This document shows positions 1 through 51,177 of a stretch of 51,177 bases of DNA, piece after piece. Below the pieces are notes generated by a model that ran no database searches, had not been told where the DNA came from, and worked only from the letters and a program-made list of their open reading frames with translations. The stretch comes from Bacteroidales bacterium (GTDB lineage: Bacteria > Bacteroidota > Bacteroidia > Bacteroidales > Paludibacteraceae). Position 1 is the first letter of the stretch. Each line of letters opens with the position of its first letter. The stretch is from contig JALFGC010000011.1 of NCBI GenBank assembly GCA_022777485.1, positions 1 through 51,177 on the forward strand, given 5' to 3'. A program made the position numbers and the translations under genes.

Positions 1-62
1 TGTTTTCATAATGTTTGTTGTTGAGAGTTGAGAGTTCTTATTCGCGTTTTAACATGCAATGC

Positions 63-1013
63 TTAACATGAAATTTCCAACTGTTTTCCTACTTGCTCTA
101 CATGTTCTTTCGAGACAAAAGCCGCTGTACCGCCCGCAGCGGTGGTGTTCACAGCACCGGTCATATTACCGTACTGCTGACAGTCTGCCAGCGACCTACC
201 TGCTACAAACTGACTGACAAATCCTGCATCGAACGAGTCGCCCGCGCCGATGGCGTCCACCACATGCTTATTCAGCAACGCCGGTTGCTGACGACGAGAC
301 CCATCCTTGCTAACCATGAGCGAGCCCTTGCTTCCTTGCTTGATGACCAAGGTATTGATATAAGGCTGCACAGCGGCGATAGCGTCTTCCAGCGTCTCCG
401 TATGCGTCAGGGCGCACAACTCTTTCTCGTTCGGCATAAACACGCTGATGAGCGGCAGGAGTTCTTGGTATGGGAAAAGCCACTGCTCCGTCGGGTCCCA
501 TTGGGTGTCGAGCGAAGTGGTAATGCCGCTCTCTGCACACGCGCGGAGAATAGCGGGCAAATCGCGGAGAAGACCGCTCTGCATGAAGATAGACGAGATA
601 TGCAGGTGTTTCGTATGGCGCAAGATATCATGGTTTACATCCGCCCAACTGAGTGCATCCATTGCCCCCTGATAGGTGATGTTCGCGCGGTCCTCTGCGT
701 AGTTGAGGCAGATGGTTGCCCCCGTAGCATGCTTCGGGCTACGAATGAGATAGCGCGTATCCACATGCTTGGCTTGCAGGCTCTGCTCCACCAACTCGCC
801 AAACACATCCTTACCGATCATACCGCAGAACGCCACACGCGCCCCCAACGCCGCCACATTGGCGGCAAAGATAGCCGTCGAACTGCCAAGCGTCAGCGTC
901 ATCTGACGCGCAAACTTCTCTTTACCTACCTCCGGAAAGCCGTCTATCTGATTGAGTATCAAATCTACATTCAACTCTCCCAAGGCAATGATATCAAATT
1001 CTTTTTCAGCCAT
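63..1013 (-). CDS. PfkB/ribokinase-family carbohydrate kinase
   Basis: 316 aa ORF with N-terminal GELNVDLI..., and C-terminal PfkB signature VVDAIGAGDSFDAGFVSQF. Confidence 0.92.
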   Translation of the reverse strand: MAEKEFDIIALGELNVDLILNQIDGFPEVGKEKFARQMTLTLGSSTAIFAANVAALGARVAFCGMIGKDVFGELVEQSLQAKHVDTRYLIRSPKHATGATICLNYAEDRANITYQGAMDALSWADVNHDILRHTKHLHISSIFMQSGLLRDLPAILRACAESGITTSLDTQWDPTEQWLFPYQELLPLISVFMPNEKELCALTHTETLEDAIAAVQPYINTLVIKQGSKGSLMVSKDGSRRQQPALLNKHVVDAIGAGDSFDAGFVSQFVAGRSLADCQQYGNMTGAVNTTAAGGTAAFVSKEHVEQVGKQLEISC

Positions 1014-1033
1014 AAGTGATTATCATTTCATGT

Positions 1034-2269
1034 TTATAGGTCCCCGAGCATGTCGTTCAGATCTATTAGGTTGAACGCACGGTAGTACTTGTCCATGTTG
1101 TGCTCTATGCGCATGAGAACCACTTCCTCCGCATTCACACCAACATATTTCAAATTATCATACAGCAATTGCCGTGCCACAAGCGTTTCTGCTTTCTGCC
1201 AAATATAGCGGCAACCGGTCTTTACCAGCCATAACTGCCTTTCGGAAGATACCTCGCTGAGGTCTTTGCCCACTTCATCTCCGTGCAACCATTTTTTCCA
1301 TCGTCCCGATTCATAAACTTGCTGCCATAGCACCCTCGTGATATGACTCAGTTGGGGGATACTTCCTGCTTCAAAATGCTTGATTTCCTCTTGCTCCAAC
1401 TCCGCCAAAGCATCGTATTCATTCATCGTGAACTCCGGTCCTACATTCGCTGCACCCATACCCGACATGGGATATGCCTCGGGGTTGCTCACATCGTCTG
1501 TGTAGTGTCCCTTGATATAACTGCCGTATGGTCGCACCTTGGCGGTCAGTTCCTTTGCCACATCGGGGTCGAAGGTCGTAGTATGCAGGTCCGTTCCCAC
1601 CTTGCCGACAATGAAGCATGGCCATACATCCGACAAGCCCTCTGCTGCCAAACCGGCTTTCAGGTCTATCAAGAAAGTGTCAAAGGTCTTCGGGTCTGCC
1701 AAGCCACCGTGCACCTCCTCGGTACCCACCTCATAGGAGATAGGCGGCAGGCTGTGCGCTTTGCGGAATGCCTCTGCATGGGCTATTAGTTCCACCGTAC
1801 GCTTTGCGACTATATGGATATCAATAATCTCTCCCTTCGGCAAGAAGATATCCACCGTCGGGTCCACATGTATCAGGTCGTAACCCGCCAACAAGGCTGC
1901 TTCGTAAGACTTCTTCACGCCTTCCATCGCCTGTTCTGTGCTCCATCGCTCTATCGACTGTTTGTCCTTCAACCACGGACCACCGTGGTCTATCGCTACG
2001 ATATACGGCCCCTCGTAGTGTACAGCGGCTGCCTCGCGACGAAGTATCTTCGTAAACTCCGATTGTGTCATACCCGTATAGCCGCCGTCGCAGTCCACTT
2101 GGTTCAGCGTCGTGGCGAAATAGATAGGTGCATTATTACGTTTTGCAGCGCGGAACGATGCTTTGATAACCGATAAGGAGTTCGGACAAGCAGCAAATAA
2201 GGTTCTGCTTACACCCGTTTGCGTTTTCAACTCCTCCATTCTGCGGAGGATATCTTCTGTCTTTGCCAT
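1034..2269 (-). CDS. Class II D-tagatose-bisphosphate aldolase non-catalytic subunit-like (GatZ/KbaZ family)
   Basis: 411 aa; GatZ-like blocks (AIDHGGPWLKDK, IHVDPTVDIF, YEVGTEEVHGGLADPKTF, KGHYTDDVSNPEAYPMSGMGAANVGPEFT). Confidence 0.85.
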   Translation of the reverse strand: MAKTEDILRRMEELKTQTGVSRTLFAACPNSLSVIKASFRAAKRNNAPIYFATTLNQVDCDGGYTGMTQSEFTKILRREAAAVHYEGPYIVAIDHGGPWLKDKQSIERWSTEQAMEGVKKSYEAALLAGYDLIHVDPTVDIFLPKGEIIDIHIVAKRTVELIAHAEAFRKAHSLPPISYEVGTEEVHGGLADPKTFDTFLIDLKAGLAAEGLSDVWPCFIVGKVGTDLHTTTFDPDVAKELTAKVRPYGSYIKGHYTDDVSNPEAYPMSGMGAANVGPEFTMNEYDALAELEQEEIKHFEAGSIPQLSHITRVLWQQVYESGRWKKWLHGDEVGKDLSEVSSERQLWLVKTGCRYIWQKAETLVARQLLYDNLKYVGVNAEEVVLMRIEHNMDKYYRAFNLIDLNDMLGDL

Positions 2270-2400
2270 AAGATAATTATGAATTATGAATTATGAATTA
2301 TGAGGGCGCATGCTCTGATAATTACGAATTATGAGGGCGCATGCTTTTACCCCGGTAATTTTTGTACCACCTGCGACACTGTCGGGGCGTCCCGGTAATG

Positions 2401-3519
2401 TTAATGATAGATTTTCACTCCTTCTACAACACGGTGGATGTTGCCTGATACGGAAGGTGTGTCGGGGCATAAGCCGTGCGCCACAGAGGCATAGAAGCCC
2501 AATAGTTGCCCTACGATGACATATGGGAGCAGAGTATAGATACCTGCCTCTTCGCTCGTGTGGGGCATCACCACCTGCAAGTCTGCATTCACACCCTCTA
2601 TCTCCACGCGTTTGCCGGTCGTTACTATCACCTGTGCCACCACATGGTTGTTCGCCGCTACCTGCTTGATTAAATCGCGCTCATAGCGCTGCACATGCTC
2701 ATCATCGCTCAATAGATAGACAAGAATACTCTTCTCGTTCACCACCGCCTTCGGACCATGACGGAATCCTAAGAAACTATCGAACTTGCAAACTACAGCT
2801 CCATCGGTAAGTTCCTGCAACTTCAGATGGCACTCTTCTGCAATGCCCTTCATAGCACCGCTACCCAAGAAGACACCACGCTCAAACTTTCGCCCTGCTA
2901 TTGCCGACAGATTGCCCTCATACTGTCCTAACACCGCCTGTGCATTCAACGCAATTGCCTCTATCTTGCTGCGTTCCTGCTCGATATGGTCTATTTGGCT
3001 GAGCATGAGACAAGTCAGCAACATAGTCGAGAAACTGCTCGTCATAGCCAGACTCTTGTCGTCCGTCTCTTCGGGGAGCAATAGCGTCAGAATATGCTCA
3101 CCCTTAGCCGATGTTGCCAAATGCCCTTGCGCATTACATGTTATATATATATGTGCCACCTCTTTGCACAACTCGTTTGCTACCTCCACGGCTGCCACAC
3201 TCTCGGGGCTATTGCCCGAACGCGCAAAACTAACCAACAGCAACGGTCGGTCTTGGCGAAGATAAAAAGCGCCATTCGTAACAATGTCGGTGGTTGCCAC
3301 CGCCCGCACATTCCCCCATATCGGTCGAAGCAATGGGGCTATTGCATCTCCGATAAAAGCACTCGTACCTGCGCCGGTCAACACCACATCGGTCTCCGGA
3401 GACAGATAACGATGCATGAAAGCGCTAATCTCATCCTTGCGTTCTACCATTTGTGAATACGCTTTCAGCCACACACTCGGCTGCTGAAAAATCTCTTTGT
3501 ACGTGAAAGTGTCTTTCAT
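2401..3519 (-). CDS. SIS-domain sugar isomerase, AgaS-like
   Basis: 372 aa; VVLTGAGTSAFIGDAIAPLL, SFARSGNSPESVAAVE, FRHGPKAVVNEKSILVYLLS typical of AgaS-type SIS proteins. Confidence 0.87.
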   Translation of the reverse strand: MKDTFTYKEIFQQPSVWLKAYSQMVERKDEISAFMHRYLSPETDVVLTGAGTSAFIGDAIAPLLRPIWGNVRAVATTDIVTNGAFYLRQDRPLLLVSFARSGNSPESVAAVEVANELCKEVAHIYITCNAQGHLATSAKGEHILTLLLPEETDDKSLAMTSSFSTMLLTCLMLSQIDHIEQERSKIEAIALNAQAVLGQYEGNLSAIAGRKFERGVFLGSGAMKGIAEECHLKLQELTDGAVVCKFDSFLGFRHGPKAVVNEKSILVYLLSDDEHVQRYERDLIKQVAANNHVVAQVIVTTGKRVEIEGVNADLQVVMPHTSEEAGIYTLLPYVIVGQLLGFYASVAHGLCPDTPSVSGNIHRVVEGVKIYH

Positions 3520-3700
3520 AACTATAAAATCATTACAATTTATTCATTTCGACTGCAAAAGTACTCAATCTCGTTGAGAGTAACAAAACAAAACATATGT
3601 TTTATAGCATAGTTTCGCCCAATTAATACAATCTGCTTATTTTCAGTATGTTACTTTTATTTAGTGCCCTCATTTTCCCTTTCGAAACGTTTCGAAATAG

Positions 3701-4879
3701 TTAGTCGTTTTTTAGCGTTAATGCTATCAGTCTTTGACCTACTTCCGCATTCTCCATAATGCCTGTAAAGTGCTCTGCCCCCGGTCCGTATGCATAAACA
3801 GGTACCAGCACGCCGGAGTGGCTTTGGTTGCCGAACACACACTCCACCTCTCCGCGTGATATGGAGCCGCCTTGCAGCGTCAAAGCTCCCGTCTCGTGGT
3901 CTGCGGTAACCACCACTAATGTCTCGCCGTCCTCCTCTGCCCATTCCAACACAGCACCCACTGTCCTATCGAAGTCCAACACTTCTTCAAGGGCTGTGCT
4001 GAGTTGATTGGCATGGCAGTAATCGTCAATACAAGACCCCTCTATCATCATCACAAAACCATCGTCCGACTGCAGCAACCGTATGGCGTGCATAGTCTGG
4101 CGCAAAAAGAGATCGCCGCGAGCAGGCGATGCCACATACTCCGAATCGGCAAGCACAGCAAAGACAGGCAGTTCTGCGGCTAGAAACAGGCTATCTGAAC
4201 AACAATACAGGTGGTAACCTTTCTCACCCAACTCGCGGAAGATATTCCTACCGTCTAGACGGTGAGTGAAGAAATACATGCCGCCTCCCGCCACGTAATC
4301 CGCAATGCCATCCAAATAGTCGGCAATGATATCATCATACATATCGCGGTTTTCCGTGTGGCAACAGAAATCAGCAGGTGTAGCATCACATAATCTGCAC
4401 ACCACGCTCACACCAGTGCGTTTGCCAATGGAGTGCGCATAACCGAGTAGAGAAGTCAGTTCTCTCCCATCTGCGTCCGTGCATACGCGTGCTTTGCGCG
4501 TCTTGTACCCTGTCGCCAATGCTGTGCCGCCTGCGCCCGAATCGGTGATGAGCGTGTCAGCACAATAGGTGCGGCTGAGACCTGTGTATGGGAAAGCGTC
4601 CATGTTCAGTTGACCATGATTCACTACCCACGCCGCGCTCACCTGCGTCAGACCCATGCCGTCGCCTATCATGAGGATGATATTCTTTGGACTACGCCCA
4701 ATAGGCACTTCCCGTAGCGTCTTCACCACGGGAATGTAGGTATGGTCTGAGCGATAGGTCAGGCTACGCTGCTCCTCCGTAGAGCAACCGTAGAAACCCG
4801 TTAGCAACATGAGTGCCATCACGATAGGACACACCCTGCGGGCTGCGAACACAATATGACCATTGCTGCGACAACGCAT
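3701..4879 (-). CDS. Alkaline phosphatase family lipoprotein
   Basis: 392 aa; NIILMIGDGMG, TDSGAGGTALATGYKT, VTADHETGAL motifs; lipobox-like LLTGFYGC near the N-terminus. Confidence 0.92.
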   Translation of the reverse strand: MRCRSNGHIVFAARRVCPIVMALMLLTGFYGCSTEEQRSLTYRSDHTYIPVVKTLREVPIGRSPKNIILMIGDGMGLTQVSAAWVVNHGQLNMDAFPYTGLSRTYCADTLITDSGAGGTALATGYKTRKARVCTDADGRELTSLLGYAHSIGKRTGVSVVCRLCDATPADFCCHTENRDMYDDIIADYLDGIADYVAGGGMYFFTHRLDGRNIFRELGEKGYHLYCCSDSLFLAAELPVFAVLADSEYVASPARGDLFLRQTMHAIRLLQSDDGFVMMIEGSCIDDYCHANQLSTALEEVLDFDRTVGAVLEWAEEDGETLVVVTADHETGALTLQGGSISRGEVECVFGNQSHSGVLVPVYAYGPGAEHFTGIMENAEVGQRLIALTLKND

Positions 4880-4905
4880 ATCCTTTCCTCTATTAGATTA
4901 GTATA

Positions 4906-6006
4906 TCACAGACGGTTACCGATTGCATTGTAGCGTACCCCGTCACGAATGATAAGCAGTTGACCGTTCTCAATGATTTTCACCACTTTGGGGCAAACCT
5001 CCATCTGCTCTAAGCCTGTGGAAGCGGCTTGTACAAAATTGATTTTCACCTTGCGGATACCGAAACTACTTTTCGTTGCTACACCCGGGTTAGCAAGGAA
5101 GACCAAAGCCGAATACACACTACCTAAGGTATTACCCGTAGTCCAAAGTTCATCGGTGGGTAAGTACTTCTGCAAAGTCCAAGTGCCTATGCCGTTCAAG
5201 TGCAAATCGACGGCTTGATTATACCATTTGATACCGTTGTTATCCTCTAAATAGGCTTGAAACGATGTCCATGTGCTCAGCGCCTCATCCCCAATGAACT
5301 CAAACTGAATGCTCTCTACCCTATCCGTTTTGATATTGGGCAATGCGAACTTAGGACCGCCATTCCCCCATGCCGCCAAATCGTAGTTGACCATCAGTTC
5401 ATTATTACTATTCAGTGTCCATGTGCACGGCGTATTGGCTTGCACGGCGGTACTCAAATCAATTACCATGTCTTCCGCCTGCTGACCTCCCTCTTCGGTG
5501 TATGTCAGTTTCACATTACGAATTTGGAACTGCCCCTTTTGGTCGCCGCTCGGATTCACCAGAAATCCCACAGCCACAATCTCCTCTGCTCCATACTCGT
5601 AATCCACCGTTGTCCACAGCGGAGAACTCGGCAATAGACTTTGGGTTGTCCACTCGGTAGGCGTACCGCCAATGTTCGGAGAAGAAGCCCAACGCGTACC
5701 TTTCGCATCTTTCAAATAAATATGCAGAGTCGTCCATTCCGTAGCCTCTACATCACCAATCAAATCAAACGAAAGGTTTGTTACATTGGACAGATAGTCC
5801 ACGCTGAACTCCAAACCGCCGTTGGGCCACTCTACACCGGTGTTGAAGTCGTAGGTTACCGTCAACTCACCGGAAGCGTTCACCGTACCCACCACCGGAT
5901 AGGTGTTGTTGATTTGCTGACCCGTAGAGAGGTCAATATTCACTACGGCGGCATTCATAACCATTGCTGACAACACAGCAACCAAACAAAGAAAAGATTT
6001 TTTCAT
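4906..6006 (-). CDS. Secreted protein with two homologous beta-rich domains and a C-terminal NGQLLIIRDGVRYN tail
   Basis: 366 aa; signal peptide MKKSFLCLVAVLSAMVMNAA; two internally similar ~150 aa halves (NIDLSTGQQ.../VIDLSTAVQ...). Confidence 0.75.
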   Translation of the reverse strand: MKKSFLCLVAVLSAMVMNAAVVNIDLSTGQQINNTYPVVGTVNASGELTVTYDFNTGVEWPNGGLEFSVDYLSNVTNLSFDLIGDVEATEWTTLHIYLKDAKGTRWASSPNIGGTPTEWTTQSLLPSSPLWTTVDYEYGAEEIVAVGFLVNPSGDQKGQFQIRNVKLTYTEEGGQQAEDMVIDLSTAVQANTPCTWTLNSNNELMVNYDLAAWGNGGPKFALPNIKTDRVESIQFEFIGDEALSTWTSFQAYLEDNNGIKWYNQAVDLHLNGIGTWTLQKYLPTDELWTTGNTLGSVYSALVFLANPGVATKSSFGIRKVKINFVQAASTGLEQMEVCPKVVKIIENGQLLIIRDGVRYNAIGNRL

Positions 6007-6303
6007 AACGATTGAATTATTTAAGGTTAAACAGTATACTAATTAGGTAGTTTTGCCTATTTTCTTTGGCAAAGGTACACTATTTTCACTACTTAGATAG
6101 ACGAAATGAGTATGTTATAAAACATATTTTCGAAAGGTATATTATAAAGTAATGATTTTCTGATAATTAGATATTCTTCATATGTAAAAAATAACATTTC
6201 GAAATGTTTCGGAATGTTTATTTAACCAAAAACAAGCAACATTTGTTTTCGCATATCAAAATTTTTTAGTACTTTTGCGCTGTCATCTAAACCCCGAAGA
6301 ATT

Positions 6304-7113
6304 ATGAACGAAACATTTCTCGAAACCATCAGCACGGAAAAGAATTACTCTGCCAAAGAACGCAGAGCATTGATTCTCAAGTTGATGAACAGCAACAATG
6401 AAGTGTCGGTCAACGAACTTAGTCTATTATTTCATACCTCCACCGTCACCATTCGAAAGGACTTAACCATCCTTCAGCAGCGAAACCTTCTCAATCGAAC
6501 CAGGGGAGGCGCCATTCGTAAGCCCGTGGAGAACCTCAATGAAGACAGCAACATCGCCAAGAAGCGCATGTTCAACGCGCAAGAGAAAGAGCGCATAGGC
6601 AGAGCCGCCGCCAAACTCATACGGAATGGCGACCTTATCATGCTCGACTCGGGTACGACCACCCTTGAGATAGCCAAAAACTTAGATAATTTCTACGACC
6701 TGACTATCATCACCAACTCGGTGAACATCGCGGAGGTATGCCTACGCTACAATCGCTTCACCGTCATAGTCTTAGGCGGACACCTGCGTATCAACAGCCA
6801 CTCCACTATTGGTCCCCTGGCAATGAATACACTTTCCCATTTCAGCAACTACAAACTATTTCTTGGCGTCGATTCGTTCTCGTTGGAATCGGGTATCTCT
6901 ACCCCTAATTTGGAGGAAGCCATGCTCAATCAAGCAATGATTGCACAAGCCAGTCAAACAATTGCTGTCTTCGATGCAACGAAGTTCAACAAACGCAGTT
7001 TCTGCCATATCGCACAGGTACAAGAAATAAATACCATCATCACCGACCGCAGTATCCCCTCCTCTATCGTTACGCAACTGAAAGGCATGGCGCTGCAACT
7101 CATTATTGTATAA
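6304..7113 (+). CDS. DeoR/GlpR-family transcriptional regulator
   Basis: 269 aa; N-terminal HTH (VSVNELSLLFHTSTVTIRKDLTILQQRNLLNRTRGGA) and DeoR sensor domain (LDSGTTTLEIAKNL). Confidence 0.93.
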   Translation: MNETFLETISTEKNYSAKERRALILKLMNSNNEVSVNELSLLFHTSTVTIRKDLTILQQRNLLNRTRGGAIRKPVENLNEDSNIAKKRMFNAQEKERIGRAAAKLIRNGDLIMLDSGTTTLEIAKNLDNFYDLTIITNSVNIAEVCLRYNRFTVIVLGGHLRINSHSTIGPLAMNTLSHFSNYKLFLGVDSFSLESGISTPNLEEAMLNQAMIAQASQTIAVFDATKFNKRSFCHIAQVQEINTIITDRSIPSSIVTQLKGMALQLIIV

Positions 7114-7215
7114 TGGTCGTTTTCTGCAAATGATATACTTTTTTCATGCAATACATGATAGGAGTTAGGAATTAATGATAGATTTATTAGTAATAGACAT
7201 CCCATAGATAATGAA

Positions 7216-7248
7216 AAATAGCCACCCCATTGAATAGGGTGGCTATTT
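7216..7248. terminator. Bidirectional Rho-independent-type terminator between convergent genes
   Basis: AAATAGCCACCC cATTGAATA GGGTGGCTATTT perfect 12 bp stem with A/T-rich flanks, between deoR-like (+) and GH13 (-). Confidence 0.85.
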
Positions 7249-7287
7249 CCATTATATGCAGGCGAAATTGCTATTTCATTGCCAAAC

Positions 7288-8634
7288 TTATTTGGTGAGG
7301 ATGCAGACTTCCCACGGTTTGAGGATTTTGGTGAGGCGGTTGTTGTATTTCTTCTTCTCGCCCGTCTTGAAAGAGGTGTATTCGCCTTCGTAGCCGGTGA
7401 GGTCGAAGTTGACTATGTACTCGCTCGGAGACATGTTCATGAATGCCAGCACGGTGTTCTTTCCGTCCGCAGAGGGACGCACGCAAGCAAAGACTTTCTC
7501 GTTGTCGGCGGGAATACGCAGCATCGGTGCACCTTGCTCGGGACTCCACAATGCCTTGTTCGCCTTGCGCAGGTCGTTGAGGCGCTTATACATGTCAAAT
7601 TCTGCTGCGTCAGGCACACGGTCGATGCAGTCTTTCTCGAAGAACTGCAAGCGATGGTGGTTGCCACTGAGTTGGCCTGTGTAGATAAGGGGCATGCCCG
7701 GCACGACATAGGTAAAGGCTGCGAAGAGGTGTGCGGCAGCACCCATGCGCTCTTGTTCGGTGCCATTCCAAGAGTTCTCGTCGTGGTTGGAGGTGAAGTT
7801 CATGCGTATGGCATTGGCACGGACGGTAGTGTCGGCTTTGGCGAAGTATGCCCAGAGGTCTTCCACGGTGCTCTTGCCCTGCGCTACATTGTTCATCCGG
7901 TGGTGCAACTCCCAGCCGTAGTACATGTCGAATGCCGACTCGGTGAGTTCTTGCGCCTTGGCTTCATCCTCGGCAAGGGTGAACATATCGGGGTGGTCTT
8001 TGCGGATGTCCGCCATCGCCCAATTCCAGAAGTCAGTGGGGACTTCGCCTGCTACATCACAGCGGAAGCCGTCGATACCGATAGAGTCCATCCACCAGCG
8101 CATGCAACGGAGCATTTCGTTGCGCATGTCTTGGTTCTCGTAGTTGAGTTTGGAGATGTCGGTCCAATCGTACTGCACCATGAGGTTGCCGAGGGAGTCG
8201 CGGTAGTGCCAGCCTTCGTTCTTGGTCCATTCGCTGTCGGGCGCAGTGTGGTTGGCTACCCAATCGAGGATAACCTTAAAGCCCATCTCGTGCGCTTTGG
8301 CGAGGAAATGCTCGAAGTCGGCGCGTGTGCCGAACTCGGGGTTGATGGCGCAGTAGTCGATGATAGAATAGTAACTGCCAAGCGTGCCTTTGCGCGTGAG
8401 AACGCCGATAGGTTGGCATGGCATCACCCAGATGATGTCTATCCCCGCCTCTTTGAGTTCGGGCAACACGGCTTCTGCTGCTGCGAATGTCCCTTCGGGG
8501 GTCAGTTGGCGCGTATTGAGTTCGTAGATAGTAGCATCGTATGCCCATTCGGTGTGGGTCTTCGGTTGCTCCGGTTGGCAACTCATCCCTATCAGCGCAA
8601 CGGCTGCAAGGAGAAAAAGAGAAATGCGTTTCAT
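7288..8634 (-). CDS. GH13 alpha-amylase family lipoprotein
   Basis: 448 aa; lipobox LIGMSC; GH13 motifs DWVANH, GFRCDVA, TSNHDENSW, PLIYTGQ. Confidence 0.92.
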   Translation of the reverse strand: MKRISLFLLAAVALIGMSCQPEQPKTHTEWAYDATIYELNTRQLTPEGTFAAAEAVLPELKEAGIDIIWVMPCQPIGVLTRKGTLGSYYSIIDYCAINPEFGTRADFEHFLAKAHEMGFKVILDWVANHTAPDSEWTKNEGWHYRDSLGNLMVQYDWTDISKLNYENQDMRNEMLRCMRWWMDSIGIDGFRCDVAGEVPTDFWNWAMADIRKDHPDMFTLAEDEAKAQELTESAFDMYYGWELHHRMNNVAQGKSTVEDLWAYFAKADTTVRANAIRMNFTSNHDENSWNGTEQERMGAAAHLFAAFTYVVPGMPLIYTGQLSGNHHRLQFFEKDCIDRVPDAAEFDMYKRLNDLRKANKALWSPEQGAPMLRIPADNEKVFACVRPSADGKNTVLAFMNMSPSEYIVNFDLTGYEGEYTSFKTGEKKKYNNRLTKILKPWEVCILTK

Positions 8635-8689
8635 AGTAATGTGATTTAATTAAGAATTAAGAATTATGAATTAAGAGGGCTCATGCTCT

Positions 8690-8764
8690 GAATCATCGGA
8701 GTACTCGGAGTAATCTGAGTATTCTGAGTATTCTGAGTTTTCTGAGTTTTCAGAGTATTCAGAG
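8690..8764. repeat. 9-bp period tandem array (GAGTAnTCn)
   Basis: gaatcatcg gagtactcg gagtaatct gagtattct gagtattct gagttttct gagttttca gagtattca. Confidence 0.9.
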
Positions 8765-8771
8765 CCTTGGG

Positions 8772-10862
8772 TCATTCGATGCTATACGCCAGCGAGTCGA
8801 GGTCGATGGTTACTCGGACGCGGTCGCCGAGGTAGATGCGGTCGAATACCAAGCGGCTGTCGGTCGCCTCCACGGGGATGTAGTCGCCATAGAGTAGCGG
8901 CATCGAGTTGCGGCGCAGGCGGATGAGGTCTTGCACCTCTTGGCGGAATGCCTGCTCGCGTTCGGTGAGTCCTCCGAAGCGCATCATCTGTCGGTTGTCG
9001 GGGTCGTTGGCTCCTGCCTGTCCGTACTCATCGCCTTGATAGATACAGGGCACGCCCGGGATGGTGAGGTTGATGACCTCAAGCAACATCGCGGCTTTGT
9101 ATGCAGCCTCTTCGCGGGCAGCGTCGCCGTCAGCCGTAACGCCTACCTCGCGCGTCCATCCGGCGCGTTTGTCGTTCTCATCCCAGCGGACAGCACCACC
9201 TGCCAAAGAGATGAAGCGGCACTTATCGTGGTTGCCGGAGATATTTCCCATGGTGTGGTGGGCACCGTAACTTGCCAACGAAGATTCGATGGTTTGAGCC
9301 ATGCGCTTCATAGATTGGTTGGGTTTTCCCAATACATCAATAGCGGTGTGGTAAATGTTAAAATCGAACTGCGCGGGCAGCATACCCGTCTTCACATAGG
9401 AGCCGATGAGTTGGTTGTCGCCGTAGGTCTCTCCAATCATCCAAATATGCCTATCGGGGAAGCGCAATGCCATCTTCTGCCCGAGCATACGCCAGTAGTT
9501 CAAGGGGATGTGCTTGCAAGCGTCGTGTCGGAAGCCGTCGAGGTCGTAGTTCGCCAGCCAGTAGAGGGCGGAGTCGGTCATGGGTTGGCATACCTCTTCG
9601 CGCTCGAGGTCAAGCGTGGGGATGTGGACATCGAACCATGTGGTCAGGCGTGCCTCGTCCCATAACTCGAAGTTGCGGCGTCCATCGGGCAGGATAGAGT
9701 CGGTGTGCCAAGTGGGGTGCTCCTGCAATGTAGGGGACTCGATATGCATATGGTTGGCAACATAGTCGAGCACCACATTCATATTGTGCGCGTGGGCAGC
9801 GTCGAGCATAGCCTTGAACTCCGCTTCGGTGCCGAAACGCTGCTCCAAAACGGTGATATAGATAGGCCAATAGCCGTGGTATCCGGAGAACTTGGTATAG
9901 GGTTTCGTGGGGTCGAACTTGTTGTCGTAGGTGCCGTCGGGCTTCTGTTCGAAGTCGTACTTTCCCCATGCCGTCCACGGGTTCTGCGTGATGGGGGAAA
10001 TCCAGAGCGTGGTGATACCGAGTTCGTCGAACCATCCCTCGTTGATACGCTTGGTGATACCTGCGAAGTCGCCTCCTTGGTAGTCCACGATATCCAGCAC
10101 CTCCGGGGAATTGAGTTTTCGGTCGTTGGTGGTGTTGCCGTTCTCGAAGCGGTCAATCATCAGGGAGTAGAGCACCTGCGCGTTGTCGTCGTGGCGGTTG
10201 AGTTGCGCCACATCGGTAACGGGTACGCCGTCCTGCAAGGGGATAAGCAGGTCATTATATAAATAGGTGTCGTCCTCGGCATAGACTCTGAGGAAAGCGC
10301 GCCCCTTGTTGCATTTCGCCAACTCATGGCTCTCGCTCAGCCGGAGCGTCCACGAGCCGTCGCTATTGGCAGTCCAGAGGTCGTTGTTTAGATTGGTATT
10401 CTGCAACAGCACCATGAAGCGCGGGTTTGCCACGGGTTCTGTGAAGCGGACGGTGAGGGAGCCGTCTTGGTAACTCTCGGAGACCAGCGCGGGCTTAATG
10501 GGCTTGGCGGGCAACACAGGAACGACAATGCCTTCCTTGCCGTCGAACACTAACAACGCCTGGATGTTGTTGTCGTGGTTCACAAGCAGCATGCGCTCAG
10601 GGAGGGCGTTCTCGGCTAATTTAGCACTACCTGCGGGCAGCATCACCTCCAACCGTTCGGTGGCTATCCAATCCAAGTCTGCTACCTGACCATTCTGCGC
10701 CATCAGTAGGGGCAGATAGTCGGTAGTGTAGATTTCGGTGGTGTCCGCCACCATACGAATAGGTTTGATGGGCTCGCCCGTAACAATCTGCTCTACAGGC
10801 GTCTTGGCGCCACAACCGGCGAGCAGCAAAGGAAATGCCAAATAGAAGATGTGTTTATTCAT
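8772..10862 (-). CDS. GH13 alpha-amylase family lipoprotein with N-terminal beta domain
   Basis: 696 aa; lipobox LLLAGC; GH13 motifs DYVANHMH, GFRHDACKHIP, GNHDKCRF, PCIYQGDEYGQAG. Confidence 0.92.
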   Translation of the reverse strand: MNKHIFYLAFPLLLAGCGAKTPVEQIVTGEPIKPIRMVADTTEIYTTDYLPLLMAQNGQVADLDWIATERLEVMLPAGSAKLAENALPERMLLVNHDNNIQALLVFDGKEGIVVPVLPAKPIKPALVSESYQDGSLTVRFTEPVANPRFMVLLQNTNLNNDLWTANSDGSWTLRLSESHELAKCNKGRAFLRVYAEDDTYLYNDLLIPLQDGVPVTDVAQLNRHDDNAQVLYSLMIDRFENGNTTNDRKLNSPEVLDIVDYQGGDFAGITKRINEGWFDELGITTLWISPITQNPWTAWGKYDFEQKPDGTYDNKFDPTKPYTKFSGYHGYWPIYITVLEQRFGTEAEFKAMLDAAHAHNMNVVLDYVANHMHIESPTLQEHPTWHTDSILPDGRRNFELWDEARLTTWFDVHIPTLDLEREEVCQPMTDSALYWLANYDLDGFRHDACKHIPLNYWRMLGQKMALRFPDRHIWMIGETYGDNQLIGSYVKTGMLPAQFDFNIYHTAIDVLGKPNQSMKRMAQTIESSLASYGAHHTMGNISGNHDKCRFISLAGGAVRWDENDKRAGWTREVGVTADGDAAREEAAYKAAMLLEVINLTIPGVPCIYQGDEYGQAGANDPDNRQMMRFGGLTEREQAFRQEVQDLIRLRRNSMPLLYGDYIPVEATDSRLVFDRIYLGDRVRVTIDLDSLAYSIE

Positions 10863-10905
10863 AAAGATTGTGTATTAGATGAATGGTTGTTGTTGATTTT
10901 TGGCG

Positions 10906-10936
10906 CAAAGTTACTGATTATTTTTGAAATATGCAA
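10906..10936 (-). promoter_or_regulatory. Bacteroidetes-type promoter for the GH13 operon
   Basis: Minus strand TTG (10934-10936), 20 bp, TAACTTTG (10906-10913). Confidence 0.6.
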
Positions 10937-11117
10937 GGGATGGTTTGCTTTTTTTCGCAAAATAGTCAGTAAAAAAGCAAAAACATGTTGCATAACATAT
11001 TTCGTTCGGGAATCGGTCTTTCTGTGGGGGTTGTCGAGGATGGCGTATTGCCTCCGAGTGGTGTGCGCAACCGCGTGGGCAACCGTCGGCGGAAGGGTGG
11101 CGGAAAGGTGGTTGAAT

Positions 11118-11161
11118 CACTAACTAATCACTAACTAATCACTAACTAATCACTAACTAAT
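11118..11161. repeat. 11-bp tandem array, 4 perfect copies of CACTAACTAAT
   Basis: Direct reading, copies at 11118, 11129, 11140, 11151. Confidence 0.95.
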
Positions 11162-11297
11162 CGTTAACTCTGCTTTCGAGAGGGTTGGTTGAAGGAATCG
11201 AGCGAGTTAGGGAGGGGATGGGAGATGTGTGGGGAGGGAGTGAGGTGTGTGTGGGGAGAGAGTGGGAAAAGAAAAAACAGGAGAAAGTGGGAAATTA

Positions 11298-11330
11298 TTT
11301 GCATATGTTGATTTTTTTATGTATCTTTGC
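11298..11330 (+). promoter_or_regulatory. Bacteroidetes-type promoter
   Basis: TTTG (11298-11301), 20 bp, TATCTTTG (11322-11329). Confidence 0.7.
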
Positions 11331-11354
11331 AGCCGAATTGAGTTTAGCGACCTT

Positions 11355-14297
11355 ATGCTTACCACTGCAAGCACCAACGACTATACCGCCTTGATGGCAC
11401 GAAGGATACGGCGTATCCTGCTTGTTTGCAACAATTACGACAGTTTTGCATTGGAGGAAGACGGGCATATCGATGTGCAGATAGCGCAAGAGTACGCTGA
11501 ACTCAACCTAAGCAACCCGCCCGCTATCCTCCGCGCAGAGACCACCGGTGAAGCCTTAGGGCGACTCGGTGAAGGTTTTGACCTGATTATCATTGTGAGC
11601 AACGGGGCACACGGCGTGTTTGACGATGCGGCGAAGATGAAGACGATGGCGCCGGAGACACCGATAGTGCTGCTGTCTGCCTTCTCGAAGGTCGCCTTTC
11701 AACAAATAGAGCACTCGAGCGCGTCGCCCATTGACTACTTCTTCTGCTGGAACAACTCGGCAGACCTGATTATCGCCATCATCAAACTATTAGAGGACAA
11801 ACTGAATGCAGAGCACGACATCCTGACGGAGGGTGTTCGTGCTATTATTTTGGTGGAGGACTCCGTTCGCTACTACTCTACCTACCTGCCGCTGCTCTAC
11901 AAATTAGTGCTACAACAGAACAAGATAGCGATACAAGACGCACTGAACGAGAAGCAACAGATAGTGCGCAAGCGGGCACGGCCGAAAGTGCTGATGGCGA
12001 CCTGTTTGGATGAGGCGATGAACCTATATAATAGGTATAAGCAGAATATCATCGGCGTGATTTCCGACATCGGTTTCGTGCGGCACAAGGGCGACCCCGC
12101 CGAGAGCGAGCAGTTAGATGCAGGGTTGGAATTATGCCGCCTGATACGGCACGATAACCCGACAATGCCTTTCCTGTTGCAGAGTTCGCAAGAAAGCATG
12201 CGGGCAATGGCAGAGCAGATGCATGTGGGCTTTATCGTGAAGAAAAGCAAGACGCTGACGCAGGAGTTGAGCGACTACATCGGTCGTGAGTTCGGCTTTG
12301 GCGACTTCGTTGCCATAGACCCTCGCACCCATGAGGAGATAGGTCGTGCACACGACTTGGAGGCGTTTGAGCACCTGATAGCGCGTATTTCGCCCGAGGC
12401 TTTCCGCTACCTGAGCGACAATAACTATTTGAGCAAATGGCTGTTTGCGCGCGGCTTGTTCGCGATAGGGCAGCAGGTGAGCCCGCTGACCATCAAAGAT
12501 GACAGCGACATCGAGCGCGTGAGACATATCAATGTGAAGACCATCCACGACTACCGTATCAACCAGGCGCAGGGCGTGGTGGCGAAATACCATCCCGAGA
12601 CATACAACGACACTATCTGGTTCGCGCGTTGCGGCAACGGGGCATTAGGCGGCAAGGGCAGAGGACTGGCGTTCCTGAACCATATCTTGCAGAAATACGA
12701 CCTTTACGACCAATGGGAGGGTGTGCGTATCCTCGTGCCGCGGACAATGGTGATTACCACGGATTATTTCGACCAATTCATCCACGACAACGGCTTGCAG
12801 TATGTGATAAACTCGGAGATTTCGGACGAGGAGATACTGTCGGAGTTCGTGGCTTCTACCCTGCCCCACGAGTTGACAGAAGCGTTGCGGCATTTCATCC
12901 GCGTGTCGCACAGGCCGATAGCCGTGCGCTCTTCAAGCAAGTTGGAAGACTCTTATTATCAGCCGTTTGCGGGGGTCTATTCCACCTATATGATACCGCA
13001 CACGGAGAATGAAGACCAGGAGTTGCGGCTGCTGTCGAAGGCTATAAAGTCGGTGTATGCGTCGGTTTATTACGCGGCGTCGCGCGGATACATCACCTCT
13101 ACGGCGAATGTGCTGTCGGAGGAGAAGATGGCGATTATTGTGCAGGAGGTGTGCGGGGAGCGTGAGGGCGACTATTACTTCCCCGTGATAAGCGGCGTGG
13201 CACGGAGTATCAACTTCTACCCCGTGGGGTACGAGAAGCCCGAAGAGGGGATAGTGAAGGTGGCATACGGACTTGGGAAAGCGGTGGTGGACGGCGACCA
13301 AGTGCTGCGGTTCTCGCCTGCGCACCCGAAGCATGTGATGCAGACCTCGACGCCCGACTTGACCATGCGCGAGACGCAACAATATATGTACGCGCTGTCG
13401 CTGCAGCCGGAGCGCTTCAAGACTTCGGTGGACGATGCCATTAACCTTGAGCGGATACCTATCAGCCAATGCGAAGGGTTGTTTCCGTCGCTGCGATTGG
13501 TTGCTTCGACCTTCGACATGGAGAACATGCGGATTGTGGACTCGTGCTACCCGAAGGGACCGCGCTTCATCACCTTTGCGTCGCAACTGAAATTCAACAC
13601 CTTCCCTCTGGCTGACATCGTGAAACGCCTGCTGGAGGTGGCACAGGCAGAGATAAAATGCCCTGTGGAGATAGAGTTTGCCGTTAATCTGGAGCATGAG
13701 CCCGTGGTGTTCCATGTGCTGCAGATACGACCGATTTCGGCAGATGGTCTAATGGCGAAAGTGGACTGGGAGCATGTGGATTGCTCGCAACCTATCATCT
13801 CTTCCGGCTCGGCGTTAGGCGTGGGCAAGGTGGAGGGCGTGCGGGACATCATCTACCTGAAGAAAGAGGCGTTCGACATCCTTCGCACCCGCGAGATGGC
13901 GGAGACCATACGGGCTTGGAACAGACAGTGTCAAGCCGCGGGGACGCCGTATGTGCTGATAGGTTTCGGGCGGTGGGGGTCGCAGATACCGACGCTGGGC
14001 GTGCCCGTGCAGTGGGGCGACATCAGCGAGGCGAAAGCGCTGGTGGAGTGCTCGCTGGAGGACTTTCGCGTGGACCCCAGCCAAGGGTCGCATTTCTTCC
14101 AAAACATGACCTCGTTTAATGTGGGGTACATCAATGTGGACCCCTTCGCGCGGGCGGATGACAAATACGACTTCGCGCAGTTTGATGCTATGACGGCTGT
14201 GGAGGAGACGGAGTTGGTAAGGCATGTGAGGGTAACTGAGGATTTGAGTATCTTCATTGATGGATATAATAGCAAGGCTTTGATTAGTGCGCTCTGA
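11355..14297 (+). CDS. Receiver-like N-terminal region fused to PEP/pyruvate-binding (PPDK N-terminal) domain
   Basis: ORF listed from 11247, but the promoter at 11298-11330 makes ATG 11355 (MLTTASTNDY) more likely. Receiver-like segment (RAIILVEDS... IIGVISDIGF...), then GGKGRGLAFLN and PIAVRSSSKLEDSYYQPFAGVYSTY PPDK/PEP-synthase motifs. Confidence 0.82.
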   Translation: MLTTASTNDYTALMARRIRRILLVCNNYDSFALEEDGHIDVQIAQEYAELNLSNPPAILRAETTGEALGRLGEGFDLIIIVSNGAHGVFDDAAKMKTMAPETPIVLLSAFSKVAFQQIEHSSASPIDYFFCWNNSADLIIAIIKLLEDKLNAEHDILTEGVRAIILVEDSVRYYSTYLPLLYKLVLQQNKIAIQDALNEKQQIVRKRARPKVLMATCLDEAMNLYNRYKQNIIGVISDIGFVRHKGDPAESEQLDAGLELCRLIRHDNPTMPFLLQSSQESMRAMAEQMHVGFIVKKSKTLTQELSDYIGREFGFGDFVAIDPRTHEEIGRAHDLEAFEHLIARISPEAFRYLSDNNYLSKWLFARGLFAIGQQVSPLTIKDDSDIERVRHINVKTIHDYRINQAQGVVAKYHPETYNDTIWFARCGNGALGGKGRGLAFLNHILQKYDLYDQWEGVRILVPRTMVITTDYFDQFIHDNGLQYVINSEISDEEILSEFVASTLPHELTEALRHFIRVSHRPIAVRSSSKLEDSYYQPFAGVYSTYMIPHTENEDQELRLLSKAIKSVYASVYYAASRGYITSTANVLSEEKMAIIVQEVCGEREGDYYFPVISGVARSINFYPVGYEKPEEGIVKVAYGLGKAVVDGDQVLRFSPAHPKHVMQTSTPDLTMRETQQYMYALSLQPERFKTSVDDAINLERIPISQCEGLFPSLRLVASTFDMENMRIVDSCYPKGPRFITFASQLKFNTFPLADIVKRLLEVAQAEIKCPVEIEFAVNLEHEPVVFHVLQIRPISADGLMAKVDWEHVDCSQPIISSGSALGVGKVEGVRDIIYLKKEAFDILRTREMAETIRAWNRQCQAAGTPYVLIGFGRWGSQIPTLGVPVQWGDISEAKALVECSLEDFRVDPSQGSHFFQNMTSFNVGYINVDPFARADDKYDFAQFDAMTAVEETELVRHVRVTEDLSIFIDGYNSKALISAL

Positions 14298-14350
14298 GTA
14301 ATCGGAGTGCTCGGAGTTGTCGGAGTAATCTGAATTATCAGACTGCTCAG
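14296..14350. repeat. 9-bp period tandem array, same family as 8690-8764
   Basis: gagtaatcg gagtgctcg gagttgtcg gagtaatct gaattatca gactgctca; overlaps the stop codon of the preceding gene. Confidence 0.85.
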
Positions 14351-14548
14351 AGGATAAGCCCTCATAATTCTTTTTTGAACATTAATCATCACAAATAAAC
14401 CACGAATTACCCAAAAAATTTTTGATTATTAATGGGTCATCTGCGGAAATTTATGTTAAAATAATATAGAGGATAAGCCCTCATAATTCATAATTATCAT
14501 TTCCCTCTTAAATCGTAATTCGTAAATTGTAAATCGTAAATCATATTT

Positions 14549-16255
14549 ATGTTCGTAACAGTCGCAACCGCTATTTTAATGCTTTTGGCAGGCATAGGTA
14601 TCTTCCTTGTTGCCTGCCAGATGATGTCCAGTAACCTTGAGTCTGCCAGCAGTGAGCACCTGAAAGCCCTCTTCTCAAAGATAGGCAAGAGCAAGTTGCT
14701 CGGTGTGGGTATCGGTGCGTTGAGCACCGCGCTGATACAGTCGTCCGGTGCCACCACCGTGATGGTGATTGGTTTCGTGAATGTAGGTATCATGTCGCTG
14801 GCGCAAGCCGCCACGATTATCTATGGTGCCAACATCGGTACGACCATCACGGCGCAGATTGTCGCCCTCGGTCTGTCGTCCGGCAGCGGGCTGAGCACCA
14901 CTACTATCTTCGCTGCGCTGGCGGGTGTAGGTGCCTTCATCTGCCTGTTCGCCAAGCACGATATGTGGAAGAAAGTGGGTGGTATCATCACAGGTTTCGG
15001 TATGCTGTTTGTCGGCTTGAGCATGATGTCCGGTTCGATGGAAGACTTCGCCCAACTGGACGCTGTGAAGCAGTTCCTTGCCACGATAGGCAATCCTATC
15101 CTGCTCGTGGTGATTGGTGCGCTCTTCACCGCCATCATCCAATCGTCGTCGGTGATGACCTCGGTAGCCATCACGATGGTAGTGGCGGGACTTATCTCGC
15201 TCAACCAAGGTATCTATATCACGCTGGGTTCGAACATCGGTTCGTGCGTGGTGGCGATCATCGCGGGTATGACGAGCGGCAAAAACGCCAAGCGGACGGC
15301 GCTGATGCACTTGATATTCAACTGCTTTGGTGTGGTTGTATTCCTGGTTGTGGCGTTTATCCTCTATCTTGCCACGAAAGGCGAGTTGGATTTCGGCATT
15401 ATCTTTGAGCGTATGTTCCCCAACGCGCCGCAAGTGCAGATGGCTATGTTCCACACGATATTCAACTGCGCGACGGTGGTTGTAATGCTACCGCTGACGA
15501 ACCTACTGGTGAACATCGTGTGCCGTATCATCCCCGACAACTTCGCTGTGGAGAAAGGCGAGTCGGCAAAGCCGCATTTCTTCTTTGTGGATGAGAAGAT
15601 GCTTCGCACACCGATTATTGCCGTTCGTCAGGTGAAGTTAGAGATAGAGCATATGGCCGCCGTGGCGATGCACAACTACGACTTAGCCATCTCTATGATT
15701 TGCACGCAGGACTTCCGCCAGAAAGAGGAGTTTGAGCACAACGAGGCGCAACTGAACTACCTGAATAACTACCTCGTGCAGTACGTGGTTCGACTGAACT
15801 CGAAGCCTCTGAACGAGATAGACCATCGCTACCTCTCCACCACCATTCGCAGCATAGGCGACCTGGAGCGCATAGGGGACTACGCGACCAATATCATTGA
15901 GTATGCGGAGGTGCTGCGCGACCATAAGGTGGCGTTCTCCGATAAGTTGAAAGATGAGATAGAGCAGGTGCGCGAAGGGGTGTTCAGCGTTTATCAGAGC
16001 GTGATGAAAGCGTATATGGAGGTGAGCCTTGAGGCACTGGAAGACGCCAACCGTCAGGAAGACCAAGTGGATAAACTGACCGACCAGATGGCAGACCGCA
16101 ATGTGGAGCGCCTGTCGGCAGATGAGTATATCCCCGTGGTGGGTGCGGAATATCTGGAGTTGGCGAGCGACTCCGAGCGTATCGCTGACCACTTGATAAA
16201 TGTGGGCAAGACCATCCGTACCCTACTCCGCCCCGAGAGCATTGATAAGTACTGA
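14549..16255 (+). CDS. Na/Pi cotransporter family protein with C-terminal PhoU-like domain
   Basis: 568 aa; duplicated QSSGATTVMVIGFVN / QSSSVMTSVAITMV repeats, GANIGTTITA, GSNIGSCVVA; helical PhoU-like C-terminus. Confidence 0.92.
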   Translation: MFVTVATAILMLLAGIGIFLVACQMMSSNLESASSEHLKALFSKIGKSKLLGVGIGALSTALIQSSGATTVMVIGFVNVGIMSLAQAATIIYGANIGTTITAQIVALGLSSGSGLSTTTIFAALAGVGAFICLFAKHDMWKKVGGIITGFGMLFVGLSMMSGSMEDFAQLDAVKQFLATIGNPILLVVIGALFTAIIQSSSVMTSVAITMVVAGLISLNQGIYITLGSNIGSCVVAIIAGMTSGKNAKRTALMHLIFNCFGVVVFLVVAFILYLATKGELDFGIIFERMFPNAPQVQMAMFHTIFNCATVVVMLPLTNLLVNIVCRIIPDNFAVEKGESAKPHFFFVDEKMLRTPIIAVRQVKLEIEHMAAVAMHNYDLAISMICTQDFRQKEEFEHNEAQLNYLNNYLVQYVVRLNSKPLNEIDHRYLSTTIRSIGDLERIGDYATNIIEYAEVLRDHKVAFSDKLKDEIEQVREGVFSVYQSVMKAYMEVSLEALEDANRQEDQVDKLTDQMADRNVERLSADEYIPVVGAEYLELASDSERIADHLINVGKTIRTLLRPESIDKY

Positions 16256-16321
16256 TGTGGGTATTCTAACCACTAACCAATAACCAATACTACAGTTAAA
16301 CAAAGACGGAACGACACGGAA

Positions 16322-16361
16322 AAATCCTCGGTGGGCACATGAAAGCCCACCGAGGATTTTA
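16322..16361. terminator. Bidirectional terminator hairpin
   Basis: AAAATCCTCGGTGGGC acatgaaa GCCCACCGAGGATTTT, perfect 16 bp stem between convergent genes. Confidence 0.9.
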
Positions 16362-16405
16362 TGCTATTGATTACCGCATTGGCGGTGCAACTTGAGAAAG
16401 GAGAT

Positions 16406-16894
16406 TTACAGAGGGTTATTTCGGAAAGAGAACTCGTATGGGTCGGAGATGTTGCCTATGATGGCATCCGATTGGAAGGGAATGGTGCTTTCCGTTTGGT
16501 AGAGATAGCGGGTGCGGGTGGCGTAGTAGCGAAAGAAAATGCGGCAGTCTTCCTTCACCCCCGTTGGCAGGGTGATGTAGAGGAAGGCGCGGAGGTAAGT
16601 GGCGTTGTTGTTTTCGTTGCTGCCGAGGATAGGTGTGAGATGGGTGAGCCCACAGCAGAGGGTGTCGGAGTTCTCGGAGTTGGCTACTACGAAGGCAGCG
16701 ATGATGTCTGCGGTGTCCGCATCGGCGAGTAGGTGCTCAGGTAGCGCACCTACTAATGTCATGCTATAACGCATATCTACATCGCTCACCACCTGCCATT
16801 CCGGCTGCGGGTGGGTAGGAAAAATCGTCTCGCGCTTACACGAACTCAGAAGAAGAAGGCTAATGAACGCCAAGGATATTATATTTGTTTTCAT
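16406..16894 (-). CDS. Small lipoprotein resembling a module in the C-terminus of the upstream giant protein
   Basis: 162 aa; LLLLSSC lipobox; YSMTLVGALP...DIIAAFV...IPFQSDAIIGNISDPYEF pattern; its start overlaps the 3' end of the giant ORF by 35 bp. Confidence 0.75.
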   Translation of the reverse strand: MKTNIISLAFISLLLLSSCKRETIFPTHPQPEWQVVSDVDMRYSMTLVGALPEHLLADADTADIIAAFVVANSENSDTLCCGLTHLTPILGSNENNNATYLRAFLYITLPTGVKEDCRIFFRYYATRTRYLYQTESTIPFQSDAIIGNISDPYEFSFRNNPL

Positions 16895-19800
16895 TGCGAA
16901 TAATGTATATTTGTTGATTTTCCAATATCTTATACGGCTTTTCTTGCATATCGTCTATGGAATGGAATGTGATACGATAGGGTTTGCGTAGCGTACCCAC
17001 CACAGTATCTTGCTCATAAGGCAAGGTCTGGGTGCCGTGTGCCACCGGCTCGCCGTTGCAGAGAAGGACAAAGCGTATCTGACCACTAACCTCCTGACCA
17101 CTGCCCACTGCCCACTGCCCACTTGCCACCTCTGCTCCATCGGCGATAGATAGGAAGAAGATAGCGTCTTCTGTCGTTGTCCCTACCTGCTGCGGATAAC
17201 CGACACCCACAAGCCTGTTGCCGATATAGGCAGCGAGGGTGTAGGTAGAGGATAAAGGATGAAGGTCTAATCCTTCATCTACCTCAATGGTTGCTATGAG
17301 CGACATGGTAGTGGCAGAGGCGAGGACTTTTATCGATTCCGTCTCATCTATGGTGCGGCCTAGAGACCGCACCTCCTTGAGTGCTTGCACCTTGTCCTTC
17401 CCGACAGTCGGGGCGTCCCTAGTAATTGCACCTTGATCCAACTGGTTGTAGGTGTAGTAGGTGAACGAGCAGGGGTCGGGTGCGAGGCGGCGGAGCATGT
17501 ACCCCTGCCCGGGTTGCATAAATGTGAGGTTGCCTTCCCACTTGCCTGCGTGGGAGAAGACAGCAAAGGCATCGCGACTCTTGATGAGGTCGCCCTCGGA
17601 TGCATCGTCGTAGTAGTCAGCCAAGGCGTCGGTGAGCGACTGCTTCTCTGTCAGGAGATAGGGCAGTACGTTCCACCCCTGCTCAAGCGTGAGCGTGCGT
17701 CCCTCATCGTCCAAACGGTCGCCCTCAATCTGCAGTAGAATAGGATTCGACACATGCGCCAAGAAAATGCTGCGGTACCGTATCGTGGATAGGGTACCAT
17801 ACCATCGAATTGGCGAGGTATTCATCTGATATTCTGCGAAGTATTGCTCTTCGGGGTTCTTGATGATGTCGCCGTTTGTCCACGCGTCGGATGAACAGAA
17901 GAGGCGCGTGAGGTCCGAGCGATAGGTGGGCTTGAGATACAGGCTGAACCAGTTCCACCCGGGCTGCAGCGTGAGCAGTTGCACCTGTCGGTCGGTAACG
18001 GTGAGCGTGATGGGCGTACCCTCGCAGCCATAACATTCGTTGGCGCGGAAGGGGATGTCTTCGCTCGGGGCAAGGATATAGACCTTGCCGTTCTTGGCAT
18101 GCCAGAGTTGGAAGCGTAGCGCCTTGCCTGCATGGCTATCGTTACCATAGATGGTCATGTAGGTAACCGGCTTCGTCTGCTGATTCAGCCGCACGGGAGC
18201 CAAAGCCACGCACTGCTCGCCAACGAAGGCTGCCACCATATCCTGTGAGTCGGTATCTATTTGTATCGTACCGTTCCCGGCGGGTATTTGTACCTGCCCG
18301 ATGAGCGACATGGAGCGGTTGAGTTCCGTCTGGTCGAGTGTCCAAGGGCAGGTGGCTTTTATGTGCAGGTTGAGCAACAAGCGGTCGTCCAACTGTTGCT
18401 CGTCGGTCAGGTAGATATACTCGGTATATTCGCCGATGTTCAGCCCTTCGTCCACAGTGAAGGTGATAGTCTGCGTCTCCAGCGGCGCAAGGAATCCGGA
18501 AGCCGGCTGCGCCGTGAGCCACGAGGGCAGGGAGTTAAGATGATACTCCCGCGTAGTACCACCGTGGTTGCGGATGGTGGCGGTGAAGGTGTAAGGCTGC
18601 GCACTTGAAACCTGAGACTCGGAACCGGGAACCTGTTGCTCATAGTTAATCTGCGGGTTGTCCCAACGCAGTTGCTGCCGGTACACATAAGCCGCCCATG
18701 TGTGGGGGCTGAGCATGGCGTTGCCATGTTGGTCCTCCACGCGCTGCACCGTCAGGAGCAGGTTGCGATGGTTAATCTCATGGTCGGGCATGTTGATGTT
18801 TATCATCAGTTCATCGCCATTGCTTGCCCACGAGAAGTTAAGTTTCTTTCTGGCATTCCCATTACGCAAGGGTGCAAAATCCTGTTTATCGGTGTAGCGT
18901 GTGAGGTCGTTCATCACCAGCTGTTGGTGCTTCTCTACCGTATTCCCGTCGGCATCGCGGAAGATACGGGCGTTCTCCGGCGAATAGACTAACTCGTAGC
19001 GTCCGTTGGGTTGGAGGCTATACTGCCCGAAAGGCATATATGCGATAAGTCCCATCTCGTCTCCTTGCGGTGCGAGGTTGTTGTAGCGTTCTATCACATA
19101 GGTAGGCAATGCCTGCTCGAATAGCGTGAAAGCATCGATATGTCCTCGGAAAGACTGCCCCAGTGTCCAGACACTGTCTGCGAAGGCGGGTATGTCGTCA
19201 GCCGCTGTGGCAAGCAGTGTGTTGCCATCCACAAGCAGAGAGGCTATATTCCTCGTGCGGTCAATAGCCACCACCACCTGGTGCCACTGAGCATCTGCAA
19301 AAGCCCCCGGTGCACGGCGTTGGGTGCTGTCGGTTCTCCATAGCAAGGCATCCGAGGTAAGGTGGATGGTATGCTTGCCTGCATGCAGGAGTTCAGATGT
19401 ATCAGCGAGGTTTTCGTCTGCCTTGAAAGAGAAGAGCAGGGTCAAGTCTTCGATGTCGGAGCGGCTAAGCATGTCGCCGTTGAGACAGATAGGCTCTGCG
19501 CCGTTCAAGTGGATAGACATACCTTCGGGCAGTACCCACGAGGTGCCGTTAAGAGTGAGGGTGGCACCATTGGCTTTGTCCTCGCAAGTAGTGCCTTTCC
19601 CTTCGTTCATCGGGTAATATGCCACCAGTTCGCGCTCGTAGCCCGTCAGATGGCAGTCTTTATACCGCGCCAACTCGGCTTGCGTGAGTGCTTTCGTCCA
19701 TAGTCGTGCTTCCAACATATCCCCTTGGAAGGGAGAATCATAAGTAGCATTGTTACCCCAAATCAGTTGACCAGCACTATGGTACGACGGCTTCGCGTTG

Positions 19801-22800
19801 TTTTCGTTGTCCTCATCATTCTTTATTTTATAATTAACCTCTTGTGTTCCAACAAAGAATCGGGTAATAGAGTCTTCCGGGTTGTAGGTAAGTGCTACTC
19901 GTGTGAAGTCGAGGATAGGCGCTACGGTGGCGGATTGCATTCGCACTTTTCCTATCTGTGCTTCGAGATGGTCTCCCGCCCATGCGAACCACAGAGGCTC
20001 TTTCTCGTTGTCCAGCGCGAAGATGGTTTGCAAGGCTGCATTTCCGGTAGGTTTAATCATTGCCTCAATGGTGAAGGGTCTGGCGTTCATGTTGCGGGTA
20101 ACCTTTGTGCGGGCGTAGCAAGAGAATTCGCCTGTGAAATGGAGGGAGGTGGTGAGGGAGAGAACATCATCCGTACCAATCACCTCGAAATGAACATCCT
20201 CGTCCAATAGGTTTCCTGCAATGGGTTCGCTGAAACGCAGCGAGAGCACATCGCCCACGGAAAGTATGCCGTCGGCAGGCGTTGGGGTGCCGAAGAGTTC
20301 GGGCCGGCGCGTGTCTTTCACGCCGTGGAGCACCTCCGAGGAGCGGGTAACGAAGCCGTTGCCGTAGCGTGCGAACGCCATGGCACGGAGGTCGTACTCC
20401 TGCTCCATGGGGTCGCGCCCGCCGTAGAAACGGATGTTGTCTATCTTGCTGCCCGTGATAAGCTGCTTGGTGCCCGATGCCTGCTCGTAGAGGCTGTCGG
20501 AGACGTAGTAGGAGCAGATGTTCACCCAGTCGGCATCGCTGGCGGTGTGGGGCTTGTACTGCAACTCGATATGGTCGAAGCCGTCGGAGTGGATGTCGAA
20601 GCCGTCGATGGAAACTGGCAGGTAGTAGCCTGCGGAGTCGCGTGCGGACTGCGTGTTAAGCACCCATTGGTCATGCGGGGTAGGCATGGAGACAGGGGTG
20701 GCGGCAGGTACGAAATGGACGGAGAAGGCGGCGAGGGCATACTCCATGATGTCGCAGGTAGAGCGCAGGAGGAGCGTGATGTCCTCGAAGTCGTAACCCT
20801 GCCCGCGCTCCACCTCTATGGTCTTGTGGACCGTAGTGCCGTGCGGGAGAGTGATGGATAAAGGATCCGAGGTGAGGGGTTGGCCGTCTATGGTTATCTT
20901 GAGTCCGTTGGGGTTGCTACCCGGCATAACCGACAGTTCAAAGGGCAGGGTGGCTGCACCTATGCCCGTGTAGTAGGTCTGCTCGTTGTTGAGGGCGATT
21001 TGGAAGATGGCGCGTTGGTCGGCAGGCACATTGCTTATTTCGCGCTGTGCGATGGTTATCTGCGGGTTCTCCAATCGGGCAGTGGTATTGTTCAGCAGAG
21101 TGCCGGGCTGGTAGAAGAGTGTGGAGTCGGCATCCTCCCACGGGCAGCGGCTGGCACCTGCCAACTGGCGGAAGATGAAACTGCTGTAACTTTGCAGTTT
21201 ACCATTGGCTTTCTCTCCTGTTAACGCAAGGGTATCCTCCGCGTTTTGGTAGAAATCGCTTATCGTGTCTTTCATGCGCATTACTTGCACATCCATATAT
21301 CCGAACTGGTCTGGAGATAGCGTATAACCATAGGTGCGCGACTTCTGTTCGGAGGCGGCGTAAGTTAGTTGAGTGCTTATATTGGCCATGGGTTTCAAAC
21401 TGAAGGAGAACTTGCTGCCCGGCGCTTCGTTCTCAATGGTGATAGAATCAGCCCTTCCACCTACCTGTAGAAGCGTCTGTATGGTTTTGTTGATGACGCT
21501 TCCCCAAATATTGCTCAGATTGCTTGCTCCGGCAGAACCGCCCAAGTTGAAGGGCATTTCGTTATATTTGCTGCCGTAAGTTACCGTTTCGGAATAGGTA
21601 AGCGTAGAGCCACCTGCCACGGAATATGTTTTTTTGTCGGTGGTATATTGTGCATCGACCTTCTCCTTCTCGTTTTGTTTTATCAGGTTGGTCCAAGCGA
21701 GGATGGCACGGTTGATACCGGCTACTTTATCCGCCTCGGGTGTATTGTCGGTATTATTTACGGGGTCAACAAAGTCGTACCCTTTCCCGCGTGTTATTGC
21801 GAAGTCGGCACTATCAGGGCTCATCGTAGTGTAGTAGATACGCTTTTTCTCTTGATTGGCTTTTGCTCTTGCCGCCGCTGAGTCCACGCAAAGCACCAAG
21901 GCATTGCGTTGGGCTACCAGTTTGGGAATCACGGTGGTGAGGATATGCTCTTGGGTGTAGCAGAAAGTGGCATCCTGCACCATGTCTAAGGTGAGTTTGG
22001 GCGCTACCACGAGGTGGCGTAGTTCACCTTGTAGATTTCGTGCGGTAGCGATATGCCGCATGGTGCCGTTCTCCTTCTGCGCAGCCATCGATAGATAGGT
22101 CAGCGAGTCCAGCACAGCCATACCGTGGCAAGTAGATATATAGAGATTCTCCACTGCCCCCATGAATATGTCCGCTTTTGCACCTACATGGTAGGCATCA
22201 CTACCCGTTCGTATGGTCTCGGTGGTGGAATAAGAATAACTATAATCTTTGTTGATGGAATAATTATACACCAGCGGAATACTGAATGGTGTGGTTGTGT
22301 TTATGTTATAGTTTTGCGCTGATAGCAGTCCCGGGACGGCAGTAACCGCTCCCACAAATCCGGCATATTTTACTCCTTTTTCGAACTCGAGTGTGACACC
22401 CGCTTTGACGGATAACGCCCATGTTTTCGATGCGGAGTATGATGCTCCTGCGCTGAGCGTAGCGAAACTGCCGGAGCCGGGCGGGTCGCGCAGGATATCG
22501 TAGAGTGTGATGTCTGCCGTGGTGGAGGATATTGCCTCTGTTCCCTCTCGTCGGTCGGCGAATACCAGCACCCGCAAAGGCTCGGTAGTATGGGATTCAC
22601 GCTCGTAGGTTACAGTAACCTGTATGTTTCGCGCAGCGTCTTCGTCCACGCGCGTGTAGGTGGGATAATCCGCGCGGAGGACCATGTTGCGGCAGACACC
22701 GTCTTTATCGAGCGTCCCGGTCAGCACCTCTGTATTGGAGTGCATGCCATTATAGACCTTCACCTCGCCTTCGTGGAGCATCACGCGGTCGTGCTTACCG

Positions 22801-25800
22801 AGGTTGCGGTCGCCATTGTAGTAATAGTCTTCGTGCGCGTAGATATTGAAGGTGTATTTTCCTTCTGTGAAGATAGGTTTTCCGAAGAGGTATGTGTAGG
22901 TGCCGTCTTCTTTGGCAAGTGCTACCGACTGGGATTCCGACTCTCCGTCCCATCGTTGCACAGCGATACGCTCGACGCCGAAATAGCCCACCTCCATGCC
23001 GTAAAGGCTCTGTACAGGCGTTACGGTGATGGGGCTATGGTAGATATGTCGGAAGGTGTCGTGGAAATAGAGTTTTGCGTTGGTGGGTGCAGTAGCAAAT
23101 TGGCTATCGAGTTTGTTGGTGAGGTCTATGACCTGCATGGCAGTCTTCTCGTTGGTGAGCGTGCTATAGCCTTGTGCAGTCAGTTGGGTTACTTTGTACT
23201 TCACGGGGAAGAGGTCGGCAAAGAACTCTCCGGAAGCCGGGTCGGGATAAATCATTATTCGCTTGCTCTGCAAGGAAATGTCGGTATGTTGGGTGGTATC
23301 TATGGCATGGAGGATAGTGGTGTCAAGGCGGTTGAGGGTCTTGTCCAAGGGGTCGAAGACTATCTGCGCGGCGTTGTCGCCCTCTAACTCCAGCACCATG
23401 CAGATATTGTCGCCGAGGTTGTTACGGCTGAGTCCGAAGCCTAAGGGGAGTAGTCCTTGGTCGTTACCTCCGGCAATACGCCCGATGAGGCGTACCTTCG
23501 TTCGGTCGTAGAAGCGAATGTCATCGATGTTGTCGGTAGGTTGGAAGATGGTGTCTCCGTTGAGAATCAGGTATCCATCGTTGTCAAAGCAGTGTCCGTC
23601 TTTCACAGCCTGCACCCGTATCGGTGCTTTGGGCAACTCAAACTGGAAGTTACCGCTCTCGTTGGTCTCGACGGGGTTGCCTGTGGCATCGGTGGCGAGT
23701 ATGCCGTTCACCAAGAAATGCACGCCCTTCACCGGTATGGTGGATCGTTCGTAGAGTATCCTGCCGCTGAAGCGCACGGCATCGGTGTTCATGAAGTCCA
23801 CGGCGGTTGCTTCCGGGCGCGTGTTGCCAATCGTGATGTTGGCTGAAGCAGAGGATGTGCCGTTATAGCGGAAGGTGCCGTGTTGCGCAGTGGGAGTAAC
23901 GCTGTAAGTAATGCCGTTGGCAAAGGGTATGCCCGCTAAGACATAGTTGCCGCTCTCGTCGGTGAGTGCCTCGAAGCGCGTGATGAGGTCTCCCGAGAGG
24001 TGGATATATCGGTAATCATCATCATTTTTTGCCTTGTCCCAAATGAGTGCGTTGTTCGCTGCCATCATTCCGTTGCCGTCCGTGGCTTGCATCTTTGCTA
24101 TATTGGGGATAGCGATATCAGATAAAGATAGCATGTCGAACTTGTAGTAGAGTATCAGTCCGTTTTCGTCTCCCGCCAAGGCATGTCGCGAGTATGTGCG
24201 GACGTTGTCTTGTGAGAGCACGCGGTGGAAGATACGCACTTCATCAATGCCCACGCCGTAGGAAGAGACGGGGGCGAGCGAGTAGGGGCAGCAGAAGCGC
24301 AAGCGGCTATTGATGTTGTGCAGGGGGATAGTGGCGGTAGCGGTCTGTTGCTCATCGCGGTAGAGGGTTACCGTTTGGGTGTGGACACAGTAGGTGAGGG
24401 TGAGGGAGAAAATGTTGTTATCGTTGTTTTGGCTGTGTTCGTTACTTAGGCTGAGTAGTCTGGTCTGGTTGCCCATGGTGAAGCGGATAGTTTCGCCGGA
24501 TAGTTCGAGGCGGAAAGTACTATCGGTGCTATATAGCAATGGGTGTCCGGTACCGCTAACGATAGTGAGGTCGGAGTCTTTGACCATCATCTGGATAGAG
24601 AAATCGCCGCTCAGGGAAACGGGGTCTTGCGTACTATTATATACTACGCGTGTGGAGTCGGCATAGAGGTAGTGGGGGGTGATAGAAGCAACATCTCCGC
24701 TTATACCCTCAGCCCGTACTGTTACGCCGGCGTTGCCGGTGCCATTGGGGTATGTGATACGCCCGCGGATGCATCCGTAGGGCGACAGACTGCCTCTCTT
24801 TTGCTCGGAAAACTGCGTCTGATACGTACCGCCGCAAAGATAAGACGCCATTAGGGTATAGTAGTAAACCGTGCCCGGGACGACATCGGTGTCTATATAA
24901 TAGTTCTGTCCTGCGATGCGGGCAATCTCCTCGCCTCGTTGACTCTGGTCTGTGCTCCGATATACATAGAAGGAGTCTACGCTGCCTGATGTTTGGTTCC
25001 ATTGCAGGAAGATACGGTCGGGATAGAGTCCGTCCGACACGCGGAACGTAGCAATAGAAGCCGCATCGGTGTAGTAAAGGTCTAAGGAGGTTAACTTCAG
25101 CGGTTCTTGATATAGGTGGTACAAGTCATCTAACTTCAGCAGACTTTGGCTGTCGTCTATATATACCTCATACTCATAGTGGCAACAAGGGATGTCTGCT
25201 ACATCTTCGAAGTCAAAGCTGTAGAGGGTACTGAAATAAGGGTTTCCTCGTTTTGGGTCCGGGGGCAAGGTCCGCACCATAGAGCCGGGGAATACTCTCT
25301 CCGTGATGATAGTATCCACGGCAGAGATAGCCAGTCGGCGTACGCGTATGGATGCGCTCTCATCCCAACAGTATGACATGTTTATATCAGTCAATGTTTC
25401 TAATGTAAACAACACGCGCCTTGTTTCTTGGAAATCGTCTGCTTTAAAGTAGTTACTATAATAGGAGTCAAAATGAGTTAAGCCGGTGTTTTTCCGGATT
25501 GCGGTAGTACGCACCCAATCGTGCCCTTCATAGCCCCAGTTGGTGGTAGAGACGCGGTTTACACGATAGTAGATATTCATGTCAATAGTATCCGTTCTCA
25601 GGTTTTTCATCGCCCCTTCTGTTTCGTCCACCCACTGGTAGGTGCCCTTTCCTGTCTCGTAAGGGATGAGTGCGAGGGTCTCGGCATCGGAGAAGTCGGG
25701 ATGGTAGGCGCGCTGAATCTGGAACATATCCATAGGCATGATATCGGTTGCCCAGGGTGTCCTCACCTTCCAACTGAGGGTGGTCTTGGTTTTTATATGC

Positions 25801-26708
25801 CACACACTATCAATACCTTCCGGTACATAATGTTCTGCTTTAAAATCATAGATACGGTGGAACGCAGGGATGTCCACTTTGCTGGAAGTTACTACCGTGG
25901 TGGTCTTGTCTTCACGCACGACAGTGAAGTTGGCAGAAAAACCATACTGCACCGTGTCGGTGGTCTTTGCCAGCAGTTGCCCTGTCCGCTCTTTGCAGAT
26001 GAAGGTAGTATTGCCGGTGGTGGAGGTGGTGTAACTCTTCGGCTCTTGGTACACCACATACGGAATAGCCACCTGTCCGTGCCCCGGCTGACCGTCTTCT
26101 CCAACACTATAGAACACGGGTTGATAGAGCACAGGCGCTTGTAAAGTGCTGCCGGAGAAAGAGCCTAAGTACCACGAGCGAGTCCATGTATCCCCATTCT
26201 TTCGTGTATCGGTGATGGTCGCTTTCAAGTCGAAGGACCTGTTATCCAAGACTGTGGGCGGATACCAGTCGAACTCCAAATAAGTAGGGGTGTTGGTCTC
26301 TCCTGTACGCGATAGGTATAGACCTACCCAACCGTTGCTCGGAGTGTATGTGGTGCTGTTGTTGCCTTCGTAGGAATTGGTAATAATCACCGTACCGCTC
26401 TTCACTTGAAACTTCACCCACCCTTTGTAGTCGTTCTCACAGTTGTATTTATTGTCGCCTTCGTACTGCAACGCATAAACTGTATTTCCATAGGAAGAGG
26501 CATAGACGAAGCTTCCGACGTTTCCCGTCGTTGCCCAGTGGTTATTCGTAGCTCCCCGCGCAAAGACCAGCACCTTCACATGCACTTTGCCTTGACCCAA
26601 GGAATAGGCAGAGAAGTTACGCCCCTCCTCAAACCAAGTGTTGTCAGCCATCGTTACGCCGCATGCCACCAGCATGGCAACGCACAAAAAGAATAAACGG
26701 TTTTTCAT
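16860..26708 (-). CDS. Giant secreted multidomain protein (LamG/concanavalin-like, FN3-like, carboxypeptidase-regulatory-like segments; C-terminal sorting-like tail)
   Basis: 3282 aa ORF with signal peptide MKNRLFFLCVAMLVACGVTMA; FN3-like PDRIFLQWNQTSGSVDSFYVYRS...YYYTLMASY; several LamG-like segments; tail KILENQQIYIIRNENKYNILG. Confidence 0.85.
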   Translation of the reverse strand: MKNRLFFLCVAMLVACGVTMADNTWFEEGRNFSAYSLGQGKVHVKVLVFARGATNNHWATTGNVGSFVYASSYGNTVYALQYEGDNKYNCENDYKGWVKFQVKSGTVIITNSYEGNNSTTYTPSNGWVGLYLSRTGETNTPTYLEFDWYPPTVLDNRSFDLKATITDTRKNGDTWTRSWYLGSFSGSTLQAPVLYQPVFYSVGEDGQPGHGQVAIPYVVYQEPKSYTTSTTGNTTFICKERTGQLLAKTTDTVQYGFSANFTVVREDKTTTVVTSSKVDIPAFHRIYDFKAEHYVPEGIDSVWHIKTKTTLSWKVRTPWATDIMPMDMFQIQRAYHPDFSDAETLALIPYETGKGTYQWVDETEGAMKNLRTDTIDMNIYYRVNRVSTTNWGYEGHDWVRTTAIRKNTGLTHFDSYYSNYFKADDFQETRRVLFTLETLTDINMSYCWDESASIRVRRLAISAVDTIITERVFPGSMVRTLPPDPKRGNPYFSTLYSFDFEDVADIPCCHYEYEVYIDDSQSLLKLDDLYHLYQEPLKLTSLDLYYTDAASIATFRVSDGLYPDRIFLQWNQTSGSVDSFYVYRSTDQSQRGEEIARIAGQNYYIDTDVVPGTVYYYTLMASYLCGGTYQTQFSEQKRGSLSPYGCIRGRITYPNGTGNAGVTVRAEGISGDVASITPHYLYADSTRVVYNSTQDPVSLSGDFSIQMMVKDSDLTIVSGTGHPLLYSTDSTFRLELSGETIRFTMGNQTRLLSLSNEHSQNNDNNIFSLTLTYCVHTQTVTLYRDEQQTATATIPLHNINSRLRFCCPYSLAPVSSYGVGIDEVRIFHRVLSQDNVRTYSRHALAGDENGLILYYKFDMLSLSDIAIPNIAKMQATDGNGMMAANNALIWDKAKNDDDYRYIHLSGDLITRFEALTDESGNYVLAGIPFANGITYSVTPTAQHGTFRYNGTSSASANITIGNTRPEATAVDFMNTDAVRFSGRILYERSTIPVKGVHFLVNGILATDATGNPVETNESGNFQFELPKAPIRVQAVKDGHCFDNDGYLILNGDTIFQPTDNIDDIRFYDRTKVRLIGRIAGGNDQGLLPLGFGLSRNNLGDNICMVLELEGDNAAQIVFDPLDKTLNRLDTTILHAIDTTQHTDISLQSKRIMIYPDPASGEFFADLFPVKYKVTQLTAQGYSTLTNEKTAMQVIDLTNKLDSQFATAPTNAKLYFHDTFRHIYHSPITVTPVQSLYGMEVGYFGVERIAVQRWDGESESQSVALAKEDGTYTYLFGKPIFTEGKYTFNIYAHEDYYYNGDRNLGKHDRVMLHEGEVKVYNGMHSNTEVLTGTLDKDGVCRNMVLRADYPTYTRVDEDAARNIQVTVTYERESHTTEPLRVLVFADRREGTEAISSTTADITLYDILRDPPGSGSFATLSAGASYSASKTWALSVKAGVTLEFEKGVKYAGFVGAVTAVPGLLSAQNYNINTTTPFSIPLVYNYSINKDYSYSYSTTETIRTGSDAYHVGAKADIFMGAVENLYISTCHGMAVLDSLTYLSMAAQKENGTMRHIATARNLQGELRHLVVAPKLTLDMVQDATFCYTQEHILTTVIPKLVAQRNALVLCVDSAAARAKANQEKKRIYYTTMSPDSADFAITRGKGYDFVDPVNNTDNTPEADKVAGINRAILAWTNLIKQNEKEKVDAQYTTDKKTYSVAGGSTLTYSETVTYGSKYNEMPFNLGGSAGASNLSNIWGSVINKTIQTLLQVGGRADSITIENEAPGSKFSFSLKPMANISTQLTYAASEQKSRTYGYTLSPDQFGYMDVQVMRMKDTISDFYQNAEDTLALTGEKANGKLQSYSSFIFRQLAGASRCPWEDADSTLFYQPGTLLNNTTARLENPQITIAQREISNVPADQRAIFQIALNNEQTYYTGIGAATLPFELSVMPGSNPNGLKITIDGQPLTSDPLSITLPHGTTVHKTIEVERGQGYDFEDITLLLRSTCDIMEYALAAFSVHFVPAATPVSMPTPHDQWVLNTQSARDSAGYYLPVSIDGFDIHSDGFDHIELQYKPHTASDADWVNICSYYVSDSLYEQASGTKQLITGSKIDNIRFYGGRDPMEQEYDLRAMAFARYGNGFVTRSSEVLHGVKDTRRPELFGTPTPADGILSVGDVLSLRFSEPIAGNLLDEDVHFEVIGTDDVLSLTTSLHFTGEFSCYARTKVTRNMNARPFTIEAMIKPTGNAALQTIFALDNEKEPLWFAWAGDHLEAQIGKVRMQSATVAPILDFTRVALTYNPEDSITRFFVGTQEVNYKIKNDEDNENNAKPSYHSAGQLIWGNNATYDSPFQGDMLEARLWTKALTQAELARYKDCHLTGYERELVAYYPMNEGKGTTCEDKANGATLTLNGTSWVLPEGMSIHLNGAEPICLNGDMLSRSDIEDLTLLFSFKADENLADTSELLHAGKHTIHLTSDALLWRTDSTQRRAPGAFADAQWHQVVVAIDRTRNIASLLVDGNTLLATAADDIPAFADSVWTLGQSFRGHIDAFTLFEQALPTYVIERYNNLAPQGDEMGLIAYMPFGQYSLQPNGRYELVYSPENARIFRDADGNTVEKHQQLVMNDLTRYTDKQDFAPLRNGNARKKLNFSWASNGDELMININMPDHEINHRNLLLTVQRVEDQHGNAMLSPHTWAAYVYRQQLRWDNPQINYEQQVPGSESQVSSAQPYTFTATIRNHGGTTREYHLNSLPSWLTAQPASGFLAPLETQTITFTVDEGLNIGEYTEYIYLTDEQQLDDRLLLNLHIKATCPWTLDQTELNRSMSLIGQVQIPAGNGTIQIDTDSQDMVAAFVGEQCVALAPVRLNQQTKPVTYMTIYGNDSHAGKALRFQLWHAKNGKVYILAPSEDIPFRANECYGCEGTPITLTVTDRQVQLLTLQPGWNWFSLYLKPTYRSDLTRLFCSSDAWTNGDIIKNPEEQYFAEYQMNTSPIRWYGTLSTIRYRSIFLAHVSNPILLQIEGDRLDDEGRTLTLEQGWNVLPYLLTEKQSLTDALADYYDDASEGDLIKSRDAFAVFSHAGKWEGNLTFMQPGQGYMLRRLAPDPCSFTYYTYNQLDQGAITRDAPTVGKDKVQALKEVRSLGRTIDETESIKVLASATTMSLIATIEVDEGLDLHPLSSTYTLAAYIGNRLVGVGYPQQVGTTTEDAIFFLSIADGAEVASGQWAVGSGQEVSGQIRFVLLCNGEPVAHGTQTLPYEQDTVVGTLRKPYRITFHSIDDMQEKPYKILENQQIYIIRNENKYNILGVH

Positions 26709-26859
26709 ATCAAACTTCGTGTTTTAACTTCGTGTAGGAAACTTTGTGTAATTAACTTCGCTTCGTGTTGGGAACTCCGTGTATGTAACTCCGCTTCGCT
26801 TCGTGTACAGCCTCGCAGGGGCATTCTTACAGCCTCGAAGAGGCTTCCCTACACGCAGT

Positions 26860-27954
26860 TTATATGCTTTGCGCCATGTGCTCCAAGTTGTTGGGGAAGA
26901 GGAGGTCGCGCAGGTGGTAGAACAAGTGCAAGCCTAAGTCTATGAGCAGCGCCACCAGCAGGGTGATAGCCGCACGGAGCAGTGCAAGCCATGCGCTGTC
27001 CAGCGTAGCCAACCACGGAGAGAGCGCCGTTGCCCAATTCATGATAAATGCAAACTTATTGGTTACCAAGTCAAAACTATGCACGCAGAGGATGAGCATG
27101 GAGTTTCTGCCACACCATGTCCAGAAAGGGGCAGGGGCGAACTTCCATCCACGATGTTCGCACCATGTCTGCACTTCCTCTAATGCAGAGAGGAGGTAGC
27201 GGCAGAAGCCGTAGAGCAATAGCGAGCCGCCGCAAGCACCGAGCACCTCCAGCGCATTGGCATGGCAGGTGCGCATGTCTAAATGGGCAGCGGCACCGCC
27301 CCACAAATACCAATAGATGACAGCGAGCCACGCGATGATACTCAGCACCTTAGCAATGGCGGGGATATGTCTTTGGTGGGCAAACCAGCCGATAGCATAG
27401 AAGATAAGCATGCCTATTCCCGGCAGGGGATTCCATGCCATAGGTGCCAGCAAAGGATAAAGCACACTCGCCGTGAAAGAGAGTGCGGTGCATACCAGCA
27501 AGACGCTATATGGGTTCCGAATGCCGCAGCGTAGCAAGAAGAAGAGTTCGCGCGTGATGAAGAGCGCGAAGAGGAACCACAGCGGTCCGCACCATGCCTC
27601 TCCGTAGGGCGTGGCATAGAAATCGCCCGTGCTAATGACAAGACGCACCAACGGCAAGCGATTGAGTGTCTCTTCTCCTGTATAGGCATCCCATATCCAT
27701 GAGATTAGGCACATATAGATGAGTGTGCCGAAATAGGGTACCAGCAACCGCCACGCGTTCTGCCGCGTGCGCTTGCCAAAGTCCTTGATATGCGCTTCGC
27801 CCTTATCGAACAAGCCTGCCACCAAGATGAATAGCGGCATGTGAAAAGAAAAAAAGATGTTCTCTATCTGCCAATGGTTAGAGAAATGAGCAAAGATAAC
27901 CAACAGAATACCAAGACCTTTGATTACATCGTATGTGAGATTACGGGAGTGCAT
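26860..27954 (-). CDS. Acyltransferase family (acyltransferase 3 / membrane O-acetylase type)
   Basis: Start set at MHSRNLTYDVIKGLGILLVIFAHFSNHW (27954). The longer ORF to 28332 reads through a repeat element. Multiple TM segments, FSFHMPLFILVAGLF motif. Confidence 0.85.
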   Translation of the reverse strand: MHSRNLTYDVIKGLGILLVIFAHFSNHWQIENIFFSFHMPLFILVAGLFDKGEAHIKDFGKRTRQNAWRLLVPYFGTLIYMCLISWIWDAYTGEETLNRLPLVRLVISTGDFYATPYGEAWCGPLWFLFALFITRELFFLLRCGIRNPYSVLLVCTALSFTASVLYPLLAPMAWNPLPGIGMLIFYAIGWFAHQRHIPAIAKVLSIIAWLAVIYWYLWGGAAAHLDMRTCHANALEVLGACGGSLLLYGFCRYLLSALEEVQTWCEHRGWKFAPAPFWTWCGRNSMLILCVHSFDLVTNKFAFIMNWATALSPWLATLDSAWLALLRAAITLLVALLIDLGLHLFYHLRDLLFPNNLEHMAQSI

Positions 27955-27965
27955 ATTGATTATTA

Positions 27966-28160
27966 TGACCGCTGTGCTGTTAGACCGCTTTCGCTGAACG
28001 ACCGCTTCGCTGTCTGACCGTTTCACTGTACGACCGCTTCGCTGAAAGACTGATTCAGCATTTGAGACTATATCAGTCTGACAGCGAACGAAGTGAGCGA
28101 TCTTTTGTCTTTCAGCGCGAAGCGCGGTCTGACAGTCGTCAGACGGTCTTGCTGCGGTCT
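27966..28160. repeat. Quasi-palindromic GACCGCTTCGCTG element, copy 1
   Basis: Tandem GACCGC..GCTG units, core GACTGATTCAGCATTTGAGACTATATCAGTC, inverted CAGCG..GCGGTC units; abuts the stop of the 28160-28480 gene. Confidence 0.85.
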
Positions 28161-28480
28161 TACATATTATTCTTATCCATGCAGGGTTGTTCGTCTTTGG
28201 TGCCGTCTGCCTGGTAGGTGATGTCCTTGGGCTCGTTGGCAACGGTGTGTTCCGCGTTCTTGATGACTGTTTGCAACTTGAGCACGGTTTCCTGCTCTGT
28301 ACCCCACAAATAGCCTTCTGTGGTCTTTCCATCGGAATAAACGATGGTATATGCCCAACATTTTGGGGTGGTGTTGTCTAACTTGGTAGCGTCCATGTCC
28401 TTCACACTGACACCATTGGGTTTGCAGGCAAAAAGCACTGCCACTACTGCGCACATAAGTGCTAACTGAATCTTTTTCAT
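28160..28480 (-). CDS. Small hypothetical lipoprotein
   Basis: 106 aa; MKKIQLALMCAVVAVLFAC lipobox signal. Confidence 0.7.
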   Translation of the reverse strand: MKKIQLALMCAVVAVLFACKPNGVSVKDMDATKLDNTTPKCWAYTIVYSDGKTTEGYLWGTEQETVLKLQTVIKNAEHTVANEPKDITYQADGTKDEQPCMDKNNM

Positions 28481-28545
28481 TGTTTTGTTTTTTAATTAGT
28501 TTTATAATAGCAAGAACTTGCGTTATTCTCCGCTTCGTCTCGGCT

Positions 28546-28589
28546 CCTTTTGCCGTCCTTTTGCCGTCCTTTTGCCGTCTTTTTACCGT
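28546..28589. repeat. 11-bp tandem array, CCTTTTGCCGT x4 (last copy degenerate)
   Basis: Units at 28546, 28557, 28568, 28579; followed by further ~11-bp units containing GTCGGCTTA. Confidence 0.9.
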
Positions 28590-28702
28590 AATTGTCGGCT
28601 TATCGTCGGCTTATTATCCATTATTAGTTGATATTAGTTCGTTCCGAACTATCCGCCCGCGACACTGTCGGGGCGTCCCCAGTGAGGCGTCCCCAGTGGG
28701 TA

Positions 28703-30265
28703 TTAGGTGGGGTCGGAGGTGCGGGGAAGTTGGTGCTTGGGTATGCGTTGTGCCGCGCCGATGGCGCCCGTGGGGCAGACGAGACGGCAGAGGTGGCAAC
28801 CCACGCACTTGATACCCACAATATGGGGACGGCGGTCGGCATCGAAGGTGATGGCTTGGTGTCCGCCATCGGCGCAAGAGATGAAACAACGCCCGCAGCC
28901 GACGCAGCGCGTGCGGTCAATCTTGGGGAAGACCATCGTCTCGCGGTCGAGGTCTATGGGGGTTACGAACGAGGGCAGTTCCTCGCCGACGAGTTGCTCC
29001 ACGCGCGCGAGCCCGCGCGCGGACATATATAGTTGTAAGCCTAAGGTAAGGTCATCGATGATACGGTAGCCGTACTGCATGACGGCGGTGCACACCTGCA
29101 CGTTGCGGCAGCCTAACTGTATGAATTCCAGCGCGTCGCGCCACGTCTCTATGCCTCCGATACCGCTGAATTGGATGTTCTTCATCAGGGGGTTCTTTGC
29201 CATCTCGACGATGAAACGCAGGGCGATGGGCTTGACAGCGCGTCCGGACAAGCCTGAGACGGTGCGGCGGTCGGCGACCTCTGCGCGAGGACTCATGGTT
29301 ACGGACTTGATGGTGTTGATAGCCGAGATAGCGTCTGCGCCGGCGAAGAAGGCTCCCATCGCAGGTTCGGTGATACGGGTGATGTTGGGCGTCATCTTAG
29401 GTATGACGGGGATGGAGACTTTGCGCTTGACGTAGGCGGTGTAGAACGTAACCAGTTCGGCGTTCTGCCCCACGTCGCTGCCCATGCCCGCGAGTCGCAT
29501 CTGCGGGCATGAGAAATTGAGTTCCACCGCGTCGGCTCCCGCCTTCTCCGCCATCTTCGCGAGGGTAATCCACTCCTCCTCGGTCTGCCCCATGATACTC
29601 GCCACGATGACCTTTGAGGGGTAGTTCTGCTTGAGTCGGGCGAGGATGTCGAAGTCCACCTCGGCGGGGTTCTCGCTGAGTTGCTCCATGTTGCGCAGGG
29701 TGTAGAAATCGCCCTTGGCGGCGCTGGTGTGCATGGCATCGAAACGGGGCGAGACCTCGCGGATGTCTTGAAGGCTGATGGTCTTGTAGAAGACCCCTGC
29801 CCAGCCGGCGTCGAAGGCGCGGGCGACCATCTCGTAGTTGGTGCAGATAGCGGACGAGGCGAGGAAGAAGGGGTTCTCGCATGGGATACCGCAGAAGTCG
29901 ATGGCGAGGGAGGGGAGGGAGTCTAACAAGGTATTTTCTCCCCGCCCCCTATCCCCCTCCCCGTCCCGACAGGTCGGGATAAACGAAGCGGGGCGGGGGA
30001 GTTGGTTATCTAACTTTTGTTTGCGCTCCTGCTTGTAGGCATCGCGGAGTTCGCGCAGGCGGATGGGGCGGTCGTAGTGGATACAAGCCTGCTCGGCGGC
30101 TTGGAGGTCGCGGTCGGTGCATGGCAGCAGCCACTGCCCTGCCGCGTGGAAGTTATCGAAACGGATAGCACGCACCGCCCGCGCGGGGTCGCCGTGGGCG
30201 CATGCTTGGCTGCAAGGAGCGTTCTCGCACAACAAGCAGCGTTGGGATTCTTCGTGGATGTTCAT
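28703..30265 (-). CDS. NAD-dependent dihydropyrimidine dehydrogenase PreA-like protein with N-terminal PreT-like Fe-S segment
   Basis: Start at MNIHEESQRCLLCENAPCSQAC (30265). DHOD-type barrel (LSLAIDFCGIPCENPFFLASS, ELNFSCPQM) and C-terminal 4Fe-4S (RCVGCGRCFISC, KCVGCHLCRLVCPTGAI). Confidence 0.87.
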   Translation of the reverse strand: MNIHEESQRCLLCENAPCSQACAHGDPARAVRAIRFDNFHAAGQWLLPCTDRDLQAAEQACIHYDRPIRLRELRDAYKQERKQKLDNQLPRPASFIPTCRDGEGDRGRGENTLLDSLPSLAIDFCGIPCENPFFLASSAICTNYEMVARAFDAGWAGVFYKTISLQDIREVSPRFDAMHTSAAKGDFYTLRNMEQLSENPAEVDFDILARLKQNYPSKVIVASIMGQTEEEWITLAKMAEKAGADAVELNFSCPQMRLAGMGSDVGQNAELVTFYTAYVKRKVSIPVIPKMTPNITRITEPAMGAFFAGADAISAINTIKSVTMSPRAEVADRRTVSGLSGRAVKPIALRFIVEMAKNPLMKNIQFSGIGGIETWRDALEFIQLGCRNVQVCTAVMQYGYRIIDDLTLGLQLYMSARGLARVEQLVGEELPSFVTPIDLDRETMVFPKIDRTRCVGCGRCFISCADGGHQAITFDADRRPHIVGIKCVGCHLCRLVCPTGAIGAAQRIPKHQLPRTSDPT

Positions 30266-30281
30266 GGTTGATTTTGGTTTA

Positions 30282-30435
30282 CGACCGCTATCGCTGAACG
30301 ACCGTTTCACTGTCCGACCGCTATCGCTGAACGACCGTACACTGTCCGACTTATTCAGTATTTAATTGTATATCAGTCTTACAGCGCAAAGCGCGGTCTT
30401 GCAGTCGATAGACGGTCTTTTAGCGTCTACGGTCG
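30282..30435. repeat. Quasi-palindromic GACCGCTTCGCTG element, copy 2
   Basis: gaccgctatcgctgaac gaccgtttcactgtcc gaccgctatcgctgaac gaccgtacactgtcc, core gacttattcagtatttaattgtatatcagtc, inverted arm cagcgcaaagcgcggtc. Confidence 0.88.
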
Positions 30436-30449
30436 CAATTAAGCGGTTA

Positions 30450-30881
30450 TTAATCTTCTATTTCGTCCTTGTAGGTGTAGGTTGCTACTTTGACTTCGGG
30501 GTTGCCGCCAAATCGGTAATAAATGGCGATACTCAGGTGGGAGTACCTCTCTTGTACGCAAACGGGGTCGCCGTACTTCTCTTTCACCTCGGCATCGGCA
30601 TCTTTGGCGGCTTGAATGACTGCTTGCTTCACATACTCCTCGTTGTTCTGACGGCGGATAATCACATCGTTATCCCCAAACGACTCGCCCAACTCCAACA
30701 TGTGAGCATTGAAAATCTTTCTCATCTCTTGACTGTTCAAACCCTCCGTTTCGGGGGTCAGTGCGCCGGCAAAACCCTCTCGGCAATAGACAATCGCATC
30801 ACAGGTCTCAGACTTGAAACAACCGGTCATTCCCAGCACTATGGCTACAACGGTAGCCGCAATGAAACATAGTTTCTTCAT
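30450..30881 (-). CDS. Small hypothetical lipoprotein, paralog A
   Basis: 143 aa; LGMTGC lipobox; aligns along its length with the 31015-31452 product. Confidence 0.8.
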   Translation of the reverse strand: MKKLCFIAATVVAIVLGMTGCFKSETCDAIVYCREGFAGALTPETEGLNSQEMRKIFNAHMLELGESFGDNDVIIRRQNNEEYVKQAVIQAAKDADAEVKEKYGDPVCVQERYSHLSIAIYYRFGGNPEVKVATYTYKDEIED

Positions 30882-30905
30882 AATTGATTATTAGTTGATT
30901 ATATT

Positions 30906-31004
30906 TGACCACTTCGTTGCCCGACCGCTCCGCGGTCAGACTTATTCACTATTTAATTGTATATCAGTCTTTCAGCGTCAGCGGTCGGACTGCGATAGCG
31001 GTCA
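30906..31004. repeat. Quasi-palindromic GACCGCTTCGCTG element, copy 3 (short)
   Basis: gaccacttcgttgccc gaccgctccgcggtc agacttattcactatttaattgtatatcagtctttcagcgtcagcggtcggactgcgatagcggtc. Confidence 0.88.
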
Positions 31005-31014
31005 ATAATAAAGG

Positions 31015-31452
31015 TTATTCTGTTTCTTCTTTGTAGATATAGGTTACCACTTTTACTTCGGGGTTATCGGCAAAGTCGTAATAGACCGACATTTTGAGGC
31101 TTTTGAAGTTCTCCTTTACGGTAACGGGGTCGCCGTACTTCTCTTTCACCTCGGCGTCGGCTTCCTTCGCTGCTTGGAGGATGGCTTGCTTCACTTTATT
31201 CTCGTTGGTTTGGCGGCGGATGATGATGCCATCATCACCAAAAGGCTCACCCAATTTCAGCATGTGTTTGTCGAAAATGCTTTTCAACTCACTGTCATCG
31301 AGTCCCGGCGATACAGGCTTGGTAGTGCTGGAGGACCCACTGGAACTCACTCGGCAATAGATGTTTACATCAGATACTTCTGTTGTGAAACAGCCGGTCA
31401 TTCCCAGCAACATTGCTGCCATAGCAGCCACTGCAAAAAATAGTTTTTTCAT
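31015..31452 (-). CDS. Small hypothetical lipoprotein, paralog B
   Basis: 145 aa; shared blocks with paralog A: LGMTGCF, HMLxLGExFGDxxxIIRRQxNE, KQAxxQAAKxADAEVKEKYGDPV, NPEVKVxTYxYK. Confidence 0.8.
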   Translation of the reverse strand: MKKLFFAVAAMAAMLLGMTGCFTTEVSDVNIYCRVSSSGSSSTTKPVSPGLDDSELKSIFDKHMLKLGEPFGDDGIIIRRQTNENKVKQAILQAAKEADAEVKEKYGDPVTVKENFKSLKMSVYYDFADNPEVKVVTYIYKEETE

Positions 31453-31484
31453 AATTGTTTTTGTTTATTTAGTTGATTATATTT

Positions 31485-31612
31485 TGACCACTTTGCTGTC
31501 TGACCACTTCGTTGTCCGACTTATTCACTATTTAATTGTATATCAGTCTTTCAGCAAACGAAGTGAGCGGTCTTTCAGTCGATAAATGGTCTTGCAGCGC
31601 GGAGCGCGGTTT
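31485..31612. repeat. Quasi-palindromic GACCGCTTCGCTG element, copy 4
   Basis: gaccactttgctgtct gaccacttcgttgtcc gacttattcactatttaattgtatatcagtctttcagcaaacgaagtgagcggtc...cagcgcggagcgcggt. Confidence 0.88.
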
Positions 31613-32792
31613 TAATTTGTATTTTGTTGATTATTAAGGCGATAGCGCCGTCGCCTGTTACATTGCAGGCTGTTCCGAAGGAGTCGATGGCGATGTAGAT
31701 GGCTATCATAAGCGCCTGTTGCTCACCCGTGAAGCCCAGCATGCTGCCAAGCAAGCCCAGCGACGCCATCACGCTGCCGCCCGGCACGCCCGGGGCTGCC
31801 ACCATGGTGATGGCGAGCATGAGGACGAAGCCGACTATCTGCCATGCGTCAAAGGGTACGCCCTGCATAAGCATGATGGCGATGGCGGTACCCGTGATTT
31901 TCGCGATAGAGCCGCTCATGTGGATGGTGGCGCAGAGGGGCACCACAAAGCCCGCCACATCGGCGTTCACACCGTTTTGGAGCGTCTGTTTGAGTGTTAC
32001 GGGGATGGTTGCCGCCGAACTGCAGCAGCCCAGCGCCGTGAAGTAAGCAGGAGACATCGTCCAGAGCAGTTTGAAGGGGTTGCGCCTAACGACCGCACCT
32101 GCGACCATGTATTGCAAGATAAGAATCACGACCGTGAGCCCGATAAGGATGGCAATAACTTGCGCAAAGTTCATTAATACCGTGCTTGCCTCGCCCGAGG
32201 CGGTCATGCTCATGAACACACCAAAGATGTAGAGCGGCAACAAGGGGATGATGAGTTTTTGAATCGCCATCACCACAATACTCTGGAACTCGTGGGCAGC
32301 ACTTCTCAGCACACCCTCTGCCCCCTTTTCGGGCATTTTACCGGCAATGAATGCAATGCCTAACCCGATGAGGAACGCCGTGGCAAGCGCCGTCATCACA
32401 TCCAAGAGCGGCGGAATACAGACTTCGAAATAGGGCGGGAAAGCGGGCACCGCGCCCGCAGCCGCTGTCTCGCCTTCGCAAGCGTGGATGATATGCGGGA
32501 AGATAAGCATGCTGCAACCGTAACCGAACAAACCCGAGAGGACAGTCGCCACATAGGCAATGCCCACCGTGAGCAAGAGCAGACGCGATGCGCCCTTGCC
32601 CAAATCGGCGATGGCGGGTGTTACCAAGCCCAAGATAATCAGCGGGATAAGAAAGCGAAGCAGTTGGTCGAACAGGGCGTTGAAGGTGGTGAAGATACGC
32701 ACACCCCAAGCGGGCATGAACAAGCCGAAAGCGATACCCAAGGCAATGGCAATCAGCACACGGACTAAAAGGGGAATACGAGGGATTCTCAT
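31575..32792 (-). CDS. Dicarboxylate/amino acid:cation symporter (DAACS family)
   Basis: 405 aa; ALGIAFGLFMP, AATIPVTLKQTLQNG, GSIAKITGTAIAIMLMQ, ASLGLLGSMLG..DSFGTACNVTGDGA. The 3' end overlaps repeat copy 4. Confidence 0.92.
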   Translation of the reverse strand: MRIPRIPLLVRVLIAIALGIAFGLFMPAWGVRIFTTFNALFDQLLRFLIPLIILGLVTPAIADLGKGASRLLLLTVGIAYVATVLSGLFGYGCSMLIFPHIIHACEGETAAAGAVPAFPPYFEVCIPPLLDVMTALATAFLIGLGIAFIAGKMPEKGAEGVLRSAAHEFQSIVVMAIQKLIIPLLPLYIFGVFMSMTASGEASTVLMNFAQVIAILIGLTVVILILQYMVAGAVVRRNPFKLLWTMSPAYFTALGCCSSAATIPVTLKQTLQNGVNADVAGFVVPLCATIHMSGSIAKITGTAIAIMLMQGVPFDAWQIVGFVLMLAITMVAAPGVPGGSVMASLGLLGSMLGFTGEQQALMIAIYIAIDSFGTACNVTGDGAIALIINKIQIKTALRAARPFID

Positions 32793-32810
32793 GGGATTAA
32801 CAGATGTTTC

Positions 32811-32953
32811 TGACCGCTTCGCTGTCCGACCATTTCATTGTCCGACCGCTGCGCTGAACGAATGATTTAGCATTTGTATATCAGTCTGACAGCGAACGAA
32901 GTGAGTTGTCGTTTGTCTTTCAGCGTCAGCGGTCTGACAGTCGCAAGACGGTT
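32811..32953. repeat. Quasi-palindromic GACCGCTTCGCTG element, copy 5
   Basis: gaccgcttcgctgtcc gaccatttcattgtcc gaccgctgcgctgaac ... catttgtatatcagtctgacagcgaacgaagtgag ... cagcgtcagcggtc. Confidence 0.85.
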
Positions 32954-33099
32954 TAATTTTCTCAAAAAAGTTTGCAAAGGTAGCGTTTTTTGAGGAAATA
33001 TCGTGCAAGCATTCTTCAATAAAAACATGGAAATCGTCAAAATAAACATAAAAATCATCAATTGAGGATTTCTATGTTTTTGCGATATTGAGCTGATTA

Positions 33100-34224
33100 T
33101 CAGTTCTTTATTTTTGTTTTATTTCGCCACTTGGCGGGTGTAATATGCTCTATCTCCTTGAAACGGGCAGTCATAGTACCTGCATCGCCAAAACCGCTAT
33201 GCTCAGCCACCTCGATGATGGTCATGTTGGTGGTACGCAAGAGACGACGCGCCTCGTCCATGCGTTTCTGCAAGACAAGGTCGCCAAAGTGGCAACCGAA
33301 CTCCGTGAGCATCATGCGGGCGAAATATGTGCGGTTGGTGCCCAAGGCGACAATAGCGTCTTTGGAAGTATATCCCGGGTGTAGCCATACCTGCTCCTCG
33401 TCCATCAGCACGCGCACTTTGTCTGCCAGATGCTGACTCTGCAATATCATCTTGTCTGCGTCCACCGGTTGCCCGATGCGTATGGTATATTCCTCTACAT
33501 ATTCTTCCTCATCCACCATCTTTTGCAGATATGGGCGCAGGTCGAAGTTCAGCGCCAGCAAAGCGTAGATGGAAGCCAAGAGCAAGGAATAGATTGTGAA
33601 GAACAGCCATTCGCGACCGCCCCCGTAGATGATGTCGCTGAAAGCACAAGAGAAGATAAACAACATCATCGCGATACACCACACCATGAAATAGCGCAAC
33701 TTTCCCGATGTCTGCATGCCGTATTTGCGTATGATACGCGCCGTATCCACATAACTGATAATAGTAAACCATGTCTGCACACAAAGCACCAAGTCCGCCG
33801 TCTCGCAGCGGAAAAGGATACGCCCATGGTAGACACAATAATATACCCAATGGCTGACCACGCCGATATCAAGCGGGGTAGTGTCCAAATAGATAACCCC
33901 TCCCGGGAGAATGAAGAGGATGAGCGATGACCATAGGAGCGTGGTGATGACGGTGTCCCACTTGCCCATAGATAGTTGGCGGGCGAAAAAAGAATAAGCA
34001 ACCGGTAGTATGATGACACTGACCAGTTGCCTAATCAGCAATCCACAGGTAGGAAGACCATCGTGTTGGAAAGCATAGCATACAAACACCACATTCACTA
34101 TTGTCGCCACGGCGCAGATCAACATATCCACCATGTCGCGCCATGCTTTTACACGCACCTTCACCACTACAGACCATACTATGGCTACCAGTGCAGGGAA
34201 CAATATCAACAAATACCACCACAT
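33100..34224 (-). CDS. AraC-family regulator with N-terminal membrane domain
   Basis: 374 aa; ~6 hydrophobic segments then HTH_18-type domain (RRLLRTTNMTIIEVAEHSGFGDAGTMTARFKEIEHITPAKWR). Confidence 0.85.
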   Translation of the reverse strand: MWWYLLILFPALVAIVWSVVVKVRVKAWRDMVDMLICAVATIVNVVFVCYAFQHDGLPTCGLLIRQLVSVIILPVAYSFFARQLSMGKWDTVITTLLWSSLILFILPGGVIYLDTTPLDIGVVSHWVYYCVYHGRILFRCETADLVLCVQTWFTIISYVDTARIIRKYGMQTSGKLRYFMVWCIAMMLFIFSCAFSDIIYGGGREWLFFTIYSLLLASIYALLALNFDLRPYLQKMVDEEEYVEEYTIRIGQPVDADKMILQSQHLADKVRVLMDEEQVWLHPGYTSKDAIVALGTNRTYFARMMLTEFGCHFGDLVLQKRMDEARRLLRTTNMTIIEVAEHSGFGDAGTMTARFKEIEHITPAKWRNKTKIKN

Positions 34225-34354
34225 TGTTTCGTTACATTATATAAACTTAAAGTAAGGCATTAGCAGGTAGGTTAGCGCGTGCGACACCAGCAATGCCCCG
34301 AAGTGGAATGAGAAGAAAAGAACGACTACGCGCGATTTCCTTTTATTCGGCAGT

Positions 34355-34436
34355 GCAAAGGTACTAACTTTTTTTCAATTATGCAAGAAAAAAAATAAAA
34401 TCTCTTGCATAATTCAAAAAAATATCGTACCTTTGC
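34355..34436. promoter_or_regulatory. Divergent promoters forming an inverted repeat
   Basis: Plus: TTG 34405-34407, 20 bp, TACCTTTG 34428-34435. Minus: CAAAGGTAC at 34356-34364 and TGCAA at 34382-34386. Arms 34355-34390 and 34401-34436 match at 31/36. Confidence 0.8.
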
Positions 34437-34458
34437 GGCGTTTTTTTATTGTACAAAG

Positions 34459-35787
34459 ATGGTTCGTGTCAATAGTCATTTCTGTCTGCTGCGGGCAGGG
34501 TATCTATTTACGGAGATTGTGAACCGCACGGCGGCTTACAAGAAGTCGCACCCCGAAGCAGATATTATCCGCTTGGGAATAGGCGATGTGCCGGGGCCAC
34601 TGGCTCCCTGCGTGATTGAAGCCATGCACCGCGCCGTAGAGGCTCAGGCGGACAAACGCACTTTTCACGGGTATGGTTTGGAACAAGGTCCGGCGTGGCT
34701 GCGGGAGCAGATAGCCGCCTTCGATTATCAGCGCAACGGTATTGAGATGAATGCCGATGAGGTGTTTGTGTCGGATGGTGCCGGTAGCGACCTTGGCAAC
34801 TTGAGCGATATCCTCGGCACGGACAACCGCGTGGCGATAACCGACCCCGTCTATCCCGCGTATGTGGATACGAATGTGATGGCAGGGCGCGCGGGTGAGT
34901 GGCTGGATGAGGCGGGGCAATGGTCGCGGCTGATTATGTTGCCCAGCAATGCAGAGAATGGCTTTTGCCCCGTGCCCCCCGCGGAGAGAGCCGATATCAT
35001 CTACCTCTGCTCACCTAACAACCCGACAGGCATAGCGATGAACAGGCAGCAGTTGCAGGCGTGGGTGGACTATGCGCGGGCGAACAGGTCGCTGATTATC
35101 TTCGACTCTGCCTATGAGGCGTTTATCCAGTCGCCCGATGTGCCGCATAGTATCTACGAGATAGCAGGCGCGAAGGAGTGCGCGATAGAGGTGCGGAGTT
35201 TCAGCAAGACGGCGGGCTTCACGGGTATTCGTTGTGGTTACACGATAGTGCCTAAAGCCTTGTACGGGGTGAACGATACAGGCGAGGAAGTGTCGCTCAA
35301 TGCGCTATGGTATCGGCGGCAATGTACGAAATACAATGGCACGAGTATTATCTCGCTGCGCGGTGCGCAGGCAGTGCTGACAGAGGAAGGGCACGAGCAG
35401 GTGATGGCGCAGATAGCAGGCTATATGGACAACGCGCGTCGGATACGCGAGGGGCTGAGCGAGTGCGGACTGAGTGTCTATGGCGGCACGGATGGACCGT
35501 ATGTGTGGGTGCGGGCGCCGAAGGGCATGGGCTCGTGGGCGTTCTTCGATTGGTTGCTGGACAAGTGTCAGGTGGTGTGCACGCCGGGTGTCGGTTTCGG
35601 CAAAGAAGGCGAAGGCTATGTGCGGTTCTCCGCCTTCGGAGACCCTGAGCGGACGGAAGAGGCGGTGAGGAGAATTAAGACTCAAACCAAACCTCAGGAC
35701 CCCCTCCAACTCCCCCTACAAGAGCACCCAAAAAATCAAAGATTTTTCGGGGACCCCGCAAGGGGGAGAGAAGAGATGACCCTCTAA
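34459..35787 (+). CDS. dapL: LL-diaminopimelate aminotransferase
   Basis: Start at MVRVNSHFCLL (34459), downstream of the promoter. RAGYLFTEIVNR, RLGIGDVPGPL, VFVSDGAGSDLGN, YLCSPNNPTG, FSKTAGFTGIRCGYT. Confidence 0.92.
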   Translation: MVRVNSHFCLLRAGYLFTEIVNRTAAYKKSHPEADIIRLGIGDVPGPLAPCVIEAMHRAVEAQADKRTFHGYGLEQGPAWLREQIAAFDYQRNGIEMNADEVFVSDGAGSDLGNLSDILGTDNRVAITDPVYPAYVDTNVMAGRAGEWLDEAGQWSRLIMLPSNAENGFCPVPPAERADIIYLCSPNNPTGIAMNRQQLQAWVDYARANRSLIIFDSAYEAFIQSPDVPHSIYEIAGAKECAIEVRSFSKTAGFTGIRCGYTIVPKALYGVNDTGEEVSLNALWYRRQCTKYNGTSIISLRGAQAVLTEEGHEQVMAQIAGYMDNARRIREGLSECGLSVYGGTDGPYVWVRAPKGMGSWAFFDWLLDKCQVVCTPGVGFGKEGEGYVRFSAFGDPERTEEAVRRIKTQTKPQDPLQLPLQEHPKNQRFFGDPARGREEMTL

Positions 35788-35886
35788 ATATCCCTTAAGG
35801 GGAGACTTGATAATAAGTAATGTATAACTATAACTAATCTCTTGCTCCCTCCCTTGTAGGGAGGGATGGGGAGAGTCCAAATTTTT

Positions 35887-37731
35887 ATGTGTGGAATTGT
35901 TGGCTATATTGGTAAGCGAGAGGCTTATCCTGTGTTAATCAAAGGATTACATCGATTGGAGTACCGCGGGTACGATAGTGCGGGTGTGGCACTTATCAAC
36001 CCCGATGGAAAACTGAATGTGTATAAAGCAAAGGGCAAAGTGGCGGAGTTGGAAGCCTACGCTCAAGACAAAGATATCCGTGGCACTATCGGCATAGCGC
36101 ATACGCGTTGGGCAACGCATGGGGAGCCGAGCACGGTGAACGCCCACCCGCATTATTCCGAGTCGGAGGAGTTGGCGATTATCCACAACGGTATCATCGA
36201 GAACTACTCTGTGCTCAAACAGGGTTTGCAGCAGCATGGCTACACCTTCAAGTCCGCCACCGACACGGAGGTGCTGGTGCAGTTGATTGAATACACCAAA
36301 CGCACGGACAACGTGGACTTGAAGACCGCCGTGCAGTTGGCACTCAATCAGGTGGTGGGTGCTTATGCGATAGCCGTGCTGGATAGGTCGAACCCTAATG
36401 TGCTGGTGGCAGCGCGTAAAGGTAGTCCGCTGGTGGTCGGCATTGGCGAAGACGAGTATTTCTTGGCTTCGGACGCTACACCGATTGTGGAATATACGGA
36501 CAAAGTGGTGTATATCAACGATGAAGAGGTGGTTACGCTGGAGCGTGGCAAAGAGTTGGATATCACTACGATAGGCAATGTGCGCAAGACGCCGGAGATA
36601 AAGAAACTGGAGTTAACGCTGTCGCAGTTGGAGAAAGGCGGCTACCCACATTTCATGCTCAAAGAGATATACGAGCAGCCTCGCACGCTGGCGGACTCTA
36701 TGCGCGGGCGCGTGAACATTGACCAGAACAATATTGCTATCTCGGGCTTTATTGACAACAAGGAGCGTTTCGTAAACGCCAAGCGTATCATCATCACCGC
36801 GTGCGGCACCTCGTGGCATGCCGGGTTGATAGCGATGTACGCGATGGAGGAGTTTGCGCAAGTGCCCGTGGAGGTGGAGTACTCGAGCGAGTTCCGCTAC
36901 CGCAAGCCGGTGATTAACAAAGACGATGTGGTGATAGCCATCTCGCAGTCGGGTGAGACGGCGGACACGCTGGCGGCTATTCAGTTGGCAAAGGCGAAAG
37001 GGGCGTTTATCTTCTCAATATGCAACGTGGTAGGTGCATCAATACCTCGTGTTTCTGACAGCGGTTGCTATACCCACGTAGGACCGGAGATAGGTGTGGC
37101 TTCCACCAAAGCGTTCACCGCACAGGTTACCGCGCTCACTATGCTTGCGCTCTGTATCGGTCGCGCCAAAGGCACGATGGACGAAGGGCAGTACCTGCGC
37201 GTAGTGCATGAGTTGGCGCTGATTCCCGACAAGATAGCGAAAGTGCTGGAGCAAGATAAGCAGATAGCCGACTTCGCAAAGACCTTTACCTATGCGCAGA
37301 ACTTCATCTACCTCGGGCGCGGCTACAACTACCCCGTAGCGATGGAAGGGGCACTGAAATTGAAGGAGATTAGTTATATCCACGCGGAGGGGTATCCTGC
37401 AGCGGAGATGAAGCACGGTCCTATAGCGCTTATTTCGCAAGAAATGCCCGTGGTGGTGGTGGCGCCGCACTGCGGCACGTATGAGAAAGTGGTGTCTAAC
37501 ATTCAGGAGATTAAGGCGCGCAAGGGGCGTGTCATCAGCGTGGTAACCGAAGGCGATGTGCTGGTGAGCAACATGTCGGACTTCACGATTACCGTGCCGG
37601 AGACGGAGGAGTGCCTCACACCGCTGCTGACCGTTATCCCGCTGCAACTGCTGGCGTACCATATCGCTGTGGTGAAAGGCTGTGATGTGGACCAACCCCG
37701 CAACTTGGCAAAATCGGTAACGGTGGAGTGA
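35887..37731 (+). CDS. glmS: Glutamine--fructose-6-phosphate aminotransferase (isomerizing)
   Basis: Start at MCGIVGYIGKR (35887), N-terminal Cys glutaminase; SIS domains ITACGTSWHAG, ISQSGETADT; C-terminal PRNLAKSVTVE. Confidence 0.97.
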   Translation: MCGIVGYIGKREAYPVLIKGLHRLEYRGYDSAGVALINPDGKLNVYKAKGKVAELEAYAQDKDIRGTIGIAHTRWATHGEPSTVNAHPHYSESEELAIIHNGIIENYSVLKQGLQQHGYTFKSATDTEVLVQLIEYTKRTDNVDLKTAVQLALNQVVGAYAIAVLDRSNPNVLVAARKGSPLVVGIGEDEYFLASDATPIVEYTDKVVYINDEEVVTLERGKELDITTIGNVRKTPEIKKLELTLSQLEKGGYPHFMLKEIYEQPRTLADSMRGRVNIDQNNIAISGFIDNKERFVNAKRIIITACGTSWHAGLIAMYAMEEFAQVPVEVEYSSEFRYRKPVINKDDVVIAISQSGETADTLAAIQLAKAKGAFIFSICNVVGASIPRVSDSGCYTHVGPEIGVASTKAFTAQVTALTMLALCIGRAKGTMDEGQYLRVVHELALIPDKIAKVLEQDKQIADFAKTFTYAQNFIYLGRGYNYPVAMEGALKLKEISYIHAEGYPAAEMKHGPIALISQEMPVVVVAPHCGTYEKVVSNIQEIKARKGRVISVVTEGDVLVSNMSDFTITVPETEECLTPLLTVIPLQLLAYHIAVVKGCDVDQPRNLAKSVTVE

Positions 37732-37847
37732 TACCGTAGAACATATAATTACCGTGTAATTATTCATATAATTCTGCAACGAATAATTAATGGTTAATTA
37801 TATGGCAATTATATGTTTGAGGATACCCCCAAGAATAGCTATAACAC

Positions 37848-38276
37848 ATGGCGCTGCATAACGATATCGGGAAGTATGGTGAGGAGATTGCTGCCAATCT
37901 GCTGACGCAAAAACGGCTGAAGATACGGGAGCGGAATTGGCAATTGGGGCATTTAGAGATGGATATCATTGCCGAAGACAAGCAGACGATAGTGTTTGCC
38001 GAGGTGAAGACGCGCACTACGCTGTTTGGCGATAAGATGCCGGCTGATTATGTGGACGAGGCGAAGAAAAGGCATATGGTGGCAGCAGCGAATGCGTATG
38101 TGAAGCACCATCGCATAGAGAAAGCCGTTCGGTTTGATATCATAGGTATCCTACTCCACCCCGAGACGCAGGAGGTGCAGGAACTGAGCCACTACGAGAA
38201 CGCTTTTCTGCCGCCTGTGCGGACAGTCAACAGCCGGTCCTACTCCGGATGGAAGAGCAAGCCACGGAGGTGGTGA
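37848..38276 (+). CDS. YraN family protein (UPF0102, endonuclease-like)
   Basis: 142 aa; GKYGEEIAANLL, LEMDIIAED...VFAEVKTR, RFDIIGI. Confidence 0.93.
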   Translation: MALHNDIGKYGEEIAANLLTQKRLKIRERNWQLGHLEMDIIAEDKQTIVFAEVKTRTTLFGDKMPADYVDEAKKRHMVAAANAYVKHHRIEKAVRFDIIGILLHPETQEVQELSHYENAFLPPVRTVNSRSYSGWKSKPRRW

Positions 38277-38289
38277 GACAGACAAAGTA

Positions 38290-38323
38290 AAGAGGCTACT
38301 GAGATTGTTCTCGGTAGCCTCTT
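38290..38323. terminator. Bidirectional terminator hairpin
   Basis: AAGAGGCTACTGAGA ttgt TCTCGGTAGCCTCTT stem between convergent yraN and the C10 protease gene. Confidence 0.88.
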
Positions 38324-38352
38324 GATTTATAGCATATTCCTGCACGAGAGTA

Positions 38353-41154
38353 CTATAGAGGTTGCCCCATGAGGTTGTATTCTACCCCTCCGCGGACGAT
38401 AATCACCTGTCCGTTGCGGAGAAGTTTTTGTGGTGCTACTGGTTCGTTCCTCGCTTGTTCTACGGCTGTAGCAGGACTTTCACGCTTTACCAACAGCAAA
38501 TGGGTGAACTGGTTTTCGTTGGCATAGAAGACAAAATAGTCATAGGTATTTTGCGCCAACGAAAGGTAGCGTATTTCTGTTTCCGAAGCAGCATAATAGA
38601 ATGTGGCAGTGCCATCTGTATTATCCCGTTTCTGCAACTCCGTACCTTCTGCCGCCAGCGTTACAGTCTTGGCTGCATTACAAGCAATATACTGATTGGT
38701 GGCACTCTTGAGCAGGTAACCCGTTTCCGTTTCTTCCACAGTCCACACATAGTCCAACGGAGCATTCGCGCTGTCTAACATGCTGCGTTCCGCCGCTCCA
38801 GCATCCACGGCAATCAAGCGGTCTTTACCCGATACCTTATCGGGCGTAAGGTAGTAGTAATTACCCGAATTGCGCTTCGCCAATATCAAGTAATCGTTCT
38901 CCGTCGGCTCAGGCTCCGGTTCGGGAGTAGGTTCGGGTTCCGGGCAGTCTACTTGTATGTAGTTGCGTTTACCGCTTGCGTTGGCACTCAGTTGGATACA
39001 TACATCTTCGGATACAGCCATGATGTCCACCGTCTGGTTGTTATCTCCATCCCAAGTAGTTCCGTTTACGAAGATGATGTTAAAGCCTTCTATGCCGCTA
39101 TACTCGTACCAGTCGCCATTCTTGGTCGGTGTTTTCCATTCTCCACTATAGCCATCGTACCATACCCAGCAAGAGATGGTCTCTCCCCACGAGGTAGGCA
39201 TCTTGGCGCGGATAGTAACGGAATCACAGTCCTTAACTACTACTCGAACAGGATTGGCATAATACCTACTACCTGCAAAATTAAAGTCCCCATCTGAATC
39301 CTTGTACATCATAACAAGCAAATATGTCCCAGGCAGGAGCGTAGTTACAGAACCTGTAAAAGTAATTTCTTGGTAATGATTAGAGGTAATACCTCCTAAG
39401 TCACTAACATCTACAATGGAGAAATCTTCTCCTTCTGTCAAGTTATTAGGATTAAACAAGACTAATGCTACTTCTTCATTGAATGTTTTAGAGCCAACAT
39501 TAGCAACATTTACTTTTACCACTGCGGGGGTGTTTCTAACAAAAGTCGTTTCTGCACCACAATTGATATCGAAACTCGAATACGTTTCAATATCAGCATG
39601 AAGAAAAACATTAAAAGGTTCAAAATTCGTATAGAAATCAGAGCCTATGATTTGTAAGCCTGTGTTAGGTGTATCATAGAACAATGAAATATAATACCGC
39701 CCCGGCACTAAGTTTGCATTACCAGACAATGTGAATGATAGATTTGATACAGAATTACAAATGAGTGTATGATTTTTAGCAATCGTATCGTAATCAATAA
39801 TAGTAAAGTTATCATCCACATACAGCGCGTATACGTTGCCAATGAAGTCTGTATTTCCACAATTCTTTATTTTAGTAGATACTGAAAGCATTGCACCATA
39901 TTTGATAGAGTCTGCAGAGGTGATTATATTGCTATAAAGTTGAATATCGTATTGGTTAGTATTATCCGATTCCGGAGTCATATCTATCAGTGCCCACTGC
40001 TTGAATGTATAATCCCCGCTTGCTCCACTACCTATACCGCCTGGTCCCGGAGTTAAACTTGAAACAGAATAATAGCCATTACAATTAGTGCTTTCGTCGT
40101 GTCCCCATCCCCAATTGAAATGGAAATAGTTTTGATTATCATATCCATCACAAACAAAAGCATGTCCTCCACCTTCACCTCTGCCCATATATACCATCGG
40201 TTGACCTATATCAAGTTGATGCTTTATGGTATCAATCCATGCCTTTTGTGTAAAATCATGATTGCAAATCGTACGCGCATGTTTAGAATATCTAAAGTAA
40301 GATTTTACTGCTTTTTCAATGGAGTATGGTTCTGCAGAACTGCCATCGTGCCCCCAATCGCTGATTCCATAATCCATATCCATTGCTACTCCACAATGAT
40401 ACATCAATGTTGCAACGGCTTTGATTTGGGCATTGTTTGATGAACTTGATAAATATGCTGGCATATTAGCCCAGTCATATTGAGTAGCACCAAAATTTGC
40501 CGATTGTGTGCCATAGTATTTGGTATTATAGGAATGATAGCCAACACCTCTCGTTGGCCAATTCCAAAATTTCATAACTTGAGCCAAAGCAGTTGCAGCA
40601 CAACCTGTCACTGTGTGATAGTTCGTATTAATAGCAAAAATATTGTATGGGCACAAGTCGTTATAGTATGGCGATTGGTCCCAAAGTGTATTTACTAATG
40701 GTGAAACGACCACTGCTACAGACTTTTGATTGTTTCTAATAGTCTCCCATTCTGCTGCGGTTTCATAGGACTGTGAGCATTTGTTAATTACGGCATACTC
40801 TATTTCTTTATTATATTCAGAGAGCAACCATTTGACACTCTCAGATGCACCTTGTTCTGAGAAAGTTCCCTCGTTCGAATAGCCTAAGATAGGGCGAGCA
40901 ATATCATTTGCAGAAACTATCACAAAGCCATTGCCATCTTCGCTATTGAAGATGTAGAAGTGTTGCTGCGGCAAGACGTCGGCTGCTTTGCGCATACGTA
41001 CTTGTGAGGGCGCATTATGTCTGCCGGGCTTTGCTGCCACATTTGCGTTTAGGAACTGAGAAGCAATCGCTTCTGCGTCTGCTTCCGAGACAAACTCTGC
41101 GTGTGCCAATAGTGGCAGGCAGAGGAAGAAAAGTGCATAGAAGAACTTTTTCAT
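38353..41154 (-). CDS. C10 family (streptopain-like) cysteine protease with Spi-like propeptide, CARDB-like and CBM26-like modules and C-terminal sorting-like tail
   Basis: 933 aa; signal peptide; catalytic region TGCAATALAQVMKFW and GGGHAFVCDGYD; NGQVIIVRGGVEYNLMG tail. Confidence 0.9.
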   Translation of the reverse strand: MKKFFYALFFLCLPLLAHAEFVSEADAEAIASQFLNANVAAKPGRHNAPSQVRMRKAADVLPQQHFYIFNSEDGNGFVIVSANDIARPILGYSNEGTFSEQGASESVKWLLSEYNKEIEYAVINKCSQSYETAAEWETIRNNQKSVAVVVSPLVNTLWDQSPYYNDLCPYNIFAINTNYHTVTGCAATALAQVMKFWNWPTRGVGYHSYNTKYYGTQSANFGATQYDWANMPAYLSSSSNNAQIKAVATLMYHCGVAMDMDYGISDWGHDGSSAEPYSIEKAVKSYFRYSKHARTICNHDFTQKAWIDTIKHQLDIGQPMVYMGRGEGGGHAFVCDGYDNQNYFHFNWGWGHDESTNCNGYYSVSSLTPGPGGIGSGASGDYTFKQWALIDMTPESDNTNQYDIQLYSNIITSADSIKYGAMLSVSTKIKNCGNTDFIGNVYALYVDDNFTIIDYDTIAKNHTLICNSVSNLSFTLSGNANLVPGRYYISLFYDTPNTGLQIIGSDFYTNFEPFNVFLHADIETYSSFDINCGAETTFVRNTPAVVKVNVANVGSKTFNEEVALVLFNPNNLTEGEDFSIVDVSDLGGITSNHYQEITFTGSVTTLLPGTYLLVMMYKDSDGDFNFAGSRYYANPVRVVVKDCDSVTIRAKMPTSWGETISCWVWYDGYSGEWKTPTKNGDWYEYSGIEGFNIIFVNGTTWDGDNNQTVDIMAVSEDVCIQLSANASGKRNYIQVDCPEPEPTPEPEPEPTENDYLILAKRNSGNYYYLTPDKVSGKDRLIAVDAGAAERSMLDSANAPLDYVWTVEETETGYLLKSATNQYIACNAAKTVTLAAEGTELQKRDNTDGTATFYYAASETEIRYLSLAQNTYDYFVFYANENQFTHLLLVKRESPATAVEQARNEPVAPQKLLRNGQVIIVRGGVEYNLMGQPL

Positions 41155-41204
41155 ACTAATAAGAATTTATTGGTTGGTAAATGAATGGTATATCAAATAC
41201 AAAA

Positions 41205-41416
41205 AAAGCGTGAACTTTCGTCTCGCTTCATCTGACATTTTGAGGTCCTGAACTACCCTATCTATCCAAATGTATGCACAAAAGCCCACGCCTTACGGCG
41301 TGAGCGCATAGGCTTGTGCTTGAATAGATAATCTTTTTTGAAAGTGTTCAGGTTTCAAAATGTCAAGTTCGGCTTATAACGCTTCTAACAAAATATGTAC
41401 TCCCAGTTATCAACTT
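41205..41416 (-). ncRNA. Candidate 6S-like structured RNA (or structured leader of the C10 protease gene)
   Basis: Long interrupted helix: 41346-41365 with 41233-41253; 41320-41330 with 41259-41269; apical hairpin 41276-41319 (GCACAA..GCC CACGCC TTAC GGCGTG .. GGCTTGTGC). Promoter directly upstream and T7 tract at the 3' end. Confidence 0.5.
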
Positions 41417-41422
41417 CGGGTG

Positions 41423-41453
41423 CAAAGGTACTGCTTTTTTCGGAAATATGCAA
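41423..41453 (-). promoter_or_regulatory. Bacteroidetes-type promoter for the structured RNA / C10 protease
   Basis: Minus strand TTG (41451-41453), 20 bp, TACCTTTG (41423-41430). Confidence 0.75.
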
Positions 41454-41765
41454 ATAAAAAGTGCATTTTACTTAATTATGACATAAGCACTACTATCTTA
41501 TTCATATGATAAGTTTGAAAATCAAATCAATAATCTAACCAAAATCTTTACTAAAAATAGGCTGATTGATATTTGTATTGTTTCGCTACGCTCAGAAATC
41601 TTTATAAGCAAGCGGGGATGCATACGACAATCCCCGATAAATCGGGATGCAAGCATCGGTATGTACCACCTGCGCACCCAAATAAATAAATCAAGATAAA
41701 AAATCTTCTATCGAACTCACAGTAAATAATGTTTTATTATTAATAAAAGAAGTACGATTATTAAG

Positions 41766-41800
41766 AAAGACGTAGTTTCTTGGCAGAAACTGCGTCTTTT
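41766..41800. terminator. Strong stem-loop (terminator-like) immediately upstream of the tetR-like promoter
   Basis: AAAGACGTAGTTTCT tggc AGAAACTGCGTCTTT TTG, 14/15 bp stem. Confidence 0.65.
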
Positions 41801-41801
41801 G

Positions 41802-41833
41802 TTTGTGTATGTGAAATAAAAGCAGTACTTTTG
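41802..41833 (+). promoter_or_regulatory. Bacteroidetes-type promoter for the TetR-family gene
   Basis: TTTG (41802-41805), 20 bp, TACTTTTG (41826-41833). Confidence 0.7.
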
Positions 41834-41841
41834 CGCAACGT

Positions 41842-41867
41842 TTGTTACATAACTATTGTTACATAAC
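41842..41867. promoter_or_regulatory. Candidate operator: two TTGTTACATAAC repeats with 14 bp period
   Basis: TTGTTACATAAC at 41842-41853 and 41856-41867, just downstream of the promoter and upstream of the TetR-like ORF. Confidence 0.55.
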
Positions 41868-41901
41868 AAGCATTATATAATTATAACCTATTTATCTTAT
41901 T

Positions 41902-42528
41902 ATGGCAAGGAAGGTTCAGTACAGCCGCGAGATGATATTGGATGCGGCGATAGAGATGGTGCGGGAGAAGGGGTATGAGAGTATTAATGCTCGCCACTTG
42001 GGTGCTTGGATGGGTTGCTCCTCGCGACCTTTGTTCACGGCATTCAGGAACATGGAGGAACTTATCAACGCCACGCGCGAAGAAGCCTGCAATCGCTTTC
42101 TGCAAGCGGTGCTGGTGGAGACACCTGTATGGCAGCAGGAACACTCTGAGGCGTCGGAACAGGGTGCTCGCTCGCTGCAAACAGCCACATCTTCGACCCG
42201 CGACTTTGGTTTTAATATCGTACGATTTGCTCGTGAAGAGCCAAATCTGTACAACTTCATCCACTGGGGCGGCGGCATCATGCCGGATGTGGCGCACCTG
42301 AGCAAGACGATGAGCGGGCGCTACGCGGCAGAGTTCGGGCTTACCACAGCAGAGGCAGAAGAATTGTTTCAGCAGATGATGCTTTTTAGTTTGGGACTTT
42401 GCTCTATGATTACCTATAAGGTGAAGGTGTTCACAGAAGAGGAAATCGCCTCGCTGCTGCAACAGCAGTTTGTTGCGAACTTGCAGTACATCAAAGCACG
42501 CGCCAAAGGCTCCGTTAAAGAGCGTTAA
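41902..42528 (+). CDS. TetR/AcrR-family transcriptional regulator
   Basis: 208 aa; N-terminal HTH (REMILDAAIEMVREKGYESINARHLGAWMGCSSRPLFTAFRNMEEL). Confidence 0.88.
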   Translation: MARKVQYSREMILDAAIEMVREKGYESINARHLGAWMGCSSRPLFTAFRNMEELINATREEACNRFLQAVLVETPVWQQEHSEASEQGARSLQTATSSTRDFGFNIVRFAREEPNLYNFIHWGGGIMPDVAHLSKTMSGRYAAEFGLTTAEAEELFQQMMLFSLGLCSMITYKVKVFTEEEIASLLQQQFVANLQYIKARAKGSVKER

Positions 42529-42650
42529 GGAAGCACAAAGGGATTTACGATTTACGAAGTACTATTTTTCCGTTAAAGACCATTAAAGAACCATTAAAAA
42601 CTCCTATCTATGCGTATTCTTCCGGCAAAGGTGGCGAAAAGGTAGATGAA

Positions 42651-42705
42651 TAACCTAATAATAACCTAATAATAACCTAATAATCACCTAATAATATCCT
42701 ACTAT
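42651..42705. repeat. 11-bp tandem array, TAACCTAATAA x3 plus two degenerate units
   Basis: Units at 42651, 42662, 42673, 42684, 42695; the last overlaps the stop codon of the next gene. Confidence 0.92.
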
Positions 42706-43382
42706 TGTCGGCTTGCGGTCTTGGGGGAGTCTGCATTGGTTTTCGGTAGCGGGTCGCGGCGGGCGTAGTCGCGCAGGTCTTGGCAGACGGTAACGAGATA
42801 GATGAGCATGATGATTGCAAAGAGGGCGATGGCAATCCAATTCATGTAGGCACGCACGGGGGCAACATACATAAGGAGTGTGTTGATGATAATCATCAGG
42901 AGGCGGAACTCGGTGGGTCCTAACTTGATGTAAGTCAGTCGGAACTCGCCTTTGAGGTGGGAGTTGATCATCACATTGAGCGTCATGAAGAGGTAGGCGA
43001 TGAAGACGAGCATAGAGAGGTCGAAGCGCACGAGTCCCGAGAGACCGATGCCTGCGAACATGATGAACTCGGTGATGACATCAAGGGTGTGGTCGAGGTA
43101 GAAGCCATAGAGCGGTCGCTGGCAATGGCGGACACGCGCGAGTGTGCCGTCTAAGGAGTCGCCGAACCAATGGATGACAAAGCCAGCACTGCTGAGCCAC
43201 AGCCATTTGATATCCATAGAAGAGAGTAGGTATCCTGCTGCAATCACGAGGGCTCCGAGGAAACCTATGAACGAGAGCATGTCGGATGTTACCCAATGCG
43301 GCATGCGCTCTGCCATCCACACGAGGGCTTTCTTTTCCACTCCATTGAGCAGAGAAGTTTGAATGCGTTTTGATTGTTCCAT
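42702..43382 (-). CDS. CDP-alcohol phosphatidyltransferase family protein
   Basis: 226 aa; DSLDGTLARVRHCQRPLYGFYLDHTLD resembles the CDP-alcohol transferase signature; multiple TM helices. Confidence 0.87.
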   Translation of the reverse strand: MEQSKRIQTSLLNGVEKKALVWMAERMPHWVTSDMLSFIGFLGALVIAAGYLLSSMDIKWLWLSSAGFVIHWFGDSLDGTLARVRHCQRPLYGFYLDHTLDVITEFIMFAGIGLSGLVRFDLSMLVFIAYLFMTLNVMINSHLKGEFRLTYIKLGPTEFRLLMIIINTLLMYVAPVRAYMNWIAIALFAIIMLIYLVTVCQDLRDYARRDPLPKTNADSPKTASRQ

Positions 43383-43577
43383 AGTTTGAAGATTTTTGTT
43401 TCATAATTCCCCGCAAAAACTTTGCCATAGTATCCATTTGACAATTGTCCATTTTGCGCAATCTGTGGTAAATTTGGCATAAATACGCCAAAAGGGAAAT
43501 GATTTTGGCAAATCTTTTCTGCTTTGGAACATTTTTTGCAAGAAAAACGGATGAAATAACTTTACCTTTTCGCGAAT

Positions 43578-44447
43578 ATGACAACACAAACTTTCTCGTC
43601 GAAGGACATTATCGTCTCTGACAACTTAGACCTCTTGGTCAACAATCAGCAGGTGCCTACGGATTCTATGATTTTATTGGTGTGTCGAGCCGGTCAGTTG
43701 CGTATTGAGATTAACCAAATGAGTTACGACATAAAGGAAAACGACCTGCTATTCTGTATGCCGGATTTTTTGTTGGGGCACTATATGCATACGCCTGATT
43801 TCCAATGCTATATACTTTCCTTCACATCTGAGTCGCTGAAGGACATTGTTTATTCTTGTCTCAGTTTGGAGGCGCATTGGTTTGACAAGTTGCTCTATCT
43901 AAGGAACCATCCGATCATTCCTCTGACGGGCAAGCGTGCAGAGGTATGCAACGCCTACGGGCAGTTGTTCGGGCTGTATGCCCAAGAGACGAATGTGTAT
44001 CAAAAGCGTATTCACAACGTGCTGGCGCAGGCGCTTATCTACGAGATGATTTCGTGGGTGGATGAAGCCATGCAAAGCGAGCCGGCGGTGAGCCTAAGCC
44101 CTTCCGGTGCGGATGCCAGCAGCCATACTATGCAACTCTTCGGTGATTTTGTTACTCTGCTGCAACAGAACCATGAATGCAGGCGTTCGGTGTCTTGGTA
44201 TGCTGACAAAATGGCGATTTCTGCTAAGTATTTGACCTATATCTGCAACCAAGTGGCGCAGCGTACGCCGTCAGATTTTATCAACGAGATAGCCGTTCGC
44301 GAGATTAAGCGGCGGCTGACGAACACCAATGATTCTATTAAGGAGATAGCGATAGACATGGATTTCTCCACGGCGAGCAGTTTCTGCAAGTATTTCCGAC
44401 TGCATACGGGTATGAGCGCGCAAGCCTACCGCAAGCAGATGCGATAG
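43578..44447 (+). CDS. AraC-family transcriptional regulator
   Basis: 289 aa; C-terminal HTH (VREIKRRLTNTNDSIKEIAIDMDFSTASSFCKYFRLHTGMSAQAYRKQ). Confidence 0.92.
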   Translation: MTTQTFSSKDIIVSDNLDLLVNNQQVPTDSMILLVCRAGQLRIEINQMSYDIKENDLLFCMPDFLLGHYMHTPDFQCYILSFTSESLKDIVYSCLSLEAHWFDKLLYLRNHPIIPLTGKRAEVCNAYGQLFGLYAQETNVYQKRIHNVLAQALIYEMISWVDEAMQSEPAVSLSPSGADASSHTMQLFGDFVTLLQQNHECRRSVSWYADKMAISAKYLTYICNQVAQRTPSDFINEIAVREIKRRLTNTNDSIKEIAIDMDFSTASSFCKYFRLHTGMSAQAYRKQMR

Positions 44448-44611
44448 GTGTGTGCGGCTCGCGTGTATGCGCGCGGGTTAGTTAAGGTTTTGAGCAATAA
44501 ATGGCGTTAGAGGGCATTTTCTTTCGATTTGCGGGGATGAACGATTTCAGTCGAGGGTTTATCGGTGGCGGGTGGGAAATGCAAAATTTCGCACATTTAT
44601 TGCTCAAAAAA

Positions 44612-44643
44612 TTTGCATATTCCAAAAAAAAGTCGTACCTTTG
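44612..44643 (+). promoter_or_regulatory. Bacteroidetes-type promoter for gyrA
   Basis: TTTG (44612-44615), 20 bp, TACCTTTG (44636-44643). Confidence 0.78.
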
Positions 44644-44674
44644 CACGGAAATTTGGGTAAATAATAAATAACCT

Positions 44675-47233
44675 ATGATAGATAACGATAGAATTATTCC
44701 AGTGAAGATAGACGAGGAAATGAAGACCTCGTATATCGACTATTCAATGAGTGTGATTGTGTCGCGCGCGCTGCCCGATGTGCGCGATGGTTTCAAGCCT
44801 GTGCACCGCCGTGTGCTGTTTGGAATGAATGAATTGGGCAACACGAGCGACAAGCCGACGAAGAAGAGCGCGCGTATCGTGGGTGAGGTGATGGGTAAGT
44901 ATCACCCCCACGGCGACAGCAGTATCTACGGCACGCTGGTTCGTATGGCGCAGCCGTGGGCGATGCGCTACACGCTGGTGGACGGGCAAGGTAACTTCGG
45001 CTCGGTGGACGGCGATGGTGCAGCGGCTATGCGTTACACCGAGGCACGCCTCTCCAAACTGGCAGAGGAGATGCTTCGCGACATTGAGAAAGACACAGTG
45101 GATATGCAGTTGAACTTCGACGACTCCTTGCGCGAGCCGACGGTGCTTCCCTGCCGATTCCCGAACCTGCTGGTGAACGGCGCAAGCGGTATTGCCGTAG
45201 GTATGGCGACGAACATGCCGACGCATAACTTGGGCGAGGTGATAGACGGCTGCGTGGCGTATATCCAAAACATTGAGGCGCGGATAGCAGACCCGAGCGT
45301 GGAGGAGATAACGGTGGACGAATTGATGGAGCATATCAAAGCGCCCGACTTCCCGACGGGCGGTACGATATACGGCTATCAAGGCGTGCGCGATGCTTAT
45401 GAGACGGGTAGGGGACGTATTGTTATCCGCTCGAACGCTGACATCGAGACGGAGGACAACGGACGCGAGCGGATTATCATCACGGAGTTGCCTTACGGCA
45501 TTGTGAAGAGCGAGTTGGTGAAGAACATCGCTGAATTGGTGAGCGACAAGAAGATAGAAGGTATCGCCGACATCAGCGACCAATCGAAACGCGACATCCG
45601 TATTGTGATTGACGTGAAACGCGACGCGAATGCGCAGGTGGTGCTCAATAAACTGTATAAGTTCACCGCCCTGCAATCGTCGTTCGCCGTGAATAGCATT
45701 GCACTGGTGAAAGGCCGCCCGATGTTGCTGAACCTCAAGCAGTTGGTAGGCGCATTCATTGAGCACCGCATGGAGGTCGTAACGCGCCGCACACGCTTCG
45801 AATTGAAGAAAGCACAAGAGCGTGCGCATATCTTGGAGGGCTTGATTACTGCGGTGGACCACATTGACGAGGTAGTTCGTATCATCCGCGCCAGCCGCAC
45901 GCCGGCAGACGCACAGGCGAACCTTGAGGCGCGCTTTAACCTTGATAACCTGCAATCGAAAGCCATCGTGGATATGCGTCTGAGCCAACTGACAGGCTTG
46001 CGTATCGATGAGTTGAAGGCCGAGTACGCGGAGTTGGAGAAACTGATTGCCCACCTCAATGACCTGCTCAACAACGAGACCATGCGCTACGACCTTATCA
46101 AGGATGAATTGCTCGAGATTAAGGAGAAATATGCCGACGAGCGCCGCACGCAGATTGTGAAGATGGCGACGGAGTTCAACCCCGAGGATATGTATGCCGA
46201 CGACGATATGGTTATCACCATCTCCCACCTCGGCTATATCAAGCGCACGCCGCTGAGCGAGTTCCGCTCGCAGACCCGCGGTGGTATCGGCTCGAAGGCT
46301 TCTGCCTCGCGCGACCAAGACTTCATCGAGTATGTACACCAAGCGTCCATGCACTCCACGATGATGTTCTTCACCGAGATGGGACGTCTCTACTGGCTGA
46401 AAGTGTATGAGATACCCGAGGGCAACAAGCAGAGCAAGGGGCGCGCTATACAGAACATGATTAACCTGCAAAAGGGCGACAAAGTGCGCGCGTTCATCAA
46501 TGTGAAGGGCTTGAATGACGAGGAGTATGTCAACTCGCATTACCTCATCTTCGCCACCAAGAACGGCTTGATGAAGAAGACCACGCTGGAGTCGTACTCC
46601 CACCCGCGTGCGAACGGTATTATCGCGCTCGGCTTGCGCGAGGGCGACGAACTGATAGGCGTTACGCTGACCGACGGCGAGAGCCAGATGCTGATTGCAT
46701 CGTACAACGGCAAGGTGGTTCGCTTCCCCGAGAACACCGTGCGCCCGATGGGACGAGGTGCAAGCGGCGTGAAAGCCATTTCGCTGGACGAAGACGGGCA
46801 AGACCGCGCGATTGGCATGATTTGTGTAGAGCCTAACTCAGACAAGACCGTGCTGGTGATTTCCGAGAATGGCTACGGCAAACGTACTGCGCTGGATGAC
46901 GAGAACGGTGAGCCTATTTATCGTATCACCAACCGCGGAGGAAAAGGCGTGAAGACGCTGAATATCACCGACAAGACCGGTGCGCTGGTAGGCTTGGAAG
47001 CCGTAACGGACGCAGACGACCTCATGCTCATCACCAAGTCGGGTACCGCCATCCGCATGGCTATCGACACGATAAGCGTGCAAGGACGCAACACCCAAGG
47101 CGTGAAACTCATCGAGTTGCAGAAACGCAACGACACCCTTATGTCCGGTTGCATAGTACCGAAAGAGGAAGAAGAAATGGAGCCTGTAAACACGGAGGAC
47201 ATTGCTACCGAATCGTCGGAAGAGGAGGCATAA
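44675..47233 (+). CDS. gyrA: DNA gyrase subunit A
   Basis: 852 aa; YIDYSMSVIVSRALPDVRDGFKPVHRRVLFGM, KYHPHGDSSIYGTLVRMAQPW, RYTEARLSKLA; C-terminal beta-pinwheel repeats. Confidence 0.97.
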   Translation: MIDNDRIIPVKIDEEMKTSYIDYSMSVIVSRALPDVRDGFKPVHRRVLFGMNELGNTSDKPTKKSARIVGEVMGKYHPHGDSSIYGTLVRMAQPWAMRYTLVDGQGNFGSVDGDGAAAMRYTEARLSKLAEEMLRDIEKDTVDMQLNFDDSLREPTVLPCRFPNLLVNGASGIAVGMATNMPTHNLGEVIDGCVAYIQNIEARIADPSVEEITVDELMEHIKAPDFPTGGTIYGYQGVRDAYETGRGRIVIRSNADIETEDNGRERIIITELPYGIVKSELVKNIAELVSDKKIEGIADISDQSKRDIRIVIDVKRDANAQVVLNKLYKFTALQSSFAVNSIALVKGRPMLLNLKQLVGAFIEHRMEVVTRRTRFELKKAQERAHILEGLITAVDHIDEVVRIIRASRTPADAQANLEARFNLDNLQSKAIVDMRLSQLTGLRIDELKAEYAELEKLIAHLNDLLNNETMRYDLIKDELLEIKEKYADERRTQIVKMATEFNPEDMYADDDMVITISHLGYIKRTPLSEFRSQTRGGIGSKASASRDQDFIEYVHQASMHSTMMFFTEMGRLYWLKVYEIPEGNKQSKGRAIQNMINLQKGDKVRAFINVKGLNDEEYVNSHYLIFATKNGLMKKTTLESYSHPRANGIIALGLREGDELIGVTLTDGESQMLIASYNGKVVRFPENTVRPMGRGASGVKAISLDEDGQDRAIGMICVEPNSDKTVLVISENGYGKRTALDDENGEPIYRITNRGGKGVKTLNITDKTGALVGLEAVTDADDLMLITKSGTAIRMAIDTISVQGRNTQGVKLIELQKRNDTLMSGCIVPKEEEEMEPVNTEDIATESSEEEA

Positions 47234-47272
47234 AAAGTATTATTGTCAAATTGTAAATTGTGAAATAGCAAA

Positions 47273-48517
47273 ATGAAAAAGACACTTATTATGGCAGCGT
47301 TGGTGCTGATAAGCGCAGGCTGCTTTGCCCAAAAGGCAAACGTGAAGAAAGCGAAGAACCTCGCTTTGCAAGAGACTCCCGATTTCTCCGGCGCTCGTGC
47401 TGCTATCAATGAGGCACTGACGAACGAGGAGACCAAGGACTTGGCAGACACTTGGTACACCGCAGGACTGATTGGTTATCAAGAACTTAGCAAGGAGAAC
47501 GAGAAGACCTATCTCGGTCAGGCTCGCGATGAGAAACGCGCCGGCGAGGCGGTAGTTGAGAGTTTTGATTACTGGATGAAGGCGGCTGACTTGGCAGGGC
47601 AGAAAGTGCTGGACAAGAAAGGCAACGAGGTGTTGGCTGACAAGAAGACCTACGCGCTGCTGCAAAAGAAAGTGCTGGAGTACTACAAGAACCAAGAACT
47701 GGTGAAATACGGTATCTACCTGAACGACCAGCGCGATTTTGCTACGGCATACGGCGTCTTCCAACGCCATCTCTCTATCCCCGAACTGTCGCTCATGCAG
47801 AATGAGAAACTGCAGAAAGAGATGCCCAAGGATAGTATCTACGACCAATACAAGTACTACACCGCTATCTTCGCTATCCAAGCCGAGATGCACCCCGAGG
47901 CGATCGCCGTATTGGAAGAGATGAAAGATGGCAACTATGAGGCTATCACGGTAAATCAATTCCTCTATCAAGAGTATGTGAACGTGCAAGATACAGCCAA
48001 CTATGTGCGCGTGCTGCAAGACGCTGTTGTGCGCTTCCCGCAAGAGCCGTGGTTCCTGCAAAACCTCATCAACCACTATATCTTCTCCGGTCAAGAGCAA
48101 GAGGCAATCAACTACCTTGACCAAGCCATTGCCCGCGAGCCGAACGTGGCGCAGTATCATCTCATCAAGGGCAACCTCAACGAGAATCAGAAAAACTACG
48201 AGGCTGCACTCGCTGACTTCGACCGCGCGTTGGCTATCGACCCGACGATGGCAGACGCAGAGGCAGGCAAAGGGCGTGTGTACTACAACCAAGCCGTGAA
48301 GATGAATGAAGACGCAGCCCTGATTGCTGACGCAAAGGAGTACAAGAAAGCCTTGGAGGAGATGAATGCGATGTTCCGTCAGTCTATGCCTTTCTTCGAG
48401 AAAGCACACGAATTGGCACCCGACAATCGCGACTATATGATTACCCTCCGCGGATTGTACTACCGCTTCGATATGACTGATAAATACAATGCTATCAACG
48501 AGGAACTGAATAAGTAA
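47273..48517 (+). CDS. Secreted TPR-repeat protein
   Basis: 414 aa; signal peptide MKKTLIMAALVLISAGCFAQ; TPR-like repeats (NYEAALADFDRALAIDPTMADAEAGKGRVYYNQ). Confidence 0.85.
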   Translation: MKKTLIMAALVLISAGCFAQKANVKKAKNLALQETPDFSGARAAINEALTNEETKDLADTWYTAGLIGYQELSKENEKTYLGQARDEKRAGEAVVESFDYWMKAADLAGQKVLDKKGNEVLADKKTYALLQKKVLEYYKNQELVKYGIYLNDQRDFATAYGVFQRHLSIPELSLMQNEKLQKEMPKDSIYDQYKYYTAIFAIQAEMHPEAIAVLEEMKDGNYEAITVNQFLYQEYVNVQDTANYVRVLQDAVVRFPQEPWFLQNLINHYIFSGQEQEAINYLDQAIAREPNVAQYHLIKGNLNENQKNYEAALADFDRALAIDPTMADAEAGKGRVYYNQAVKMNEDAALIADAKEYKKALEEMNAMFRQSMPFFEKAHELAPDNRDYMITLRGLYYRFDMTDKYNAINEELNK

Positions 48518-48933
48518 TGGGCAGGATTCTCGCGATAGACTTTGGTAAGAAACGAACAGGATTAGCCGTAACGGACTCGCTCCGGATTACGGCTAATCCG
48601 TTGATAACCATAGAGACAAAACAACTGCTGGACTGGCTGCGCGATTATTTTGCAAAGGAAACGGTAGATGAAGTGGTGATAGGACATCCTAAGCAGATGA
48701 ATGGGGAAGACAGCGAGTCTATGCAGTATATCCGTCCCTTCGTGGCACGATTCAAACAGACTTTCCCCGACAAACCGATAACCTACTATGACGAGCGATT
48801 CACCTCCGTCTTGGCGCACCAAGCCATGATAGCAGGAGGCATGAAAAAGAAAAACCGCCAAGACAAAACACAAGTGGACAAACTCGCCGCCTGCATTATC
48901 TTGGAAGGGTATATGGAGGCTAAGAGATTGTAA
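48517..48933 (+). CDS. ruvX: Putative pre-16S rRNA nuclease / Holliday junction resolvase-like RuvX (YqgF)
   Basis: 138 aa; MGRILAIDFGKKRTGLAVTD, VVIGHPKQMNG, YDERFTSVLA, DKLAACIILEGYM; TAATG overlap with the upstream gene. Confidence 0.95.
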   Translation: MGRILAIDFGKKRTGLAVTDSLRITANPLITIETKQLLDWLRDYFAKETVDEVVIGHPKQMNGEDSESMQYIRPFVARFKQTFPDKPITYYDERFTSVLAHQAMIAGGMKKKNRQDKTQVDKLAACIILEGYMEAKRL

Positions 48934-49017
48934 TTTGTTGAAATTACAAAGTTCTTGTTTTACTAAAACTATTAACGATAGTTTTGTAAATTGCAATTCG
49001 TAAATTGTAAATAAACT

Positions 49018-49566
49018 ATGATATTACCTATTTATTTATATGGTCAGCCTGTGTTGCGGAAGGCAACGGAGGATGTGGCAGAGGGAGAGTTGGACTTGAA
49101 ACAACTCATCGCCGACATGTGGGAGACGCTGGCGGCGGCAGAAGGCTGCGGACTGGCAGCGCCGCAGGTGGGACTGTCGAAGCGTCTGTTCATCGTGGAC
49201 GGCAACGAGTTGGCAGAAGACTATCCCGAGTGCAAGGACTTCAAGAAAGTGTTTATCAATCCGGAGATTATCGAGGAAAGCGAAGAGACTATTTCTTTTG
49301 CTGAAGGCTGCCTTTCGCTGCCCGGTATTTCAGAAAATGTGGTGCGCCCGCGTACTATCACCATCAAGTATCAAGACGCTGATTTCCAAGAGCATACTGA
49401 AACGCTGACAGACTTTGCCGCGCGGATTGTGCTTCATGAGTACGACCATCTTGAGGCACATGTCTTTACCGACCGTATCTCGCCCATCCGTCGCCAATTC
49501 TGCAAGAACAAACTCGGCAATATCGCCAAGGGCAAAACTGCCGCCCGCTACAAAACAAAACGATGA
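49018..49566 (+). CDS. def: Peptide deformylase
   Basis: 182 aa; GCGLAAPQVG, EGCLSLPGI, LHEYDHLEAHVFTDRI. Confidence 0.96.
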   Translation: MILPIYLYGQPVLRKATEDVAEGELDLKQLIADMWETLAAAEGCGLAAPQVGLSKRLFIVDGNELAEDYPECKDFKKVFINPEIIEESEETISFAEGCLSLPGISENVVRPRTITIKYQDADFQEHTETLTDFAARIVLHEYDHLEAHVFTDRISPIRRQFCKNKLGNIAKGKTAARYKTKR

Positions 49567-49582
49567 TACATCCTTTAGGTTG

Positions 49583-49643
49583 TTTTCGTAGTTTTCGTAC
49601 TTTTCGTAGTTTTCGTATTCATTCGTAAATCGTAATTCGTACA
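49583..49643. repeat. 9-bp array (TTTTCGTAG x4) followed by 7-bp (TAAATCG-like) array
   Basis: ttttcgtag ttttcgtac ttttcgtag ttttcgtat then tcgtaaatcgtaattcgta, directly upstream of mntP. Confidence 0.88.
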
Positions 49644-49650
49644 TTCTTCG

Positions 49651-50241
49651 ATGGATATTCTCTCTATCATACTGATTGCTATTGGCTTGGCAATGGACTG
49701 CTTTGCGGTCTCCGTCTCGAAGGGGCTGGCAACGAGTTGTGTGGTGCGCCCGGGGGAGCAACATTGTGCTCGCTTCTCTCCCAAAGCGGTGCTGATGGCG
49801 GTGATTTTCGGAGTATTCCAAGGCGGCATGCCGCTGATAGGGTATTTCGCTGGAACGCTCTTTGCCGATTTCTTCTCGAAGTTCTCGCCATGGATTGCCT
49901 TGGGCTTGCTGGTGTTTATCGGCGGTAAGATGATATACGAGTCTTTCCACGAAGATGAAGACCACCACAGCGCGGAGGATTTCTCCTTGAAGACTCTTTT
50001 GCTGCTGGCGGTCGCTACCTCCATTGACGCACTTGCGACAGGCGTTATCTTTATTCCCGTGCCGACACGGCTGTGGGTGGGAGTAGGGATTATCGCGCTG
50101 GTGAGTTTCCTTTTCTCAATAGGCGGCTACCTGATAGGAAAGTATGCCGGCACACGCTTTCACCTAAATGCGAACCTTATCGGCGGTATCATCTTGATTC
50201 TCATCGGCGTGAAGATATGGGTAGAAGGCGTGTGGCTATAA
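49651..50241 (+). CDS. mntP: Manganese efflux pump MntP family
   Basis: 196 aa; MDILSIILIAIGLAMDCFAVSVSKGL, LLLAVATSIDALATGV. Confidence 0.93.
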   Translation: MDILSIILIAIGLAMDCFAVSVSKGLATSCVVRPGEQHCARFSPKAVLMAVIFGVFQGGMPLIGYFAGTLFADFFSKFSPWIALGLLVFIGGKMIYESFHEDEDHHSAEDFSLKTLLLLAVATSIDALATGVIFIPVPTRLWVGVGIIALVSFLFSIGGYLIGKYAGTRFHLNANLIGGIILILIGVKIWVEGVWL

Positions 50242-50294
50242 GTCACACTAAATCGTGAATCGTATATCGTAAATCGTAATTTGTAAATTTCTCC

Positions 50295-50879
50295 GTGTTC
50301 CTTATTCAAAACACATTAGTCAGCCTCGACATCCTTGAGAAAGAGTTTTGCTGCGACTTAGATAAGTGTCGCGGCTGTTGTTGCATTGAGGGCGATGCAG
50401 GTGCGCCGCTGGAAGCCGATGAAGAGCGCAAGATACAGGAGATTCTGCCTATCTTGTTGCCTGAGATGACCAAAGAGGCGCGGGCAGTGGTGGAGCAACA
50501 AGGCATTGCCTACAACGACCCCACGGGTGAGCGCGTTACCTCCATCGTCAATGGCAAAGACTGCGTCTTCTCGCGTACCGACCACAACGGCTGGTGCTAT
50601 TGCCTGATAGAGAAAGCCCATAGTGCGGGCAAGATTGACTTCAAGAAACCTATCTCCTGCCATCTCTATCCCATCCGCCTCTCCAAAGTGGGCGATATGG
50701 TGGGGCTGGAATACCACAGATGGGACATCTGCCATTGTGCGCGCCAACTGGGCAAGAAACTCCATCTGCCCATCTATCGCTTCCTCAAAGAGCCGCTTAT
50801 CCGCTGCTTTGGCGAAGCGTGGTACAACGAATTAGAACTAACCGCCACTGAGTGGCAAAAGCAATGCAAGCAGAAATAA
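50295..50879 (+). CDS. DUF3109 family protein (GTG start)
   Basis: 194 aa; [22 protein letters not shown]...CVFS...[11 protein letters not shown]...[10 protein letters not shown] Cys-rich pattern of DUF3109. Confidence 0.88.
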
Positions 50880-51177
50880 TCACAATCGGGGACGAGTTGC
50901 TTATCGGGCAAGTGGTCGATACCAACTCTGCATGGATGGCAGAGCGACTAAACGAACAGGGCATTGAGGTGTGCCAAATCACCTCTATTCACGATAGCCG
51001 TCAGCAGATTATCCGTGCGTTGGACGACGCTTTCTGCCGTGCGGATATCGTGCTCACCACGGGCGGTCTCGGTCCCACGAAGGACGACATCACGAAGCAT
51101 GTTCTCTGCGAGTATTTCCACACCGAATTGGTGGAGGATACGCGCGTGCGCGAACATATTCAAGACCTCTACAAAGA
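50864..51177 (+). CDS. cinA: CinA-like competence/damage-inducible protein, N-terminal part (truncated by window edge)
   Basis: Not in the ORF track because there is no stop. ATG 50864 gives [49 protein letters not shown]...[18 protein letters not shown]. Confidence 0.93.

What the first reader, a model, noticed from the sequence alone, without database searches (positions are those of the whole stretch)
27966..32953. Quasi-palindromic GACCGCTTCGCTG repeat element in five intergenic gaps of one gene run
Copies at 27966-28160, 30282-30435, 30906-31004, 31485-31612 and 32811-32953 share one layout. A left arm of 2-5 tandem ~16 bp units (GACCGCTTCGCTGTC, each itself an imperfect palindrome) is followed by a core GACTTATTCACTATTTAATTGTATATCAGTC, whose GACTnAT/ATCAGTC ends pair. 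A right arm then carries the units inverted (CAGCGCGAAGCGCGGTC). All five copies have the same orientation and sit between minus-strand genes, and some touch or overlap stop codons. Unit number and sequence vary while pairing potential is kept, which suggests selection on structure. It could be a REP/MITE-like element, a processing or attenuation structure, or a protein-binding array.
Basis: partly seen in the sequence, partly recalled or inferred. Interest (0 to 1): 0.72.

Follow-up and report, generated by a model that had tools for sequence, protein, structure and literature searches.

The report
Hairpin repeats wedged between neighbouring genes
A gut bacterium of the Paludibacteraceae carries about 70 copies of a small repeat made of tiny DNA hairpins, nearly always squeezed in one direction between the end of one gene and the start of the next, and in its relatives (and a few times in itself) the same hairpins have been written into working proteins without breaking them.

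Summary
The five window copies belong to about 70 sites in this ~2 Mb Bacteroidales MAG (the short unit has 129 hits at <=1 mismatch; reversed control 0) and to a family spread through its genus of gut Paludibacteraceae. Each full copy, in gene sense, is: stop codon; 1-5 long hairpins; a core hairpin GACTGAT..ATCAGTC; 1-6 minimal hairpins (2-bp stem, GNA loop, 16-bp period); start codon. All 36 full intergenic copies lie between co-directional genes in one polarity, median 4 nt after the stop and 17 nt before the start. Stems vary but stay paired. A sister species (~92% DNA identity) has a perfect empty site and changed unit numbers at most shared sites. The same units sit in frame inside housekeeping proteins (RadA, MiaB, HisS, DapA, PepD, QueE) of relatives, and inside a few proteins of this genome. 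Best reading: a non-autonomous REP/MITE-like mobile hairpin repeat tolerated at operon junctions, resembling Rickettsia palindromic elements in its invasion of coding genes. No Y1 (RAYT-type) transposase was found in the three element-bearing genomes tested. Neither the mobilising enzyme nor any RNA function is shown.

The parts
27967..28159 (-). Copy 1: start-side short units 27967-28044 (5 units), core 28048-28078, stop-side long units 28082-28159; directly follows the TAA of the gene 28160-28480(-), upstream of the acyltransferase gene 26860-27954(-)
   Evidence: CM hit 90.1 bits
30283..30435 (-). Copy 2: short units 30283-30344 (4), core 30348-30378, long units 30382-30435; between lipoprotein-like gene 30450-30881(-) and DHO_dh/ferredoxin-domain gene 28703-30265(-)
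   Evidence: CM hit 80.2 bits
30907..31003 (-). Copy 3: short units 30907-30935, core 30939-30969, long units 30973-31003; between the paralogous genes 31015-31452(-) and 30450-30881(-)
   Evidence: CM hit 79.5 bits
31486..31611 (-). Copy 4: short units 31486-31514, core 31518-31548, long units 31552-31611; the SDF transporter ORF 31575-32792(-) terminates inside the long arm
   Evidence: CM hit 89.9 bits
32812..32953 (-). Copy 5: short units 32812-32856 (3), core 32860-32886, long units 32890-32953; upstream of the SDF transporter gene, in a 307-nt gap after the AraC-type gene 33100-34224(-)
   Evidence: CM hit 85.9 bits

Best explanation
The copies belong to a non-autonomous, REP/MITE-like mobile repeat whose building block is a small DNA hairpin, GAC-C-[stem]-T-N(N)-C-[stem]-T-G (reverse: CA-[stem]-G-N(N)-A-[stem]-GGTC), with units separated by 3 nt. 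Full copies are inverted arrays of units around a core hairpin. Shown: dispersal, architecture, pairing maintained, polarity, presence/absence and unit turnover between sister species, in-frame copies inside proteins. Inferred: the element spreads by copying through single-stranded hairpins recognised by an enzyme supplied in trans that was not found; units then expand and shrink by slippage or recombination. Insertions survive where they do least harm: between the stop and start codons of adjacent co-directional (probably co-transcribed) genes, with stable hairpins after the stop and only minimal 2-bp hairpins before the start so that initiation is not blocked, or in frame and mostly in stop-free sense orientation inside proteins at places that tolerate extra residues. 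Effects on the mRNA (spacing, stability, coupling) are likely side effects, not the reason for its existence.
For: Dispersal: 129 unit hits vs 0 control; covariance model finds ~70 distinct sites, best E 1.1e-25. Genus-wide: 23 of 61 genomes matched, all in one genus, none of the 24 other genera of the order; 97 contig stretches with an exact double unit, nearly all gut Bacteroidales/Paludibacteraceae MAGs. Pairing: 5 pairs with double changes, 0/500 shuffles, slid controls 0.015-0.108 vs 0.200; adjacent units: 83/90 fully paired, stems GC/GC 48, GT/AC 20, AC/GT 8, AT/AT 7, single mismatches 5. Polarity: 36/36 full intergenic copies >E> (p 3e-11); 22 >E> vs 1 <E< in the sister species, part shared by descent. 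C58 and C86 carry copies on both strands, each following its genes. Junction fit: stop-to-element median 4 nt, element-to-start median 17 nt; 0 in divergent gaps vs 20 of 205 gaps without element, p 0.005. Mobility: stop-G-ATG empty site in the sister, three sister elements absent from this genome, unit gain/loss at shared sites. Coding copies: 22 sense vs 2 antisense in-frame in relatives; extra residues against solved homologues in MiaB and HisS; in this genome a ResB/CcsA-type and a TonB-receptor-type protein.
Against: No transposase or other mobilising enzyme identified; no target-site duplication at the one clean empty site, where a 13-nt A-rich leader is also extra, so precise loss in the sister is not excluded. 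Strict polarity is unusual for REPs and MITEs and could reflect function; it is looser in distant relatives (13 >E> vs 5 <E<). The paired stem types recur in several species, so the compensatory events may be few. Gene calls are from a home-made hexamer caller.
Confidence: 0.66

Rival explanations
1. A dedicated cis-acting RNA element: the hairpin array in the polycistronic mRNA is an intercistronic processing, stability or translation-coupling signal, kept by selection in one polarity (strong hairpins protect the 3' end of the upstream cistron, weak hairpins mark the 5' end of the next).
For: 36/36 polarity and placement between stop and start; RNA fold z -5.0 for copy 2; arms can pair over long range.
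Against: G-U versus A-C single mismatches in sense orientation do not clearly favour G-U (12 vs 6 over three sets; 5 vs 12 by another count); the loop rule GNA/GNNA follows the unit, not the transcript strand; the flanking genes in the window are of unrelated kinds; copies are absent from orthologous junctions in a sister species; same units inside coding sequences.
Confidence: 0.18
2. A protein-binding DNA array (nucleoid, gyrase or IHF-type sites like E. coli BIMEs) that organises the chromosome at operon junctions.
For: Regular 16-bp period and tandem units; known roles of BIMEs as protein-binding sites (PMC2817692).
Against: Stem bases vary while pairing is kept, which points to hairpin shape rather than duplex sequence recognition; polarity relative to genes is not required by a binding array.
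Confidence: 0.07
3. Intrinsic terminators or attenuators.
For: GC-rich hairpins directly after stop codons.
Against: Sequence directly shows no T run after the hairpins (GGTC-AAA..); the next start codon follows after a median of 17 nt, leaving little room for a new promoter; elements are also inside genes.
Confidence: 0.04

Closest known systems
REP / BIME with RAYT (Y1 transposase), gammaproteobacteria (PMC2817692)
   Same: Short imperfect palindromes, around 100 or more copies, clustered as inverted arrays, mostly between genes.
   Different: No GTAG tag, no Y1 transposase in three genomes tested, fixed polarity to genes, in-frame copies inside proteins.
CGTC-tagged REPs (PMC3733652)
   Same: REP-like palindromes that apparently lack a dedicated transposase; some reported in Bacteroidetes.
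   Different: No CGTC tag on the units; multi-unit arrays with a distinct core.
Rickettsia palindromic elements (RPE; reviewed in PMC10969869)
   Same: Palindromic repeats inserted in frame into unrelated housekeeping genes as well as outside genes.
   Different: About 150-bp elements of Rickettsiales; here 13-16-bp hairpin units in variable arrays, in Bacteroidales, with no sequence relation claimed.
BrickBuilt MITE of Porphyromonas gingivalis (PMC4596501)
   Same: Bacteroidales; inverted-repeat element with an internal minisatellite predicted to form stem-loops.
   Different: BrickBuilt is always intergenic, 49-591 nt from genes, has TIRs like those of IS5-family ISPg elements and 23-nt repeats; the present element lies 0-19 nt from nearly all stops, has other ends, and enters genes.

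Membership tests
REP (RAYT-associated) | GTAG/GTGG tetranucleotide at one end of each palindrome | tested here: not met
   Inter-unit spacers are GGA, AGA, GTT, TTT, TTA, TAA, TGT etc.; no GTAG at unit ends
REP (RAYT-associated) | Y1 transposase (RAYT) gene in the genome flanked by REPs | tested here: not met
   PF01797 no match in G000, G085, G086; the Y1 hits fetched from relatives have no unit pairs beside them. Caveat: incomplete MAGs
REP (RAYT-associated) | Many copies of short palindromes, mainly extragenic | tested here: met
   129 unit hits, ~70 sites; full copies intergenic with few exceptions in G000
CGTC REP | CGTC tag at one end of each unit | tested here: not met
   Unit ends are GACC../..CTG with variable 3-nt spacers
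MITE | Short non-coding element with terminal inverted repeats and insertion polymorphism | tested here: met
   GACCG...CGGTC ends, arms inverted; empty site and absent orthologous copies
MITE | Target-site duplication | tested here: not met
   None at the one clean empty site; one site only
MITE | TIRs match an autonomous IS in the genome | not tested
   Only the Y1 family was searched for; other transposase classes were not
Rickettsia palindromic element | In-frame insertion into unrelated protein-coding genes | tested here: met
Rickettsia palindromic element | Sequence homology to an RPE family | not tested
   No RPE sequences were compared; no homology is claimed
Described RNA family (Rfam 15) | Covariance-model match | tested here: not met
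   No match at any of the five copies up to E 1

The most novel reading that the evidence does not exclude
A mobile element with an insertion mechanism polarised by transcription or translation: it inserts specifically at stop/start junctions of polycistronic operons, in one orientation (for example on the single strand exposed behind RNA polymerase, or through an RNA intermediate), and so acts as an operon-junction-specific mobile spacer.
Probability: 0.1. Interest if true: 0.85.

Novelty: new variant of a known kind. Interest (0 to 1): 0.6.

Why it matters
Palindromic repeats written in frame into housekeeping proteins are known as a speciality of Rickettsia. Here the same phenomenon appears in another phylum, with many more species to compare, and alongside a strictly polarised operon-junction form. 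That makes it possible to test why palindromic repeats are tolerated in coding sequence, whether orientation comes from the insertion mechanism or from selection, and whether junction hairpins alter operon expression.

Tried and rejected
Rfam scans: no family at the copies, only chance eukaryotic models elsewhere. RAYT/Y1 transposase: not found in three element-bearing genomes; Y1 genes in relatives not flanked by unit pairs. sRNA or riboswitch for a particular pathway: no specific gene association seen in the window. Integron attC array: considered and rejected, since copies lie on dozens of contigs between ordinary genes; not tested by motif search. Replication-fork orientation as the cause of polarity: rejected because contigs C58 and C86 carry both orientations, each following its genes. 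Wobble test for RNA versus DNA selection: inconclusive. Ortholog search with the SDF protein: relatives too divergent (at most 48% identity) for gap comparison, so the sister MAG was used. Literature: no paper held contains the unit sequence; none found describing it in Bacteroidales.

Full report
What is there. The window lies on contig C70 of a 1.97-Mb, 108-contig genome. The five copies are as described, between minus-strand genes. Read in gene sense each is: stop codon; long hairpin units such as GACCGCGCTTCGCGCTG, GACCGTCTAACGACTG, GACCGCTGACGCTG; a core GACTGATATA..TAAATCAGTC; short units GGACAGCGAAGCGGTC; an A-rich leader; ATG. Each unit can fold by itself: GAC, a C.T (or A.G) mismatch, a 2-6 bp stem, a 3-4 nt loop, then the other half. 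In full copies the stop-side units have 3-6 bp stems in 67 of 84 cases, the start-side units 2-bp stems in 84 of 91. The short unit contains d(GCGAAGC), known from the literature as an extraordinarily stable DNA mini-hairpin (PMC10527192 came up for this sequence; structural details are from my own knowledge).

More than chance, and dispersed. The unit has 14 window hits against 1.26 expected and 129 genome hits with a reversed control of 0. A covariance model built from 15 copies returns 111 hits at E <= 0.1, about 70 distinct sites after the weaker opposite-strand hit of each palindrome is removed. Among 61 genomes, 23 of the genus match and none of the 24 other genera of the order. An exact double-unit pattern hits 97 stretches in GTDB genomes, nearly all gut Bacteroidales/Paludibacteraceae MAGs, with a few Flavobacteriales and Saprospiraceae.

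Structure is kept. On the 15-copy alignment, 5 pairs have changes on both sides and the covariation score is 0.200 against 0.126 in shuffles (0/500) and 0.015-0.108 in slid controls. Among all CA-NN-NNN-NN-GGTC strings in the stretches held from the genome, the four commonest stems are the fully complementary GC/GC (102), GT/AC (26), AC/GT (14), AT/AT (8). Among units adjacent to another unit, 83 of 90 are fully paired, 73 of 80 in the sister and 313 of 325 in other species. The conserved mismatch argues against simple quasipalindrome correction. Caveat: the same four stem types occur in all sets, so copying of a few old unit types explains part of the count.

Position and polarity. I called genes with a hexamer model trained on this genome and placed the sites. 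The 36 best intergenic copies are all in co-directional gaps with the long arm at the stop and the short arm at the start. Eight weaker <E< sites score as one-armed or degenerate arrays; the one I read in full (C62) is a long arm following a stop. Distances are short: stop to first unit 0-19 nt in all but one, median 4; last unit to start codon median 17. No element gap is divergent, against 20 of 205 other gaps in the same stretches (p 0.005). Contigs C58 and C86 hold copies on both strands, each following its genes. In the sister genome 22 of 25 sites are >E>. In more distant relatives the bias is weaker (13 >E> vs 5 <E<).

Presence, absence and turnover. The sister genome G085 (CAMFEN01, about 92% identical over 55 kb aligned) shares most comparable junction copies but with unit insertions, losses and replacements. 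At C104 this genome has TGA-G-TTA[element]AAAAGAGTTAATC-ATG where the sister has TAA-G-ATG. Three sister copies are missing at the orthologous junctions here, replaced by short or unrelated spacers. So copies come and go on a short time scale.

Inside proteins. In relatives, arrays flanked by coding sequence on both sides are in frame in sense orientation 22 times and in antisense twice. The peptides read like QRSGLSAKRSVSEAVC. The hosts are RadA, beta-Ala-His dipeptidase, MiaB, QueE, DapA, HisS, a BglX-like glucosidase, a DEAD-box helicase and AroA-like proteins. Against solved homologues the array adds 11 residues in MiaB (7mjv) and about 9-13 in HisS (6nhi). In RadA it occupies a linker that is variable across the genus and filled with other sequences elsewhere. 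In this genome arrays lie in frame in a ResB/cytochrome-c-assembly protein, a TonB-receptor-type protein and, antisense, an erythronate-4-phosphate-dehydrogenase-like protein. In the window, the SDF transporter ORF ends inside copy 4.

Mechanism. I favour a non-autonomous mobile hairpin repeat. Dispersal, turnover and the empty site need copying; the conserved hairpin with GNA-type loops, irrespective of the strand transcribed, suggests recognition as DNA; polarity and placement are explained most simply by purifying selection: stable hairpins are tolerated after a stop, only minimal ones before a start, and the CAG..GGTC strand is mostly stop-free in frame. The enzyme is unknown: no Y1 transposase match in this genome, the sister, or a third carrier. 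An RNA-level role in operons is the main rival; the wobble test does not decide.

Known kinds. It works like REPs and MITEs, and in coding genes like Rickettsia palindromic elements (PMC10969869). It fails the GTAG-tag and RAYT tests of REPs (PMC2817692), lacks the CGTC tag (PMC3733652), and differs from the Bacteroidales MITE BrickBuilt, which is always 49-591 nt from genes (PMC4596501). I found no description of it in the held literature. I file it as a new family, a new variant of a known kind.

Noticed in passing
L078:1457-1617, 4131-4291, 9194-9348; L081:4020-4158; L252:2309-2558; L248:4612-4722 and others: A second, unrelated ~110-nt repeat (CTCTGCAAG..CTTGCAGAG, in solo copies ended by CTCCG..AAATCC / GGATTT..CGGAG) occurs alone and nested in the core loop of many hairpin arrays, once as a tandem pair; no Rfam match.
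   Followed up: partly
window ~29963-29985; also inside L078, L085, L257: A third palindrome, TCCCGAC..GTCGGGA(TAAA), is inserted in hairpin loops and in the window inside the DHO_dh/ferredoxin gene.
   Followed up: no
sister genome G085, L346 and L352 (sites 2 and 25): AGCAGGCGAGGACGCCTGCGTACCCGG, another palindromic repeat, is nested between units in the sister species.
   Followed up: no
radA of the genus, L387-L416: The linker after the RadA zinc finger is a hot spot: different species fill it with different repeat-like sequences.
   Followed up: partly
L150:5893-7110: A GGGP-synthase-like gene and tadA read as one open frame through an array, a possible gene fusion made by the repeat.
   Followed up: no
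window 30450-30881 and 31015-31452: Tandem paralogous small lipoprotein-like genes, 56% identical, without a Pfam match, each followed by a copy of the element.
   Followed up: partly
L364:1802-2018: A cobalamin riboswitch lies near one array in the sister genome.
   Followed up: no
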